From assembly GCA_031315915.1 (NCBI GenBank), contig JALDRK010000006.1:1-64000 (forward strand): DNA of 64,000 nucleotides, written 5' to 3'. The notes beneath the pieces are model-generated. The model did not search any database. It worked only from the letters and a program-made list of their open reading frames with translations, and had not been told where the DNA came from. Origin of the DNA: Nitrospirales bacterium (GTDB lineage: Bacteria > Nitrospirota > Nitrospiria > Nitrospirales > UBA8639). The translations under genes and the position numbers were made by a program. The stretch's first letter is position 1; every line of letters begins with the position of its first letter. Below, in pieces: positions 1 to 64,000 of this stretch.

Positions 1-2
1 TG

Positions 3-737
3 AGTTCGGAAACCATGGATGTGATTTCACAATCCCTTGAAATGGCCCGATTAACGGAGGGCGGATTTAATATCGCCATCGGTCCGGCAGTGAACTTGTG
101 GGATGCGGGTGGAGATGGATATCTTCCGACTGCAGCCGAACTGGAGTCCGTACGTCGCTACATAGATTTGTCCGAGGTCCACATCGACAAACAGGCCCGC
201 ACGATTCGGCTCGGCCGGCCTGGAATGCAGATTGATGTTGGAGGAATCGGAAAGGGATTTGCCGCTGACCTGGCGGCGGCAGTCATGCAAGAAGCCGGTG
301 CGATTGCCGGGGTGGTGGCCATCTCAGGCGATATTAAAACGTTTGGACGTATGCCTGACAATCAAAAGTTTATCTTTGGCATTCAACACCCCCGTCAAGA
401 ATCGGGGATCATGTTGGGTCAGATCGAACTGGAAAATGAAGCCGTCTCTACCGCCGGAGATTATCAACGGTTTTTCGAAAAGGATGGTGTACGGTATCAC
501 CACATCCTGGATCCCGTCAGCCTTCAACCGGCGCGAGGTTGTCAAAGCGTGACGGTCATTGCACGAACAGGCGTGATGGCGGACGGATTGGATACCGGTA
601 TTTTTGTGATGGGCCCTGAAAAGGGTATGACGCTTATCGAATCGTTGCCCGATGTGGAAGGGGTAATCGTGGATCGGGAAGGAAGGCTCTTGATCTCTTC
701 AGGACTGGTATCACGGTTTCGAATACCCCAGCCTTGA
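3..737 (+). CDS. apbE: FAD:protein FMN transferase, ApbE family (5' end outside window)
   Basis: ApbE proteins move FMN from FAD onto a Thr/Ser of partner proteins (for example Na+-translocating NADH dehydrogenase or Rnf subunits) on the periplasmic side, using Mg2+. The frame is already open at the left edge, and about 90 N-terminal residues are missing compared with the usual length of about 330. Visible family motifs are DVGGIGKGFAAD, SGDI, AVSTAGDYQRFF, HHILDP and ADGLDTG, in the order and spacing expected for ApbE. The stop lies just before a strong bidirectional hairpin. The partner protein is not in the window, so the substrate cannot be named. The first ATG at position 15 is internal and not the true start. 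Confidence 0.93.
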   Translation, partial: SSETMDVISQSLEMARLTEGGFNIAIGPAVNLWDAGGDGYLPTAAELESVRRYIDLSEVHIDKQARTIRLGRPGMQIDVGGIGKGFAADLAAAVMQEAGAIAGVVAISGDIKTFGRMPDNQKFIFGIQHPRQESGIMLGQIELENEAVSTAGDYQRFFEKDGVRYHHILDPVSLQPARGCQSVTVIARTGVMADGLDTGIFVMGPEKGMTLIESLPDVEGVIVDREGRLLISSGLVSRFRIPQP

Positions 738-756
738 AAGCTGGATTTTCGGTACA

Positions 757-786
757 AAAAAGGGGGCTTGAACAAGCCCCCTTTTT
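757..786. terminator. Bidirectional rho-independent terminator
   Basis: A near-perfect hairpin, AAAAAGGGGGCTTG, loop AA, CAAGCCCCCTTTTT, lies between the convergent apbE and His-rich genes. It is followed by T residues on both strands, so it can stop transcription from either side. Confidence 0.88.
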
Positions 787-811
787 GTTAACTGAATAGC
801 GCGAAGAACTG

Positions 812-1489
812 CTAGCTATCCTTTTTTTCCTTGCCGTGATGGCTGTATCCACCTGGATGCCCTTTGCCCAGCCCACCTTCTTTGTACGCATTAATCCGGT
901 CGTGCACGGTTTTCATTCGGGCTCGTTGTTCATCCGTCAGGACCGATTTGGCGTCACGCCCGGCCTTCACGGAAGCCAGGTACATGGATGCCCGAAGGGC
1001 ATACAGACTTTTCAGTTTGTCCTCCACGGCACCCAGCTCGCCTTTGTCATCCCGGAGCAACTCATGTAAATCCAAGCTGGTTAATTGCATGTCGGCTTTC
1101 ATTTTAATTTTGGTTTTTTCGAAATCCGTTTTAATCGATTGGAGTTTGGCCACCTGGTCGTCCGTAATAGCCATTCCCTCTTTGAATTTCAAGATATGGT
1201 CAATGAATGCGGAGGCACTTTGATGGTGGCCATGTCCGGATCCCATATGTCCGGAACTCATGCCATGTCCGCTGGGCATGCTGGCACCATGTGGCATGGT
1301 CCCATGCCCGAACGTGCCTGAGGCATGGTGAGGAAACCCATGGGGGGAAGCATGAGGGTTGCCGTGATGTACATCGCTCTGGCCGTAGCCCATGGAAAAT
1401 CCTATCAGCGGAAAGCCGAACGTCAGCGCGCACACACTCGTGGCGAGAATCAAGTTTTTAGGAAATTGAAAAAGTTGTTTGGCAATCAT
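812..1489 (-). CDS. His-rich periplasmic metal-binding protein, Spy/ZraP/CnrX-like
   Basis: The product has an N-terminal hydrophobic signal segment (residues about 8-35). A region very rich in His, Gly and Met follows (about 38-95, repeated HG, HGM and GHGH motifs). A helical C-terminal half has the LTDEQRARM motif of the LTXXQ/Spy family. It probably binds or buffers metal (Cu, Zn or Ni) or acts as a periplasmic chaperone. The ATG at 1489 is chosen because AGGAGG lies 9 nt upstream; a longer reading beginning at 1516 runs through that site. A perfect inverted repeat just upstream (1515-1534) is a candidate operator. Next upstream, on the same strand, is a Fur-family regulator, which could control it, although this is inference. 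The exact metal cannot be read from the sequence. Confidence 0.78.
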   Translation of the reverse strand: MIAKQLFQFPKNLILATSVCALTFGFPLIGFSMGYGQSDVHHGNPHASPHGFPHHASGTFGHGTMPHGASMPSGHGMSSGHMGSGHGHHQSASAFIDHILKFKEGMAITDDQVAKLQSIKTDFEKTKIKMKADMQLTSLDLHELLRDDKGELGAVEDKLKSLYALRASMYLASVKAGRDAKSVLTDEQRARMKTVHDRINAYKEGGLGKGHPGGYSHHGKEKKDS

Positions 1490-1514
1490 GATTGAAAGCC
1501 TCCTTTCACGAGTC

Positions 1515-1534
1515 ATACTATCGTTGGATAGTAT
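1515..1534. promoter_or_regulatory. Palindrome upstream of the metal-binding gene (candidate operator)
   Basis: ATACTATC-GTTG-GATAGTAT is a perfect 8-bp inverted repeat with a 4-nt spacer, 26 bp upstream of the start codon of the His-rich protein. Position and symmetry suit a dimeric repressor or activator. It is not a classical Fur box. Confidence 0.5.
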
Positions 1535-1818
1535 ACGAGCATTGATGGTTACCGTTGTTTTCGCAAGGAAATGGTTCGTATTCTATCATTCATTATACAC
1601 AGGAAATCAAAACGTGCGACAGGAAATTCTTGCCTAATTTCAAGTCACGTCATGTTTCCCTGATGGATGGAGAAATCTGCATGATTGTGGAAAATAACAA
1701 AGCGCCGCGTCTTGATAAAGATAGCCACAGGGTTCCAGGGGCACCTCACGACAAGGCTCAAGGCAAAGGGGAAGAGAGGGGGAACTGAGATGAGGAAAGA
1801 TCAGACCGAAAGGGAGCC

Positions 1819-2247
1819 TTATTGGCAGTTGGAGCAGAGCCCGTATAATTCCAATTTGTGTGTCTTAATGACAAATCCGTTTTTCCTGGCCACTTCTTCC
1901 TGAAGGTCTTCAATCTGACAATTATGAAACTCGACGATTTTGCCGCATCCCGTGCAGATCATATGATCATGGTGGCCTTTATGCGCAACATTATCGAATT
2001 GCGTCTGCGACCCAAAATGACGTTCCTGCGCCAGCCCGGTCTCGCAGAATAATTTCAGCGTTCGATAAATCGTGGCTAAGCCAATATGGGGGTCTTTCTT
2101 GGCCAGGATATGGTATAACTGCTCGGCCGTTACATGCTCCATTTTCAGGAACGTAGTGAGAATTAATTCCCGCTGGCGAGTCAGTTTAAGGCTATGCTTG
2201 GACAGATGGGTCTTGAGGATCTCGAGTTCTTGAGCGGCTTTGGCCAT
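1819..2247 (-). CDS. Fur-family metal-responsive transcriptional regulator
   Basis: This 142-residue protein has the Fur layout: a winged-helix DNA-binding half (about 1-85, with LATIYRTLKLF as recognition helix) and a metal-binding dimerisation half with HHDH (92-95). Two CxxC pairs (C98/C101 and C138/C141) form the structural zinc site. It could be Fur, PerR or Zur; the sequence does not decide. Start: the ATG at 2247 has AGGA 9-10 nt upstream, while an in-frame ATG at 2289 lacks a ribosome site and would add a 14-residue tail not typical of the family. It is transcribed away from the Panacea-domain gene, sharing a roughly 115-bp intergenic region. Confidence 0.9.
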   Translation of the reverse strand: MAKAAQELEILKTHLSKHSLKLTRQRELILTTFLKMEHVTAEQLYHILAKKDPHIGLATIYRTLKLFCETGLAQERHFGSQTQFDNVAHKGHHDHMICTGCGKIVEFHNCQIEDLQEEVARKNGFVIKTHKLELYGLCSNCQ

Positions 2248-2362
2248 GGAGCGTGTTCCTGTCTTGTGAAAGGACCTATTAAACCCCAATGCCGGAAATT
2301 GGTCAAGGGATTTTTTTCATCGAAATTTTCATTTATATGTATCTGTCAAGGGAGTGTCAGTC

Positions 2363-2935
2363 ATGCGGAAACCTTCTGAAGTCACGAGTGATCGTGCCCT
2401 ATTGATATACACCCTACATGCCCTTGAAAATTTTGAGGGGAATGTCGGATTCCTCAGCGATGTCAAATTACAACAACTGCTGTTTCTGGCCGAATTGCAC
2501 ATGTTGGGGAAAAGTCTGAAGGGGTTGAATTGGGAATTTGTGAGATTTCCTTACGGAGCCTTCAGCAAAGATGTGGATAACGATCTGTTGTTGCTCAGGC
2601 GGAAGGAGCGGTTGGCCAACTTTGACCTGTCGGAAGAGGCTCAGGCGGTGATTCCCCTGGTCGAGCAGATCAGGAATGCCAACGAAACCAACGAACAAAT
2701 TTTCGAGATTTTGCAAAAGATCATTGAGACGCACGGAATTCAGGACACAACGGCCATCACGCAATCCGTGGAGGCAGTGGAACTGTGTCCGTCCGATTCT
2801 CCCGAACAGAAATTACCTATCAGGGATATCTCTTTCCATACCATTATGGTGGTGCCCTCCAGGGTTGAGGTCAGCGGAGCCTTGACCGTGACTCCGGCTC
2901 AAGTCAAACGTCTCAATGTCGCCATGGGATATTAG
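2363..2935 (+). CDS. Panacea (DUF4065/SocA-like) domain protein
   Basis: Residues 25-75 contain KLQQLLFLAELHMLGKSL followed by FVRFPYGAFSKDV. This is the pattern of the Panacea/DUF4065 fold, in which a helical bundle is followed by an F.a..yGPv-type loop. Such domains occur as antitoxins or protease adaptors (SocA) and in phage-related proteins. The C-terminal part (about 120-190) is not recognised. The start is the ATG at 2363 because AAGGGAG lies 8 nt upstream; the in-frame GTG at 2354 overlaps that site. No toxin-like partner is adjacent: fur is divergent and the next gene is convergent. The family call is moderate because the match is by eye. Confidence 0.55.
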   Translation: MRKPSEVTSDRALLIYTLHALENFEGNVGFLSDVKLQQLLFLAELHMLGKSLKGLNWEFVRFPYGAFSKDVDNDLLLLRRKERLANFDLSEEAQAVIPLVEQIRNANETNEQIFEILQKIIETHGIQDTTAITQSVEAVELCPSDSPEQKLPIRDISFHTIMVVPSRVEVSGALTVTPAQVKRLNVAMGY

Positions 2936-3050
2936 GAGGATGTTGAAAGTTTAAGCTGGCTGCGAGGCTGGTTCTCACGAACTTTTCCTTGAATTTCCCA
3001 TGCGTTGATCACAACAGTCTGACACGGGTTTCATGGAAAATGGGAAGAGG

Positions 3051-3079
3051 ACAAAGCCGGAACATGGTTCCGGCTTTGT
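3051..3079. terminator. Hairpin between convergent genes
   Basis: ACAAAGCCGGAAC, loop ATG, GTTCCGGCTTTGT is a perfect 13-bp stem between the Panacea gene and comEA. No clear T-tract follows on either strand, so it may terminate weakly or stabilise 3' ends. Confidence 0.5.
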
Positions 3080-3099
3080 GTTGAAGGATTATCCGCACA

Positions 3100-3426
3100 T
3101 TACTTTTGTGAAACGTCCTCTGGCCGAATCGATTGATCCGAGACCGTAAAGGCTTCTGCCAGGGCCTTCAGTCGGACTTTTCCGACTCCTTTCACTTTCA
3201 ACAACTCATCCATAGAGTGAAACGCGCCATGCGCCTTCTTGTGGGCAAGGATTTGTTCGGCCGTATCATGGCCGATCCCATTCACCGACTCCAGTTGTTC
3301 TAAGGTTGCCGAGTTCAGGTCCACTTTCGGATTGGCCGCGATTCCCCATGATGTCGGGAAGAGAATACTCATGGACAAAACCAAGGCTACAACCAGATAC
3401 CCAATTGCCTGTCGATGCATGCTCAT
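3100..3426 (-). CDS. ComEA-like helix-hairpin-helix DNA-binding protein
   Basis: The product has a signal peptide or membrane anchor (residues about 8-30) followed by one ComEA-type double helix-hairpin-helix unit. The unit reads VDLNSATLEQLESVNGIG and then LLKVKGVGKVRLKAL. ComEA proteins bind double-stranded DNA in the periplasm during natural transformation. Stand-alone single-domain relatives are common and may have other roles. A perfect AGGAGG lies 7 nt upstream of the ATG at 3426. The mature protein is about 75 residues. No other competence gene is nearby. Confidence 0.88.
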   Translation of the reverse strand: MSMHRQAIGYLVVALVLSMSILFPTSWGIAANPKVDLNSATLEQLESVNGIGHDTAEQILAHKKAHGAFHSMDELLKVKGVGKVRLKALAEAFTVSDQSIRPEDVSQK

Positions 3427-3613
3427 AATAAAACCTCCTTAAATTAATGGGGATAATGAATGGTGCACGTGGTTCGTTGAGTAACGGTCTAACTCATGCG
3501 CACCGGTGTCAATAATCAGCGGAGGGTACGGGCCGACGGTGTGGTGCGACTAGTCGCCCAATGGGGTATAGGAGAGGGAGACATACACGAGAGAAAGGCA
3601 GTCGGTTGAAGTA

Positions 3614-5167
3614 CTAGGGATGTGAAGCGGTGGCTGGAAGTTGATAGAGGTTACCGAATTTTTCTGTCAGTTGTTCAATAAATGGAGCCGGAGTCAGCGG
3701 GATGCCTGTCACACGCTGGATTAATTCGGCAGAGGTATATTGTCGTCCCCATCGATGAACCCGATCGTTCACCCAGTCTTTCAGAGGCAACAAATTTCCC
3801 TTGGTAATATTCTTCTCAAGGTCGGGTAAATCGGTCCGGGCCTGTCGATAGAACATGGCAGCATACAAATTCCCCAGGGTGTAAGTGGGGAAATAACCAA
3901 AAGCGCCAAAGGACCAATGCACGTCTTGAAGGACTCCTTCGGCATCGCTGGTCGGCACAATGCCCAAATAGTCTTTCATTTTCGCGTTCCAGGCATCGGG
4001 AAGATCCTCAACGGCCAGCCGGCCTTCAATGACATCCAGTTCAATTTCAAATCGCAGCATGATGTGCAGGTTATAGGTTAATTCGTCGGCCTCCACCCGG
4101 ATCAGCGAAGGATTGACCCGGTTGATGGCCAGGTAGAAATCGGCGTCCTGCACCGAGCCCAATTGATCCGGAAAGAGATCTTGGAGTTTCGGATAAAAAT
4201 ATTGCCAAAATGCGCGGGAGCGGCCCACGCTATTTTCCCACAACCGAGATTGGCTTTCATGAATGCCCAACGAAATGGCTTCACCCAGCGGCGTGCCGTA
4301 ATGCGCGGAAGGCAACCCTTGCTCGTACAGGCCATGGCCGCCCTCATGAATACAACTGAACAGGCAGGAGGGGAGGTCACGCTCAAACACACGCGTGGTC
4401 ACGCGAACGTCGGTAGGATGGAAAGAGGTGGTAAACGGATGGGCTGACAGATCCAAGCGGCCACGCTGGAAGTCATAGCCCATGTGTTTCAGGACTAATC
4501 GGCCAAACTCCAGTTGTTTGGCGGTGTCAAAGCATTGAGTCATCAGGTTGGCTTGCGGTTGAACCGGAGACTCTCGAATGAGGTCCAGAAGCCGCACCAA
4601 TTCCGTGCGCAAGGTCTGAAAGAGCGGACGGAGTTGGGTGACGGTGGAACCCGGCTCATAGGCATCCAGAAGCGCGTTATACGGCGAATCGGTATAGCCC
4701 AGATAATCCGCCTCACGCCGCTTCAACACGACCATTCGTTCGAGATTGGGAAGAAAGAGTTGAAAATCATTGGTTTTTCGTGCCGTGGCCCACACTTGTT
4801 GGGCCAGTGAACATTCCCGCTCCAGTTCGTTCACGAACGCCGAGGGCAGCTTTTTGGCTCGGGAATAATCCCGCCAGGTTTCCCGAAGGAGAGATTGGGA
4901 AGCTGCATCCAGGGAGGCTGTCTGCTCGGGGAGAAGGTCGCCTGTCGCACAATTTAAGAAAGGGGCCAAAAGGGATTCGACCTCGGGAGAAACAAATTGA
5001 TCATGCGCAAGGGTTTGAAGGGTGGCCAGTTGCTCCGCCCGAATCGCTCCGCTGCCCGAGGGCATATAGGTTTCCTGATCCCAGGACAACACGGCAGCCG
5101 CGTCGCGAAGATGGTGTATGCTGCGAAGTTTGGCGGTAAGGCGATCAAGTGGCGTCTGGTCGGTCAT
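3614..5167 (-). CDS. Metallocarboxypeptidase, peptidase family M32
   Basis: The 517-residue length is normal for M32 carboxypeptidases (Taq carboxypeptidase type), which remove C-terminal amino acids in the cytoplasm. The zinc motif HEGGH is at residues 274-278. The family signature HESQSRLWEN is at 303-312, and LSWDQETYMP near residue 27 is also typical. There is no signal peptide. The ATG at 5167 is preceded by an AAAGGA-like site. The gene is transcribed away from the O-methyltransferase gene, across a 214-bp region that should hold both promoters. Confidence 0.95.
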   Translation of the reverse strand: MTDQTPLDRLTAKLRSIHHLRDAAAVLSWDQETYMPSGSGAIRAEQLATLQTLAHDQFVSPEVESLLAPFLNCATGDLLPEQTASLDAASQSLLRETWRDYSRAKKLPSAFVNELERECSLAQQVWATARKTNDFQLFLPNLERMVVLKRREADYLGYTDSPYNALLDAYEPGSTVTQLRPLFQTLRTELVRLLDLIRESPVQPQANLMTQCFDTAKQLEFGRLVLKHMGYDFQRGRLDLSAHPFTTSFHPTDVRVTTRVFERDLPSCLFSCIHEGGHGLYEQGLPSAHYGTPLGEAISLGIHESQSRLWENSVGRSRAFWQYFYPKLQDLFPDQLGSVQDADFYLAINRVNPSLIRVEADELTYNLHIMLRFEIELDVIEGRLAVEDLPDAWNAKMKDYLGIVPTSDAEGVLQDVHWSFGAFGYFPTYTLGNLYAAMFYRQARTDLPDLEKNITKGNLLPLKDWVNDRVHRWGRQYTSAELIQRVTGIPLTPAPFIEQLTEKFGNLYQLPATASHP

Positions 5168-5381
5168 GGGTGCATTCCTTTATTGTGCGGTCTAGGGTCA
5201 GGAACAATCTGGTCACTGTACGGAACTCTTCAGGAAATAGGCAAATGCACATTCACGTGCGTTTTGGCCAGTATGTGATGAATCACGTGACGAATGCTTT
5301 CTTCCGCTTGCTGAAAAAACAGGAAACGGCCAGAATAGTCTTCCGTTATTCCCAGACCGGAAAACCAAAAAGGAGTGAAGC

Positions 5382-6071
5382 ATGAAACCATTGGTCCTAC
5401 CCGATATTGAAACCTATGCCGAAGCCCATTCGATGACTGAGTCCGAGGTCTGCCGACGGCTCCGGAAGGAAACCGACCGGACCATGAAATTTCCGCAAAT
5501 GGTCGTAGGGCCTCTTGAAGGCGCATTTTTGAAGGTGATGGCGATGAGCGTGGGCGCCAAACGAGTCCTGGAGATCGGCACCTTTACCGGCTATAGCGCG
5601 TTGTGTTTTGCCGAAAGTCTCCCTGCCGACGGAGAGGTCATCACCTGTGATATCGATCCCGAATCGACGGCCATGGCCCAACGGTTTTGGGCACAGAGTC
5701 CGCATGGTTCCAAAATTCATCTTCGGCTGGCCCCGGCATTGGAAACCATGAGGCAACTATCCGGTCCGTTCGATCTGATTTTTATCGATGCGGATAAAGC
5801 CAACTACGTGCATTATTTTCGTTGGGCCCTGGACTTGATTTCGGATCGTGGAGTCATCCTGATCGATAATGTGCTGTGGGGCGGCGATGTCGTGAAAAGT
5901 CCTGCACCGGATACCAACACCGAAGCCATTCAGGAACTCAACCGGCTGGTGCATGCCGAGCCGCGGGTTTCGGCGGTGTTAGTCACCATTCGCGATGGAA
6001 TATTTTTGATCAAGCCGCGTCCATCTTCAAAAGCCAATATTCAGGCAGCCCAACAACAGGCTCAACAATAA
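5382..6071 (+). CDS. SAM-dependent O-methyltransferase, CCoAOMT/COMT-like (methyltransf_3)
   Basis: This soluble 229-residue enzyme has the class I methyltransferase core. Motif I is LEIGTFTGYSALCFAE (about 64-79), an acidic ribose-binding residue lies in ITCDIDPE, and the metal/catalytic loop reads FIDADKANYVHYF. LIDNVLWGGDV follows, all in the order of the caffeoyl-CoA/catechol O-methyltransferase family, which methylates catechol-like hydroxyls with a divalent metal. The true substrate in bacteria is usually unknown. AAGGAG lies 6 nt before the ATG. The C-terminal tail is rich in Gln and Ala and probably disordered. Confidence 0.92.
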   Translation: MKPLVLPDIETYAEAHSMTESEVCRRLRKETDRTMKFPQMVVGPLEGAFLKVMAMSVGAKRVLEIGTFTGYSALCFAESLPADGEVITCDIDPESTAMAQRFWAQSPHGSKIHLRLAPALETMRQLSGPFDLIFIDADKANYVHYFRWALDLISDRGVILIDNVLWGGDVVKSPAPDTNTEAIQELNRLVHAEPRVSAVLVTIRDGIFLIKPRPSSKANIQAAQQQAQQ

Positions 6072-6256
6072 AGCGATCTCAGAATTCGGTCGACCACCAT
6101 TCTCACGGACAGGTTCACGCCGACTGTTTCATTGTCTTCCGCAGGCAGGTGTGAGCCACGTCCTGGACTTTTTGCCCAGCCTGTACGCTTCACGCTGTCC
6201 TAGAAAATTCAGCGTGCTCTGCTTGGAAGGTATCCGTAAAATCCGAGGAAAATCGG

Positions 6257-6285
6257 TTGACTCTTTTTTTTACGGGACGTAGGCT
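6257..6285 (+). promoter_or_regulatory. Possible sigma-70 promoter for the haem peroxidase
   Basis: TTGACT, a 17-bp spacer and TAGGCT lie about 50 bp upstream of the peroxidase start. The -35 box is good and the -10 box weak. Confidence 0.35.
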
Positions 6286-6334
6286 ACGCCCATTTTGGAA
6301 AAAAACTGCTTTCGGTCGTTAAGGAGGGTGGTCA

Positions 6335-9232
6335 ATGAGACAACTGAGGACATGGTCACGCTGTGTGATCGCCACAGGATTCTGTGTTTTCTGGGGGTGT
6401 GCAGGACAAAGTCCGACGGAAGTTTTCGTGGACACCACGAAAGATTGTACGGAGATGGTGATACAACGAGATATTCGGAAAGTCGCAAAAGTCAGGGAAC
6501 AACGATTCCTGGGAAAGGTGCCTGACACCATCGCGCGCTGCCTTGGCGGAAAGCATGCCGAAAGTCTCCGGGAAGGGCCGTGGTTGGATTGGCCGAATTA
6601 CTGGGCCGCTGGTGATGCCGCGTCTCTCGCGCCTGCGCGTCTTCTGAAGAATGCCAAGGTAATGGGGCCTAATGCGACCGGAATCAACGGAGCACTGTAT
6701 GAGCTGGAGTTGCAACGCATCGAACTCATCAAGTTCAATCTTTTCGACAATAACAAAACTTACGAGGCTTACGTCACGGGCCGAGACGGCGAGGCGGGCC
6801 CCGTGCTGAACACCTGGCCGGAAATGCGATTGCCGAAAAACCATCCCTACTTCCAGGCGGTCGGCGGCGACCGCACGCAGGTCTGCCGGGGAGAGTTGAT
6901 TCGTTTCCGTTCTCTGACCGGTAGTTGCAACGACATCCGTAATCCCCTGATGGGATCGACACATCAACTCTTTGCGCGAAATGTGGAGTTCAACACCACA
7001 TTTCCTGAAATGGGGCTGAATGAAATCACCAGGAATCGTCATGGGGATCGATTAGGGCTGTTGAAGCCCGATCCACAGATCATCAGCCGGAAATTGTTCA
7101 CGCGCGAGCAACCCGAACCGGACAAATGTCGTAACGGTCACGGCATGCCTAATGAGGCACTGGAAGCCGAGTGCGCATACAAGAAGGCCCCGTTCTTCAA
7201 TGTGCTGGCGGCATTCTGGATCCAGTTCATGACCCACGACTGGTTCTCGCATTTGGAAGAGGGCCACAATGGACCCGAGTGGATGGCCGTCGGCTGTGCG
7301 ACGCAACGGGTCGAGAACGCCGAACAGCCGCTGGCAGGCGAGGACATCAAGAAGTTAGGGTGCCGACCGGATGACCGAATCGATGCGGCGAAGATCGCTG
7401 ACGAGACGGCGCCCGACATCTTTACACACGGTAACAATACCTACCTTAAACGGGCACCGAAGACTACCGCGAATCACGTCACGGCCTGGTGGGATGCCTC
7501 ACAGCTCTATGGATACGACGAGCGGTCCGGAAAGCGGGTGAAGCGCGACTCCCAAGACCCTGCCAAATTGTTACTCATGCCAGTTGGAGCCGAGGTGGGC
7601 GAAGGCGACAGGTTAGGATACCTGCCGGTTTTTGAACCAAATGATCCGACCAGTCCCGAGTGGTCCGGCCAGGAGGCTACCGCCTTTCCCGACAATTGGA
7701 GCATCGGGACCAGCTTTTACCACAACGTGTTTGCCAGGGAACACAATGTCTTTGTCGAGGAATTCCGGAAGCAGGCCGCACGCACGCCCGATGACGACAG
7801 CGGCTTGAGAAATCCCGCCAAACCCGATGAGGTGATCCGCTACAGGGACGTCACGCCAAACGAGTTGTTCGAAATCGCCCGTCTGGTCGTCGCAGCCGAG
7901 ATTGCCAAAATCCACACCATCGAATGGACCACCCAACTGCTCTACAACGAGCCGTTGAACCGGGGCATGAACGCCAACTGGCACGGAGTCTTTGAGAAGC
8001 ATAAGGTGGTGGCGGATGCCCTCAAGGAAGTCATGCGCCGACTTGAAAACTCGAATGATCCGAAGAAAGCCAATAGCCTCTATGCGGCGCTGGCCGGGGG
8101 ACCGGGCATCGTCGGATTGGGCAACCGGGTGTATGAAGGGGTGCCCCTGGTAGGCTTGATCGATCCCAACAAACAAGACCTCTGGGATTTGAAAAACGAT
8201 GATCATATCAACGGGGGCGTCAACCATTTCGGCTCCCCTTTCAATTTCCCCGAAGAATTTATCACGGTGTATCGGCTGCATCCGCTGGTGCCGGACCTGA
8301 TCGAATACCGTGAGTGGAACGGGGAGCCGAACGTGATCCGAGGCAAAATTCCTGTGATCGAAACCTTCCGGGGGAAGGCAACCGGGGCCATGCGGCAAAA
8401 GGGTCTGGCGAATTGGGCGCTCAGCATGGGCCGCCAGCGGCTGGGAGCATTGACGCTCGGGAACCATCCGCAATTTTTGCAAAATCTGAAAATGTCCCGT
8501 CTGCAGTCCACCACGCAACAGATCGACGTGGCCGCGCTCGACCTCATTCGCGATCGTGAGCGGGGGGTGCCCCGCTTTAATGAGTTCCGCCGGCAGTATG
8601 GGCTGAAGCAATTGACTAGCTTCGACGATTTCGTCGATACGCGGTTGCCTGAAGATTCACCGGCTCGACTGGAGCAGGAGCGGCTCGTAACGGTCCTACG
8701 CGAGGTGTACGGGCAACACCGATGCGATGCGACAAAGAAGATCACCGAGGCGCAGCTCAACGACGACGGCTCGCCGATCAACGATTGTTTGGGACATCCG
8801 AACGGCAGCTTAATCGACAATATCGAAGATCTCGATACGGTGGTCGGCTGGTTGTCGGAATTCAGGCGGCCGCATGGTTTCGCCATTTCGGAAACCCAGT
8901 TCGTGGTGTTTATTCTCAACGCCTCGCGCCGTCTCTTTAGCGACCGGTTCTTCACCTCCAGTTTTCGGCCGGAATTTTACACCACGTTTGGTATCGCGTG
9001 GGTCATGAACAATGGACCGGGTCCCAAGAGAATGGAAAAAGGAAGTCCCAATGGCCATAAGCAGCCGGTCTCCCCGCTGAAACGGGTGCTCTTACGGACA
9101 ACCCCGGAGTTGGCCACGGAACTCGAGCATGTGGTGAACGTGTTCGATCCCTGGGCGAGGGATCGCGGAGAGTATTACAGCCTCCAATGGAAGGCCCGGC
9201 CTGGGGCGGAGGAAGATGAGGCGTTTCAGTGA
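6335..9232 (+). CDS. Lipoprotein animal-type haem peroxidase (peroxinectin/cyclooxygenase superfamily)
   Basis: This 965-residue protein carries the animal haem peroxidase fold. A distal-site motif THDWF has His at about residue 301. TAWWDASQLYGYDE and TSFYHNVFAREHNVF follow, and the proximal pattern EIAKIHTIEWT has His at about 527. NFPEEFITVYRLHPLVPD and RDRERGVPRFNEFRRQYG near the C-terminus match the family. The N-terminus has a signal ending in VFWGC, a lipobox with Cys22, so the enzyme is probably lipid-anchored in the periplasm or outer membrane. Family members use hydrogen peroxide to oxidise halides, phenols or fatty acids; which applies here is unknown. AAGGAGG lies about 9 nt before the ATG. 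The roughly 200 residues before the catalytic domain have no domain I recognise. Confidence 0.93.
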   Translation: MRQLRTWSRCVIATGFCVFWGCAGQSPTEVFVDTTKDCTEMVIQRDIRKVAKVREQRFLGKVPDTIARCLGGKHAESLREGPWLDWPNYWAAGDAASLAPARLLKNAKVMGPNATGINGALYELELQRIELIKFNLFDNNKTYEAYVTGRDGEAGPVLNTWPEMRLPKNHPYFQAVGGDRTQVCRGELIRFRSLTGSCNDIRNPLMGSTHQLFARNVEFNTTFPEMGLNEITRNRHGDRLGLLKPDPQIISRKLFTREQPEPDKCRNGHGMPNEALEAECAYKKAPFFNVLAAFWIQFMTHDWFSHLEEGHNGPEWMAVGCATQRVENAEQPLAGEDIKKLGCRPDDRIDAAKIADETAPDIFTHGNNTYLKRAPKTTANHVTAWWDASQLYGYDERSGKRVKRDSQDPAKLLLMPVGAEVGEGDRLGYLPVFEPNDPTSPEWSGQEATAFPDNWSIGTSFYHNVFAREHNVFVEEFRKQAARTPDDDSGLRNPAKPDEVIRYRDVTPNELFEIARLVVAAEIAKIHTIEWTTQLLYNEPLNRGMNANWHGVFEKHKVVADALKEVMRRLENSNDPKKANSLYAALAGGPGIVGLGNRVYEGVPLVGLIDPNKQDLWDLKNDDHINGGVNHFGSPFNFPEEFITVYRLHPLVPDLIEYREWNGEPNVIRGKIPVIETFRGKATGAMRQKGLANWALSMGRQRLGALTLGNHPQFLQNLKMSRLQSTTQQIDVAALDLIRDRERGVPRFNEFRRQYGLKQLTSFDDFVDTRLPEDSPARLEQERLVTVLREVYGQHRCDATKKITEAQLNDDGSPINDCLGHPNGSLIDNIEDLDTVVGWLSEFRRPHGFAISETQFVVFILNASRRLFSDRFFTSSFRPEFYTTFGIAWVMNNGPGPKRMEKGSPNGHKQPVSPLKRVLLRTTPELATELEHVVNVFDPWARDRGEYYSLQWKARPGAEEDEAFQ

Positions 9233-9337
9233 ATTCGTCCTGTTTGTTCTCCCGTGCTCACGGAATTCCACCCGTGAAACTCTGCTCGTCCGATGTCAAA
9301 ATGACGAAGATAAAGATTTAACACAATAACGGCCGGA

Positions 9338-10231
9338 CTAACGCTCCTGTCGGATTGTCTTGTCTCCTGCTGCCGGCTTGGCAAACTCGAACTTCAATTC
9401 ATTGATCCGTGCCAGGTAGTTCTTCACATCGTGGTCGCCGCAACGTTGGCGGGGAGTCAGCCGGAAACGATGGGCTGCATAGGCGCGACCCGCTCCAAAT
9501 CCGCACAGGTGAATCACGGCGGCAAGATTTTGTTTTTTCCGGAGAGGGACAGCGCCGGGGCGTCGCGGTTCAATCGCCTGTCTGACCTGTCGATCGAGCA
9601 GCGCCGAGGTCAACTCGATGGCATGGCTCGGAATGACCCGTGTGTAAAGAACGTTGAACCAGCAGGATTGCAGGTCATGCCACGGACCGTCCTCGACCAC
9701 TTCATGGTCGTGGATGCAATAACGCTTAGCCTCCTGAAAAGTGCCGTCCGTAATCTGATACATGCCGACGGCGCTCGAGGCCGGTCGGTACAGCTCCAAC
9801 GGATTCCAATTCAGTTCCCATCGCCAGTACGTCCGTGCCACAGGATTTCCTCCGCCCTCGACCTGTGCCAGCGCAGCCAGAAACTCAGGTGTGATAACGG
9901 CGGTCGCATGCTCGCGGAAGAGCGATTCGTATTGTCTCCATGTTTCGATCGGGCGCTTGTGAAGTGACCGGTCCAAGGGAAAGAAGATCTCGGTCGGTTT
10001 ATTAAAGGCATGAAAGACCCAGTTGCCGCCAAGCCATAGAAGGAGAAAGAGAGCGGGGATCACAACCACACGAACAATGGGTGGTGCGTTCAGGACCGCC
10101 CTCAAAAATGCACGAAACACACGCCAACTGCCCCGCACGAAACCCAGGAGTGTGGAGAGGGTCATTCGACGCCCACGCCTTCTTCGTGGGGGAGCCTGTT
10201 TGGGAGTCAGTCGATGGGACCTGCCTGCCAT
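9338..10231 (-). CDS. Membrane-anchored lytic transglycosylase-like protein (SLT fold)
   Basis: The protein has a basic N-terminus, a membrane segment (VVVIPALFLLLWLGGNWVF) and then an SLT-like domain. ALAQVEGGGNPVARTYWRW holds the likely catalytic Glu, and SSAVGMYQITDGTF corresponds to the GLMQ-type motif of lytic transglycosylases. LAAVIHLCGFGAGRAYA and RCGDHDVKNYLARI close the domain. It probably cleaves peptidoglycan glycan strands at the inner-membrane face. The start is uncertain: the ATG at 10231 is used, but no Shine-Dalgarno is visible, and a further ATG at about 10165 just before the membrane part is possible. The gene begins beside the left edge of the island. Confidence 0.75.
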   Translation of the reverse strand: MAGRSHRLTPKQAPPRRRRGRRMTLSTLLGFVRGSWRVFRAFLRAVLNAPPIVRVVVIPALFLLLWLGGNWVFHAFNKPTEIFFPLDRSLHKRPIETWRQYESLFREHATAVITPEFLAALAQVEGGGNPVARTYWRWELNWNPLELYRPASSAVGMYQITDGTFQEAKRYCIHDHEVVEDGPWHDLQSCWFNVLYTRVIPSHAIELTSALLDRQVRQAIEPRRPGAVPLRKKQNLAAVIHLCGFGAGRAYAAHRFRLTPRQRCGDHDVKNYLARINELKFEFAKPAAGDKTIRQER

Positions 10232-10369
10232 AGATTCACTATACCCGAAAAAATGAGGTAGAAAACCTGGTCGGTCGGTGCCCAAGCAAGGGAGGGTTTG
10301 CCATCTATGAGGAAAAAGAAATTACAAACAGGCTGGCCATTTTTTAATCATCTGTCTACAATTGTTCCC

Positions 10370-11422
10370 ATGCAGAGAAAAGGCCAAACAAAATTAAAAG
10401 CAATTGATTTTTTTTGTGGTGCTGGAGGAATGAGTCTGGGTTTAAGTAAAGCAGGAATTAAGGTGCTGGCGGGAATAGATAATGCCATCGACTGCCGAAA
10501 AACTTATGAAAGAAACATTCCAGGATCACTGTTCATTAAACATGACATCAGCACCCTATCTGCTCCAGAAATTGGGCGGCGATTAAAGATTAAGGCAAAT
10601 GATGCGTCACTAGTTTTTGCTGGGTGTAGTCCTTGCCAGTTTTGGAGCAAGATCAGAACAGACAAGACAAAGGCAGCTCAAACCGCCTTTCTTTTAAAGC
10701 AATTTGAGAAATTTATCCGTCATTTTCGTCCAGGATTTGTAGTGGTTGAAAATGTTCCTGGGCTTTATACACGGAAGAAACAAACTTTCTTGCCAGATTT
10801 TATCAGCTTTCTGGAACGCTTAGGATATGCGTGGGATGACGATGTCATTAATTCTAATCATTACGGAGTGCCTCAAAATCGTATGCGTTACCTCCTAATT
10901 GCCACGCGCTTGGTCGCAAAGATTACGTGCCTCCATCAGAACGACAAACGACTCCTGTTAGCAATTTTGGGATTGCGAATGGCTTTGAAATTATGGCTGG
11001 GCATCGTGATAGTCCGATTTCCAGCATACCGCGTAAGCTTTCAACTCACAATCTTCGGCGTATTCGAATGACGCCCAAATCTGGCGGGATCGGTCAGCCT
11101 GGAAAGATAACAAAACACTTCAGATCAATGCATATAAAGGGCGAGATGAAATATTTCCGGGATGTCTATGCCCGGATGTTGGAACCGCCGGCCCCCACAA
11201 TTACCACACGCTTTAATAGCCTTTCGAATGGGCGATTTGGTCACCCGGAAGAAGACGAGCAATTTCAATTCGAGAAGGAGCAACTCTTCAAACATTTCCA
11301 GATGATTTTGTTTTTCATGGAACAAACTTAAACAATATTGCGAGGCAGATAGGAATGCCGTTCCTCCTGAGCTTGCCCGCCGCATTGGCGAACACCTAAT
11401 CGTTATCGCATCCAATGGCTAA
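10370..11422 (+). pseudogene. dcm: DNA (cytosine-5) methyltransferase, broken by three one-base frameshifts
   Basis: Joined across frames, the product has the ordered C5-methyltransferase motifs: I (AIDFFCGAGGMS), IV (GCSPCQFWS with the catalytic Cys), VI (ENVPGL), VIII (QNRMRYLLIA) and X (RQIGNAVPP). The frame shifts back by one near 10910 (TTGG), near 11300 (TTCCA) and near 11355 (GGAATG). Each is explained by one missing base in a short run, after which the original frame returns and ends at TAA 11420-11422. As written, translation from the first start would stop at 11071 without the target-recognition part and motif X. The start is unclear: ATG 10370 opens directly before motif I, and ATG 10307 is an alternative; neither has a clear ribosome site. 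If the shifts are sequencing errors the gene is intact, about 350 residues long. Confidence 0.85.
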
Positions 11423-14388
11423 GATACGAACGAGGGCTCGTGCGGTTGATATGCTCGGCAGGCAACAAATTGCCGGCATTCAAAATGCCGTTAGCGAGTT
11501 GTATAAAAATGCACATGATGCCTATGCGACCCTTGCCAGGGTTGATTATTTCGAGGATCAAAAGACTCTTAGTTATACGTGACAATGGCGTTGGAATGAC
11601 TCGGAAGACTTTGAAGACAAATGGCTTGTGCTAGGTACGGGACAGGGTAAGTTTGGAAATGTGGCAGGAAAAAGCAGTATAGGCCGGAAGGGATGGAACG
11701 CCGACCAATTACCGGCGAAAAAGGAATTGGTAGACTCGCGATCGCCTTGTTGGGAAGTATTGTCCTAGTCCTATCTCGTGCGCGTCGTGAAGATGGGATG
11801 CAGGATTTGGTAATGGGTTTATGTTCACTGGGGCGTATTTGAATTTCCAGGGCTGAATCTTGATGAAATTGAAATTCCTGTGAAAACTGTCCTGGGCGGT
11901 AATCTGCCTTCAGAAGACGACTGTGCGGCTTTAGCAAATGACTTCCTCAATAGTGTCTCACGCCTTGGAGATAAGTTACCCAGATCTCGATTTTTTCAGA
12001 TATTAGAAGGGATGTTTCAGCATTTCGCCCAGATGCAACGGATCTTGCTGGTGCTTGATCCACATGACGATGGAAGCTTTCTTTGGTTGGTGGAAGGAAC
12101 ACATTTCATCATTGCTCCGGCAGCATCGATATTGAGTTTGGAGATTGCCACCGAGGACCGATTGCGACTATAGCTTCCCGAAAATCTCTTCTCCGTTTTT
12201 ATAACCAAGTATTTCCGCAAAGCCTCCGGCGACGATCACTACATCTTTAGAGTCTGGAAGCCCGGGCGATTAGGTGAAGAATATCTTGATCCAGAGCTTT
12301 TTTTTACTTCGATGAGGTCAGAAAAGTTGACCATTACTTCTCAGGAAATGTAGATGAGTTTGGCCAGTTCTCTGGAACCTTGCGGGTGGTATGGAGAAGA
12401 CATATGACGACTTAAATATTGCCTGGAGAGAAAGTCTGGGGCGCCAGACGGAATGTGGCCCATTTCAGATTGAATTTGGCTATCTTATGGGAACTAAGAG
12501 TGAATCCATCGTAATTCGAAGAATTTGATCTGATCAGCCCAAGATTCAAAAAACTTGGCGGCATGTATATCTATCGTGATGGAGTACGTGTTCCAGCCTA
12601 TGGTGACCATTCTTTTGATTGGCTTGAAGTCGAAAAACGCCGCAATCTTGGAGCAGGCTACTATTTTTTCTCATTCAGACGGATGTTTGGGGCAGTAATT
12701 CTCAATCGGAATAAAAATGGAAGGCTTGTTGAGAAAGCAGGACGAGAGGGATGGCAGCAGAACAACGCATACCGTCAATTGCGGGAGATAGTGATAAATC
12801 TTCTGACCCAGTTAGCGGCGGAGTTTTTTCGCAAGGGTGGTACACATACAGAACTATTTGAGGAACACAAGTCTGAACTAAAACGCAAGGCTGTTCTACT
12901 TGAGAAGCGAGAAAAGCAGGTCGCTAGAAAAAAAAGGAATTTCTCAGAATCGCTAGACAAATTTTTTAAATTAGTCAATGAGGAATTTTTCGAGCAGGAG
13001 CTTACAAAATTGCGGCAAGATACTAATGCGGCCATGCAGGGGGCAGCGAAAATTAAAGATCAGGATCAGGCTGCAGCAGCATTGATTCAAGCTGAAAAAT
13101 TTGCGCTAGAGCGTGTCCGAAAGCTTCGTGATGATTTTGGATGTAGGCGGCCTGCCGGTGTGGGGTTCTCGAAAAGTTTGCATGAACGATGGGAGGCCTA
13201 TCAATTCGAAAGAAAGCGTCTTGAGCAGGACCTCTTTTCCCCATTTGAGCAAGAAATAGCAGAAACATTGGGAAAAGTTGCGAAACAAGCAAGAATTTAT
13301 GTAAATCAGCGTCGTCGGCTAGAAGAGAGACTAAGAAGTATACAGGAAGAACGACAACAAATGCTGAAAGAAACCGTAAAACTCACCAGGGCAACTGCTG
13401 ATGATACTAGAGATGCGGTTTTCGATGTCACCCAACGTGCTGTACAAGACTTTGACAGCACCTATCGCCGGATTGAAACGGACTTAAATAGGCTCAATCT
13501 GGATTTGCTGGATGAGGCGGCTATTGAGAGGCAACGTCAGCAATGGGAAGAACAGTTACTCGAAATAGAGCAGCGGCATCGCGGTTCGCTCGAAGCCGCA
13601 CGAGATATGCTTTCTATGTTAGCTGAAAATTTGAAGGCTTCGGGTGAAGCTGAAACTGCCGAAACTATGGCGGCTATGGACGAAAGAATGATGGCGCTTG
13701 AGGAGCAGGCAGATGAAGATTTTGAGATGGTACAGCTAGGTTTGGCCGTGGCGATTATCAATCATGAATTTGGCGCAGCGATCCGAAATGTCAGGAAAAA
13801 CATTCAAGAACTTGGATTTTTATCTCGTGGGAGTAAATCAATTCGCCCATTGTACGATTCAATCCGTTCGAATTTTGAGCACCTTGATGGGCATTTGGGT
13901 CTATTTACGCCGCTCCAACGTCGCTTGCACAGAAGGACTGTGGGAATTTCCGGCAAGGCAATATACAACTACGTGCATGATCTCTTTTCTAATCGCCTAG
14001 AGCGGCACGCCGTATCAGTTGAGCGCACCGAATCTTTTATGGCTGCCATAGTGGAGTGTTATCCTTCTACTATCTATCCAGTTTTTATTAATATGGTTGA
14101 CAATGCAATTTATTGGCTCAAGACGATTTCCGCCCCAAGAAAAATATCTTCGAGGCGGAGGAAGGGGCTTTCATAGTGGCTAATAATGGGCCGCGGATTC
14201 CCGATCGGGATGCTGGCGGTCTTTTTGAGAGAGGATTCACTCGCAAGCCCAGTGGAAGAGGGCTAGGTCTGTTCATTGCCAAAAAAGCACTCAAAAAAGA
14301 AGAAATGGACATTATGCTTGATACTCCTCCTCCTGGATTTAATGTAGCTTTTAGGATCACTTCTCCAACCATTAAGTTGATACCATGA
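11415..14388 (+). pseudogene. MORC/HSP90-like GHKL ATPase with coiled coil and C-terminal histidine-kinase-like module, frameshifted
   Basis: Read across frames this encodes about 990 residues. The N-terminal GHKL module has ELYKNAHDA (N box), VIRDNGVGM (G1) and TGEKGIGRLA (G2). A later segment, KLGGMYIYRDGVRVPAYGD (about 12550-12610), is typical of MORC-like ATPases. A coiled coil spans about 12780-13720. The C-terminus has AIINHEFGAAIRN (H-box-like, His codon at 13763), FINMVDNAIYW about 110 residues later (N box), VANNGP (G1-like) and LFERGFTRKPSGRGLGLFIAK (F and G2 boxes). This is the geometry of a histidine kinase. At least eight frame changes fall between 11560 and 12560 and one near 14150 (one A short); the 12563-14176 stretch is uninterrupted. 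It overlaps dcm by 8 bp and the receiver gene by ATGA. It may be a decayed gene or an intact one with sequencing errors. Confidence 0.8.
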
Positions 14389-16055
14389 CTTTCCAATCGA
14401 TCTCTGATTTTTCTTTGTTAGCTACGAAACAATACCTCCAGAGTGCGGTGTTCATAGATGATGAAATCTATAATGAAAACCCAACGACCCCTGATTCTGA
14501 GGAAATTGTGGTTCGCCGCCCTAAAGTGGTTATGCAAATTGCTGGTGGCTCCGCCGATCTCCTATCGGAGAGGAAAACCAAAGAAGAGCCAACCCCAGTG
14601 GCTGACGACATGCCAAAACAGAATTTTAGGAAAAAGGATTTAGTTGGTAGTTTTGCCGAGCATGGAATTGTATGTGCATTGTATGAGCCAGAGGAAAACT
14701 TTGAAACTGGGGAAGATTCGACAGTATTCAAGCTTTGTCAGACAGCTGACCTGGTAATTCTTGACTGGGACTTTCATGAAGATGGTGTTAAAGGTGAAAA
14801 ACCGAAGGCCTTGATTGAAAACCTTATTAAAAACGGCAATAGCGTAGCTCCGTATCACGTCCGATTAATAGCTATTTACACTAATACTCCAAGCCTCCAA
14901 TCAATAGCTAACTCACTTTTTCAACACTTAAATAAAGCCCAATTAGAACCTGAGCCGATTGAATGTCAATTTCGGCTCCAGGCAGGGTCTTCCAGAGTTA
15001 TAATTTTGGGGAAAACTGGAGGAGTCCCACGAAGGGACGAGGAGGAGTCTTTCACAATTTCGGAGAAAGAATTGGCAGACAGACTGTTGTCTGAGTTCTC
15101 CTATATGAATTTTGGAATTTTGCCATCGTGTGCGCTTCTCGGAATGGCCACAGTTCGACATAACTCCGCCAGAATACTTGATAAATTTCGAGCCAACCTT
15201 GATGGGCAATTTCTGCTTCACCGTGCGTTAATTCGTGGGAGCGAAGAGGCCTTCGATCAATTGCCTGAATTGCTAGGAGATGAGTTTAGAGCGGTAATCG
15301 AAGATTCTTATTATTCCCCGGAAGACGTGACGAAGTTTGTAGCGGATACGAGTGCAGTTATTGAAGTTAGTCCTCCTTCTCCTCCTTGGAAGATAAAAGG
15401 CCGTTCTTGCGATGTTGTTTTAAAGGAGTTCTGGGTTAAGGATAATGATCTTCTTAAGCCACTAATGAAGAGAGAAAAGGCGGATCCTGACGATGGTGAT
15501 CAACCAAAAAATCCTATTGAAAAAATAGCTGTCATGTGTTCAGTAAATGATGGAGACGCACATTCCAGATTCGCCGCCCTTTTAACTATCAGAACCCAAT
15601 ATAAAACTAAATACCGGAATCTGGGGTTTGGCACTATTTTATTAGATCGCTCGAATGGGAAATACAGTGTTTGTATCGTTCCTCCTTGCGACTCTCTCCG
15701 CCTCAATTGCGAAACGAATTTTCCATTCTGGTATTTGACGCAATCGAAGAGCGGACATCCAATTATTTTCCAGTGTCCTGATGGAAAATGGCGTAATCTT
15801 ACCTTTAAAGTTGGAAAGCCGTCTCAATATATGTGGTTTGGTAAATTTCTTCCAGATGCCGAGAAGAAAATTGTACGTGTAACAAAAGATGATGACGAAA
15901 AGTACATATTTAAATCAGGGGTTAAAGAGTTTGAGTGGGTAGCTCAATTGAAGCCAAGTCATGCGCAACGGATCGCTAATACTATTGGTCAACAACTTTC
16001 TCGTGTTGGTCTTGCCGAGGCTGAGTGGGCGAGAATGGCTTTTTCGAAAGATTAA
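14385..16055 (+). CDS. Receiver-domain protein of the island, C-terminal function unknown
   Basis: The first roughly 215 residues have a divergent response-regulator receiver pattern. AVFIDDEI gives the acidic pair D25/D26, DLVILDWDFHEDG the phospho-acceptor D127, IAIYTNT the conserved T166 and VIILGK the conserved K210. An insert of about 60 residues, rich in charged residues and Pro, sits after strand 1. The remaining 340 residues match no family I know and show no HTH, GGDEF or ATPase motif. The gene is intact and overlaps the upstream double-GHKL gene (ATGA), so the two are likely translated together and the receiver is the natural phosphorylation target of the histidine-kinase-like module. 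That link is inference. A role as effector or switch of the restriction system is plausible but unproven. Confidence 0.7.
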   Translation: MTFQSISDFSLLATKQYLQSAVFIDDEIYNENPTTPDSEEIVVRRPKVVMQIAGGSADLLSERKTKEEPTPVADDMPKQNFRKKDLVGSFAEHGIVCALYEPEENFETGEDSTVFKLCQTADLVILDWDFHEDGVKGEKPKALIENLIKNGNSVAPYHVRLIAIYTNTPSLQSIANSLFQHLNKAQLEPEPIECQFRLQAGSSRVIILGKTGGVPRRDEEESFTISEKELADRLLSEFSYMNFGILPSCALLGMATVRHNSARILDKFRANLDGQFLLHRALIRGSEEAFDQLPELLGDEFRAVIEDSYYSPEDVTKFVADTSAVIEVSPPSPPWKIKGRSCDVVLKEFWVKDNDLLKPLMKREKADPDDGDQPKNPIEKIAVMCSVNDGDAHSRFAALLTIRTQYKTKYRNLGFGTILLDRSNGKYSVCIVPPCDSLRLNCETNFPFWYLTQSKSGHPIIFQCPDGKWRNLTFKVGKPSQYMWFGKFLPDAEKKIVRVTKDDDEKYIFKSGVKEFEWVAQLKPSHAQRIANTIGQQLSRVGLAEAEWARMAFSKD

Positions 16056-16168
16056 TTGAATGAATGATAAATACTTTAGAAAAATGCCGCACAAACATCT
16101 TGAAAATTTTCAGACGGTTTTTCTGCTCTAATTTGTCCTTGTATTTCTAGGATTTAAAACCTCGGAAA

Positions 16169-16597
16169 ATGGCTGACATATATTCCAAGGTAAAGCGTTC
16201 ACAAATAATGTCCGGCATCCGAGGGAGGGGAAACCTCAATACTGAATTAAAACTTGCGAAGTTGCTCAGAAAAAATCGCATCATCGGTTGGCGACGTCAT
16301 CTCAAGATATTCGGCAATCCAGACTTTGTCTTTCGAGAGCATCGTCTTGCAATATTTGTGGATGGATGTTTTTGGCATGGTTGTCTGAAGCACGCCTCAC
16401 AACCTGTAACGAATTCTATTTTTTGGAAAGAAAAACTGGTTCGAAATAAACAACGTGATCGATTGGTGACCCGGACTTTAAAAGCACGTGGATGGCAAGT
16501 TCTCAGGATATGGCAGCACGAACTACTTCGGAAAAATGAATCTCGATGTGTATCGAGAATTAGGCGTGTACTGAATCGGATCTCGAATGAAATCTAA
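16169..16597 (+). CDS. vsr: Very-short-patch (Vsr) type DNA mismatch endonuclease
   Basis: The 142-residue length and motifs fit Vsr. MSGIRGRGN lies near the N-terminus, GNPDFVF carries the catalytic Asp, AIFVDGCFWHGC followed by KHA gives zinc and active-site residues, and GWQVLRIWQHEL is near the C-terminus. Vsr nicks 5' of the T in T:G mismatches that arise when 5-methylcytosine deaminates, so it normally accompanies a Dcm-type methyltransferase, as here. Vsr-like nucleases are also used as the cutting subunit of some restriction systems. The gene is intact, although its dcm partner is frameshifted. A 113-bp gap separates it from the receiver gene. Confidence 0.92.
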   Translation: MADIYSKVKRSQIMSGIRGRGNLNTELKLAKLLRKNRIIGWRRHLKIFGNPDFVFREHRLAIFVDGCFWHGCLKHASQPVTNSIFWKEKLVRNKQRDRLVTRTLKARGWQVLRIWQHELLRKNESRCVSRIRRVLNRISNEI

Positions 16598-16614
16598 GCA
16601 TGAGGTTGTTTACT

Positions 16615-16755
16615 TCAATGCACTACACGAAGGTCAATACGAGATGGACGGTCGGGGTTGTGCCAGATTTCCCAGGTCGGTGCCGGGCCATCCAATGATC
16701 GGAAATGATCCTTTTCGGCGCCAGCCAGAGCCCAGCGGAGGCGATGCTCTTTTCT
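16615..16755 (-). pseudogene. C-terminal remnant of a CocE/NonD-type hydrolase
   Basis: On the minus strand one frame reads HRLRWALAGAEKDHFRSL, then a Pro-rich turn, then EIWHNPDRPSRIDL and a stop at 16615-16617. This matches closely, in order and spacing, the last 45 residues of the intact hydrolase at 23268-25175 (HRIRVALAGTDRDHFQAL and IWHTTTRPSHLDL). Upstream of this piece the similarity ends within about 40 bp, so only the tail of a diverged paralogue survives. It lies at the right edge of the island. Confidence 0.75.
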
Positions 16756-16845
16756 AATTTGGGGCCTTCCTTAACCCCGTGATCCGTTTTTTGTGCCTTG
16801 CCAGTCAGAGTACGACAACCCCAGGGCTGTGTTTGTGCTTTTTGA

Positions 16846-17142
16846 TCAACATGCCGGTTCCGAAACGGCTTTTTGAACGATACCGTCGGAATCTAGTTCA
16901 AATGTTTTATGACACTCATACGAAGTGCCATACAATTCACCCGCCAATGGATGGCGAGTGATTCGTTGAATAAACTCCAATCGTTGTCCGCCGTTAGGCA
17001 AGGCCGTTTGCTTGCTTGGTGTCCCCATGACCCGAATGAGTTCTTCACGATGAACTCCTTTCCATTCATTCATTTGCTCCTGCGAGAAATGACTGCAGCC
17101 CATTGCCAAAATCGCCAAAAATATAAACGATAATTTTTTCAC
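16846..17142 (-). CDS. Small lipoprotein, BamE/SmpA-like
   Basis: This 98-residue protein has a short basic start, a hydrophobic core and a lipobox LAMGC (Cys16), so it should be a lipoprotein. REELIRVMGTPSKQTALPNGGQRLEF resembles the BamE/SmpA-type small periplasmic fold, in which a helix is followed by an LGTP-like turn and beta strands. That fold call is by eye. The start is GTG at 17142 with GGAG 7 nt upstream. It could be an outer-membrane assembly accessory or an unrelated small lipoprotein. Confidence 0.65.
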   Translation of the reverse strand: MKKLSFIFLAILAMGCSHFSQEQMNEWKGVHREELIRVMGTPSKQTALPNGGQRLEFIQRITRHPLAGELYGTSYECHKTFELDSDGIVQKAVSEPAC

Positions 17143-17211
17143 GAGTACTCTCCGATCATCAGGCTCGACAGGATTGTTCGATAATACCGCTTTCCATACA
17201 CCGAAAAATCA

Positions 17212-17811
17212 TCAACAGGTTACATGGCGGCAAAACCACCATACCCGAGGATATGGCGATATTTCCACTAAACGCGTCTCCGAATTCTTGGGTGTCGGGA
17301 GTTGAGATGTGATAGGAAGACCGGCTAAGTCGGGATGATGTGAAAGCACTTCGGCCTTTGCGTCCTCTAAATCGGTTTCCACGGAAAGATCAATCAACCG
17401 AAGATACGTCGGGGGATGTATGTTCACTTCCCATTTTCCCAGATAATTCAGTTCTCCCTTACTCACCTGGAACGCCGAATTCAATTGAGCCATAGATCGA
17501 AAGGCTCCTTCATTGATCTGAAGCCGCACCAACTCATATTCGCCTGGCGGAAGGGCGAGAAAAAATGGAGAATCGGCAGATTCGATATTCACCCGAAACC
17601 GTTCCTTCGTCGTGAGATTCATGAGTTCAAAAAATCGAACCTGCGGAGTATACCATCGCGTCGTGGGTCCGGTGAGACTCGCTTGAACCCTCCCAAACAC
17701 GATTGTTTGATCGGCTGAAAGACTTGTGGGCAAAGGCGCCATATCCGTGGCACATCCTAGGAAAGGAAAGACCATTCCGAAGGCTAACATCAGGCTTCTT
17801 ATTTCTTTCAT
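17212..17811 (-). CDS. Lipoprotein of unknown function
   Basis: The signal sequence ends in a lipobox FPFLGC (Cys20 from the ATG at 17811). The mature part is about 180 residues and beta-rich. It has FFLALPPGEYELVRLQI, the kind of strand pattern seen in carboxypeptidase-regulatory or PEGA-like surface domains, but I cannot name a family. The ATG at 17811 is preferred over a start about 23 codons upstream because AGAGGA lies before it and the signal then begins normally (MKEIRSLML). It is on the same strand as the preceding small lipoprotein and may share its transcript. Confidence 0.7.
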   Translation of the reverse strand: MKEIRSLMLAFGMVFPFLGCATDMAPLPTSLSADQTIVFGRVQASLTGPTTRWYTPQVRFFELMNLTTKERFRVNIESADSPFFLALPPGEYELVRLQINEGAFRSMAQLNSAFQVSKGELNYLGKWEVNIHPPTYLRLIDLSVETDLEDAKAEVLSHHPDLAGLPITSQLPTPKNSETRLVEISPYPRVWWFCRHVTC

Positions 17812-17854
17812 GCCCAAATATCCTCTCGTGTTTTTCAACAAAGGGGCATTCCCT

Positions 17855-18067
17855 TTATTCCCAGCGCATCGCGATCTCAAGACCGCTTTGAGAAGACTTG
17901 ATTGTCTCTAAAATGCTTGCGAAAATATCATCCACACAGAGGGCGTAGGATTTTTTATGATCGAGGCCTATCACATCTTCCACCACGTGGACCTCTTCCG
18001 GCAACCTCCCGAATGCCCATGTCCTGGGTCGTGTGCACAATCCTTTTCTCCATTTAAAAGCTTCCAC
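17855..18067 (-). CDS. Possible small hypothetical protein
   Basis: A 70-codon GTG-started frame encodes a protein with a plausible amino-acid mix (PEEVHVVEDVIGLDHKKSYA). There is no clear ribosome site and no family match. It ends 43 bp upstream of the lipoprotein start. It could be a decayed gene end or chance. Confidence 0.25.
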   Translation of the reverse strand: MEAFKWRKGLCTRPRTWAFGRLPEEVHVVEDVIGLDHKKSYALCVDDIFASILETIKSSQSGLEIAMRWE

Positions 18068-18472
18068 GGTTATTAGCCCGATCTTTCAATATCGATCGCC
18101 TGTCTCAGGTGCTGGATAGGGTACGGATGTTTCAATTTTCCCTGGGCGCATTTTTACATGATCGTTAACATGTCGTGATTACGGCATTAGTGAATTCGCA
18201 CAGTTCGTGAGTTGCATTTTCGCTCATATGCTGGGCACGTTACATTCAATTTCTAGCATTAGCAGTTCATTTCAATAGGCTCTACGCCAGTGTTTAGTAT
18301 GGTTGGAGAGAAAAATTTCATCGTTCCATTTTAATCAATTGATATGGAATTAATCTTGCACCATACCTCGGATATCTAAATTCCCGGTCAAAATACATGT
18401 GGGTTTCATCCAGCCGATATCTGAATCCACAAAATGTTTCGCTTGTGGAATTTATAGTTAAAGGAGCAAGCT
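18068..18472. other. Intergenic region upstream of sbtA, no gene seen
   Basis: This AT-rich stretch of about 400 bp probably holds the sbtA promoter. I saw no convincing ORF, hairpin or operator in it. Confidence 0.5.
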
Positions 18473-19673
18473 ATGCTTGAAGAGTTTATTTATAACTTCA
18501 CCCATAACCTGTTTAAACCCTTATTACTTTTTTTCTATCTGGGATTCTTGGTCCCCATACTCAAAGTCCCGTTTGAATTTCCGTATGTCCTCTATAAAGG
18601 GTTAACGATTTATCTCCTCATCGCCATTGGTTGGCACGGCGGTGAAGAGCTGGCTTCGCTCTCAATGGCGGAATTCGAACATGCCCTTGGGTTCATGGTG
18701 ATTGGCTTTCTCACCAATTTAGCCATCGGCATTATGGCCTATTTCATGCTCCGACGAACTAATTTGCGAAAGATTGATGCGGCGACGGTTGCCGGATACT
18801 ATGGCTCCGATTCGGCTGGAACTTTTGTCACCTGTCTTGGGGTGCTTGCTGCAGCCAATATCGCTTTTGCAGCCTATATGCCTGTACTGTTGGCCGTGAT
18901 GGAAATCCCTGGATGCTTGGTTGCCCTTTATATCGTCTCGCGCCTCCGTGCTTCCCGTCAGATGGACGCCCTCGGAAATATGCCGGGAGAACCGGTACGA
19001 TCCTTATGCCCGCAAATCCAAGGAATTCACCGTTCAGGACGAAGATAGTCATAGCCACGACGAACAGCCAATCCCGGTTTCCATGCCGGCCCAGTCGCTA
19101 GGTGCCGCGGCGGCGGCGGACTATCAGCAATCCCAGAGTATCTTCAGCAAAAAGATTCTTCACGAGATTTTCCTCAATCCGGGGCTCTATTTGCTTTTCG
19201 GAGGCATTTTGATTGGATTTATCGGTCGGCTGCAAGGGGTAAAAGTCACAGAGGTCGACGACCGATTTTTCGTCGCCTTGTTTCACGGTATTTTATCCCT
19301 CTTTCTGTTGGAAATGGGCATGACGGCCAGTCGCCGACTAAAAGACCTGAAACACGCAGGTCCATCCTTTATTCTGTTCGGTTTGATCGCGCCAAACATC
19401 TTTGCCACAATTGGGATCGTAGTGGCCCATGGTTATAGCGTGCTCCTCGGTGTGCCATTCGAGTTGGGCACTTATGCGCTCTTTGCGGTGCTGTGTGGGG
19501 CGGCCTCATACATTGCCGTGCCGGCGGTTCAACGCCTGGCCATTCCGGAAGCCAGTCCGACTCTGCCGTTGGCAGCCTCATTAGGTTTGACCTTTACTTA
19601 TAACGTGACTATCGGTATCCCCGTGTATATTATGATTGCCACGGCACTGACCAGAGCGATACCGGTCGGATAG
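18473..19673 (+). CDS. sbtA: Sodium-dependent bicarbonate transporter SbtA, with one frameshift
   Basis: SbtA is an inner-membrane Na+/HCO3- symporter used in carbon concentration. The first part (18473-18991) has hydrophobic helices and the motif YYGSDSAGTFVTC. The second part (18993-19673) has IFLNPGLYLLFGGILIGFI, HGILSLFLLEMGMTASRRL and FTYNVTIGIPVYI, all typical of SbtA. The frames join at GGA GAA CCGG TAC (18992-18995), where one extra base (or two missing) breaks the frame inside the hydrophilic central loop. Corrected length is about 400 residues, compared with about 370 in the family. AAGGAG precedes the ATG. Downstream, a second frame (19651-19806) reads 50 codons with an acidic end (SPELISLADDKLSDGDDL), possibly an altered tail. 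sbtB follows. The shift lies in a loop and may be a sequencing error. Confidence 0.82.
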
Positions 19674-19814
19674 CCACGGGGGCGCTCAAAGTATCTGTGA
19701 AGATATCACCACGTTCATTCATGGCACCTGGTCGCCTGAATTGATATCGTTGGCTGACGATAAGCTGAGCGACGGTGATGACCTAACCGAATACAAGAAA
19801 TTTTGAGGTGTATA

Positions 19815-20123
19815 ATGCCGATAGAAAAGGCCATTCTGGTGAGTATTATTACCGAAAGTGGTTTGATCCCAATCATTCAAGATCTCCTGAAACGGGCGGG
19901 AGCAACAGGATACACCATCGAACCAGTCGTTTCGGGGTTCGGTACACATGGATGCCGGGATGGACAGTTTGAAGGTGACCAAACCAGTAAAATAATCTCC
20001 TTGGTTTCTCAGACTACGGCTGATAAGATCTTTGAGGAGATCGAAGAGACTTTAGAGCCCCATTATGCCCTCACCGCATTCCGTCACCAAGTTGAAGCCC
20101 TCATGCCCATCGTGACTTCTTAA
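19815..20123 (+). CDS. sbtB: PII-like regulator of SbtA (SbtB)
   Basis: This 103-residue protein with a ferredoxin-like PII fold has GYTIEPVVSGFGTHG in the T-loop region and TADKIFEEIEETLEPHYALTAF in the C-terminal half. It directly follows sbtA, as in cyanobacteria. There SbtB binds cAMP, AMP or ATP and closes SbtA when carbon is abundant. The protein ends soon after the core fold and lacks the CGPxGC redox loop of cyanobacterial SbtB, so nucleotide hydrolysis under redox control is unlikely here. The ATG at 19815 has GAGGTG 6 nt upstream; an in-frame TTG at 19803 is less likely. Confidence 0.85.
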   Translation: MPIEKAILVSIITESGLIPIIQDLLKRAGATGYTIEPVVSGFGTHGCRDGQFEGDQTSKIISLVSQTTADKIFEEIEETLEPHYALTAFRHQVEALMPIVTS

Positions 20124-20293
20124 AAAACCCCTCATGCTATTTCTGTTGGGCAAGAGCACCCGGCTTGTTTCCAGCCACGAAGCCATCTAGCCAGACGAAT
20201 CGTGCGCATGTTTAAATTTGTGTGCTTCACCCGGTAAAGGTCGAGATGAAAATGTTCAGTACGATAGCCGGCATTTTGCCAAAGGAGATTGCC

Positions 20294-21045
20294 ATGAAGG
20301 TCTATCCGCGAAGGTTTTTGACCGGCACCATTTTCATCTTCTTACTCTCATCGGCTCCGATTGCAGGCATGACTGTAACGGCCTATCAGGCGGAAGAAGC
20401 GGCTAGGCTCATCGCCGCACTGTTGATCTCAGGTCGTGTGGTTGTTGATCAGAGTCAATCTCTCATCAATAGCCCTGATCAAGGCGATAAAGGGTTCACC
20501 CGGAGGTGTTTTGAACGACAGGTTATTGATGAATTTCGATCCGCACAGGAGTGGATCTGACGAAACCGTCCTTGATCCATCTCCCTGGGAATGTGACGGA
20601 ACTTTTGAGCATGCTCTTGCAAGCCAGCAGCGATGTCGTCGAGGAGGCTCAGCCGGTCATCAACCAGGCGGGAGTCGGATACAAGAATTTTATTCCCGCG
20701 ACTTTCGGCAGTCGTGTCTCCGAACGGTTCTCGGCCAAGACAGGCGTTGGACTCAAACAAACGACGCTACAACCGCGTAATCCGAAGAATGCCCCTGACC
20801 CCTATGAAGCCGCTGTTCTGCGACGGTTGTTGACCCAACCAAGCCAATCTGTGACGATCAGTGAAATGCCGAAAGGGGATAACACCCTCCGGCTCCTTAT
20901 TCCAATTTACTACGAGACTGAATGTCTGCAGTGTCATGGCCAACCGGCAGGCCAAATAGACATTTCTGGCTACTCAAAAGAAGGAGCGCAGGAAGGTGAT
21001 TTAGCAGGCGCAATTAGTGTGTCCATGCCACTTGAACATCCTTAG
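20294..21045 (+). pseudogene. DUF3365 (Tll0287-like) periplasmic c-type haem protein, frameshifted
   Basis: A signal peptide (FLTGTIFIFLLSSAPIAG) is followed by a DUF3365/Tll0287-like sensor fold. EEAARLIAALLISGRVVVDQ, AGVGYKNFIPATFGSRV and a single haem motif CLQCH (about 20932) are visible, then LAGAISVSMP. The ATG at 20294 has AAAGGAG 7 nt upstream. The frame moves back by one near 20542 (FRS to TGVDLTKPS). A compensating pair of one-base changes near 20498-20513 would restore GFTPEVFERQV. Without correction translation ends at 20560. Such domains sense redox state or small ligands through haem. It follows sbtAB on the same strand but with a 170-bp gap. Confidence 0.75.
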
Positions 21046-21186
21046 AACGAGCGGGATTTCGTTGACCGCCGAACTGGGAGATCAAGAAGTCCGAAATAAC
21101 AGGTCGCGTCACTATACTCATTCCGCAATTCGAACGTGACCGCTGGTCAGCATTACCGAGGCTAGAATATCAGAAGGAAAGAGCCC

Positions 21187-22200
21187 ATGAACCTGTATGT
21201 CGGACATCATTGCATGTTGCTTTTTGCTCTCCTGGGGGTTCTTGGCCTTGGGACCGCTGCCAGAGCTGGTGATACTTACACAATCCGGGACATCGGGACG
21301 ATTGTGACGGGGGGCACGGTTGAAGACTTGTCCAATGATGGACAGATCGTTGGAACGGCACCGATCAGTTTGACGAGAAGCCATGCCTGGTGGTTTGACG
21401 GGACGAGGCACGTCGATCTTGGTGCGTGTGGCGGAGTTGGATGCCGGGTCATGGGTATCAATTCAAGGTCTCAATTCGTCGGAAACATCGGACGCGATGC
21501 TTTTATTTACAGCGATGGAAAATTTTTCGATATTGGAATCTTTGCCAAGCCTCCTGGAATGGCACTGGCTGTCAATGATTCAGCATGTCTTGTGGGGTGG
21601 TATACACTCATTCCTCATCTCGAGGGCAATTCGACTGCTCCATCTGAACGGCACGCTTTTCTCTATCGTGGACGGAAATTAACGGATTTGGGCACTCTCG
21701 GTGGAAAAGAAAGCGTGGCGACTGATATTAACAATCATGAACACGTGGTAGGTTATTCGAGCACATACCGGGACGAAACCCATGCCTTCTTGTATATACA
21801 AGATCGGATGTTGGATTTGGGAACTCTTGGCGGAACGGAAAGCAGAGCCAATGGTATCAATGATCGGGGACAGGTGGTCGGCAGATCCGGCGTGGCCGGC
21901 TCCAACCGGCAACATGCGTTTCTTTACGTGGATGGAAACATGACTGACCTGGGATCTCTCGACGGTCAAGAAAGCACAGCATTAGATATCAATCAAGCCG
22001 GATACATCGTGGGGATGAGCGGTTCCCGAGGCTTTCTCTATAAGGACGGAACCATGTTCGATTTGAATTTGTTGCATTCTCAAAGATCGGCCTGGAAGTC
22101 GATTCGCCCCTGTTGCATCAATGACAGCAATCAGATTGCCGGCGTTGGAATTTCTCAGGACAATAAGTCCCATATCGTTCTTCTGACTCCCATTCAATAG
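21187..22200 (+). CDS. HAF-repeat secreted protein
   Basis: An N-terminal signal peptide (cleavage near ARAG-DT) leads into a chain of HAF repeats of about 40 residues. Each has HAFLY, a short turn, DLGTLGG, then IN..G.VVG (clearest at residues about 158-300). The repeats form beta-propeller-like structures in secreted or surface proteins whose function is not known. AAGGAAAG lies before the ATG at 21187. It is a complete 337-residue gene with no obvious operon partner. Confidence 0.88.
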   Translation: MNLYVGHHCMLLFALLGVLGLGTAARAGDTYTIRDIGTIVTGGTVEDLSNDGQIVGTAPISLTRSHAWWFDGTRHVDLGACGGVGCRVMGINSRSQFVGNIGRDAFIYSDGKFFDIGIFAKPPGMALAVNDSACLVGWYTLIPHLEGNSTAPSERHAFLYRGRKLTDLGTLGGKESVATDINNHEHVVGYSSTYRDETHAFLYIQDRMLDLGTLGGTESRANGINDRGQVVGRSGVAGSNRQHAFLYVDGNMTDLGSLDGQESTALDINQAGYIVGMSGSRGFLYKDGTMFDLNLLHSQRSAWKSIRPCCINDSNQIAGVGISQDNKSHIVLLTPIQ

Positions 22201-22819
22201 GCTCTTCCGTTTGTCTCCTTCCAAACTAAGCGTTTAAGCGCCTCATAACGCAGTAACCGTTATTCAGAAGTTGGCCCCACCACGATTGCAGTAGGAGCCG
22301 ACACCCAATCAGTCATCCTCGCTCTGCAATACGTGCGTGAGGATAGGTTGATGCCGGAGAAATGGAGTTGACGTCATCATCGTCCACAAACCCTCCTGGT
22401 CGACCTACTCGATGGAAGCATACGTTGATCATAGGCGCTTGATATGTGTGCGATGTTGCAACATGCGCTCTGTTCAAATTCGTTCTTTTTTACAGTCGGA
22501 ATTGGTCATTTGGCCGCCTTGACAACGAGTACGGTCCAAGATTCAAAGCCGAAACGAGAATCGAGGCTTCCAAATCAGTTTGAGACAATTGGATGGGAAA
22601 GGGAAAAAACCCCTTCAAATCTTTGGTTTGTCATAAGCCTTGTGTTCTGTGACCCACTGACTGCTGTTTTAACTATGCAGATAAGAACTCGAGTTGAAGA
22701 TTTTTGGGCACGGTGTTTGCGTAAGTATTTGCGGAAGGAGTCATTTGTGATGTGACTTCATAATTTTTGGGGGTGAGTAAATGAGGGTGGTAAAAATATA
22801 TGGCTTTGAGATCCCAATG
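22201..22819. other. Intergenic region without a supported gene
   Basis: Short frames occur but have no ribosome site or recognisable product. I see nothing firm here. Confidence 0.45.
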
Positions 22820-22844
22820 AATACAACTTCATTGAAGTTGTATT
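22820..22844. promoter_or_regulatory. Perfect 25-bp palindrome
   Basis: AATACAACTTCA-T-TGAAGTTGTATT has 12-bp arms and a one-base centre. It lies about 50 bp upstream of a small membrane-protein frame and in the space between the HAF gene and the hydrolase. It could be an operator for a dimeric regulator; it lacks a following T-tract, so a terminator is less likely. Confidence 0.5.
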
Positions 22845-22895
22845 GTTCCTACAGTAAAACCAGGCATGATGGTATGCCGGATTGCAATAGGTGAT

Positions 22896-23087
22896 ATGAT
22901 GGCCAAAAAGATCCATTTCATGAAGATTCCCAAAAACCATTCATTCAATAGGACTCCTGAAAAATCTCTATTTGAACGTGTGGGGTTATTTATTATTGGG
23001 GTGCTCTTTTTATTATTTGCCATAGAGTATGTGGAAAAAGAAACGATGGCGGAAAACCTGTCAGCTTTTCACTGGATTTTGCATTAG
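22896..23087 (+). CDS. Possible small single-pass membrane protein
   Basis: A 63-codon frame with AGGTG just upstream of tandem ATGs encodes a basic N-terminus and one hydrophobic helix (VGLFIIGVLFLLFAIEYV). There is no family match. The palindrome 50 bp upstream supports a transcribed unit, but chance coding is possible. Confidence 0.35.
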   Translation: MMAKKIHFMKIPKNHSFNRTPEKSLFERVGLFIIGVLFLLFAIEYVEKETMAENLSAFHWILH

Positions 23088-23267
23088 TTTTTAAGGCCTG
23101 AAATTAAGATAGAGAGAGAAGAGAAAAGCCTTTTAAGCTAGCCACACATCTGTCAAGCCGGAAAATTCTAAACTCGTCCTGTCCTTGAACCCGGTGGACG
23201 CCTAGATAACATCTGGCAAGGGTTTTCTTATGCCTACACATTATCTGCCCATGGATGCTGGTGTTCA

Positions 23268-25175
23268 TTAGGGAACTACGGGCAAGTCAAGATGAGATGG
23301 GCGGGTGGTTGTATGCCAGATGTTCCAAGCGGGGGGCGGACCCGGCAACGCTTGGAAGTGGTCTCTGTCGGTACCGGCCAGAGCCACGCGGATGCGGTGA
23401 CCTTTTTTGAATTGATATGAAGTGGGCAAAAGGTCGATGGTCAGAGGAACAACTTCGCCTGGTTGAAGGGGAACGGCATCGGCTCGGCGATAAGTCCGAT
23501 GAGGGACCGGGAGGAACCCAGGCATCCCGAGATCAGGTGAAATCCATTTTCGATGTAAGGCACGCAGTTCTCCCTCGGTCACGTAGTGTACGTCACCCTC
23601 AGGCGTGACATCTTCCAAATATACGAAAACGGTTGTATCCGGAGTGTTGGATGATAGATAAATGGTGGCCACCGGATGTCCGGTGATCTCCATGTCTTGT
23701 GGCAACGGCTCTGACGTATAGACCAATAAGTCCTTATCCCGTTCTTTGCGATCCGGATAGGGAGATTCAAGCGAGATACCTGCGAGGGTGTTCCAGCGGG
23801 AATGTGGACCGGTTCCGGTTTCAGGGTTGACTTGATAATGATCGGGTATTGATGTGTTCTGTGGTAAGTCTGGCGAGAGGGTTCCATCTTTCTGGAAGTA
23901 CATGGCAGTGATAGTGGAATCAGGTGGCCACTGTGTGGCCGTTTTCCATTGTTCTTCCCCCATAGTGAAATAGCGAACCGGCAGATCATCATGAAGGCCC
24001 TGCTCAATTCCCTTCAGATGGCTGTCAAAAAACTTCAGCAGTTCGCCTGCATGGTCGAATGGTGCCGGTCCCAACGCTTCCGGACTGATATGCCGTTTGC
24101 CGCCGTGATCCCAAGGACCCAGGATAAGTTTGTTGTTCGGATTGTGCCGATGACGCAGATACCGTTTGATGGCGGCCAACTGATATCCCCCGTCAAACCA
24201 TCCGCTATAGCTGTAGATGGCTGCGCCTGATTTGGCAATTTGGTCCGCATAGGTTTGTGTGCTGAGGGCATCGATATTCGGAGCCTGATGGGAGGGAGGT
24301 GGGTCGTCTCGGAAGGTGATGCCAGAGGCTTCCCGATAGGGACTCCAATTATTTGCATGATCCTTGATGGCTTGGGATAACAGTTGGTTGCCGGCATCGT
24401 GATCAACCGGCCGTACTCCGCGGACAAATAAATTGGCCATCCACCCACCGAAGGGCAATTCGTTATTGTCGAGACGATGATTGATGGTAGTCCAGGTTTT
24501 GGTAAACCAATTGAGATGGATGCCGCCGGGGAATGCGATTTCGGAGTAGAGGTCAAACCCGGAAAACATGGGGGCCACGGCTTTCACCGCCGGATGTTGG
24601 TTGACCAATAACATTTCGGCGGTTCCGCCGCTATAGGAGATCCCGATGGCTCCAACATGGCCATTAGACCAAGGCTGAGCGATGATCCAGTCCACAATTT
24701 CCTTGCCGTCTTTGATTTCTTCGGGCGAATAGGACACGGGGCGTGTGCCGAATGACGCGCCGGAACCTCGCACATCCACATCCACCCACGCATAGCCTTC
24801 TTGCAGAAACCGTGTAGCATAGCGGCCGATTATCCCTCGCGGACGGTCTTCTTTGATTAGCCCCACGAGCCAGCGGTAGTCAACCGCACGCCAATACCGG
24901 GTTTGATGAAGAATGGTGGGAACTTTTTGATTGGGTTGAAGATTGTCGGGCAGATACAGATCCACGGCAATTTGGACTCCGTCCCGCATCGTGAGATATT
25001 GTGAAGTACGTTGTTGGTCTGGATGTGAACCAGGGCGATAAGTCTTGGAATCTGATTCTTGCGAGTTTCCATTGAACACTTCCGGCCCTGAGCCGCAACT
25101 CACTGTGAGAAGCAGCCACAGTCCAAGGAGGGCCGTTATCCAAGTTGGAGAGCATGGGAATTTCTCTTTCAGCAT
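23268..25175 (-). CDS. Lipoprotein CocE/NonD family serine hydrolase
   Basis: CocE/NonD enzymes (peptidase S15 relatives) cleave acyl esters or X-Pro dipeptides. The N-terminal lipobox LTVSC suggests a lipid-anchored envelope enzyme. The alpha/beta-hydrolase core starts near residue 60 (TMRDGVQIAVDLYLP). The nucleophile motif is GAIGISYSGG (Ser in GxSYSG, about 180), and GPWDHGG holds the catalytic His. The C-terminal jelly-roll (PDC_C) domain runs from about 430 to the end and includes KGHRIRVALAGTDRDHF. The length of 635 is typical. AGGAAG precedes the ATG at 25175. A tail fragment of a related gene lies at 16615-16755. Confidence 0.92.
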   Translation of the reverse strand: MLKEKFPCSPTWITALLGLWLLLTVSCGSGPEVFNGNSQESDSKTYRPGSHPDQQRTSQYLTMRDGVQIAVDLYLPDNLQPNQKVPTILHQTRYWRAVDYRWLVGLIKEDRPRGIIGRYATRFLQEGYAWVDVDVRGSGASFGTRPVSYSPEEIKDGKEIVDWIIAQPWSNGHVGAIGISYSGGTAEMLLVNQHPAVKAVAPMFSGFDLYSEIAFPGGIHLNWFTKTWTTINHRLDNNELPFGGWMANLFVRGVRPVDHDAGNQLLSQAIKDHANNWSPYREASGITFRDDPPPSHQAPNIDALSTQTYADQIAKSGAAIYSYSGWFDGGYQLAAIKRYLRHRHNPNNKLILGPWDHGGKRHISPEALGPAPFDHAGELLKFFDSHLKGIEQGLHDDLPVRYFTMGEEQWKTATQWPPDSTITAMYFQKDGTLSPDLPQNTSIPDHYQVNPETGTGPHSRWNTLAGISLESPYPDRKERDKDLLVYTSEPLPQDMEITGHPVATIYLSSNTPDTTVFVYLEDVTPEGDVHYVTEGELRALHRKWISPDLGMPGFLPVPHRTYRRADAVPLQPGEVVPLTIDLLPTSYQFKKGHRIRVALAGTDRDHFQALPGPPPAWNIWHTTTRPSHLDLPVVP

Positions 25176-25213
25176 CTTCCTAGGATATCAGGAATTCCCT
25201 TGAAAGGAAGCTT

Positions 25214-25783
25214 ATGGCTTCGGCTTTTGGGCATGTTGCAGTGGCCTATGCTTTGGGCAAAACCATTCAACCTCCATCATTACGCACGAAGCGGTTTTGG
25301 TGGTTGACGGCTGCCTGTTGCGTGTTGCCTGACGCCGATGTCATCGGCCTGTTTCTGGGAATTCCTTATGAACATGTACTGGGACATCGGGGATTGACGC
25401 ATTCCCTGTTGTTCGCGGGGATTATAGGCATTCTGCTGCCACGAATGGCTGTTCCGGATTTAGTCTTCGGAAGTCGGACCTACGGCATGCTGGTACTTTT
25501 TTTCTTTGGTGTGACGATGTCACATGGAATACTGGATGCGATGACGGATGGCGGACTGGGCATTGCCTTTTTTGCACCGTTTGACTCGGCCCGGTATTTT
25601 TTCCCCTGGCGGCCCATTACCGTTTCCCCAATTGGCATTTCCTCATTTTTTTCGACATGGGGACTGGGCGTTCTGTGGAGTGAGCTGCTGTGGATCGGAA
25701 TTCCGGTTGGTCTGTGGCTGGGTGCCTTGCGCGTCAATGCGTGGATCAAATGGACGAACAAGCATGGAAACAGGCCGGAATGA
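25214..25783 (+). CDS. Membrane-bound metal-dependent hydrolase-like protein, DUF457 (YdjM/YbcI)
   Basis: This 189-residue integral membrane protein has the DUF457 metal-ligand pattern: GHVAVAYALG near the start, LPDADVIG, HRGLTHSLLF and SHGILDAMTDGG. YdjM relatives are SOS-induced in E. coli, and the family is predicted to be hydrolytic, but its reaction is unknown. AAAGGAAG lies just before the ATG. It is divergent from the CocE-type hydrolase, with a 38-bp gap. Confidence 0.9.
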   Translation: MASAFGHVAVAYALGKTIQPPSLRTKRFWWLTAACCVLPDADVIGLFLGIPYEHVLGHRGLTHSLLFAGIIGILLPRMAVPDLVFGSRTYGMLVLFFFGVTMSHGILDAMTDGGLGIAFFAPFDSARYFFPWRPITVSPIGISSFFSTWGLGVLWSELLWIGIPVGLWLGALRVNAWIKWTNKHGNRPE

Positions 25784-25830
25784 CGAGGCCGAAAGACGGG
25801 ATGAGAAAAATGTGTAGGGCTGGAGAGTGC

Positions 25831-25868
25831 TGCCGGCAGCCTGATGGAAGATGTTCAAGCTGCCGGCA
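25831..25868. terminator. Hairpin between convergent genes
   Basis: TGCCGGCAGC and GCTGCCGGCA form a perfect 10-bp stem with an 18-nt loop between the DUF457 gene and the TPR gene. There is no T-tract, so termination is uncertain. Confidence 0.35.
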
Positions 25869-25878
25869 TATGGCGAAT

Positions 25879-27540
25879 CTAATAGGCCCAGCTGAAGATC
25901 AGCGTCCACACGTTCTTCGTGTAATCATACAACGGAACATTTGATTGATTCCGGATGCCTTGATATTGAGCGGTCACCGAAAAATTGTTGGGTAACGGTT
26001 TGGTTAACTGGACTAAATGCGTTTGTTGAATGTCATCCCTCGCTACCAGGACCCCTTCTCGGTTGGTAAAGAATGGCGTTGTCTGAGAGTTTTTGTAATC
26101 CCTCCAATGGACATCGTAGTCATACCTGAGCGTCATATTGCCCCAGGGTATTTGATATTGTCCTCCGGTCAGGAGGCGATTTCCCTGGTACGAAAATGCG
26201 GATCCGTCCGTACTTTCATTATCGTATTGATACCCTATCCGTAACAGCAGTTTGTCATTTGCCAGCCGGAAGGCATGAATAAAGCCGAGGGTATTGTTAT
26301 ACCCGTCTCTCGAGTCACCCGCAAAGCGCGGGTCATTGTCGGCCACCTCTCTGAAAAACGTCTGAATTTGATAACGATACAACAATGTGGTCAGATTTCC
26401 GACGACGCCGATATACGGAAGCTGGAAGGTCGGCCCCACAAACGTGGCCGTTGCTGTCGGGGTATGGCGACCGAGAAACCCATTCATATCCAGGAAGAGG
26501 TAATCATAGAAATATTGCAGGCCGAGCTGATAGGGAATATCCGCGAACACCCCGCGGTAAAATCCCGAAATTCCCACTTGATGATCCTGGATATTAAAGT
26601 TTCCCAGATAATTTTCGGTATAGACGGTTTGGAAGAAGGAGTAGGAGGCGACAGCTTCAAACGGGCCTTTCCGTAAAAAAGAATAGTCGGCACGGAGTGA
26701 GGCCAGAAAACCCGGAGAGGTCGTCTGTCGATCGCGGAGGCTGGTAATGAGGTTTTGCGCATTGACATTCGGAATAATGGTATTGACCGGATCGGGATTG
26801 ATCGCGACATTGTCGTCGTAAAATCCCCCCAGGTTGATTTGGAATCGGAATGGTTTTTGATTTCCGAAAATCTGGCCAGAGGATAAGGCGTCGCGAATAC
26901 GCATCGACGATTGTGTCAGCGGGGAAATGGTTTGAGTTCGTTGAACTTGCTCCAATTCCGTTAAGGCTTCTCCGGGAAGGCCGAGAACCCCCAAGGCTAA
27001 TCCACGATAAAACGCGTTGAGTTGCTGGATATCCGGATCGGATGTTTCGTTCTTGTCAAACGCTTCAACGGATTTGCCGTATTGTTTGTCACGATACCGA
27101 AGGAAGCCCACATAGTATCCCAAGTTCTCGGCATTGGGATTTTGGGCAAACGCGGTTTCGAGTAGGGGCGCGGCCTTGTCATACTCTCCATTCGAAAAAT
27201 ACGCCACACCAAGGTGATGTTGAACATTCATGTCAGTGGGTTGCAGGTCGTGCACGGTTTCCAACGGCGGAATGGCCTGAGACGGATTTTTTTGGGCCAG
27301 ATGAACCAGGCCGGTATAAAACAGGCTGCGTTCGTGTTTGGGGTCCAAGGTCAAAGCCTGCTTGAGAAGCTCTAGGGCCTCATCGTACTGTTTGTCGTCA
27401 TAGGCGATGGCGGCATTGGCCGCCAAGACGTTGGCGTCGGACCGTTGCGCGAGGGAATGGGCCGGATGCATGAAGTAGAGGGCAAAGACAGCCATGAAAA
27501 AGACAAGAGAGAATTTCGTCCGTCCAAAAAGAGGTGTCAT
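25879..27540 (-). CDS. TPR-repeat outer-membrane beta-barrel protein
   Basis: A signal peptide (to about residue 33) is followed by four to five TPR repeats (about 38-200; YDEALELLKQALTLDPKHERSLF and YDKAAPLLETAFAQNPNA are clear). A long region of alternating polar and aromatic strands then runs to the end, finishing FSWAY, a typical outer-membrane insertion signal. TPR plus barrel suggests export or assembly of a polymer such as an exopolysaccharide, but no polymer genes are adjacent. The ATG at 27540 is used because AAAGGAC lies 7 nt upstream; the in-frame TTG two codons earlier is less likely. Confidence 0.8.
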   Translation of the reverse strand: MTPLFGRTKFSLVFFMAVFALYFMHPAHSLAQRSDANVLAANAAIAYDDKQYDEALELLKQALTLDPKHERSLFYTGLVHLAQKNPSQAIPPLETVHDLQPTDMNVQHHLGVAYFSNGEYDKAAPLLETAFAQNPNAENLGYYVGFLRYRDKQYGKSVEAFDKNETSDPDIQQLNAFYRGLALGVLGLPGEALTELEQVQRTQTISPLTQSSMRIRDALSSGQIFGNQKPFRFQINLGGFYDDNVAINPDPVNTIIPNVNAQNLITSLRDRQTTSPGFLASLRADYSFLRKGPFEAVASYSFFQTVYTENYLGNFNIQDHQVGISGFYRGVFADIPYQLGLQYFYDYLFLDMNGFLGRHTPTATATFVGPTFQLPYIGVVGNLTTLLYRYQIQTFFREVADNDPRFAGDSRDGYNNTLGFIHAFRLANDKLLLRIGYQYDNESTDGSAFSYQGNRLLTGGQYQIPWGNMTLRYDYDVHWRDYKNSQTTPFFTNREGVLVARDDIQQTHLVQLTKPLPNNFSVTAQYQGIRNQSNVPLYDYTKNVWTLIFSWAY

Positions 27541-27869
27541 CGGCAAGGTCCTTTTTCTAACGGCTTCATGAAAAGCAGTGTGATAGTATTCTCCGATTCG
27601 AGGGAAAAATCCGGGGGGCGGAGTGTCAAGTTTACTTAGTGAAACATGCAGAATACAATAATTTAGATGATTTAAATAGAACGGAAGCGATTTGTCAATT
27701 TTATGCTAAGTCGAAATACGTAAATTCTTGTCAAGTAAATTTGTAATTCTGAATAAAAAATTGTCCTCGACGACGACTTTCACTTGCCACGATTGATATC
27801 TGGACATCGGATTTTGATGGGAACTTTCTTGCCCCGGTCCCCCGACTTTCATTGAAGCGAAGGTGTTGC

Positions 27870-28367
27870 ATGATGCATGATGACCGCGTTCGAGTTTTTG
27901 TTCGGTTTTTTATTGGATTGATCTTTGTTCTTTATTTTGTAGGGGGCAAAACTGTCTTGGCAGAATCAGAGACAGTCAAGGACCCTCTGGTTGAACATTT
28001 GGAATTTATCGGATATCAATGCGATCAGGTCGAACAGGGAATCCGTGCGAAGCATGCGTCAAAAATCCACATTTATATTACCTTTTACAATGGTGGCATT
28101 CGTTTGCAAACGGGATTTCCCGGAAAACCGATGGACGGGAATGTCGAAACTCGGTACCGGGTTAGTAATCGTTTAGTCAAACATATGAAAACCCTTCAGA
28201 TTTACTGGTCCGAGGATGGAAATTTATTTGCGATGGCCTGGATGCCCGGAACTTACGAGAAGGCCCGTTTTTCAGCTTTTATGGAAGCCTGGGAACAGGA
28301 TACGGCCTTGTTACGGCAATCTTATGAAGAGTTGAAGCCTTTTTTAAAGGAAGAAACCAGCGGGTAG
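27870..28367 (+). CDS. Secreted protein of unknown function
   Basis: An N-terminal signal peptide (VFVRFFIGLIFVLYFVGG, cleavage near VLAES) precedes about 135 residues with two Trp-containing strands (LQIYWSEDGNLFAMAWMPG) and a helical end. No family recognised. The ATG at 27870 is chosen because GAAGG lies about 6 nt upstream; a TTG 18 nt earlier is in frame. The upstream 300 bp is AT-rich and probably holds the promoters for this gene and the divergent TPR gene. Confidence 0.65.
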   Translation: MMHDDRVRVFVRFFIGLIFVLYFVGGKTVLAESETVKDPLVEHLEFIGYQCDQVEQGIRAKHASKIHIYITFYNGGIRLQTGFPGKPMDGNVETRYRVSNRLVKHMKTLQIYWSEDGNLFAMAWMPGTYEKARFSAFMEAWEQDTALLRQSYEELKPFLKEETSG

Positions 28368-28421
28368 GCATGGTGAAAAAACGATAATCGTTTGCTTCCC
28401 CATGAATCAAAATTTTGATGA

Positions 28422-28880
28422 TTAATGAGGCGGGTGAAAATGGCCAAGAGCGGCATGATGGAGTTCATGTCCGCAGACTTCAAAGTTCCATTTTGGGCAA
28501 TAAAGGGTGTCCGTCGTAAAATCGTAAAATCCCTTGATCACTTTCAATGAGGCCATTCCCCCTGTTAATAGGGTTTGAAATTCGGCTCCAGGCTGTCCTG
28601 TTCGCGCCTTCCATTTTTCGTGGAGGGACGCCTCATCCAAAAACACCACTTTGAGATTGGCTATCTCGTGGGTTTCCACATAGCGGGTTGCAGTGGAACA
28701 GGCCGGTAAGAACAAAAAGGCTGATAGAGAGACAACCCAAACGAAAGAGGATTTCGATTTTGTAAATTTTTCTCTTCCCGTATTTTGGGGGAACGACGGA
28801 TTCCTCGGTTTTTCATTGGCAGTGGAATTGAGTCGACCGGTTGCCGGAGAATCCTTGAAAAGAGAGCAGATAACGGTCAT
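28422..28880 (-). CDS. Small lipoprotein with a HELHH zinc motif
   Basis: After an unusually long N-region of about 45 residues, a hydrophobic segment ends in a lipobox FLPAC. The mature part is about 90 residues and ends CGHELHHAALGHFHPPH. HELHH fits the HExxH zinc-metalloprotease consensus, with more His nearby as possible third ligands. At this size it would be a minimal metallopeptidase or simply a metal-binding lipoprotein. The ATG at 28880 with AAGGA about 11 nt upstream is used; a TTG at 28913 is also open. The long N-region may mean the true start is an unrecognised codon further in. Confidence 0.6.
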   Translation of the reverse strand: MTVICSLFKDSPATGRLNSTANEKPRNPSFPQNTGREKFTKSKSSFVWVVSLSAFLFLPACSTATRYVETHEIANLKVVFLDEASLHEKWKARTGQPGAEFQTLLTGGMASLKVIKGFYDFTTDTLYCPKWNFEVCGHELHHAALGHFHPPH

Positions 28881-28913
28881 TGTGTGTCTGTTCCTTATAA
28901 CGGACTGATTCAA

Positions 28914-29708
28914 TGCATTGGAGGAGTGTTTTTTGTGTGATATCTGCTATACCAATGCGATATACTAAGCTTCTACATAATTGTATCGGACCGTAAATCA
29001 CAGAACTTAATCCTTAAATGTTAAAAACGGAAATAGAGACAAATGTGCTTGTTAGAGAAAAATCAAGGCTGCACCTGTTCTTCCTCTCCGCCGATTTTCG
29101 GTTGAATGTGTTCGTTGAATGACGGTTGATCCGTTCATTCTTATCTCTCACCCCCTCCAAGCGTGATGAATGCGACTTCTGAAGAATTCTGTGATTACCG
29201 TTCCTATTAACGTGGAAATGGAAGCCAATGACCATCATGAAAAGACAGATGCTCGTTCCCGGAGGGAATTAATTTTCCAGCGCAGAAAAATACTTAGGTA
29301 ATATGCGTGGTTTGCATTACGCTTTTGTATTCAATGCCTATTTGCTAAAAAAGCAATGACTGGAACGTTTTCAGTGAGGTAATGACTGTATGACCATGAG
29401 TTTTCCATTTATTTCCTCGCTCATATATAATGTTCCCTTTATTTCCCAAATTCTATATTCCATGCTTGGGACCAAGGACTCTCCTAGGGGTGTTTTTATG
29501 TGTCTCATGCTCGGTGAAACCATCGTGTGGGCAGTCAAGGACAGCCAGGTGTAGCATCAATGTTGTCTGCCGATTGAGGAACCTATATTCGAACGGATAG
29601 GGCATAAGTGTAATAGACTCCCACTTTTTTGCTCTGGTAATAGAAAGTTACAGACCTGAAAATTCACTCACTTCGACATATCTTGGAAAGGAGCGAAGGA
29701 AACCAACA
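28914..29708. other. Long AT-rich intergenic region
   Basis: There is no supported gene in about 800 bp. It should contain the promoter and 5' leader of the FecR-domain gene. A ribosome site GGAAAGGAG lies at about 29687-29700. I see no hairpin or palindrome good enough to report. Confidence 0.5.
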
Positions 29709-32378
29709 ATGGCTAATTTCATGAATCCGGGATATCTCAAAAAATTCAGAATTAGAGCGGTTTTCTCTCTTTTCGTGCTTGTTGTCTTAATTTCCAGTCA
29801 AATTGCCGGTGGAGCTTGGGTTTGGGCTCTCGACAATACTGTCGGAATGGGAACCAATACATCACGCACTACTCCTTTGATTGCCGGGTTGAGGGGAGAG
29901 GTGACCCTTTTCCAAAGCACCAACCAGGGACATGGATCTGTCCCACATTACCGTCAGACCATGGGGATCGGGGATGTGATCTCTACCGGAGAGGAGTCAG
30001 TGGCCGAAATCCTTTTTCCGTATGGAACAGGGTTGGTCACCGTTCAAGAGTTTTCAGAAGCCTCGTTGGAGAATGATGGTGCCGGTCACTTGGTCTTGAA
30101 TATGAAAGTCGGAGAGGGAGAAATTTCATCTCCTCTCAAAGATCAAGGGGAGAATCGGTTCCTTCTGATTCAGACTCCCAATCTGGTTGCAAAAACCTCC
30201 GGCGGCTTGGTGACTATGGAAGTCAAGTCTACCCTGGCCCAAACCGTTTCACCGGCATCGACTTATACCCCCTATATCCATCGTACGAGTTTACACAGTC
30301 AGGCCACCGCCTCCTCGAATACCGTGTTGTCGGAAAAATTTTGTGTCAAGGAAGGAAGCCTGGAAATTGATTCGCAAAAAAATAGCGCAGGGCAAAAATC
30401 GTTACATGTTTCTGCAGGGCAATGTGTCGGGTTTCTGAATGGGACCCTCAGCGTGGCGCCGGAACGGACGCAACTGACAGACTGGCGAGCCGTCTGCGCA
30501 GTCAATCCTCATTGTGAAATTCCCGAGTCTATTAAACAGCTCATAGCCAAAAAACAAATGGGGCAAGCTTTGGCTCTTGAACGTGCCTTGGTGGGGTCGG
30601 AAAAATCCGATGCCGATATTGATGAACAGGTTATTCTGGCGACAACCGGATTGACGTTGGCTGCGGCTTCACAAATTATTACCCCCCCGGGAAATCCTGT
30701 AGGAGATCCCTTTAATCCCTGCTTGACTGATCCCAATGCTTGTCAGGAGCCGCTCCCTCCTGCTCCAGGCGGGAATCCTGTGAATGAACCTCCCCTAGTC
30801 GGTGGCGGCGGCGGGGGAAATCCCAATCCTGGTAACATCCAGAATGCGGGCTCCTTAATTCCGCCGCAGGGCGTGGCTGGTGGTCAAGGAGCACTTCTCT
30901 ACACAAACAGTGATTTTCTTGCTACCAAAGAATTATTTTTGGTGGATAATAATGCCAATCCCAATACTTCTCCCCATAAGGGGAAAGTTCCTCAATCCTC
31001 TCTTGTCATCAGTACGTTGACTCCAACGCCGGCCTTTAACAATGTGACGCCGACAAATGAATTCATTCCTCCGGTTTTCCCGAGCTTTCCGCAAGGTCCC
31101 ACAACCGATGTGCAGTTGGGAATTGAGGGTGGTACTCGTGAGCAGGTTTTGCAACAATTGGCGTATTGGCTGCGATCGCCATCCATTGATCCCGACACAC
31201 CTCTCCAGGGGATTACGGTTAACGGGGCGGGAGTGAATTGTTCGACTATTTTGAATTGTGCGGAATTGATCTGGGCATTAGGCCAAAACGGCACCTTTCA
31301 ATTCCCAGGATTTGATGCGGGAGTGGATGGAACCATTCAGGCGAGCAGTGCAGGATCGCAAATTACGCTGAAACACGGGGCGACTCTGGTCAACACTCAT
31401 GTGGACATCAGCGGTGTCTCCACCGTCGGACAGCCAACCAAAACGAGTCAATTTTTTTCCCAATTGAATCCTTCATTAGGAAATCAACTTGATGGAAGCC
31501 TGGTATCGATTTTGGGCAATCCTGGGATGCCGGCTAAGGTGGTAATGGAAGATCGGCTGTTGGGAATTTTAGCCAATAGTCATATCCAACCTCAGAATAG
31601 CAACTTATCCACCTCACTGGTCGCGATTTTAGACTCGGAGTTAAAAGGACCGGTTGCCCAGCCGGTTATTGGCAAGGATAGCAATGGGCAAGACATTGTT
31701 CGGTCCGATATTCCTTCCCTCGTGGAGATTATGGATAGTACGGTCGAGGTTGAAAATGGTGTTGTGGTGGCCTCTACCGCCTCAAGCGGGCAAAATGGAG
31801 TGTTGGATCAGGCCTTGCTTGAAGCCTCATCGCCTCTTCTGGCTATGATTCGAGCGAGTTTTGAGACGGCCTCGGATTTTGGGCGGGTAGCCGGTCAAAA
31901 CTCTAAACTGGTTGCCAACTTGGTTTCAGGAGATTCATTGATTCGAGTGGATGCCAGTTCCTTTACCGTGAATGGAAACCTCTTTAGCGTGACGGGAGGG
32001 GGACAGTTCCTGGTTGCCGGAGGCAGTCTCCTTTCCGTTCAAGGGAATAGTACGGTCAACCTCAATAACGGGGTATTTGTCAGTGTGGGACCGGGCTCCC
32101 TCTTTTCTCTGACAGGCGGTGGGTTAGTCAATTTTGGAACAGGTCAGAACGTGGTCAATGTGACAAATAATCTGTGCAGTGGCGGAGGATGTTTTGCTCC
32201 ATTTTCCAATCCTACCTGGCAGGTGGCCGGGGATCCCTCCGGTTTCTCGGCAGCAGCAGGTGCCAATCCGTTCGTTGATTTGGGAAACTTTGCGGATGGG
32301 AGTGTCAATACACTCAACATCGCCCCTGGCTCCGCCATCCTTCAAGTGCAGCCAGGAGGAACCATTCAGATTCAATAA
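29709..32378 (+). CDS. Large secreted FecR-domain protein with beta-helix-like C-terminal half
   Basis: A long signal peptide (to about residue 41) precedes a FecR-like domain (about 55-190: GLRGEVTLFQS, GIGDVISTGEESVAEILF, FLLIQTPNLVAKTSGG). A Pro/Gly linker with GGGGGG follows at about 345-375. The rest, about 400-889, is rich in Asn, Ser, Val and Gly and has repeated short strands (LFSVTGGGQFLVAGGSLLSVQG). This looks like a beta-solenoid of adhesin or passenger type. It has few Cys and no catalytic motif. It is probably an exported surface or extracellular protein; no translocator is adjacent. A rho-independent terminator follows 32 bp downstream, so it is likely monocistronic. Confidence 0.78.
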   Translation: MANFMNPGYLKKFRIRAVFSLFVLVVLISSQIAGGAWVWALDNTVGMGTNTSRTTPLIAGLRGEVTLFQSTNQGHGSVPHYRQTMGIGDVISTGEESVAEILFPYGTGLVTVQEFSEASLENDGAGHLVLNMKVGEGEISSPLKDQGENRFLLIQTPNLVAKTSGGLVTMEVKSTLAQTVSPASTYTPYIHRTSLHSQATASSNTVLSEKFCVKEGSLEIDSQKNSAGQKSLHVSAGQCVGFLNGTLSVAPERTQLTDWRAVCAVNPHCEIPESIKQLIAKKQMGQALALERALVGSEKSDADIDEQVILATTGLTLAAASQIITPPGNPVGDPFNPCLTDPNACQEPLPPAPGGNPVNEPPLVGGGGGGNPNPGNIQNAGSLIPPQGVAGGQGALLYTNSDFLATKELFLVDNNANPNTSPHKGKVPQSSLVISTLTPTPAFNNVTPTNEFIPPVFPSFPQGPTTDVQLGIEGGTREQVLQQLAYWLRSPSIDPDTPLQGITVNGAGVNCSTILNCAELIWALGQNGTFQFPGFDAGVDGTIQASSAGSQITLKHGATLVNTHVDISGVSTVGQPTKTSQFFSQLNPSLGNQLDGSLVSILGNPGMPAKVVMEDRLLGILANSHIQPQNSNLSTSLVAILDSELKGPVAQPVIGKDSNGQDIVRSDIPSLVEIMDSTVEVENGVVVASTASSGQNGVLDQALLEASSPLLAMIRASFETASDFGRVAGQNSKLVANLVSGDSLIRVDASSFTVNGNLFSVTGGGQFLVAGGSLLSVQGNSTVNLNNGVFVSVGPGSLFSLTGGGLVNFGTGQNVVNVTNNLCSGGGCFAPFSNPTWQVAGDPSGFSAAAGANPFVDLGNFADGSVNTLNIAPGSAILQVQPGGTIQIQ

Positions 32379-32409
32379 ATATGATTCTGTGACATCTGCG
32401 GATGTTCGA

Positions 32410-32446
32410 AAGGGGGAGGGATGCAATCCCGTCCCCCTTTTTTGTC
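32410..32446 (+). terminator. Rho-independent terminator of the FecR-domain gene
   Basis: GGGGGAGGGA, loop TGCAA, TCCCGTCCCCC with one mismatch is followed by TTTTTT. Confidence 0.85.
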
Positions 32447-33765
32447 TATGGTTACTGGTAAAGCCTGCCCTGGAGAAAGCTCGGGGTGGACTAAGTAAGA
32501 ATGGGTACAAACCAAGTCTACCCAACAAGACAGGAATTTTTTGTGCGTGATTATTCAGGGCTTCATCGTCATCGAATGTACGGTAGATGCATACTCCAAA
32601 GCGCTTCACGGGTCATCGTGTAGGAAGCGAATGATTTATTTTACGGTGAATCAGGACAACTATCTGATTCAAAATGCACTGTATGTTCGTTCAAGTAAAA
32701 AACCGTGTAGGATGAGGCACCAAGATTGGGCTCATAAAAAGAGGTTAAACGACATGCCTCTGGAAGTCTTTTCTTTATTGAGAGAGAAGTCCCTCCCATG
32801 TTCACATTGATCCACACATCTATCAGGCAATTGCCGTCAAGCAAGCGTCTCATCGTTGAACAGGATTTTCTGTGGGTGGTCGCGAAAGCCTCTGTCTCGG
32901 CTATGAAACCTCATTGGTGAAAGTCATTGGCGGACGCGGAGAGGATTAGGAGAACCGCACAGTTTGTATGTTTGTATCAGCATGGCTTGAAACCGACCCA
33001 TTTGTTCTTGAATATGGGTTATGGTTCATTGCGAGGCCTGATGAAGTTTATCAGGTATCTGGAATCCGAAAACTATTGAGATATTGACAATCGTGCGGAC
33101 TTATCATGAGAGGCGGGCTGGTCGGTCGAATGGCCTCTTTTCGGTCTGTAGGGCAAGTATCCTCGTGCTCAGTCCGTATGTCTGGCAGACTTTGAATTGA
33201 CCGTCTTTGCTATATTTTCGACTATGCCTTGGCTCATTGGTCTTTACCCGTTTCAACATCTATAAAATTGGATCTTGTTTGACCGGGCTCGCCCCGGCAA
33301 TAAAGTCCCGCGGAACTTCTTGGTCGCTGGCTCCACCCAATCATCCGACCGATTAAACGGTTAAACATTACCATCTATGGCCATCGTGGGCCTTTTCACG
33401 ATGGCTTTGAAGATTTCTGCATGTCGTGCGGGGCTTCCCGGGATTGTGAGAAACTTGGGACTATGAAATCACCCGGCTAACGCAGAAATGGCGGAATTTA
33501 AAAAAATCCAGGATGGGTCCTGAACGGGTTTGCGCTTTCGTCTTAGCCGGCAATCTTACCCGTCATTCAGGTCGGAAGAATTTCCATCAGGCATGCCTGT
33601 CGGTAATTTTTCCCTGGCAGATAATTGGGAAACACCGGCATAAGAAGATCTCGAAAAAAGAAGGCACACTGAAATTGCGATTCCACTGGCAGTTGGGACT
33701 GACGGTAATTTTAAGGCGCAGGGAATCTGAGGGAATGTGGAATCAACGACGCTTGGCAAGGCTGT
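32447..33765. other. 1.3-kb stretch with no intact gene
   Basis: Only short frames without ribosome sites are present. One piece (32930-33090) resembles a decayed methyltransferase and is listed separately. The rest is probably degenerate DNA between the FecR and WD40 genes, although a divergent promoter or small RNA cannot be excluded. Confidence 0.5.
32930..33090 (+). pseudogene. Remnant of a class I SAM-dependent methyltransferase
   Basis: One frame reads LYQHGLKPTHLFLNMGYG and SLRGLMKFIRYLESENY, then a stop, then DID. This follows the pattern GLKP..LLD.GCGSLRGG..FI.YL....Y.GID of a known methyltransferase family. The SAM-binding D and GCG positions are changed (N and GYG) and the frame is interrupted, so it is not functional. 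No flanking parts are recognisable. Confidence 0.5.
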
Positions 33766-36700
33766 TTATGATTTAGCAGCAAACTTCTCAACTTCTTTTT
33801 TCGGGTCAAGGTCCAAGGACGAATCCAAGACTTTGGCTCGTTGAAAAAATTTAATGGCTTTGTCCGATTCTCCCTTCCTGGCCAGGTTTTTGGCTTCCTC
33901 TAAATAGCTGGGATGCAAGGGAAGGTTCATGCAGGTTCGTTCATATGGGACGGTAGTGCCGACTAATTCCTGCCATTCGGAAATCGATAAATTCCTTTGA
34001 ACTCCATCGCAGACGGTTTCGGCCAATTTGGGGGTGACGGCCCATAAGGTAATCATTTTTTGAGCTCCCCCCGTGGCCACATTCACTCCATCGGGGCTGA
34101 TGGCAACCGCATCCAGGCTGCCTTTCTGATTGGACAGAATAACGGGGGCACTGGAAGGATGCTGCCAATCCCAAATGCGAGTGGTTTTGTCAGAACTGAC
34201 TGAAATAAGGACCTGACCATCTGAGCTGAACTGCAGATCGGACACTCGACCGGAGTGACCTACTAGATATCGCGGAGGGGCCAATAGGTCCCGCAGATCC
34301 CAAAGGGCAATTTGTTGATCTCTTCCCCCTGAGGCCAACACTGAACCTGATGGATGTACAGCCAGAGTAGAAATGCTTTGAGCATGTCCCTGTAAGATTC
34401 GAGGAGCCGCCTCGGGATGGCGAACGTCCCAAATTTTTATAGTTAAATCATCCCCTCCGGAAATTAAAAAACGTCCATCGGGGGTAAACGTAATGGAATT
34501 GACCCATCCGGCATGGGTCCCAAGTGTCTTATTGCCGGGAGTTTTGGAGGAAAGATCCCACAATCGAATCGTATGATCCTGGCTACTGGAGGCCAAGGTT
34601 TTTCCGTCAGGACTAAAAGCCAAGGATGTTACTCCCTTAATATGGGCGGAAAGGATGACGGGAGGCGTGTCCGGTTGATCAACTGAAAAAACCCGTACTG
34701 AGGTGTCTAGACTTCCTGACGCTACAAATTTTCCGTCAGGACTATATTGTATCGTGAGGACCCCTGCGGAATGTCCGGACAAGTTTTTCGGCGCCTGTTT
34801 AGGGTTTTCGGGGTTCCACAGCCACACCCCGCCGTCACTTGTACCTGAGGCGAGTTGACCTCCCAGAGGATGAAAGGCGAGGGCATTAATTCTTCCCGCC
34901 CCAGCGGGAAAACTAATGGGAGAAGCATGAAGTCCTTCCCTGAGGGCCTGGTCAATGGGAGCCCACTGGATTCCTTTATCCCGGACATTGAATAGGAATG
35001 CTTGTCGAGCCCAGAGTAGCCGGGTTGGGTCCGATTGGGGGAAACGGTCTGAACTGGAAATTGCCGAAGTGATCACCGGCAATACTTGGGCAATGCCAGA
35101 GCTGCTGGAACGGGCTGATTGGCTTGAGGAGATGGAGGATTGGTTTTCTGCAGATGCGTGATTGATTGTGGCCTGGGTCTGGAGATGTTTAACCTCTTGA
35201 TTGGCTTTTTCCAATTGTTGGGTCGCCTGCTTTAGCTGTGAGGAGAATTGATCGCGTTCAGCGGAAATCCGTTGAACATCCTTTTGCAAGGAGGCGTACT
35301 GCGCTTCCTCAACTTCCGATTGCCGAACCTGTTGTTGAGTTTGGCGAAGCGTTGCCTGCGCTTCTGCTAATTGGGTTTCAAGTCGGTTTCGACTATTCAC
35401 GAGATCCACTAACAAGGTCTCATTGCGTTGAGAAAGTTCCTTGGACGTGGCTTGGATGTCTTTGATCGTGGCTTGCCGATTTTCCGTGTCCTGTGTCTTT
35501 ATGGTGAGTTGGGTGGTTAAGGCTGCCACTTCATTTTTGGCGTTTTGGAGCTCACTTTGGCTCTGGCTGAGCTGATTGTTCAAACGATCCTTTTCCTGTC
35601 TAAGGGAATGGATTGAACTTTTTGCGGTATCTTGTTCCTGGGTGAGCAGAGCTTCCAAGTGCGTCGTCTGATTTTGCAGCTTGGCCTCACGATTCCTGAT
35701 GGCTTGAAGTTGTCCGGTCAATTGTTCATTGTCCTGGCGGGTTTTTTCGACAGCCTGACGTTGTTGGGTATTCAAAGCGTCCAAGCGAGCGAGACGTTCA
35801 CTGTATTCGCTCATCTCCTGCTTTTGTGTCAGCAGTTGGTTTTGGAGTTGTGAGCGGGAATCTTGAATTCTGGATAATTCGGTTTGGGAAAGTTTAAGTT
35901 GTTCTCTCAGCGTGCCTTCTGTTCTCTTGAAGTCTTGCTGCCGTTGCTCCAAGGCAAGGTCTTTGTCACGTAATTGGTTTTCCAAGCGATTGAGGGATTC
36001 AATTTGTCGTTTGGATTCGGTTGCGGCCACCTGTTTCTGTTGTCCAAGGAGCGATTCCAGTTCCCGGTTTCGATCGTAAGACTCCGCGAGTTCTTTATTG
36101 GCAGCTTTGAGTCGTTCATCAAGTTGAGAGCGGTCCGCAAGCAGTTTTTTCACTTCGGCAGGCGGGAGAGTCGACTGCTTTAATAAAGCCGTTTGTAATT
36201 CATGGAGTTGATTTTTTGAGGTATCCAATTCTTCCTGAACAGAAGAATATTTTCGCGCTAATTGGTCTCGTTCTACTCGAAGCGCATTCAGATTTTGGCC
36301 ATTCGTCTGTTGGGAGTCTCTTAGGGTACTTTCCAGTTCCTGTATTTGAACCGCTGCTTCCTCTAATTTGTCCTCTTTGGCCTCAAGTTGATCTTGTAAT
36401 TGGGACATTTGAGCGGTTACCTGTTTGACTTCACTATTGCTGAGAGTCTGGTACTGCTTGACGGTTGCTTCTAATTTCGCGATGGTTTTGTCGGCTGTAG
36501 CCAGAGAGAGACGTTGTTCATCAATTCTAGATTGCAATTCTTCAGAGGAGAACGTAGCGGTTGAAGCTTCAGGAGGTGAAATTTCCGTTGAAGAGGAAAT
36601 CGGGGTAGTAGGTTTTGTTGACTGAAGAGCTCCAAAGGCAAATCCAAGACTCAGTAAGAGGAGGCTTGCAGCAACCGCGTAGGCTTTTGAAATTTGAACG

Positions 36701-37800
36701 GGAGCTGGCTGGGCCGGTTTCGGTAGATGACTGTTGACCCATTCAATTGGAAACGCAATTTGATATACCTGATTTCTCACATCAAGGTCTTCCGAAGGAC
36801 CACGAACCACTCCCGCGAGTCGTAGGGATTCTATGATGAGAGATTCATTTTTGATTGACTTTCCTTTTCCTTCCAAAAGCTTCAGATAGGGTTCTAATAG
36901 GGAGACTCCAGAAAAGCTCGGTTCAGTTAAAGCACATCGGACTATTTGCAGGTTCCGATCTTGAATCCCTTGGGGACTGATTAAAAAATTTTCAATGCAG
37001 GCTCCTACCTCCGCCTCGGTCCAGGTACTCCGGTTTTGTTCTTCAATGACTTGAGAGAGCAGTTGGGTGAGGTAGGGATGCCCATTTGTCCAACGATGCA
37101 CCCAACCGATGACGGTTTTCCCTGTTTCATTTGGAAGACTTAAGCTATCGGCTAATGGAAGAGCTTCTTCCAAAGTAAAGTCGGACAAGACCACCTCTTG
37201 TGACCATTGAAACAAAGAGTGGGAATGGTCGGGAATCAATTGTCGGGGCGTGGCGACTCCGCATAACACAAACGTCACACGTTGAAAAATGGGATGGTTG
37301 GCTCTGGCTTCGTAGAGAGAGGCGAGCCAAGCAAAGAAGTCAACACGAAATGGGGCAGTTAAGGTCTGCTCTATTTCGTCAATGAGAAAAATTACTGAGC
37401 CAGGGACTTCTGTGAGAAGCACTTCCTCAACAAATGTGGTCAGTCGTTCCGGAAAAGGTTCGGAGTCGTGGCGGTCCCACCATTCAAACGTGTCTTCCGT
37501 TAAATCCAAAGTATTCTCAATGAGGAATAAGATCTTTTTAAACCATTCCTCTTCTTGGGGAGGTAAGGGAAACTGGCTTAAATCAATAATGATAGGATGG
37601 CAGGAGGCCTGCTTGAGTCGTTCGGCCGTTCGAGCCAGAATGCTGGATTTTCCCATCTGTGGGGAGGTTAAAATATAAGCCGGTAGACCTTCTCGACAGT
37701 ATTCAAAAACTTCATCGTCGGCGGGGCGTGGAAGATATTGAAGATTCCTGGCCTTGACGGTCCGTCCGTTCGAATAGGTTGGATTGTTGGGCAGATTCAT
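33766..37800 (-). CDS. AAA-like NTPase with membrane segment, long coiled coil and seven WD40 repeats
   Basis: The N-terminal 350 residues form an AAA_35-like NTPase (Walker A SPQMGKSS with Lys51; Walker B VIFLIDEIEQ near 138). A membrane-spanning segment follows at about 390-410 (AYAVAASLLLLSLGFAFGAL), then about 450 residues of coiled coil (about 430-900) very rich in Gln, Glu, Leu and Ser. Seven WD40 repeats run at about 985-1270 with DGKTLASSSQDHTIRLWDL-type units, and a short helical tail follows. The order suggests a sensor or scaffold: propeller on one side of the membrane, NTPase on the other. Related NTPase-WD40 proteins act in signalling and some in defence, but the membrane segment and coiled coil argue for a structural or signalling role. 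There is no visible Shine-Dalgarno before the ATG at 37800. No operon partner. Confidence 0.8.
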   Translation of the reverse strand: MNLPNNPTYSNGRTVKARNLQYLPRPADDEVFEYCREGLPAYILTSPQMGKSSILARTAERLKQASCHPIIIDLSQFPLPPQEEEWFKKILFLIENTLDLTEDTFEWWDRHDSEPFPERLTTFVEEVLLTEVPGSVIFLIDEIEQTLTAPFRVDFFAWLASLYEARANHPIFQRVTFVLCGVATPRQLIPDHSHSLFQWSQEVVLSDFTLEEALPLADSLSLPNETGKTVIGWVHRWTNGHPYLTQLLSQVIEEQNRSTWTEAEVGACIENFLISPQGIQDRNLQIVRCALTEPSFSGVSLLEPYLKLLEGKGKSIKNESLIIESLRLAGVVRGPSEDLDVRNQVYQIAFPIEWVNSHLPKPAQPAPVQISKAYAVAASLLLLSLGFAFGALQSTKPTTPISSSTEISPPEASTATFSSEELQSRIDEQRLSLATADKTIAKLEATVKQYQTLSNSEVKQVTAQMSQLQDQLEAKEDKLEEAAVQIQELESTLRDSQQTNGQNLNALRVERDQLARKYSSVQEELDTSKNQLHELQTALLKQSTLPPAEVKKLLADRSQLDERLKAANKELAESYDRNRELESLLGQQKQVAATESKRQIESLNRLENQLRDKDLALEQRQQDFKRTEGTLREQLKLSQTELSRIQDSRSQLQNQLLTQKQEMSEYSERLARLDALNTQQRQAVEKTRQDNEQLTGQLQAIRNREAKLQNQTTHLEALLTQEQDTAKSSIHSLRQEKDRLNNQLSQSQSELQNAKNEVAALTTQLTIKTQDTENRQATIKDIQATSKELSQRNETLLVDLVNSRNRLETQLAEAQATLRQTQQQVRQSEVEEAQYASLQKDVQRISAERDQFSSQLKQATQQLEKANQEVKHLQTQATINHASAENQSSISSSQSARSSSSGIAQVLPVITSAISSSDRFPQSDPTRLLWARQAFLFNVRDKGIQWAPIDQALREGLHASPISFPAGAGRINALAFHPLGGQLASGTSDGGVWLWNPENPKQAPKNLSGHSAGVLTIQYSPDGKFVASGSLDTSVRVFSVDQPDTPPVILSAHIKGVTSLAFSPDGKTLASSSQDHTIRLWDLSSKTPGNKTLGTHAGWVNSITFTPDGRFLISGGDDLTIKIWDVRHPEAAPRILQGHAQSISTLAVHPSGSVLASGGRDQQIALWDLRDLLAPPRYLVGHSGRVSDLQFSSDGQVLISVSSDKTTRIWDWQHPSSAPVILSNQKGSLDAVAISPDGVNVATGGAQKMITLWAVTPKLAETVCDGVQRNLSISEWQELVGTTVPYERTCMNLPLHPSYLEEAKNLARKGESDKAIKFFQRAKVLDSSLDLDPKKEVEKFAAKS

Positions 37801-38193
37801 GGTTTGTGAGTAGATTCCAAAAGCTAATCAGAAAAAAGATGAGCAAACCTTTTCATTAGAGACCGGCCTATGGTCGGTTGTCTTAAGGGGGAAACACGGA
37901 AAGTCTCTAAGAATCGACTGGCCAGTAGCTTACTGGATTTTTGTGGATCTCTCATGTTCAGGGACCTATAGTGGAAGTAGTCTACGGGCAATACTTATGA
38001 AAAAGAAAGGGGACCGTCAACAGGGCTAAACAAGAATTCAAAAAACGAAAGACAACGATGCACAACCTTCAGAATTGGAGAAGAAGAGAATGTAAATGAA
38101 GGTGTGGATTGAGCCTGTTCATTATGTGAAATTCTGCAACCGTTGCCTTGAAATAGGGCTTACAGATATTTCTTTTCAGAGCTTTATTGAACC
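37801..38193. other. Intergenic region, nothing recognised
   Basis: It is AT-rich and upstream of the AAA/WD40 gene, so its promoter should be here. No other feature is seen. Confidence 0.45.
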
Positions 38194-38439
38194 CTACATT
38201 GAGAATCCATGGGGACAGGAAAATCCTGATCGGATTCGTAATTCGAAATCCAATAGTTTTCTCAACTCAAACTCTGCCTCATCTTGAAAAAGCTTGGCAT
38301 CTTCTTCCGTAGGAAAAGGCCCGTAAATCCGAGGTTCCAATAAGTTGCAAGTCATTTGGACAAACCACCGTTCCTCGGATTTTTTCCGTCCCTTTTTGAA
38401 TATGGTGACTTCCTGATCGGCATTGGTTCGGAGTGCCAT
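38194..38439 (-). CDS. Small hypothetical protein
   Basis: An 81-residue soluble protein is preceded by AAAGGAGG 11 nt before the ATG at 38439, which supports real translation. The sequence has an aromatic strand segment (RWFVQMTCNLLEPRIYGPF) and a charged helix (TEEDAKLFQDEAEFELRKLL), giving a compact beta-beta-alpha look. No family recognised and no neighbours in the same direction. Confidence 0.6.
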   Translation of the reverse strand: MALRTNADQEVTIFKKGRKKSEERWFVQMTCNLLEPRIYGPFPTEEDAKLFQDEAEFELRKLLDFELRIRSGFSCPHGFSM

Positions 38440-38851
38440 GGCAGCAGAGGCCTCCTTTGGTCTGGACTAGCATGAAGAGTGTTATTCAATTGAAGATTTG
38501 GACATTTTCGGATTTTTTTGACTTACTATTACCATGGAACTCCCCCTTCACATCAAACCGTTGTAGAGGAATAAATCGTTTTCAATGCATATAGTATAGT
38601 TTAACACCTATTAGTACCATATTTAGTTGTTAAATGTAAAGTATTAGGGTTAATTGCTAGGTTGTACAATCGGCTCAAAAATTTACTGACGTGGTTGGAT
38701 ATTTTTCCCTGATAATGCGCTTCGCATTGAACCTGAGAAATGGATCTGATGTATCGGTCGGTTGATCTCTTTGACATAATGGGCTGGATTTTCAAAACCG
38801 ACACCGCTTCAACATGTAATCCGCATCCATGGGAAACTGACAAGGAGTATC
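38440..38851. other. Intergenic region before the CDF gene
   Basis: About 410 bp, partly very AT-rich, without a supported gene. It probably contains the divergent promoters. Confidence 0.45.
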
Positions 38852-39778
38852 TTGGCCTCTGCTTCAAAAAAAGTTATTTATGCCGCATTAATTGGGAATA
38901 CCTTGATTGCGATCACCAAGTTTGGCGCTTCCTGGCTAACTGGTAGCTCAGCCATGTTGGCTGAGGGGATTCACTCTTTGGTGGATACCGGCAACCAGGG
39001 ACTGCTGCTCTATGGGTTGCATAAGGCCAAACGTCCGCCCGATGAGCGGTACCCATTCGGATACGGGAAGGAAGTTTACTTTTGGAGTTTTGCTGTGGCT
39101 GTCTTAGTGTTTGCTTTCGGGGCGGGTGTGTCGCTTTATGAAGGGGTCTTGCATATTTTGGAGCCTCATCCGACGGTCAACCCCATGGTGAATTATATCG
39201 TGCTGGGGTTGGCCTTAGTGTTCGAAGGGGGAGCCTGGTATATGGCCTTGAAAGAATTTGCCAAGGTCAAAGGAAAATTCTCGTATTTTCATGCGGTTCA
39301 ACGAGGAAAAGATCCCACGATTTTCATGGTGCTCTTTGAAGATACGGCAGCGGTCTTAGGCTTGGGAGTGGCCTTCATTGGTATTTGGCTAGGACAGGTA
39401 ACCGGCATTTCGTATTTTGACGGCATTGCCACGATCATCATTGGACTCATTTTAGGGGGTATAGCAGTGTGGCTGGCGCATGAGACCAAAGGATTGCTCA
39501 TTGGCGAAAGTGCCAATCAGGAAGTGGTACACAGTATTCGTGAGATGGCCAAGCAACTGCCCGAGGTGGTGCATGTAAACGAAGTGTTGACCATGCATAT
39601 GGGGCCGGAGTTTATTTTGGTGAATTTGAGCGTTGAATTTCGCGATGGGGTCACATCGGATGATGTGGAACATTGCGTGGCCACCTTGGATAAGGATATT
39701 AAAATCCGGCATCCGCTGGTCAAACGTGTGTTTGTGGAAGCCGAAGCCCGTCGGGTGAGCAAGGTCCCAGAAATATGA
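38852..39778 (+). CDS. Cation diffusion facilitator family metal exporter
   Basis: CDF proteins export Zn2+, Fe2+, Mn2+ or Co2+ in exchange for protons. The 308-residue protein has six predicted membrane helices. The metal-site pattern is LAEGIHSLVDTGNQ in helix 2 and FEDTAAVLGLG in helix 5, and a cytoplasmic C-terminal domain lies at about 215-300 (VVHVNEVLTMHMGPEFILVNLSV). The H..D and E.D site residues and HKAKRPPDERYPFGYGKEVYFW resemble the SLC30A9-like branch. The start is a TTG at 38852 with AAGGAG 4 nt upstream. The GHKL gene follows 47 bp downstream and may be co-transcribed. Confidence 0.93.
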   Translation: MASASKKVIYAALIGNTLIAITKFGASWLTGSSAMLAEGIHSLVDTGNQGLLLYGLHKAKRPPDERYPFGYGKEVYFWSFAVAVLVFAFGAGVSLYEGVLHILEPHPTVNPMVNYIVLGLALVFEGGAWYMALKEFAKVKGKFSYFHAVQRGKDPTIFMVLFEDTAAVLGLGVAFIGIWLGQVTGISYFDGIATIIIGLILGGIAVWLAHETKGLLIGESANQEVVHSIREMAKQLPEVVHVNEVLTMHMGPEFILVNLSVEFRDGVTSDDVEHCVATLDKDIKIRHPLVKRVFVEAEARRVSKVPEI

Positions 39779-39825
39779 CCTCCGGTCCGGGCGGGGTTGG
39801 CGGAAACTAAACGGGAACCGGAAAT

Positions 39826-41412
39826 ATGGGAGAAACTCGAGTCGATCTCTTACATCTACTTGAAGATTTACGGGATGCCTATCCGGGCATACTCGAAGAA
39901 ACCATACTCACGGAGATCGTGGCCAATTCTTTGGATTCCGGCGCGAGCCGAATTGTTATGGAAGCGAATCCGTCAGAGGGAACGGTGATGGTGCGGGATA
40001 ACGGGTCGGGTATGCAGCGGAAGGATTTGGCACGCTACCATGACATTGCTTCCAGTACCAAACGACGGGGGCAGGGGATTGGGTTTGCCGGTGTGGGAAT
40101 CAAGTTGGGTTTGTTGGTGTGCGAAGACGTGTTGACCGAGACCAAGCGTGGCCGGACTCACATCTCGACAACTTGGTCGTTATCCTCCCGGTATCGGGCA
40201 CCTTGGAAATGGGTTCCGCCGCAGGGAATGGTGGCGGAGCAAGGGACGGCCGTGAGGCTTAAGTTGCAGAATATTTTGTCCCCACTCTTGGATCAGGGGT
40301 TTTTGGTAGGTGTCATCTCCAGACATTTCCAGCCGTTGCTAGATCCCACATTTGGCACCATTCTGCAAGCACATTATCCTCAAGGGGTCGTCTTTGAGGT
40401 CAACGGCGCGGAGCTGGCTCCTCAACGGTTTGAGTCGCCGGTCACCGCGCCGTTGGAAATTCGCCTCTTACGAAAACGGAAACCTTCTGCTCTGGGTTAT
40501 CTGGTGCGAACGGACCATTCCTTGTCTGAGGATCTGCAAGGGTTGGCCATTAGCACGTTCGGTAAAGTGATCAAATCCGGATGGGATTGGTTGGGGATTA
40601 CCCCGCAGACTCGTGACCGGATTTCCGGTTTGATTGAAGTGCCTGGATTGGCATCAAGTCTGACCTTGAATAAAGGAGATTTTATTCGAGTCGGCACGCG
40701 GGGTGGGACCTATTTGGCGTATAGGAAGGCCATCCAGGAAGCCGTTCAACGTCAACTATCGGACTGGGGAGTCGTGGATAGTCCGGTCGAGGAAACGCCG
40801 CCTCGCCAAATCCGGCCGCTGGAGCGTGATCTTGAGCGAGTGTTGGAAGATCTTTCGGATCTCTTTCCACTTCTGGGCTCGTTGGTGGAACATCGGAAGG
40901 GCGGACAGAAACGGTTACCTTTAGGAACGGCAGGTTCCTATCAAGAAATGCGGGCGGTTCTGGTTCCAGGGGAAACGCCTCATGTTCATGTTGAGGAAGG
41001 AAAAGAAGAGCCGATGATACAACCTTCCGCCAATGAGTCACCTGTTGTAACCAGTACAGAGCCTCGCCCGTCTGGAGAAGATCGCTCCGTCGTGTCTGAT
41101 TTTCTCCTGCCGGATCGGGGTAGTTTCAGGCGCCCGGCCAGGTTTGGGCTCGGCATTCAATTTGAAGATCGGGAAGATGATCGCGAAATCGGTCGGCTCG
41201 TGGAATCGACGGTGTGGGTCAATCGCGCCCATCCGGCCTATCAACGGGCAGTGGGCACGCGGTCTGTCGGGTATCATATTGCACTGGCAGTAGGAATGGC
41301 TCTGGCGCCGCTGGCAGTGGAGCCTCCACACGAGCACGCGTTTTTGACGGCCTTTTTATCCTCTTGGGGCGAAGCCAGTCTTCCGAAGAAATCAAAAAGA
41401 CGAAAGCGGTAA
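39826..41412 (+). CDS. Free-standing MORC/HSP90-like GHKL ATPase
   Basis: The N-terminal GHKL ATP-binding module has EIVANSLDSGAS (N box, about 31-42), VMVRDNGSGM (G1) and RRGQGIGFAGVGIKLG (G2), as in HATPase_c_3 proteins. A second domain, perhaps S5-like, spans about 150-310 (LTLNKGDFIRVG near its end). A charged, probably flexible linker covers about 330-430, and a C-terminal region has VWVNRAHPAYQRAVGTRSVGYH, similar to tails of other bacterial HATPase_c_3 proteins. It belongs to the same broad class as the island GHKL protein but has no nuclease, methyltransferase or receiver next to it. Its neighbours are a CDF exporter and a phosphodiesterase. Role unknown. Confidence 0.82.
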   Translation: MGETRVDLLHLLEDLRDAYPGILEETILTEIVANSLDSGASRIVMEANPSEGTVMVRDNGSGMQRKDLARYHDIASSTKRRGQGIGFAGVGIKLGLLVCEDVLTETKRGRTHISTTWSLSSRYRAPWKWVPPQGMVAEQGTAVRLKLQNILSPLLDQGFLVGVISRHFQPLLDPTFGTILQAHYPQGVVFEVNGAELAPQRFESPVTAPLEIRLLRKRKPSALGYLVRTDHSLSEDLQGLAISTFGKVIKSGWDWLGITPQTRDRISGLIEVPGLASSLTLNKGDFIRVGTRGGTYLAYRKAIQEAVQRQLSDWGVVDSPVEETPPRQIRPLERDLERVLEDLSDLFPLLGSLVEHRKGGQKRLPLGTAGSYQEMRAVLVPGETPHVHVEEGKEEPMIQPSANESPVVTSTEPRPSGEDRSVVSDFLLPDRGSFRRPARFGLGIQFEDREDDREIGRLVESTVWVNRAHPAYQRAVGTRSVGYHIALAVGMALAPLAVEPPHEHAFLTAFLSSWGEASLPKKSKRRKR

Positions 41413-41447
41413 AACGTTAGAGATAGCAAAAGGTTGGCAGAGAGTCT

Positions 41448-42794
41448 CTAGTCCCGATCGATGTTTTCGATCTCTACGACAACAGGACAATGATCGGAAA
41501 GTTGTCGGTAGGCTAAGGGATAATCTCCTCGGATGCGTTCGCAACCGGCCACGGCACAATAGCCGGTCACGGTGGTCGACGTGACCGATATTTCTTTCAT
41601 GTCGTGGGAGACCAGGATATGGTCCAGCCAGCCGCCTCGTCCTCGAAAATAATGAGAACATTGCGGATTGGGCTCTAAATCCGTGAACCCCGGATTTTCC
41701 TTTTCCAAATGACGGCGGAGATTTTTGATTTCAGAGTTCCGCGAATGCCAGTCCCCAGCCCCCATGGTGTTGAAATCTCCCAGAATCACGATATCCTGGT
41801 CCTTCTTGAGAAACGGTTCGATGGCTTGGTCAATGCGGTTGAGCGCTTTATGCCGTTCTTCCACATCGAACACAGTGGGGCCGGATTTCAAATGCAAGGC
41901 GATGAGGTGAAAATCCACCCCATTGGTTGTGCGGGACTGAACACGGACATATTGGCCTGGCCGTAAGCCGTAGGTGCAGGGGTTGGAACCGTTTTCTGCC
42001 TTGGAATTGAATTGCCAGAGACTGTCAAAGTTCGTCAGAGCCACACGGGTGTCGTTCCACAACAGACCGATATGATGATCGTCCAAGTGGCCGCAAGGTT
42101 GTCGATACCAACGCCACGATTGACCGGTTTGCGTGGTGAGATTCGCGGTCAGGGTTTCCAGTGCCTGAGTGGCCTCGGGGGTTGCCAGAATTTCCTGGGT
42201 GGCCAAAATGTCCACCTGCATCCAACGGATGGCGCAAGTTAACCAATTCAGATTCGTGGGTTCTCTAATATCCTCAGACTCTTCTGGAGATTGTCCAACC
42301 GGAAACCACCGGAGGTTCCACGTCGCCACCCGGAGATGAGAGGAAGATTCGGGAGCCATGCGGTTTCCTTTGTTGAGAATGGTTTCGCACTGTTCTCTGG
42401 AACTCCAGGCGGCTCCCTCACCGCCGACTGTGGCCGATGCATGGTCGGGAATCTTTAACGGGCTTGTGGGCGGCGGAATGGGAGCAGGAGGATTGGGTGC
42501 TACGGAAGGGAGCTCCACATACTTGGCATGAACCCAATGGGATTCCCCGGAGACCAGGCGGATCTGGAGCCATTGGTCGTTTTTGGAAATTTTTTCAATA
42601 AGGGCGGGTGTGCCGCTTGGAATATGTTTGACATAACTGGGACCCGGCTCACGATGCAGGGGCACGCCAATGGGTTTGCTGGCAGTCAAGACGATGGATT
42701 GGCCGACTTGAAATTCATGTGCGCCGGTCATGGTCACCGTCCCCAAAAACACAACGGCAAGAAGACCGACTATAATAAGAAAGTGTGTGCGCAT
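41448..42794 (-). CDS. Secreted SH3-domain endonuclease/exonuclease/phosphatase (EEP) family protein
   Basis: A signal peptide (MRTHFLIIVGLLAVVFLGTV) is followed by a bacterial SH3-like domain (about 28-95, with a PLHREPGPSYV turn). A Pro-rich linker and an EEP-fold catalytic domain (about 150-448) complete it. EEP active-site motifs are ATWNLRWF, TQEIL, LHLKSG, ILGDFNT, WLDHILVS and LSDHCPVV. EEP enzymes hydrolyse phosphodiesters in DNA, RNA or lipids with Mg2+. A secreted form with a wall-binding SH3 domain could act on extracellular DNA. It is convergent with the GHKL gene and divergent from fhs. Confidence 0.9.
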   Translation of the reverse strand: MRTHFLIIVGLLAVVFLGTVTMTGAHEFQVGQSIVLTASKPIGVPLHREPGPSYVKHIPSGTPALIEKISKNDQWLQIRLVSGESHWVHAKYVELPSVAPNPPAPIPPPTSPLKIPDHASATVGGEGAAWSSREQCETILNKGNRMAPESSSHLRVATWNLRWFPVGQSPEESEDIREPTNLNWLTCAIRWMQVDILATQEILATPEATQALETLTANLTTQTGQSWRWYRQPCGHLDDHHIGLLWNDTRVALTNFDSLWQFNSKAENGSNPCTYGLRPGQYVRVQSRTTNGVDFHLIALHLKSGPTVFDVEERHKALNRIDQAIEPFLKKDQDIVILGDFNTMGAGDWHSRNSEIKNLRRHLEKENPGFTDLEPNPQCSHYFRGRGGWLDHILVSHDMKEISVTSTTVTGYCAVAGCERIRGDYPLAYRQLSDHCPVVVEIENIDRD

Positions 42795-42908
42795 GACTCA
42801 TTCTTAACAAAACCAGGTACGAAAGACCAAGTGGATGTGTCATCAAAGGGAAAATGAGGATGAAGATCCAGAACCCTCCTGGTATGATCAACTTCCACGG
42901 AGAACAGC

Positions 42909-44594
42909 ATGATGAGTAACGGTTCCATCAATCTTGAAGTGGCCGGTCGAGCGCAGTTGCGACCCATTGCCGATGTTGCCCGGGAAACACTCGGTTTGAG
43001 TGCAGATCAAATCGACGTATTCGGCAAATACAAAGCCAAAATTCCGCTGAATACGATGGATGTCTTTCGTGAAAAACCCGATGGGAAGCTTATTCTGGTC
43101 ACGGCCATTTCTCCCACGAAGGCAGGGGAAGGCAAAACGACCACCTCCATCGGGTTGGCCGATGGGTTAAACCGCATCGGAGCCAAAACTATCGTAGCCA
43201 TTCGTGAGCCGAGCCTGGGTCCGTGTTTCGGAATGAAAGGGGGAGCCTGCGGCGGAGGCTATGCGCAGGTGGCCCCGATGACCGACATTAACCTGCATTT
43301 CACGGGAGACTTTCATGCCATCACGGCTGCGCACAATTTACTGGCGGCTATGGTGGATAATCATTTGTATTGGGGCCACAAGCCGCAGATCGATCCCCGC
43401 CGGCTGACATGGGGACGGGTTCTGGATGTCAATGATCGTTCCCTCCGCTCCATCGTCACGGGTCTAGGGGGAAAGGCGAACGGCTTCACCCGGGAAGGTC
43501 GTTTCGACATTACGGCCGCTTCGGAAGTCATGGCTATTTTGTGTCTGTCGTCTGATATGAAAGATCTGGAACGGCGGTTGGGAAATATCAAAGTGGCACG
43601 AAACGCCGACAAAGAGATGATTTTTGCCAGGGACATCAACGCGGCGGGCGCAATGACGGCGTTGCTCAGAGACGCCTTGAATCCGAATCTGGTCCAAACG
43701 CTGGAGAACAATCCGGCGTTTGTGCATGGCGGGCCGTTTGGCAATATCGCGCATGGCTGCAATTCTATCGTCGCCACGCGGCTGGCGCTCAAATTGGCCG
43801 ATTATGTGGTGACTGAGGCGGGATTTGGGGCAGATCTGGGTGCGGAGAAATTTTTTAATATCAAATGTCGAAAAGCGGGGTTACGTCCCGCCTGTGCTGT
43901 GGTCGTGGCCACGGTGAAAGCGCTGAAATTGCATGGCGGAGCTTCGGAAAAACTGTTGGGACGGGAAGATCTGACGGCACTTGAGCGTGGGCTCCCCAAT
44001 CTGTTGCGCCATTTGGGAAACGTGAAAAGATTCGGGGTGCCGGCCGTGGTGGCCATAAATCAATTTACCGATGATACTCCGGCGGAACTCGATTTGGTGA
44101 GGCGGTCTTGCCGGGATCTGGGGGTGCACATGGTGGTCTCCAACCATTGGGCAGAGGGTGGACAAGGCGCCGTCGCTTTGGCTGAAACCGTACGAAAGAT
44201 TGCCGATTCGAATGCTTCGACGTTTTCATTGCTGTATGCCGACGATCTTCCCCTAGCGGAAAAAATCGGGACGGTTGCGCGGGAAATCTATGGGGCCGAT
44301 GAAGTTGTGATTCCCCAGTCCGTGCAATCCCGTTTGACGGAACTGGAAAATCATGGGTATGGACACTTTCCGATTTGCATGGCAAAAACGCAGTACAGCT
44401 TTTCCACCGATCCCACAATAAAGGGGGCGCCCTCAGGGTTTACGGTTCCGGTTCGGGATGTGCGTCTGGCCATGGGAGCGGAATTCGTGGTGGTGATGAC
44501 CGGGGATATCATGACCATGCCCGGTCTTCCTCGTGTTCCTGCCGCCGAAGGGATCGGCGTGGATGACGACGGGAATATCGTCGGACTGTTTTAA
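42909..44594 (+). CDS. fhs: Formate-tetrahydrofolate ligase
   Basis: Fhs joins formate to tetrahydrofolate with ATP, feeding one-carbon metabolism (purines, or the methyl branch of acetogenic-type pathways). The 561-residue length is typical. The P-loop [20 protein letters not shown] is near residue 68. [29 protein letters not shown] and [14 protein letters not shown] are family signatures, and [18 protein letters not shown] closes the protein. GGAG lies before tandem ATGs at 42909 and 42912. No folD is adjacent. Confidence 0.97.
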
Positions 44595-44644
44595 TTCAGA
44601 TTCCTGTCAATGACTGATCGGGATGTTTAATATGGGCGGGTGTT

Positions 44645-44755
44645 GTCATGCTGAGCCCCTTCGGCTTGGCTCAGGGCAGGCTCCAGCCAAGCATCTGGCT
44701 TAACGGGTAAGGCTGTGGGATGGAATCCGATTCTTCGTTCCACTCAGAGTGACAA
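44645..44755. repeat. MITE-like dispersed repeat, copy 1
   Basis: An element of about 111 bp with imperfect terminal inverted repeats (TGTCATGCTGAG against TGTCACTCTGAG, 10 of 12). It shares the core TGGCTTAACGGGT, AGGCTGTGG and GATTCTTCGTT with a second copy at 47258-47381. It has no coding capacity and lies between fhs and vapC. Confidence 0.75.
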
Positions 44756-44918
44756 GGGATAACGAAGAAGGATCGAGTTAGTCGTCACAAGAAATGGTCC
44801 ATGCCCACGACTTGTAGGAATGACCGAGTTAACGACGACGGTTTTGTCATCTTCGGTCTCCTCTGTCTGGGATCTCTTTGCTATTATATGTGCGGAATGA
44901 AGTGGAGTCGGGTTTCCT

Positions 44919-45356
44919 CTATGAGTTGGATTCTAAAGGGTTCACCCACTTCAGTTTGGGAAACCGGGAAAAATCTTTGTCCGTGGTATGGAGCACAGCA
45001 CCGTATTCCAGCGCAATGGCCGCCAAGACCGCATCCATCACCAACGGGCCACTCGCCTGACCTTCCTTCATACAGGTTTGCAGAATAGTCCAATGCCGAT
45101 CGCCTGGCTCAAGAATGCCCATCAGGGGATGTTCTAACCACGTATTCACAATGATCTTGGCTTCTTCGAGAGAAAAAGGGAATTCAAACACTCTGGGGTT
45201 GGTCGAAATCCTCAGAAACGCCCATACCGTTAACCAGGTCAGTCGGACCAGTTGAGAGCCGGCTAGGCAGCCTTCCAGCCAGGCACGACTCGAGTCGTGT
45301 TGGACGGCCTTCGGGTGGTAGGCGTAGAGGAGTAAGTTGGCGTCGATCAGAATCAC
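44919..45356 (-). CDS. vapC: VapC-type PIN-domain ribonuclease toxin
   Basis: PIN-domain toxins cleave RNA, often tRNA. The 145-residue protein starts MILIDANLLLYAY (acidic D5) and has LTWLTVWAFLRISTNPRVF, which is common in this VapC subgroup. MDAVLAAIALEYGA (D108) and TTDKDFSRFP (D126/D128) complete the acidic site. It overlaps the antitoxin gene by 4 bp, as expected for translational coupling. Confidence 0.92.
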   Translation of the reverse strand: MILIDANLLLYAYHPKAVQHDSSRAWLEGCLAGSQLVRLTWLTVWAFLRISTNPRVFEFPFSLEEAKIIVNTWLEHPLMGILEPGDRHWTILQTCMKEGQASGPLVMDAVLAAIALEYGAVLHTTDKDFSRFPKLKWVNPLESNS

Positions 45357-45601
45357 CGATGTCGCGGACTTTCCGCCTGTTCGATGACCTCGGCAATGTT
45401 GTCCAGGTTGATGCCTGGTTGGACATTCCCTAAATCACGTGTGACCACTCGGAAAGACGTGGGCGATTGGGTGGTCGGTATGACCGTTAATCCAGAACGA
45501 ATGGCTTCATTCACCGTTTCTTTGAACGATTTTCCGGTGCGTTTGGCCAAACTTTTGAGCTTGGCTGATACATCATCATCAAGTGTAAGTGTCGTTCTCA
45601 T
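45353..45601 (-). CDS. vapB: VapB-type ribbon-helix-helix antitoxin
   Basis: The 82-residue protein begins MRTTLTLDDDVSAKLKSLAK, a ribbon-helix-helix DNA-binding unit, and has a flexible C-terminal half (DNIAEVIEQAE) that would bind and block VapC. VapB normally represses its own operon. It is the first gene of the pair and ends inside the start of vapC. Confidence 0.9.
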   Translation of the reverse strand: MRTTLTLDDDVSAKLKSLAKRTGKSFKETVNEAIRSGLTVIPTTQSPTSFRVVTRDLGNVQPGINLDNIAEVIEQAESPRHR

Positions 45602-45839
45602 CTTTTTATGCTACGACTGAAGCATCAAGATGTCAACAAAGTAACATCAATTTTAACTAATCTGGTTGATTCTTTTTCTGGTGCCAAGAAAAGGAGTGTT
45701 GAAGCTTTTGGTACGGGAGCTGTTTTACTTGCGAGTGGCTGTCAAGGTTGAAGTGCCCACTGAGATACCCACCAAAAAACTGAGAGGATTATTAACAATT
45801 ACTTTTTCTGTTGTTCTCCTGCGTCGGGTCCTCCAACGA

Positions 45840-46358
45840 TTAGCGTAATCCACCGATTGCTACACACACGCGTGTGGTCCTTTCAGCTCCCGCCGAGTCG
45901 ATGACGATGGTGGTTTCCCCGCCTTCAAGGCATTTCACAACTTGACGTCCCGCAGCGCTCAACACGTCGGGTGGAATACCCTGACAATCGATGGTTGGAA
46001 ACTCATAAACAACGAACAGGCGACTGTAACGTTCGTTCAGCCATTCCTCGAAAACAGGTTTCGCTCCATTTTCCTTGGCAGAACGAAACGGATAGTAGCT
46101 GAACTCCGAAAGACCGTTAGTTTTTTGCCCAAGCAAAGAGACAATGTGGAGAACATCTGCTTGCGGCAACCCTTGCTCCCATGAGTCAATCACGTCCTCG
46201 TTGATCGCCACTTTCGCGCGTCCGTGTGTTGCACGGCCAGGCCGTCCACATGTGAACAACCTCCCCGGCCACGAACGACCGGACGGTGCCTTCCACTCTC
46301 GTAGATTAATCGGCTCAATAATGCCCACTGGGTCGTTTCCCAAGCAGGGTCCGCTCAA
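45840..46358 (-). CDS. Hypothetical protein, possibly 5'-truncated
   Basis: The frame encodes a sequence with normal globular composition: VAINEDVIDSWEQGLPQADV, YYPFRSAKENGAKPVFEEWL, and GETTIVIDSAGAERTTRVCV near the end. No family is recognised. The only start is a TTG at 46358 without a ribosome site, and the frame is open only a few codons further upstream, so the beginning may be missing. It sits between two toxin-antitoxin pairs, a region with repeats and broken genes. Confidence 0.45.
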   Translation of the reverse strand: MSGPCLGNDPVGIIEPINLREWKAPSGRSWPGRLFTCGRPGRATHGRAKVAINEDVIDSWEQGLPQADVLHIVSLLGQKTNGLSEFSYYPFRSAKENGAKPVFEEWLNERYSRLFVVYEFPTIDCQGIPPDVLSAAGRQVVKCLEGGETTIVIDSAGAERTTRVCVAIGGLR

Positions 46359-46380
46359 GGATCTCCATAAGGAATCATTT

Positions 46381-46776
46381 GGCTAACAATGTTTAGGTGA
46401 ATCTGCCTAAGAACCCGATTTGCGATTTTTTGTCGGTATAGGAGCACTGGGGCTTTTTTATGCTTTTTCCTTACAAGCAATGTGCCTTCTATGTCATAAA
46501 CTCTTTCGAACTTATATGTAGAGAAAGACCGGTGTAATGTGCTGGATGACTCCTGAGTTACCAACTGTGAAGAATTCTTGATTAAGGTAACAAATAAGTC
46601 AAGAATGTGTCGGTTTGTAGTTGTCGAAAATTAGAGAATGGAGTTTTGATGCCGGTACGGTGTCTGAATGGTGGGGGAATACTGCTCTTGAGTGGGATTA
46701 TTCCATCGGCGTGGTTGGTTTTAAAGTGGTTAGTATATTGGTCATAAATGCAACTATTTGCGAGGGAGGATTTCCG
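46381..46776. other. Intergenic region, nothing firm
   Basis: An AT-rich region of about 400 bp upstream of the phd-type antitoxin, probably carrying its promoter. No other feature recognised. Confidence 0.4.
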
Positions 46777-47055
46777 ATGCCGCATGTGGATCAATATGTG
46801 TCAGTGACGCAAGCCAAGGCCCAACTACTTGAGCTGATCCGTCAACTGCAAAAGCGCCAGGATACCGTGGGGATCACCCGGGATGGGGTGCCGACTGCTG
46901 TGCTGCTGAGTATGGAGCATTTTGAAGGACTGATGGAGACCTTGGATATTTTGAGCGACCAGAAGACGATCCGTCCTCTACGAAAGTCCCTCAAACAAGC
47001 CCAGGCCGGTCGTTGGGAAACGCAGGAATCCCTCTTTCCAAGCAGAGAAAAGTGA
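46777..47055 (+). CDS. Phd/YefM-family antitoxin
   Basis: The 92-residue protein has the Phd/YefM N-terminal fold (YVSVTQAKAQLLELIRQLQK, then VGITRDGVPTAVLLSMEHFE) that binds operator DNA, and a helical tail for toxin binding. The start is the ATG at 46777, with GGAGGA about 6 nt upstream; longer in-frame readings from 46621 lack this. It overlaps the toxin start by GTGA. Confidence 0.88.
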   Translation: MPHVDQYVSVTQAKAQLLELIRQLQKRQDTVGITRDGVPTAVLLSMEHFEGLMETLDILSDQKTIRPLRKSLKQAQAGRWETQESLFPSREK

Positions 47056-47339
47056 CAACCTATCGTGTGCGGTACACTCCTGAGGCTGTTGGACGCATCC
47101 GCAATCTGCACCCTGAGGTGAAGCAGGAAATCCGTGAAGCCATTCGAACACTTGAAGATTACCCCCTAACTGGACACACGCTTCAGCAGGAACTTGCCGG
47201 TTTTCGATTTTATCGCGTGCGGACCTACCGAATTATTTATCCTAAAAACGGCAGTTGGCCATCTCGGAGCCCTTCGACTGCCGCGGAAGCCTCGGCGCTC
47301 AGGTCAGGCTCCAGCGAAGTATTTGGCTTAACGGGTTAG
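47052..47339 (+). pseudogene. RelE/ParE-family toxin with its C-terminus replaced by a repeat
   Basis: The GTG at 47052 overlaps the antitoxin stop. The first roughly 62 residues are a normal RelE/ParE fold: YRVRYTPEAVGRIRNLHPEV, EIREAIRTLEDYP, then GFRFYRVRTYRIIY. After this the frame runs into repeat copy 2 and encodes repeat-derived sequence until 47339. The family would instead end with two beta strands carrying HRRxxY-type residues. In the next frame KRQLAI continues the fold for a few residues before the repeat, so a one-base change in AAAAA (47243-47247) may also be present. The toxin is probably inactive. Confidence 0.72.
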
Positions 47340-47381
47340 GCTGTGGATTGGAATCAGATTCTTCGTTACCTCAGAATGACA
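47258..47381. repeat. MITE-like dispersed repeat, copy 2
   Basis: It matches copy 1 (44645-44755) over most of its length, with the shared blocks CAGGCTCCAGC, TGGCTTAACGGGT, AGGCTGTGG and AGATTCTTCGTT. The right end is CTCAGAATGACA, and the left end is less well kept. It lies across the 3' end of the relE-type toxin frame. Confidence 0.75.
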
Positions 47382-47507
47382 GAGAAGGAGGGGTAGATAT
47401 AAGGAACATCCATGAGAGGTTACTCCCATTTTATAATTTCGGCTCAGTGGGTCTATCTCTCCCTGCTTCTCTAATTCCCCTTATGGTACATTGCCTGCCA
47501 AGGCATC

Positions 47508-49505
47508 ATGAGCACGTTTACTCTCCAATCCGACTATGTTCCCAAAGGCGATCAGGGCAAAGCCATTGCCGCATTGACCTCCGGCTTGAACAAGGGTTTG
47601 AAGCATCAGGTGTTGTTGGGCGTCACAGGGTCGGGCAAGACCTTTACGATGGCCAACGTGATCGCCAACGTGCAAAAGCCGACATTGGTGGTGGTCCATA
47701 ACAAAACCCTGGCAGCCCAACTCTATCAGGAATTCAAATCATTTTTTCCCGACAATGCGGTCGAATATTTCGTCAGTTATTACGACTACTATCAGCCCGA
47801 AGCCTATATTCCCACCACCGATACGTATATCGCCAAAGATTCCGCCATTAACGATACAATCGACCAAATGCGGCATGCCGCCACCACGGCCCTGTTGCAA
47901 CGCAACGATATCGTGATCGTGGCGTCGGTATCGTGTATCTATGGCTTGGGATCGCCGGAGGTCTATCACGACATGGTGTTGTTTCTGGAGCCCGGCATGA
48001 CCATTTCACGAGATAACATTTTGGCGAAGCTGGTGAATATTCAATATTCGCGAAACGACTTGGAGTTGCAGCGGGGCATGTTCCGGGCACGGGGTGACGT
48101 CATTGAAATTTATCCCGCCGCTTCCGAGTCCAACACAGTGCGGGTGGAGTTGTTCGGCGATGAGGTGGACGCCCTGTATGAAATCGATCCGTTGACAGGC
48201 ACGTCGTTACGGAAACTGCCAAAAGTCGCCATCTATCCCAAGAGCCACTATGTGATTGCACCCGATCGCTATGAACACGCCATTACAGGCATTGAAGAAG
48301 AATTGGAAGAGCGGATTGCCTATTTTCGGAAGACCAATCAATTGCTGGAAGCCCAACGGATCGAACAGCGCACCAGGTTCGATCTGGAAATGATTCGGAC
48401 GATGGGGTATTGTCACGGCATCGAAAATTATTCACGCCATTTGAGCGGGCGTCGGCCGGGAGAACCTCCGCCTACCCTGTTGGATTATTTTCCCAAAGAT
48501 TTTCTGATGATTGTGGACGAATCGCATGCCACGGTGCCGCAGTTTGGCGGAATGTACGAAGGAGATCACTCTCGCAAAAAAACGTTGGTGGATTATGGCT
48601 TTCGTTTACCCTCGGCCATGGATAATCGACCGCTGAAATTTCCCGAATTCGAGAGGTGCATGAATCAGGTGGTCTATGTGTCCGCGACGCCGGGTCCCTA
48701 TGAACTCAAGCATGCCGGGAAAGCGCTGGTGGAACAGATTATTCGGCCGACGGGGTTGATCGATCCGGTGATGGAGGTGAAGCCGGCCAAGGGACAGGTG
48801 GAAAATCTTCTCGGAGAAATCCGGGTGCGTGTGGCCAAGGAACAACGCGTGTTGGTGACGACCCTGACCAAACGCATGGCCGAAGATCTCACGGAATATT
48901 ATCACGAGCAAGGGCTGAAGGTGCGGTACCTGCATTCGGATATTAAAACCTTGGAACGGGCGGAAATTATCCGGGATCTCCGGCGAGGCGTGTTTGATGT
49001 CCTGGTGGGCATCAATTTATTGCGAGAAGGTCTGGATTTGCCGGAGGTGAGTTTGGTGGCGGTGTTGGATGCGGACAAGGAAGGGTTTCTCCGGGGCTAT
49101 CGCGCTCTCGTGCAGACCTCGGGCCGCGCGGCTCGCAACAGCGACGGGACCGTCATTCTGTATGGCGATACCCTCACGGATTCCATGCGGTTGACGTTGG
49201 AAGAAACCGGTCGCCGACGCGCGATTCAATTGGCGTACAATCACACGCATGGGATCACGCCGGAAACGGTCAAGAAACGTATCCACGATATGGAATACCA
49301 GTTAGGGGAAGCCGATTATGTGGAATTATCACACGCGGCGGAAGCCGAGGAAATCTATGAAGCCCATGGGGATTTGGAAAAGCGGCTGGCGGTGTTGGAA
49401 CAAGAGATGAAGGCTGCCGCCAAAGCTCTGGAATTCGAGCGAGCGGCCAAACTGCGAGATGCGGTCCGGGATCTTCGGCAGAAACTGCTTCAAGTCGGTA
49501 TCTGA
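47508..49505 (+). CDS. uvrB: Excinuclease ABC subunit B
   Basis: UvrB is the damage-verifying helicase-like subunit of nucleotide excision repair. The 665-residue protein has Walker A GVTGSGKT (38-45), the beta-hairpin [12 protein letters not shown], the DEAD-like [14 protein letters not shown], motif VI region QTSGRAARN, and the C-terminal UVR motif ([20 protein letters not shown]) that contacts UvrA or UvrC. The length is normal. uvrA and uvrC are not in the window. Confidence 0.98.
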
Positions 49506-49641
49506 GCGTACCCAGGGTTTGTTTAAACGGTATTCCTCTGGTTTTTTGTTTCTGACGCCTGTCCTCGCATGATGTCCTGCCACATGCATCGTCGTGTCCA
49601 CGGTACGCACGAAGGAGGCAGGAGACGAAACACTCTTGTTA

Positions 49642-49926
49642 TCACAAGTGTTTATAGAGATACCCACCGAGAATCATCCCCAGGGTCGTGAGTAGATTGA
49701 TTTTAATGAGAAAGCCCACGGTGAATTTGAACAAAACCAGATTGACGGTGACCGGTGGATCAAGCCCCAGACTTAAGGCTTGAGAGAAGATCGTTTGAAT
49801 GGTTCCCGGCGGGGAGACCAATTGAAGGATCTCACCAAGAATACTGCCCAGTAATCCGCCGATAAAAATAAACAGAAGAAGATACGCACCACTTTTTTTG
49901 AGCACAGGTTGCCTCGTCGTGATCAA
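49642..49926 (-). CDS. DUF4321 membrane protein
   Basis: This 94-residue protein has two hydrophobic helices (YLLLFIFIGGLLGSILGEIL and LTTLGMILGGYLYKHL) joined by a Pro/Ser-rich loop and a polar strand (PVTVNLVLFKFTVGF). This is the DUF4321 pattern. Its function is unknown. Confidence 0.82.
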   Translation of the reverse strand: MITTRQPVLKKSGAYLLLFIFIGGLLGSILGEILQLVSPPGTIQTIFSQALSLGLDPPVTVNLVLFKFTVGFLIKINLLTTLGMILGGYLYKHL

Positions 49927-50059
49927 GACTCGTGAGGCCGAAGTCCGTGAAAGGCCTGTTGAGTCATAAATGTTGGGGTGACGGATAGACCAAAAATATG
50001 CTTAGGGTAAACTGCTGAATAACTTACTCCAAAGTCCGTGTTGAGTCAAGAAATTGGCG

Positions 50060-50836
50060 TCAGGTTATCCGGCGGGAAACCTGTGCGGTTGCACAGTCTT
50101 GGAAAATCGAGCGAGTTGAGGGGCAGAGTAGGCTTACTCCGATAAAGAAGCTACGGTATGTACGGGGAGTTTGTGGATGAGGACGTCTCGGGGCAATCGT
50201 GAAGCGCATGGCCCCCATCTTATTGACTGAATTCACGATGTATCCCACATAGAGATCTACCCGATACCGGCCGGGCTTCCAGGTGCCGGAAGGCGAGAAA
50301 AACTTTAAATAGCCACTATCGTCCTCGGTGGCCAGATCAGCAATGTCTTCGTCCAGTAATTCCGCGGCATCAAGGTCTGGCACCTGTTCCGGAAATAACT
50401 GTCCTCTAACCTGATAAGGGGTATAGTGCTTAAACACGGAGAATGCCAGATATATCGCCTTTGTGTCTGGAGGGAACGTTTCGGTGGGGCGTACGGGAAC
50501 CAGAATATGGCTTTTGCGAATGCTGTGCTCCTCTTCCACGCTTTCGGCAAAATTCAAAGCCTCAAACAAGCCGCCGGGTTTTTCATCTCGCGGTGGTGGT
50601 TCCGGCGAATGGGAATAGGAGTCATAGGGAGCCGGAATGTCGTCCTGAAAAAAGTCCGGGAGTGTGTCGTATTCCGCAAAACCATGTTGAGTTTCTTCGG
50701 GTTGAAACACCGGAGGCGGATTATCCTTCTCCGTGGCTGGTTGAGCCCACCCGAGCGATAAGAGGAAACAGGCCAATAATCCCGTCACGAAAGAAGTACG
50801 GGAGAGAATCAAGACCCGGGAAGTCCGCCGACGCAT
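50060..50836 (-). CDS. Secreted protein of unknown function
   Basis: A signal peptide (ILSRTSFVTGLLACFLLSLGWA) is followed by an acidic, Pro-rich stretch (residues 30-95). A beta-rich domain (about 105-225) has AIYLAFSVFKHYTPYQVRGQ, then SGTWKPGRYRVDLYVGYIVN, a pattern seen in extracellular immunoglobulin-like modules. No family named. The ATG at 50836 is used because GAGGA lies 8 nt upstream. The basic tail has two Cys. Confidence 0.62.
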   Translation of the reverse strand: MRRRTSRVLILSRTSFVTGLLACFLLSLGWAQPATEKDNPPPVFQPEETQHGFAEYDTLPDFFQDDIPAPYDSYSHSPEPPPRDEKPGGLFEALNFAESVEEEHSIRKSHILVPVRPTETFPPDTKAIYLAFSVFKHYTPYQVRGQLFPEQVPDLDAAELLDEDIADLATEDDSGYLKFFSPSGTWKPGRYRVDLYVGYIVNSVNKMGAMRFTIAPRRPHPQTPRTYRSFFIGVSLLCPSTRSIFQDCATAQVSRRIT

Positions 50837-51193
50837 GAAGAGATCCTCGCATATTTTCTGCAAACAGTGCCATAGAAAATTTTTGGGGGTCTCCTTGGGT
50901 CATTCCTGCCGGATGAACGTATGAAGACGGTACGTTGGCCGGAGCCGCGCTCTTTTGAAATATGCCCATGAGAAAATGTTGGCCTAAATCCGCCGGAACG
51001 ACCATGGAGACCAGGCTCTTGAGTGGGACCATCGTACGGATTCCCACTGGATTGTCTTGCGACGCGGAATGAGGTCTGTTTAGAATGCCGAAGGAATGGG
51101 CCGTTCGTCAGTACAAAAATGCATTCACGCCCAAGACGATAGGCCTGAGGTTTTCATCGATCAACGTTCCACGGGATCTAAAGGTGGGTGAAT
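50837..51193. other. Divergent intergenic region
   Basis: It lies between the secreted protein and the MidA-like methyltransferase, so promoters for both are expected. A minus-strand reading here looks weakly protein-like (see rejected items), but I could not support it. Confidence 0.4.
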
Positions 51194-52621
51194 ATGAGTG
51201 TGTCAACAGCGAATAATCCTGATGCCTTGCCGCAGCTTGTCGGAGATTTTCAACCTGTCGATGCCTGGCAGGCTCATATCAATGCACTGTTTTATGGGTT
51301 GCGTGGCCATCGGGTCCGTGATTTCTACCAAACGTTTGCGGCTGCGGATTTCCGGTTGGCCTATGCGTTGGCTGAAGACTATCTTCGGCAATGCCGCAAG
51401 CGGGAACAGGGGAAGCCAGGTGAGCAGGGGACACGTCCTCTGGTAGTGATGGAATGGGGGTCCGGAAACGGGAATCTGGCAGCCTGTTTTTTGGATCGTC
51501 TTCAGGAATTGGACCATGAAGGTCAGGTGTTCCCGAGGGTGACCTATGTCTGCGTGGAGCGGGAACCCGTTCTCATGCGGCAGGCGCACGCCAATCGGAT
51601 CTCATCAAGCATCGGGAGCGGGTCAAGTTTGAACCGGCCCTCGGTAGAAGCGCTGGGCGGCTATGCGGATGGGAGCGTCGACCGGATTATCTGTAATGAA
51701 CTGTGGAGTGAATTGCCCACCAAATTGATTCTTCGCAAGGACGGCGAGATTCAGGAAGAACAGCTTCGCCCCAATTTGAGCGAAGCCCGGCTGGTGGATT
51801 TTCCCGACTGGTCCATGTTTGTCGAAGCGTTCGATCAAAAAGATGTCGAGACGCTCAAAACTCTGCCAAACTTTTTAGAGGATTTGGTGTGGGAGCGGGA
51901 ATACCATCCGGTGGATGCCAAGTCGTTTCCCTTTCGTCGCACGGTCTCCGATTTCTTGAAAACCATCGATGAGGAAGTCCTTGTCCCTTATAATGTAGGA
52001 GCGTGCCACGGTTTAAAAGAAGCGAAACGGCTGCTGGCTCCGGAAGCGATCGGATTCAGCAGCTTTGACGCGGGAACCGCCGATCGTCGGGTTCTGAATG
52101 ATCCTGAAAAGCCCTGCTATACCGTGCAGGGGGGACAATTCAGTTTTATGGTGAACTTTCAATTGATCCAGGATATCGCAGGGCACCTGGGTATTCGGAA
52201 TATCGCCGTCGAGCCCCAACGGGAATTCGTGGGACGTAGTCTGGGTGCGAACGTGATAAGTGTGATGGACCTGTTGGCTTCCCATACCCATCCACCGGAT
52301 GGCCAACCGTGGGAAATGGATGCGCTGATTGTCAAAACCCTCCAGGCACTCAATAAGACCTATCAGAGTCCCTATGCGCGGACGATCGAATTTCCCATCA
52401 ATGAACAAGCCCCTGCACGGGAGCGGTCGGAATTGGAAGCCATGGTGGCCTCATTGAGCAAGCAGGGAGTGCCGGATACGATTGCTTATCTCACCGAATC
52501 GGAAGTCTGGAAGGCTTTGCCGGAGTTGGAAGCCTTGGGGTTTGATTCCGAGGGCATCAAGCAAATCGTGCAGTTGCCCCCGCAGCCGGTTGATTACCTG
52601 CATTGTTTTTTCAGGCCGTAA
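51194..52621 (+). CDS. SAM-dependent methyltransferase, MidA/NDUFAF7-like
   Basis: This soluble protein has a SAM-binding motif VVMEWGSGNGNLAACFLDRL (about 84-103) and an acidic second-strand residue in YVCVEREPVL. IICNELWSELPTKLI has the NE.(L/W) pattern of the MidA family, whose mitochondrial members methylate an Arg in complex I. The C-terminal third (from about 380) is a helical extension not typical of MidA. The protein is longer than most MidA proteins (about 360 to 400). The ATG at 51194 has AGGTG upstream. Its role in complex I assembly here is unproven. Confidence 0.72.
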   Translation: MSVSTANNPDALPQLVGDFQPVDAWQAHINALFYGLRGHRVRDFYQTFAAADFRLAYALAEDYLRQCRKREQGKPGEQGTRPLVVMEWGSGNGNLAACFLDRLQELDHEGQVFPRVTYVCVEREPVLMRQAHANRISSSIGSGSSLNRPSVEALGGYADGSVDRIICNELWSELPTKLILRKDGEIQEEQLRPNLSEARLVDFPDWSMFVEAFDQKDVETLKTLPNFLEDLVWEREYHPVDAKSFPFRRTVSDFLKTIDEEVLVPYNVGACHGLKEAKRLLAPEAIGFSSFDAGTADRRVLNDPEKPCYTVQGGQFSFMVNFQLIQDIAGHLGIRNIAVEPQREFVGRSLGANVISVMDLLASHTHPPDGQPWEMDALIVKTLQALNKTYQSPYARTIEFPINEQAPARERSELEAMVASLSKQGVPDTIAYLTESEVWKALPELEALGFDSEGIKQIVQLPPQPVDYLHCFFRP

Positions 52622-52981
52622 ACGCCTTGCGTTCCTTCGGTGGTCTTTGAAAAATTTCGTTATCATTAACAGCATCGGTTTCGATGAGGCGGGTCCTTAT
52701 GCCGGGGTTCCTGTCTCCTTGTCTCCACCTTCAAGTTGAAGATCATGCGGTCTTCCATTTCAGCGTGGATGATCTTCTGATTCACCAAGATATCCTTTGG
52801 TAACGACGGACCGGAATTCACCGGAGAAGGGGGCGCAAGCGAAGTCTCGGTTTGTAAAGCTCTCAAGGACCCATGAGAAGAAAATATCCATCATCTATAG
52901 ATTTTAATTGGCAGGTTCTGTATACTTGCGGCACTTTTTTACAAATTCCTTATATTCATCACGAGTGAAACGAGGTTTCTG
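52622..52981. other. Intergenic region upstream of tatA
   Basis: Short frames here have no family match. The tatA promoter should be here. Nothing else seen. Confidence 0.4.
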
Positions 52982-53275
52982 GTGTTTGGAACGTTCGGTT
53001 GGATGGAGTTATTGCTCATCCTCATTATTGTGCTCATTATTTTTGGGGCAGGAAAAATTCCCCAATTGGGAGAGGGACTAGGGAAAGCGATTAAGGGTTT
53101 TAAAAAGTCCGTGGCGGAAGCGGATGCGTACGATGTCACGCCCGAGGAACAGGCGGAATCCGAACCGCCTCCCAATCCAGGGCAAATTCCGAATCAATCG
53201 CAAATGGCGCAGGAACCGCCAACTCAACCAGCTGAGCCGCAGCCTGCCGAAACGACACAATCCAAACAAGGGTAG
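52982..53275 (+). CDS. tatA: Twin-arginine translocation protein TatA/E, copy 1
   Basis: TatA forms the pore of the twin-arginine export system for folded proteins. The 97-residue protein has one N-terminal helix (LLLILIIVLIIFGAGKIPQLGEG), the FGxxKxPxxG hinge, an amphipathic helix (LGKAIKGFKKSV) and a Pro/Gln-rich tail. The start is a GTG at 52982 with GAGG upstream. A second tatA follows 127 bp downstream; tatC is not in the window. Confidence 0.92.
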   Translation: MFGTFGWMELLLILIIVLIIFGAGKIPQLGEGLGKAIKGFKKSVAEADAYDVTPEEQAESEPPPNPGQIPNQSQMAQEPPTQPAEPQPAETTQSKQG

Positions 53276-53402
53276 ACTTGTGGTGAGGTTGCCACGGTGA
53301 CGATTGCAAAACCCTGGTATGATCGATACCCGAAGTCATTTGTTCAAGGCACATATCACGCCTCTCATGCCGACCACCCCATTCAACTAAGGATAAACGG
53401 CG

Positions 53403-53690
53403 ATGTTTGGACTTGGGGCAATGGAAGTCTTGGTCATCCTGGTCATAGCTTTTCTGCTGTTTGGCCCAAAAGAATTACCGGAAATTGGAAAACAGGTCGG
53501 GAAAGCCGTCAAAGGGTTTAAGGACACCACGGAAGATCTTCGTCAGTCGGTGGAACCGGAGATCAATATGATTACCCAGGAGTTCAAATCCGTGGAGCAG
53601 GACTTAGAGACCTCTATGAAGGAGGCCGAAGAGCAGATCAAGGGAGCCACAGAGCAAGCCACCGATTCCGGTGGATCCAAGGCTGTATGA
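53403..53690 (+). CDS. tatA: Twin-arginine translocation protein TatA/E, copy 2
   Basis: The 95-residue paralogue of the upstream TatA has helix MEVLVILVIAFLLFGPKELP and an amphipathic segment (GKQVGKAVKGFKDTTEDL). A longer acidic helical tail with EAEEQIKGATEQA makes it slightly TatB-like. AAGGA lies upstream of the ATG. Two different TatA proteins side by side may serve different substrates or stand in for a TatA/TatB pair. Confidence 0.9.
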   Translation: MFGLGAMEVLVILVIAFLLFGPKELPEIGKQVGKAVKGFKDTTEDLRQSVEPEINMITQEFKSVEQDLETSMKEAEEQIKGATEQATDSGGSKAV

Positions 53691-54186
53691 CCAGGTGGTC
53701 AGTTGAGAGCGTAAACGACAGAGTGGACGTCGGGATCGTTTCGTTGACACCCAGGCATTATTGAATTTTTTTCATTCTCTTTCGTCATTACGAAATCCTT
53801 CCGGACAGTCCTCAGACTGTTCAGCACGTGTAGGGCAGGCGGGCATTCAGCTCTCTTCTTTGGTGTTGGTCTTTTGCCACTATCGTAGCATTCAGGCGAT
53901 AGGAGCGAGACTCAAAGTCATGAAGAAAATGATCTAGAACACATGACTTTTTAATGATTTACAACAAAAAGAGAGAGCTGGCATCTATCTAGCAAATGTC
54001 CCAAGAACGGAATGGTCCCGTCAGGAGGGTCACCCGGACATGGGAAACGAACAACCCCGAAACTGAATACAGTTTCGGATCACTTGAGGGAAGCGGGCGC
54101 GACTTTCTCAGGATCTGGGTCACGTTACACAAGAGCCCGGTGCGGGAAATCGAGTCCACACAGTTCTTACTAACAGGAGGAGTGCA
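53691..54186. other. Leader region of the porin gene
   Basis: About 500 bp with no supported gene. ACAGGAGGAG immediately upstream of the porin ATG is its ribosome site. A long minus-strand reading over the porin start is a shadow and not counted. Confidence 0.45.
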
Positions 54187-55713
54187 ATGAGGACTTTTTA
54201 CCGAACCTTTACCAGGTTGACGGCAGCGGCGTTGATTATGGCCATGTCGGCAGCGCCAGGGCTGGCCGCCAAGACCACCCCGGCCACCGACAAAAACACC
54301 AACGTGCCGGCGGTGCCACGGGCCATTCCTGATTTGGTGCCGTATGGCCAGTTTGATCCGCCGAAGGGCGCCTTTGATCTCAGCAAGTTGACGATTTCGG
54401 GAGACATGCGGGTGCGTCCTGAATTTCGGACCAACGGCGGTTTTGGTGTCAATCAGGCGATGACTGCAAGGGCCAATGACGACGCGTTTTTCACTCAACA
54501 GCTCATCCGGTTGGGATTCAATTACGACCTGTCCCCGGATGTCGTATTCTTCCTCCAACCGCAAGTCTCCAGTAACTGGGGGACGATCGATCCTGATACC
54601 GGAAGCGGAGCCATCAATCCCAACGGAACGGGAAGCGATCTCTTCCTTCGACAAGGGTTCATGTTGATCAGAAACTTCTTGGTGCCGAATTTGACCTTGA
54701 AAGCCGGGCGGCAATTGGTAGTGTGGGGCAACCATCGAATCTTCGGTCACTTTGACTGGAACAACGTCGGGTTTGCGTTTGACGGCGTGACCATGCGGTA
54801 TCAAATGACGCCGGACATTCCCTTGGAATTGGGCTGGTTACGGGTTGCCGAACAAAACTGTAATGACAGTGCTGGCGCATGTGCCAATGGTCGTGCGCAT
54901 CTTGGTGATGGCGATATTTTATTTGCGCGTCTGCCCATGAAATTCGGGGCGGTGGCATTCGAACCCGCTTACATTTATGAGGATGGTGGAGCTTCCGGGA
55001 CGAATATCGGCGGTGGAGGAGGAACGAATGCTCCTGGTGGTCAACCAGGGAATCAACAACGGCATACGGTCGGCGCACGGATAGCCGGAAAGGCCGGGAT
55101 CGTTGATGCTACAGGAGAAGGTTACTGGCAGTTCGGTGAAATGGGTGCGGTTGGTGGGCCGAGCAATGAGCGGATCAATGCCTTGGCCGTGCATGTGGAT
55201 GGCGGTGTCACATTGCCGGTACCGATGCAACCTCGGATCGGCGCGGAATTCAATTATGCGACCGGGAGTTCGGATTGTAATGCCGCGAATGGAGCGGCAG
55301 GGACCGGTTGCGGACATACCTTCAGCCAATTGGTCCCCACCAACCATATTCACTTCGGATACATGGACTTGATGTCCTGGCAGAATATGTTGACCTACGG
55401 CGGTAACCTGCAATTACGTCCGACGGCCGACAGTCATTTTGAAATTGCTGGTCATATCATGCGGTTGGCGAATAAGAACGACCAATGGTATGGTGCCAAC
55501 CAAGCCGTGTTCAAAACCACTCCTGCCGGAAACAACGAAAAATCCCTGGGTGGTGAAATCGACGTGGTCTACACCTTGTTCTTCCAAAACAACAAGGTGG
55601 GATGGCAATTGGGGTATGGCCATTTCTTTGACGGGGATTACGTGAAAAAGGGAAGTGGCGGACAAAGCAGCGATCAGAATTGGGGCTATACCCAACTCTG
55701 GATCAACTTCTAA
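54187..55713 (+). CDS. Alginate-export-type outer-membrane porin
   Basis: A signal peptide (ALIMAMSAAPGLAA) precedes a 16- to 18-strand-like barrel typical of the alginate_exp family. It has LTISGDMRVRPEFRTNGG, FLQPQVSSNWG, LTLKAGRQLVVWGNHRIFG, and the aromatic end YTQLWINF that directs outer-membrane insertion. It probably moves small anionic solutes or sugars; alginate itself is not implied. There are three Cys pairs in loops. The strong Shine-Dalgarno, high codon regularity and strong terminator suggest an abundant protein. Confidence 0.88.
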   Translation: MRTFYRTFTRLTAAALIMAMSAAPGLAAKTTPATDKNTNVPAVPRAIPDLVPYGQFDPPKGAFDLSKLTISGDMRVRPEFRTNGGFGVNQAMTARANDDAFFTQQLIRLGFNYDLSPDVVFFLQPQVSSNWGTIDPDTGSGAINPNGTGSDLFLRQGFMLIRNFLVPNLTLKAGRQLVVWGNHRIFGHFDWNNVGFAFDGVTMRYQMTPDIPLELGWLRVAEQNCNDSAGACANGRAHLGDGDILFARLPMKFGAVAFEPAYIYEDGGASGTNIGGGGGTNAPGGQPGNQQRHTVGARIAGKAGIVDATGEGYWQFGEMGAVGGPSNERINALAVHVDGGVTLPVPMQPRIGAEFNYATGSSDCNAANGAAGTGCGHTFSQLVPTNHIHFGYMDLMSWQNMLTYGGNLQLRPTADSHFEIAGHIMRLANKNDQWYGANQAVFKTTPAGNNEKSLGGEIDVVYTLFFQNNKVGWQLGYGHFFDGDYVKKGSGGQSSDQNWGYTQLWINF

Positions 55714-55749
55714 TCATCCAAAGGGGGATTGAACCTCCCCGTTATCCTC

Positions 55750-55790
55750 AAAAGGTCCGGCTAGGAACTTCCTAGCCGGACCTTTTCTTT
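55750..55790 (+). terminator. Strong rho-independent terminator after the porin
   Basis: AAAAGGTCCGGCTAGG, loop AACTT, CCTAGCCGGACCTTTT is a perfect 16-bp stem followed by CTTTTTT. Confidence 0.93.
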
Positions 55791-56132
55791 TTTGTAAGTG
55801 TTGTCATCCAGGATTTTGAGTTTTAGAGGAAAATTCTCCTCGCCTTATAAAATCAGTATTTTGTTATACATCCCTATCGTCTATTGAACTGCCTAGAAGT
55901 CTTACGGCATGGTGCGGCTTGAAGGGTGACCTCATATTCGCAAAAGGTCTCCAAACGATTTTCACCTTAATGACCCGTGGCACCTAATACCTGCCAGCCT
56001 GCGAGTTTCTGGCATATGTCTTGACGAAATGAGTGGAGAAGGAAAAGATTCCTTCCAGAATCCTCATCTCACGCTAACCTTACGTTCGATTGATTGACAG
56101 GATATGGGGAGCATCCTAGATTGAACAGCACG
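55791..56132. other. Intergenic region, nothing recognised
   Basis: There is no gene and no palindrome I can support between the porin terminator and the Uma2 gene. Confidence 0.4.
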
Positions 56133-56648
56133 ATGGATGCGGACACGATTCTCTCATCAAAAGAATTATCCCATGTGTGGGCGGATCTCGCCCGCAATGA
56201 CCAGTTGCCGGATTGGTATGAACTCACCGAACACGGAGAGCTGGTCATGAGCCCAAGGCCGAAAACACGATATCAGCGAATTTGTGCGAGCTTGGCCTTT
56301 CAAAACCAACAACAACTTGAAGGGGAAGCGGTCTACGAAGTGGCCGTTCTCACGACCACCGCCGGGATTCGTGTCCCTGATATCGTTTGGATGCCACAGG
56401 AGAGATAGAATACGGTTGCATCTGCCAGCCTTCTGCGTGCCCCGGACCTTGTCGTCGAAGTTCATTCCCCGGGTAATCGTACAACCGAAATCAACCATAA
56501 GACTCACGCGTTTCTCAACTCAGGAGTCCAAGAGGTTATCCTCATCGGCCTGACTGGGACAATCGAATATATCCGCCGAGATGGGGTGCATTCCACGTCC
56601 ATGTTTAACCTCATCCTTAATCTTCCGGCTCAACTTTTCTCTTCGTAG
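56133..56648 (+). pseudogene. Uma2-family (DUF820) endonuclease-like gene with an in-frame stop
   Basis: The first part (56133-56405) reads LPDWYELTEHGELVMSPRP and AVLTTTAGIRVPDIVWMPQER, the usual Uma2 pattern with GIRVPDI holding an active-site Asp. A TAG at 56406-56408 stops it. The same frame then continues without shift to 56648 with LLRAPDLVVEVHSPGN (the E-x-H/K nuclease strand), FLNSGVQEVILIG and IEYIRRDG, the expected second half. One base change (for example TGG to TAG) explains the break. Uma2 genes are usually numerous in a genome and some are PD-(D/E)XK-type nucleases of unknown role. Confidence 0.85.
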
Positions 56649-57257
56649 CGTTATCTTTAGGGCCACTCACGAAACGCCGCAAGTACAAATAGGGTCAGGT
56701 CTTGCTATACGATAGCTTGAATTTCTGCAATTGTTGCCGCGGCGCGTCCGTTTCGGCCTCAGTGTTCTCATGCTCTCTATTGCGTGACCAGTCGGAGACC
56801 TGCTCTCAGGCTTTTTCTGGGTAAAGTTTTGACTGCCTTCGGTTCATGCCGTTGGGTCGGAGATCTCCTCCGAACGACCTCTGGAGTTGTCACACAACAC
56901 AAAAGGTAATCGAACTTTTTTCAACACGCGATTCATTTGACTCACTATCGTTCAGTGAACATTGACCCGCTTCCACGATCAATGTTTTGGCCGTTGAAGC
57001 AAGCTTGGACGAATCCCCAAAAACCACAAATAGATTTGTGTATGCAGAAAAATTTTCATGGGAAGTTATTTCCCTTTTTCAAACACGTTCAGATGTTCTG
57101 AAAAATCGCTCTCCAGCCTGTGTGTTTGTGTTTCCTAGCTCTTCTATTCTGTGATCGGAATATGGCCCTGCTTGTGGGTAAGACTGTGTCTGAACCCTGA
57201 CGTCCACGAAAAAAGCAACTCCCAAAAACTCTCGGAAGCGTCCTGTCAGGGAGACGA
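56649..57257. other. 600-bp region without a gene
   Basis: No supported gene. AATAGGGTCAGGTCTTGCTA at about 56687-56706 resembles sequences often found beside IS200/IS605-like or REP-associated transposase genes, so a transposon remnant is possible, but no transposase frame is present. Confidence 0.35.
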
Positions 57258-58355
57258 CTATTTTCTGGTGGGGCCGGGTTGGATTTCGACCCGGATGGAA
57301 TGAGTGCCGGGAGGGAGGCCTTCCGATACAATAATGCCGATGGTCAGTTCGCCCTGAATGCGTTCGATGACCTGTCCCAGCCGGCCACGGATTTCAGTGG
57401 TCCGTTTTTCTCCTGGTTTCAATGATCCCAATGGGATGGGAATCGGCGCCACTCGTTTAAATCCTTCAACCAGGACCGGTGTCCCGCGTAATTCGACATA
57501 TGCCGAGGGAATGGTGGCGTCAGATACATTGGTGGTTTCGATTAATAGGATGATGGCTTCCCCGCCTTCCAAGGCAAGATTACGATTGGCATCGAGTAGT
57601 TTGGTTCTAAACTGGACTGCCGGACTCACTTCTGCTTTGACTGCGGTTGGCGCTTGCGAGGGTTGTGCGGTGTTCGTTGTCCCGGGCGGCGACATGTTGG
57701 TTTGAGCATTAGGTGTCGTGGGTGTTCCGGGGGCTGTTGCCTGTGTGAGACGGGGAAGCACGCTGATCATATCTTTAGCCAGTACTTCCGCTGCACTTTT
57801 CACGGTGCCATCGATTTGAGTTGTGCTACAGGATGTGGACTGACTGGTTAATTCCGGAGTCCACAGGCTGACTTTTTGATGATAAATCAAGGGAGATTGG
57901 GCGAGGGCCGTGCCCTGAGGGTCTTCATAGACCGCCTGCATATTCATATCCACAAAGGCCTGATACCGGTCTTCCTGGCCCATCTTGGTTACCGGGTCAA
58001 AGGCAAATTGGTTCAGTGTGAGCAATATTCGATATCCGTCCGGAGGGGCGCCTTTGGCTTGACCCACCGGAGGCTCGGCTTGCACGGTTTGAAACCGCTC
58101 CATCCCGACGTCCATAAAGGTTTGGGAAATGAGGTTTCCTACCGGGACGGAGTAGGGCAATCCGCACGCATCGACCGTTAGGGTGTATTGGAGGAGACTA
58201 CTGGAAAAGGCATACGTGATATTCAAGGGAAGGCGTGGTTCGGGCGGAGATTCAAATCCCAAACGCGGTAGGGACACCTTGTCGCAGGCTGAAAAAGTCA
58301 GGAAGAAAACGGCGAGAACGCTATTGAAAAAAAGGAAATGAGATTTTGAACACAC
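57258..58355 (-). CDS. Lipoprotein with C-terminal Ig-like domain, function unknown
   Basis: The lipobox FLTFSAC (Cys24) follows a hydrophobic signal. The first domain (about 45-205) contains YRILLTLNQFAFDPVT and a long helical segment with AAEVLAKDMISVLPRL. A Thr/Pro/Ala-rich linker lies at about 210-250. A beta domain at about 255-360 (NRNLALEGGEAIILLIETTN, LPPGTHSIRVEIQPG) looks like a CARDB or BatD-like Ig fold. The start is a GTG at 58355. The gene is on the opposite strand to two further lipoproteins downstream. Confidence 0.65.
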   Translation of the reverse strand: MCSKSHFLFFNSVLAVFFLTFSACDKVSLPRLGFESPPEPRLPLNITYAFSSSLLQYTLTVDACGLPYSVPVGNLISQTFMDVGMERFQTVQAEPPVGQAKGAPPDGYRILLTLNQFAFDPVTKMGQEDRYQAFVDMNMQAVYEDPQGTALAQSPLIYHQKVSLWTPELTSQSTSCSTTQIDGTVKSAAEVLAKDMISVLPRLTQATAPGTPTTPNAQTNMSPPGTTNTAQPSQAPTAVKAEVSPAVQFRTKLLDANRNLALEGGEAIILLIETTNVSDATIPSAYVELRGTPVLVEGFKRVAPIPIPLGSLKPGEKRTTEIRGRLGQVIERIQGELTIGIIVSEGLPPGTHSIRVEIQPGPTRK

Positions 58356-58851
58356 ACCCTTACCCTACCCTAAGCCCTTTCAGGATAGCAATATGAGAGA
58401 GCGTCTCTTGCCTTATTCAACACAACGGTACGGATTGTTTCTTCTCCCACGAAACGTTCACTGTTTCGGTTAGTGAAGAGATTGAGGCAAGGATCGATTC
58501 GTCAGTAAATAGACAAATCAATCGTTCAGTCAAGAATGGTGCGAGGAACTCAAACTATTGGGATATCACCGGAGAACAGAGTCGACCGGAGTTCCTCGGC
58601 AAGCTTATCCTACGTTTCCCAATAGCATTCGGAATGGCGTCATCTTTTGAGTCTGGGGCAAATCTTTTCGGTGGTTCAGGGTGGCAGACGGTTGAAGCAT
58701 ATAGTGTTGTGACAGCCATCTGTTCTATGTGCGTAAATGACCGAAGGGGGGCTTCCCATAAAGGGTTCTTTTCGGTTCCTTGACCATCGGCAGAATCGAG
58801 AGAGAGAATATTGATTATTAGGATTGGACTTTCACCTAAGGAGGCTTCACC
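58356..58851. other. Divergent intergenic region between lipoprotein genes
   Basis: About 500 bp without a supported gene. CTAAGGAGG at 58837-58845 is the ribosome site of the next gene. Promoters for both directions are expected. Confidence 0.4.
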
Positions 58852-59622
58852 ATGTGGCGTCACCTGTCTTTGATGTTTCTTCTCGTTCTAGCGGTCGGGG
58901 TCAGCGGCTGTTCATTCGACAACACCCCAAAACGGATGATGGCGTATTTAGATCCTTCCCCTTCTCAGGCTCAGCCAGATGCGCAACAAAGTGCCATGCC
59001 GACGAACGAAGTGAAGGCTGCCATGGTGGTCCTCAACGACGCGGGTTTCGAAAAGTCCGCTCCTGAACTTCGGAAAGGGACATTACAGCATCTGGGTGAA
59101 CAGTTGAAGGTTGAGATCGAAAAGCAGCTTCCTCTGCAACTGACTTCAGTGCTGTATCCGGATGATGTGGTTCCTCAGGGCTCTTCCGACATGTTTATCA
59201 AAATAGCGAAGAAGCAAGAGGTTCCATTTTTGCTGGTGGCGGTATTGTCCAGTTCCGAAGTGGAAGTTTTTGATCGGCTGCCTATGCAAGGCATGCAACA
59301 GGGGGGGGGGATGCGAGGCTCGGGTATGCCGGGCTACCGGGCCGAGAATTATGCCAGAATGGAATTGGCGCTTCTTGATGGTCAAACGGGACATCCTGTG
59401 ATGACCACCGACGGTCAGGCCTGGGCCACCTTGGAACGTTTGGTGGTGCCAATGGAATCCAACGTGTATCCGGTTGTGCGACGTGATCTGACACAACCGC
59501 CTATTTATCCGAATTCCGAAGAGGATGCCTATGAAACCCTTCGCTGGGTTTCCGGGCAGGATGCCATTGCCCAAGCGGTGATGCATCTTGAACAGTTATG
59601 GAAAAAGAATCAGGCAGCTTGA
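58852..59622 (+). CDS. Lipoprotein of unknown function
   Basis: The signal ends in a lipobox GVSGC (Cys20). The mature protein has a helical segment (about 45-90), a strand-rich centre with VPFLLVAVLSSSEVEVFD, a Gly/Met-rich loop (about 147-160, including a run of eight G bases at about 59301-59308) and a C-terminal helix. No family recognised. A strong AAGGAGG precedes the ATG. The next lipoprotein starts 4 bp after its stop, so the two form an operon. Confidence 0.7.
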   Translation: MWRHLSLMFLLVLAVGVSGCSFDNTPKRMMAYLDPSPSQAQPDAQQSAMPTNEVKAAMVVLNDAGFEKSAPELRKGTLQHLGEQLKVEIEKQLPLQLTSVLYPDDVVPQGSSDMFIKIAKKQEVPFLLVAVLSSSEVEVFDRLPMQGMQQGGGMRGSGMPGYRAENYARMELALLDGQTGHPVMTTDGQAWATLERLVVPMESNVYPVVRRDLTQPPIYPNSEEDAYETLRWVSGQDAIAQAVMHLEQLWKKNQAA

Positions 59623-59626
59623 TTGG

Positions 59627-60325
59627 ATGACTTCTTTCGCATTCGTGTCCTTGGGAGTCATGGTGTTTTTTGCGGCGGGGTGCGGGTCCGGTCCCGCACC
59701 CCGCATGATGAGTCTGGTCGGACAAGAAGCCTTTGACAATCGGAGTCCCACTTTTCAGGATCGTGAATGGACTCGCCTGTCCAGGATCGGTCTGGTCGTC
59801 CATTCAGATGACACAGGTTCGGGTGCCGCCCCCGCTATAACGGAGAGTTATCTGGAAACGCTCACGCGACGCACCGAGGAATTTTTGAAGCAACAATGTG
59901 CCTTCCAGGATATTCTCACTGTTTCCACCTTTTCACACCCTGTCGATTTCTCCAGTGCCCTTGAATCCCAATTCCAGAATTTTCCTGTTTCTCATCAAAT
60001 TCTTGTGGTCTTCTCAGGGTGGGAACGGGTTGGTCCTGAAAAAATTGGAGAAGCCACGGTTATGACGCAAATGAGCGGAACCGTGATTGAACATTATGCC
60101 TTGGCTGAAATAGGGGTGCTCCGGAGATCGGATCGGAAAATGGTCTATTGGGTATCGGGGCAAGGGACGGAAAGCCTGGAGCAATTAGACGCCCCTATTG
60201 GAAAAAATCAGCCTTCCCCTAGTGAGGCACGGGATATCTTACGGGCCCGATCCGGTCAGCAGGCCCTTGATCGGGCATTGGAACAGTTTGCCGAAGCCTG
60301 TCAACGGACAAGACCCGGCGGATAA
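59627..60325 (+). CDS. Lipoprotein of unknown function, second of a pair
   Basis: The lipobox FFAAGC (Cys19 from the ATG at 59627) is followed by a mature domain. It has LSRIGLVVHSDDTGSG, HQILVVFSGWERVG and LAEIGVLRRSDRKMVYWVSG, resembling the strands of the first lipoprotein (both carry a strand followed by an enzyme-like glycine turn), so they may be distant paralogues. It is likely co-transcribed with the upstream gene and ends 5 bp before the convergent yajQ stop. A TTG at 59588 would overlap the first gene and is less likely. Confidence 0.68.
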   Translation: MTSFAFVSLGVMVFFAAGCGSGPAPRMMSLVGQEAFDNRSPTFQDREWTRLSRIGLVVHSDDTGSGAAPAITESYLETLTRRTEEFLKQQCAFQDILTVSTFSHPVDFSSALESQFQNFPVSHQILVVFSGWERVGPEKIGEATVMTQMSGTVIEHYALAEIGVLRRSDRKMVYWVSGQGTESLEQLDAPIGKNQPSPSEARDILRARSGQQALDRALEQFAEACQRTRPGG

Positions 60326-60329
60326 GGTG

Positions 60330-60827
60330 CTATCGATAGTTTTCGAATTGTAAATCAAGATCGAAATCCTGAGATCTGAGATGTTGCATGACGGCCTGTA
60401 ATTCATCCTTACTTTTACTTTGCACCCTCACCTGATCGCCTTGAATTTGCCCTTGCGCCTTGAATTTGGCCTCTTTGATGGATTTGGTAATGGCCTTGGC
60501 TTTATCCTCCGGGAGCCCGCTTTGAATGGTGATAACCTGCCGAACGGTCCCGCCCAACGCTTCTTCTACCTTGCCGTAGGTCAGGCCCTTTAACGACACA
60601 TGACGCTTGACGCATTTGGCTTTCAAAATGTCCAAGACCGCTTTGAGCTTATAATCATCATCCGAGAGCACGACCAATTGCTTCTCTTTTTCTTTGAGGG
60701 TAAGTTCCGTTTTAGAGCCCTTGAAATCGTACCGTTGCCCCACTTCCTTGACCGTTTGATCGACCACGTTTTTCATTTCCTGCATGTCAATGCGGGAAAC
60801 GACATCGAACGAATAGGTATCTGCCAT
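60330..60827 (-). CDS. yajQ: YajQ-family nucleotide-binding protein
   Basis: The 165-residue protein is made of two ferredoxin-like domains. The N-terminus MADTYSFDVVSRIDMQEM and YDFKGSKTELTL are signatures, and VRVQSKSKDELQAVMQ is conserved near the end. YajQ-type proteins bind nucleotides, RNA or cyclic-di-GMP depending on the species. It precedes cstA in the same direction as a separate unit. AAAGG precedes the ATG at 60827. Confidence 0.96.
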   Translation of the reverse strand: MADTYSFDVVSRIDMQEMKNVVDQTVKEVGQRYDFKGSKTELTLKEKEKQLVVLSDDDYKLKAVLDILKAKCVKRHVSLKGLTYGKVEEALGGTVRQVITIQSGLPEDKAKAITKSIKEAKFKAQGQIQGDQVRVQSKSKDELQAVMQHLRSQDFDLDLQFENYR

Positions 60828-60864
60828 GGCGTGCCTTTCTGTGGAAGATGTCGATGGCGAAAGT

Positions 60865-62814
60865 TTAGCAGCAGGGGCCGGCCGGTAGGTTGATGCCTTC
60901 GCCCTCGAAAACCTCTGTGCTGTTTAACGGGTGTTTTTGCACGAGATATCCATACCATTTGCGGGCGCTATCGGCAAGGACAACCAGGGCCAGGCAGGCC
61001 ACCATGCCTACCAAGCCTGCGTTGAGGCCCATGGTCACGGCCTGCGCTCCTTCGCCTGAGGAAGCCCGTTGAAAAAATATGATGAATAGTTCATAGCAAC
61101 CCGCCAGAGTGATGATTCCCACAAAGACCATGGGGAAAACAGTGACCCAAAGGTAGCGGGCTTTTCCCATTTTGATGAGGACCGTCGTGGCGATGCACAG
61201 AGCCAGCATGCCCAAGAGTTGATTCGCGGCGCCGAACATCGGCCAGATGGTTGAAATCGTGCCTGTGCCGATCAGATATCCCCATGCTCCTACGACCAAA
61301 AAGCTGCTGCCTAGAACGCCCGGCCACCAATTGATTTGCTTGAGTGGAGCAAAAGCCCGTCCGCCTAATTCCTGCACCAGGTAGCGGGCCACCCGTGTTC
61401 CGGCATCGATGGTGGTGAGGATGAAGAGAGCTTCAAATAACAAGGCGAACTGATACCAATAGGCCATGAGCCCGCTCATGCCCGGAAGGCCTGAAAAGAT
61501 GGAGGCCATGCCTACGGCAAGAGATACGGCCCCGCCTGGCCGTCCCGAGACGTCCACCTCCACCATGCCGGAGAGTTCGGTGATATGCGCGGTGGGGAAC
61601 CCCAGGGCTTTCAGGTCTTCCGCGGGGAGGCGGGTATTGATGGCCAGATAATCTCCCGGAACCAGGAGGCAGGCGGCAATGAGAGCAATGACACCGACGA
61701 AACTTTCCAGCAACATAGCCCCGTAGCCCACGATGGCCTGAGATTCCTGACCGATCAGTTTGGGAGTGGTCCCCGATGATACCAGAGAATGAAAACCCGA
61801 GATGGCTCCGCAGGCAATGGTAATAAACAAAAATGGAAAGAGCGTGCCGGGGATGATGGGACCATTGCCGGCGGTAAACATGGTGGTGCGGGGCATTTCA
61901 ATGGTGGGCGCTAAGAGGATCACGCCGATTCCCAGAAGTGCGATCACGCCCAGTTTCATGAAGGTGGAAAGATAATCGCGGGGGACGAGGAGAATCCACA
62001 CCGGCAATACGGAAGCCAGGAAGCCGTAGGCCGCGAGGCACCAGGTCAGAGTGGTGCGATCCCAAGTAAACCATTCGGCCCATTCAGACTGCGCGACGAC
62101 CCGTCCAACCATAATGGCTACAATCAGGAGGAAGAGGCCGATGAGCGTCATTTCTCCAACCCGGCCCGGCCGGAATTTTTGCAAATAGAGGCCCATCACG
62201 AAAGCGATGGGGATGGTCATGGCGATGGTAAATGTGCCCCAGGCATTATTGAACAAGGCGTTCACCACAGCTAATCCCAAACCTGCCAGAGCAACGACCA
62301 CAATAAACAGAACCGCAATAGCTGTGGCGAGTCCGGTGATGGGACCCAATTCGGCATGAGCGATTTCCGGCAAGGATTTTCCGTTGCGCCGCATGGAGGC
62401 CACGAGAATGACAAAATCCTGAACCGCTCCGGCCAGCACAGCTCCGATCACGATCCACAAAAATCCGGGTAAATATCCAAACTGAGCGGCCAAGACGGGT
62501 CCCAGCAATGGACCGGCACCGGCGATAGCAGCGAAATGATGACCGAATAGAATGTATTTGTTGGCGGGATAAAAGTTGGTGCCGTCCTGAAGTCGATGGG
62601 CGGGAGTGCGGCGTTGGTCATCAAGATTCATGACCGACTTGGACAGCCAGCGGCCATAAAATCGATAGGCCAGGACGTAAAAACAGGCTGAGGCCACTAC
62701 CAGCCACAATCCATTCACTTTTTCTTCGGGATTGACCAGTCCCGCCACATGAGCGAAGGCCCATGCGCAGATGACCGCAAGACCCATCCACCCGGTTTTA
62801 TGTGCCAGTGACAT
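60865..62814 (-). CDS. cstA: Carbon starvation protein CstA (peptide/pyruvate transporter)
   Basis: CstA is a many-helix inner-membrane transporter, shown in E. coli to import pyruvate or peptides on carbon starvation. About 16 hydrophobic helices are visible. Signature stretches are PANKYILFGHHFAAIAGAGP, GAVLAGAVQDFVILVASMRR, and ALFILTTIDAGTRVARYLVQ. The 649-residue length from the ATG at 62814 fits. The frame is open 33 codons further up, but that extension reads non-membrane sequence and AGGA lies before 62814. The gene is on the minus strand between yajQ and a PGPGW protein. Confidence 0.95.
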   Translation of the reverse strand: MSLAHKTGWMGLAVICAWAFAHVAGLVNPEEKVNGLWLVVASACFYVLAYRFYGRWLSKSVMNLDDQRRTPAHRLQDGTNFYPANKYILFGHHFAAIAGAGPLLGPVLAAQFGYLPGFLWIVIGAVLAGAVQDFVILVASMRRNGKSLPEIAHAELGPITGLATAIAVLFIVVVALAGLGLAVVNALFNNAWGTFTIAMTIPIAFVMGLYLQKFRPGRVGEMTLIGLFLLIVAIMVGRVVAQSEWAEWFTWDRTTLTWCLAAYGFLASVLPVWILLVPRDYLSTFMKLGVIALLGIGVILLAPTIEMPRTTMFTAGNGPIIPGTLFPFLFITIACGAISGFHSLVSSGTTPKLIGQESQAIVGYGAMLLESFVGVIALIAACLLVPGDYLAINTRLPAEDLKALGFPTAHITELSGMVEVDVSGRPGGAVSLAVGMASIFSGLPGMSGLMAYWYQFALLFEALFILTTIDAGTRVARYLVQELGGRAFAPLKQINWWPGVLGSSFLVVGAWGYLIGTGTISTIWPMFGAANQLLGMLALCIATTVLIKMGKARYLWVTVFPMVFVGIITLAGCYELFIIFFQRASSGEGAQAVTMGLNAGLVGMVACLALVVLADSARKWYGYLVQKHPLNSTEVFEGEGINLPAGPCC

Positions 62815-62909
62815 GGGGAGGGATCCTAGCAATCGTTCTGTGTGGAGTAAACCGTTTAACTGTTGTCTATCGGATATGGTGACGAGGTCAAAGACGTGAG
62901 CTGCACACG

Positions 62910-63338
62910 TCACGAAGCAAAGGTAAAGGGTGGTTTGTCGGCTTTCTTCCGTAAGGCATTGATGGCTTTTAAAATTTGAGGATGCCGGATAAGTTTGTGT
63001 TCAAGGGCATGTTTGCCGGGAAAGTCGATGAACACGATTCCCAGCAACATGGTCAGGAGTCCTTGACCCGGCAACACCAGCATGGCGATGCCGGCAATAA
63101 GGAAGATTACTCCGATGACATTTTTGACGAGGAGCCCCACACTGCGGATGATCGGATGATGATCGGCAAACCAGGGTTTGTGATGGTGATTTTGAAAGTA
63201 GTCTGCAGGCAGTCGGATGAGAATAGCCGGGATCGCGATCAACGTGCCGATAAATGCCACGAAGGAAAATCCGATCAGCCCGATCCACACATCTCTGGGG
63301 ACCCAGGTCTCAAGAAATTGAATGAAAGAGTCAATCAT
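62910..63338 (-). CDS. PGPGW-type small membrane protein
   Basis: This 142-residue membrane protein has three hydrophobic helices. IAMLVLPGQGLLTMLLGIVF resembles the PGPGW-motif transmembrane family (here PGQG), and an N-terminal helix DVWIGLIGFSFVAFIG and a His-rich cytoplasmic or periplasmic loop (NHHHKPWFADHHP) are present. Function unknown. It lies upstream of cstA in the same direction with a 95-bp gap. Confidence 0.8.
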   Translation of the reverse strand: MIDSFIQFLETWVPRDVWIGLIGFSFVAFIGTLIAIPAILIRLPADYFQNHHHKPWFADHHPIIRSVGLLVKNVIGVIFLIAGIAMLVLPGQGLLTMLLGIVFIDFPGKHALEHKLIRHPQILKAINALRKKADKPPFTFAS

Positions 63339-63487
63339 GAATGTTCAAGAGGGCAATGCGATCTCTCCGAATGGGTACCCGGTAACCTTATCATTCGGAT
63401 TGTTCCTATGGGTTGTTCGCTTTATAATCGTTTCACGATTGTATCAGGTTTGAGGACACATGATGAGATAAAGGATGAAGTGAACCG

Positions 63488-63970
63488 ATGACGCAATATT
63501 GGTTGTTGAAATCAGAACCCACCACATTTTCGATTGACGATCTGGCGGCCTCTCCGAACCAGACCACCTGTTGGGAAGGAGTTCGGAATTATCAGGCAAG
63601 AAATTTTCTCAAGTCCATGCAGGTCGGAGATCAGGGGTTTTTTTATCATAGCAATGCCGATCCCACTGCCATTGTCGGTCGCGTTGAAGTGGTCAAAGCG
63701 GCCTATCCCGATCCCTATGCCTTCGATGCGCACAGCCGGTATTTCGATGCGACAAGCACTCGTGAGCATCCCCGTTGGTTTGTGGTGGATATCCGGTTTC
63801 TGGAGAAATTTCCGGAACCGTTGTCTCTGTCCCATCTCCGAACGATCAAGGCCTTACAGCACATGGAGCTGTTACGCAAAGGGTCCAGATTGTCGGTCCA
63901 GCCCGTCAAAACTGCCGAGTGGGAGTGTATCCTCAAATTGGGTTCCTCTGGTCGGAAACGCGTCGTCTGA
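63488..63970 (+). CDS. EVE domain-containing protein
   Basis: The 160-residue protein has the EVE (PUA/YTH-like) signature: WLLKSEPTTFSIDDL, WEGVRNYQARNFL, GDQGFFYHSN and PTAIVGRVEVVKAAYPD. LSLSHLRTIKAL near the end is also typical. EVE domains bind modified bases in nucleic acid, and some sit beside modification-dependent restriction enzymes. Here it stands alone. It is complete within the window, divergent from the PGPGW gene. AAAGGATGAAG precedes the ATG. Confidence 0.96.
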   Translation: MTQYWLLKSEPTTFSIDDLAASPNQTTCWEGVRNYQARNFLKSMQVGDQGFFYHSNADPTAIVGRVEVVKAAYPDPYAFDAHSRYFDATSTREHPRWFVVDIRFLEKFPEPLSLSHLRTIKALQHMELLRKGSRLSVQPVKTAEWECILKLGSSGRKRVV

Positions 63971-64000
63971 GAGAATAATGCGTAGGATTTGCATAGTTCG

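Follow-up and report, generated by a model that had tools for sequence, protein, structure and literature searches.

A four-gene Nitrospirales cassette around a non-canonical Sbt_1 transporter and an SbtB-like PII protein: probable transporter exchange and two frame breaks in the deposited sequence

The sbt locus of a Nitrospirales genome is interpreted here, with moderate confidence, as an inorganic-carbon-uptake cassette of this order in which the transporter has been exchanged. It lies in a stretch of 64,000 nucleotides (the window; G000:C56:1-64000) of assembly G000 (3.83 Mb, 62 contigs, 91.6% complete), whose genus had no second genome among the 40 examined. A conserved gene order, sbtA - sbtB - Tll0287-like - DUF3466-like, was recognised by combining Pfam matches, the open reading frame listing and comparison with Nitrospirales relatives. 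As deposited, the window's sbtA cannot be translated in one piece. An initial annotation had reported an SbtA-SbtB pair, and this pair is indeed present, with PF05982 (Sbt_1) matched in two frames and PF00543 downstream; neither the four-gene set nor a second break, in the heme-protein gene, had been recorded in it.

All features of the cassette are on the forward strand. The sbtA ATG at 18473 is preceded by AAAGGAG and opens the N-terminal half of the gene (18473-18994; the TM1-5 repeat by homology), with 91% identity to residues 1-174 of the orthologue in genome G016, the open frame continuing through an out-of-register tail to a TAG at 19046-19048. The C-terminal half (18987-19673; the TM6-10 repeat by homology) lies in another frame and is 87% identical to G016 residues 173-400. 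Both halves scored over the cut-off, the frame 18473-18991 matching PF05982 profile positions 1-148 (136.5 bits) and the frame 18993-19670 positions 143-307 (186.9 bits), while a single frame covers positions 1-307 in G016. After a spacer of 141 nt (19674-19814) follows the sbtB-like, PII-like gene (19815-20123), which is intact, 63% and 65% identical to its G016 and G480 counterparts and matched by PF00543 (P-II) over 19815-20120 with 51.3 bits. An orphan open frame (19657-19806) that runs through the spacer is placed outside the system and was rejected as a gene, having no relative in 40 genomes and a best match outside itself at E 0.118. The Tll0287-like (DUF3365, sCache_heme) c-heme protein is encoded at 20294-21045, and the set ends with an intact DUF3466-like repeat protein (21187-22200; PF11949, E 7.7e-9), found in the same place in six other cassette genomes. 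Promoter and terminator scans returned background level only, and the window had no match in Rfam or tRNA searches. Elsewhere in the window, a row at 12563-16597 encoding a HEF_HK histidine kinase, a Response_reg_2 protein and a Vsr endonuclease resembles a conflict or defence island, and a CstA carbon-starvation protein is encoded at 60865-62913.

The sbtA break (18987-18997) falls ahead of the cytoplasmic central loop and was located by alignment, codon usage and tblastn overlap. Compared with the intact 400-aa G016 orthologue, the window gene is 2 nt short at about 18996, the alignment being otherwise gap-free over 1201 aligned positions (79.4% identity); a codon-usage parse, blind to homology, placed a frame shift at 18991, and the two halves overlap at 18987-18994 in tblastn. 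Orthologues are read in one frame in six Nitrospirales genomes (G016, G480, G014, G018, G021 and G338), and the frameshift which the initial annotation had placed at 18990-18997 is thus confirmed. Programmed frameshifting was set aside since these six orthologues read through, the site itself being inspected by reading alone. Neither half contains a further stop, and constraint on both is strong, with omega values of 0.036 and 0.068 (N and C halves) against G016 and of 0.030 and 0.069 against G480, dS exceeding 1; such low values suggest that selection on the frame was strong up to the very recent past, unless the living organism still has it intact. A distant homologue from Mycobacterium talmoniae (L052:5992-7196) is also found in two frames.

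The second break, in the Tll0287-like gene, lies between about 20500 and 20542, upstream of the CLQCH motif, and splits the gene relative to all six cassette homologues. Alignment gave a net deficit of 1 nt at about 20539, overlapping frames at 20500-20539 in tblastn agree with it, and two compensating one-base differences in C and T runs were read by eye at about 20500-20515. To gauge the frequency of such splits, 244 kb of G000 were compared with a control set of 518 proteins encoded at relatives' loci, at an identity of at least 45%. Because this control covered 18,132 window bases and just 894 bases elsewhere, it is valid for the window alone, where sbtA and the heme gene were the only split genes. 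The same two splits came out when open-ended frames were used and the identity filter was dropped (65 queries, 35 of them matching, 18,367 window bases). A third split gene, cstA, had been suggested by an 819-aa frame in G014, but G016 has eight stops in the stretch matching its first 145 residues, and cstA accordingly gives no evidence of a break; apparent splits at 52982-53681 proved to be tandem paralogues. The Tll0287 break escaped the codon-usage parse, whose one further site in the window was 13810, in the histidine kinase; the ATPase-like end of this kinase was seen by eye in another frame (14113-14388). By the same parse, 13 shifts were predicted in 244 kb of G000, 3 in 138 kb of G016, 2 in 40 kb of G014 and 1 in 20 kb each of G338 and G018.

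The initial annotation had left three options for sbtA, namely that it is inactive, expressed as two parts or mis-sequenced, and all three are supported as alternatives, though not equally. That both breaks are consensus errors of the assembly, the living organism having an intact operon, is given very nearly an even chance. The heme gene carries three one-base differences within about 42 bases, with conserved coding between them and two of them certainly in C and T runs; this close spacing, partly in runs, favours error, as do the low omega of sbtA, the halves free of further stops and the six unbroken cassettes in other genomes. Against error stand the otherwise clean window, in which only these two genes are split across the covered bases, the 2-nt size of the sbtA deficit and the net heme-gene deficit, which may or may not lie in a run; the 13 predicted shifts in G000 versus 3 in G016 were also entered on this side. 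Real and recent breaks, by which the operon would just have been inactivated and its loss tolerated as two DabA systems can supply inorganic carbon, are rated slightly below even. Real loss is favoured by the clustering of the homology-detected breaks in a single operon, of which they affect two genes, and both DabA genes are intact in G000. Sbt_1 moreover has a scattered distribution in the phylum, occurring in 17 of the 395 Nitrospirota genomes sampled (G000 included), and short internal sbtA pieces in other Nitrospirales (loci L007 and L020; 39 profile positions in G025 and 58 in G214) point to repeated loss. Real loss is opposed by the unrelaxed constraint on both sbtA halves, by the intact sbtB and repeat-protein genes, and by the kinase at 12563-14388, which may be broken too, so that breaks may extend beyond the operon. 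The choice between error and real loss is therefore near even.

Expression of sbtA as two five-helix halves that assemble is considered very improbable. The break does fall between the two inverted repeats, at residue 174 and just before a loop predicted to be disordered (residues 185-227 of the L022 model have pLDDT below 50), and the C frame offers an ATG at 19083; yet no ribosome-binding site is seen by eye before this ATG, the N half ends out of register, residue 174 lies within an unbroken frame in all six Nitrospirales orthologues, and the M. talmoniae gene is split elsewhere, near residue 42. The pair cannot by itself imply active bicarbonate uptake, as the initial annotation had proposed, while the transporter frame is broken.

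The transporter is an Sbt_1 elevator-type protein of a divergent, non-canonical branch of about 400 aa, as judged from profile, phylogeny and residue comparisons. Its membership of the Sbt_1 superfamily is clear, the PF05982 profile being spanned by the two halves; among solved chains, SbtA was the sole match of the intact G016 orthologue (E 2.9e-23), and all five PDB matches at E <= 0.001 of the predicted model of the intact relative L022, of moderate quality (pLDDT 69.5), were SbtA. At least 572 relatives were confirmed among 84,980 species genomes, and Nitrospirota, Planctomycetota, Actinomycetota and Pseudomonadota are all represented in the 80 that were retained; the occurrence of the pair outside cyanobacteria is accordingly upheld, although not as something unusual. 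In a quick tree of 48 of the 96 aligned rows, the window's branch (clade 1) comprised 24 rows with an SH-aLRT of 100 and a stem of 3.82, uniting Nitrospirales, Nitrosomonas marina, Planctomycetes, mycobacteria and one Obscuribacter, while two Nitrospirota rows of canonical type (L017 and L021) lay far from it on very long stems; several long branches elsewhere in this tree leave the deeper order unsure. Two mycobacterial loci, L044 and L095, carry two tandem clade-1 sbtA genes.

In Synechocystis SbtA, residues S114, Y140, S324 and S327 have been proposed to bind HCO3- on the basis of docking and mutation tests (PMC8352866). At these positions the window protein has S, L, S and A and so departs from canonical cyanobacterial SbtA. 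The two changes are general: in the 96-row alignment, in which a few genomes are present twice, Y140 is replaced in 94 of 94 non-canonical rows (by L in 89) and S327 likewise in all 94 (by A in 93), whereas S114 is kept in 93 and S324 in 94. With two of the four residues changed, bicarbonate is a likely substrate of the window's transporter, short of proven. Mycobacteria are mostly heterotrophs, and the substrate or role may differ in a branch so common among them. The reading that the transporter moves something other than bicarbonate, or that SbtB lies next to it and does not act on it, is rather unlikely. It draws on the two altered residues, on the frequency of the branch in mycobacteria and Planctomycetes, where SbtB does not lie beside it, and on the large sbtA-sbtB spacer; however, 13 cyanobacterial non-canonical rows carry the same L and A changes, the available text of a review describes bicarbonate uptake for the SbtA2 family, which has its own SbtB2 (PMC13249358), and the set is conserved at low omega in three genomes of two genera. 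SulP transporters near clade-1 sbtA genes (6 of 40 rows, corresponding to 5 of 38 distinct loci) also speak against it and are a mild hint of carbon context. In G246, a beta-carbonic-anhydrase-like gene was seen by eye just upstream of a partial sbtA (ORF of 161 aa) on the same strand (L019:767-2659).

The regulator belongs with SbtB/CPII-like proteins, having a PII-like fold and lying beside an Sbt transporter. By sequence it is nearest to TTHA0516 (E 3.7e-10), then to CPII (1.3e-6) and to Cyanobium SbtB (0.014), and its structural model (pLDDT 84.7) matched TTHA0516, CPII and SbtB folds in that same order, the matches including CPII in complex with ADP and bicarbonate and SbtB in complex with AMP, ATP or cAMP. 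The protein has 102 aa and ends in HQVEALMPIVTS, with no C-terminal cysteine pair, as the initial annotation had seen in noting the missing CGPxGC loop; the contrast it drew with cyanobacteria does not hold, since the R-loop is found in only about half of 460 cyanobacterial SbtBs according to the accessible part of PMC10991534. The missing R-loop is ordinary here too, a pattern search for CGPxGC in the last 25 residues giving 0 of 47 SbtB-like rows, while three (L091, L092 and L101) have CxxxxC further in, as CLVTDC or CLISDC. Residues R43 and R46 of Synechocystis SbtB are described as needed for apyrase activity in the text available for PMC10117731. The column of R43 holds H in all eight cassette rows (seven genomes, G346 twice) and that of R46 holds R in all eight, whereas R occurs at R43 in 22 and at R46 in 19 of the 39 other SbtB rows; the window protein therefore has HxxR in place of RxxR and lacks both features of a redox-regulated apyrase SbtB (CGPxGC and R43xxR46). 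For cyanobacterial SbtBs lacking the R-loop, reading of the adenylate charge without redox control has been proposed (PMC10991534, accessible part), and with neither R-loop nor R43 the window SbtB is expected, by analogy, to sense adenylate charge in the same redox-independent manner.

The window SbtB was searched against 235 Nitrospirales genomes, 154 of which had some match at E <= 0.001. Close matches were confined to seven (G000, G480, G016, G116, G466, G346 and G181), the next best having E 8.3e-8, and in the six besides G000 the four-gene order is complete with each gene in one open frame. The transporter is of the 400-aa type in G016 and G480, and of a 340-aa branch in G116, G466, G346 and G181. 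The phylogeny that the initial annotation had called for gave incongruent trees. The SbtB proteins of the seven cassettes form a single clade (100/99) against 28 other rows, in a tree of 35 of the 47 rows from which 12 near-duplicates were left out; their Tll0287 proteins likewise form one clade (100/98.7) against 18 paralogues (25 rows, loci L128-L130 being left out). The transporters do not: forcing the seven into one clade cost 133 log-likelihood units in a quick tree of 43 rows and was rejected (p-AU 2.1e-8). With SbtB and Tll0287 in single clades and the transporters apart, the simplest account on these trees is that the window's family kept its sbtB-heme-repeat module and probably had the transporter ahead of it replaced.

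The neighbourhoods of other transporters are consistent with replacement. No SbtB-like frame (>= 70 aa, E <= 1) was found beside any of 45 other clade-1 loci, some of them only 4-5 kb long or ending near sbtA; these rows include two pairs from the same contig and leave out the partial loci L051 and L064. This absence makes the pairing of SbtB with a clade-1 transporter look derived. Outside the cassette set, the 39 SbtB rows without exception accompany transporters from outside clade 1. Three transporter rows outside clade 1 (L080, L097 and L100) likewise lacked an SbtB hit, which counts against this reading. The sbtA-sbtB spacing fits a replacement, being 32 nt in the two cassettes with 340-aa transporters that were measured (G116 and G466) and wider in those with the 400-aa type (G000, 141 nt; G016, 535 nt; G480, 548 nt), where co-transcription is putative. 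A remnant of the old transporter in these spacers was sought and rejected, the best match reaching only E 0.38, and the window spacer shares no similarity beyond 10-nt words with the 535- and 548-nt spacers of G016 and G480. Four residues set the three cassette 400-aa transporters apart from 45 others, 179 and 218 in or near the central loop and 295 and 299 at the TM7-TM8 junction, which is cytoplasmic by homology; with only three close sequences, co-adaptation to SbtB is only a lead. The SbtBs nearest the cassette clade are those of Thiobacillus and Thiocapsa kin, with a support of only 83/69, and because their transporters group apart from the 340-aa cassette ones, the older history would be less simple; the two arrangements may also have been assembled independently. 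Among the cassettes with 340-aa transporters, that of G116 is followed by a Proton_antipo_M protein and HyfC/HyfE-like frames seen by eye (L174:10897-14592), indicating a membrane-bound complex, and that of G466 is preceded by a carbonic-anhydrase-like gene (L173:2419-3024; PF00484, E 7.2e-5, below the curated cut-off). A literature search on SbtA/SbtB in Nitrospira, for which subscription papers and preprints were mostly beyond reach, yielded no account of this cassette.

The third gene encodes a protein assigned to sCache_heme by its profile match and CxxCH motif, its frame being broken upstream of the motif; PF11845 was the only Pfam match of its C part at E <= 0.001 (E 8.7e-26), and the motif is CLQCH in the window and G016 and CLTCH in G116. 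The accessible portion of PMC12889525 describes Tll0287-like proteins as c-heme Cache domains with Nitrospirota among the enriched phyla, reports redox-protein behaviour for a stand-alone member and NO-sensor properties for a HAMP-linked one, and proposes redox roles for stand-alone ones; SbtA is unmentioned in that portion. The mere presence of the family was rejected as evidence of linkage, as it occurs in 53 of 59 genomes, including G000, with up to 12 copies each, and only its fixed place and single clade beside sbtB are informative. It is conceivable, and in our estimation quite unlikely, that sbtB was re-targeted by the replacement of the transporter gene while the redox input of the R-loop now comes from the co-travelling periplasmic c-heme Cache protein; such a candidate periplasmic input would require a membrane relay.

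Under the preferred reading, the exchanged-transporter cassette, the Sbt_1 protein would act as an elevator-type, Na+-coupled anion symporter, most likely for bicarbonate, importing inorganic carbon, and a trimeric, adenylate-sensing PII-like plug of the SbtB/CPII type would close it via its T-loop, the secreted c-heme Cache protein and the repeat protein completing the cassette. In the window's family, the 340-aa transporter found with this SbtB type elsewhere would have given way to a 400-aa one whose branch otherwise has no SbtB beside it. The bicarbonate substrate, the SbtB trimer with its plug action on the new transporter and the adenylate signal are what we infer here, and the direction of the exchange and any role of the heme protein are offered in the same conditional sense. 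The autotrophy suspected in the initial annotation finds support in a PF16114 match in G000, the citrate-binding domain of ATP-citrate lyase; on gene content, G000 is likely an autotroph using the rTCA cycle and having other means of carbon uptake. For Nitrospira marina, BicA-like SulP transporters have been reported, according to the available text of PMC8115632.

If the exchange is true, the locus amounts to a natural experiment: one SbtB type stands behind two transporter branches that long stems separate, and their comparison could show which transporter features a PII-like plug requires. In these relatives of nitrite oxidisers, the c-heme Cache protein is a testable candidate for feeding a redox or NO signal into bicarbonate uptake. 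The broken frames also advise caution, as an annotated sbtAB pair is not necessarily a working uptake system.

For autotrophs, SbtA families are already on record (PMC10880623), as are SbtA-like proteins for heterotrophs (PMC10117731), as far as the accessible parts of these papers extend. With SbtA-SbtB of Synechocystis PCC 6803 (7CYE, 7CYF, 7EGK) the window system shares the Sbt_1 5+5 fold, the downstream PII-like gene and the retained S114 and S324, the identity between SbtA and L022 being 20-22% in the fold alignment; it differs in the changes of Y140 to L and S327 to A and in an SbtB lacking the R-loop and R43. The closest solved relatives of the window SbtB, in sequence and fold, are CPII of Thiomonas intermedia K12 (5D4L-5D4P), whose entry titles name structures with ADP, AMP and bicarbonate, and TTHA0516 (2CZ4), both with 25-35% identity. 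By description only, the pair can be likened to SbtA2-SbtB2 of marine Synechococcus, in which a non-canonical SbtA has its own PII-like partner and inorganic carbon uptake is reported (PMC13249358, available text). The heme protein shares PF11845 and CxxCH with stand-alone sCache_heme/Tll0287 (DUF3365) proteins, from which the window cassette differs by the linkage to sbt genes. The system itself is of a known type; its arrangement is new.
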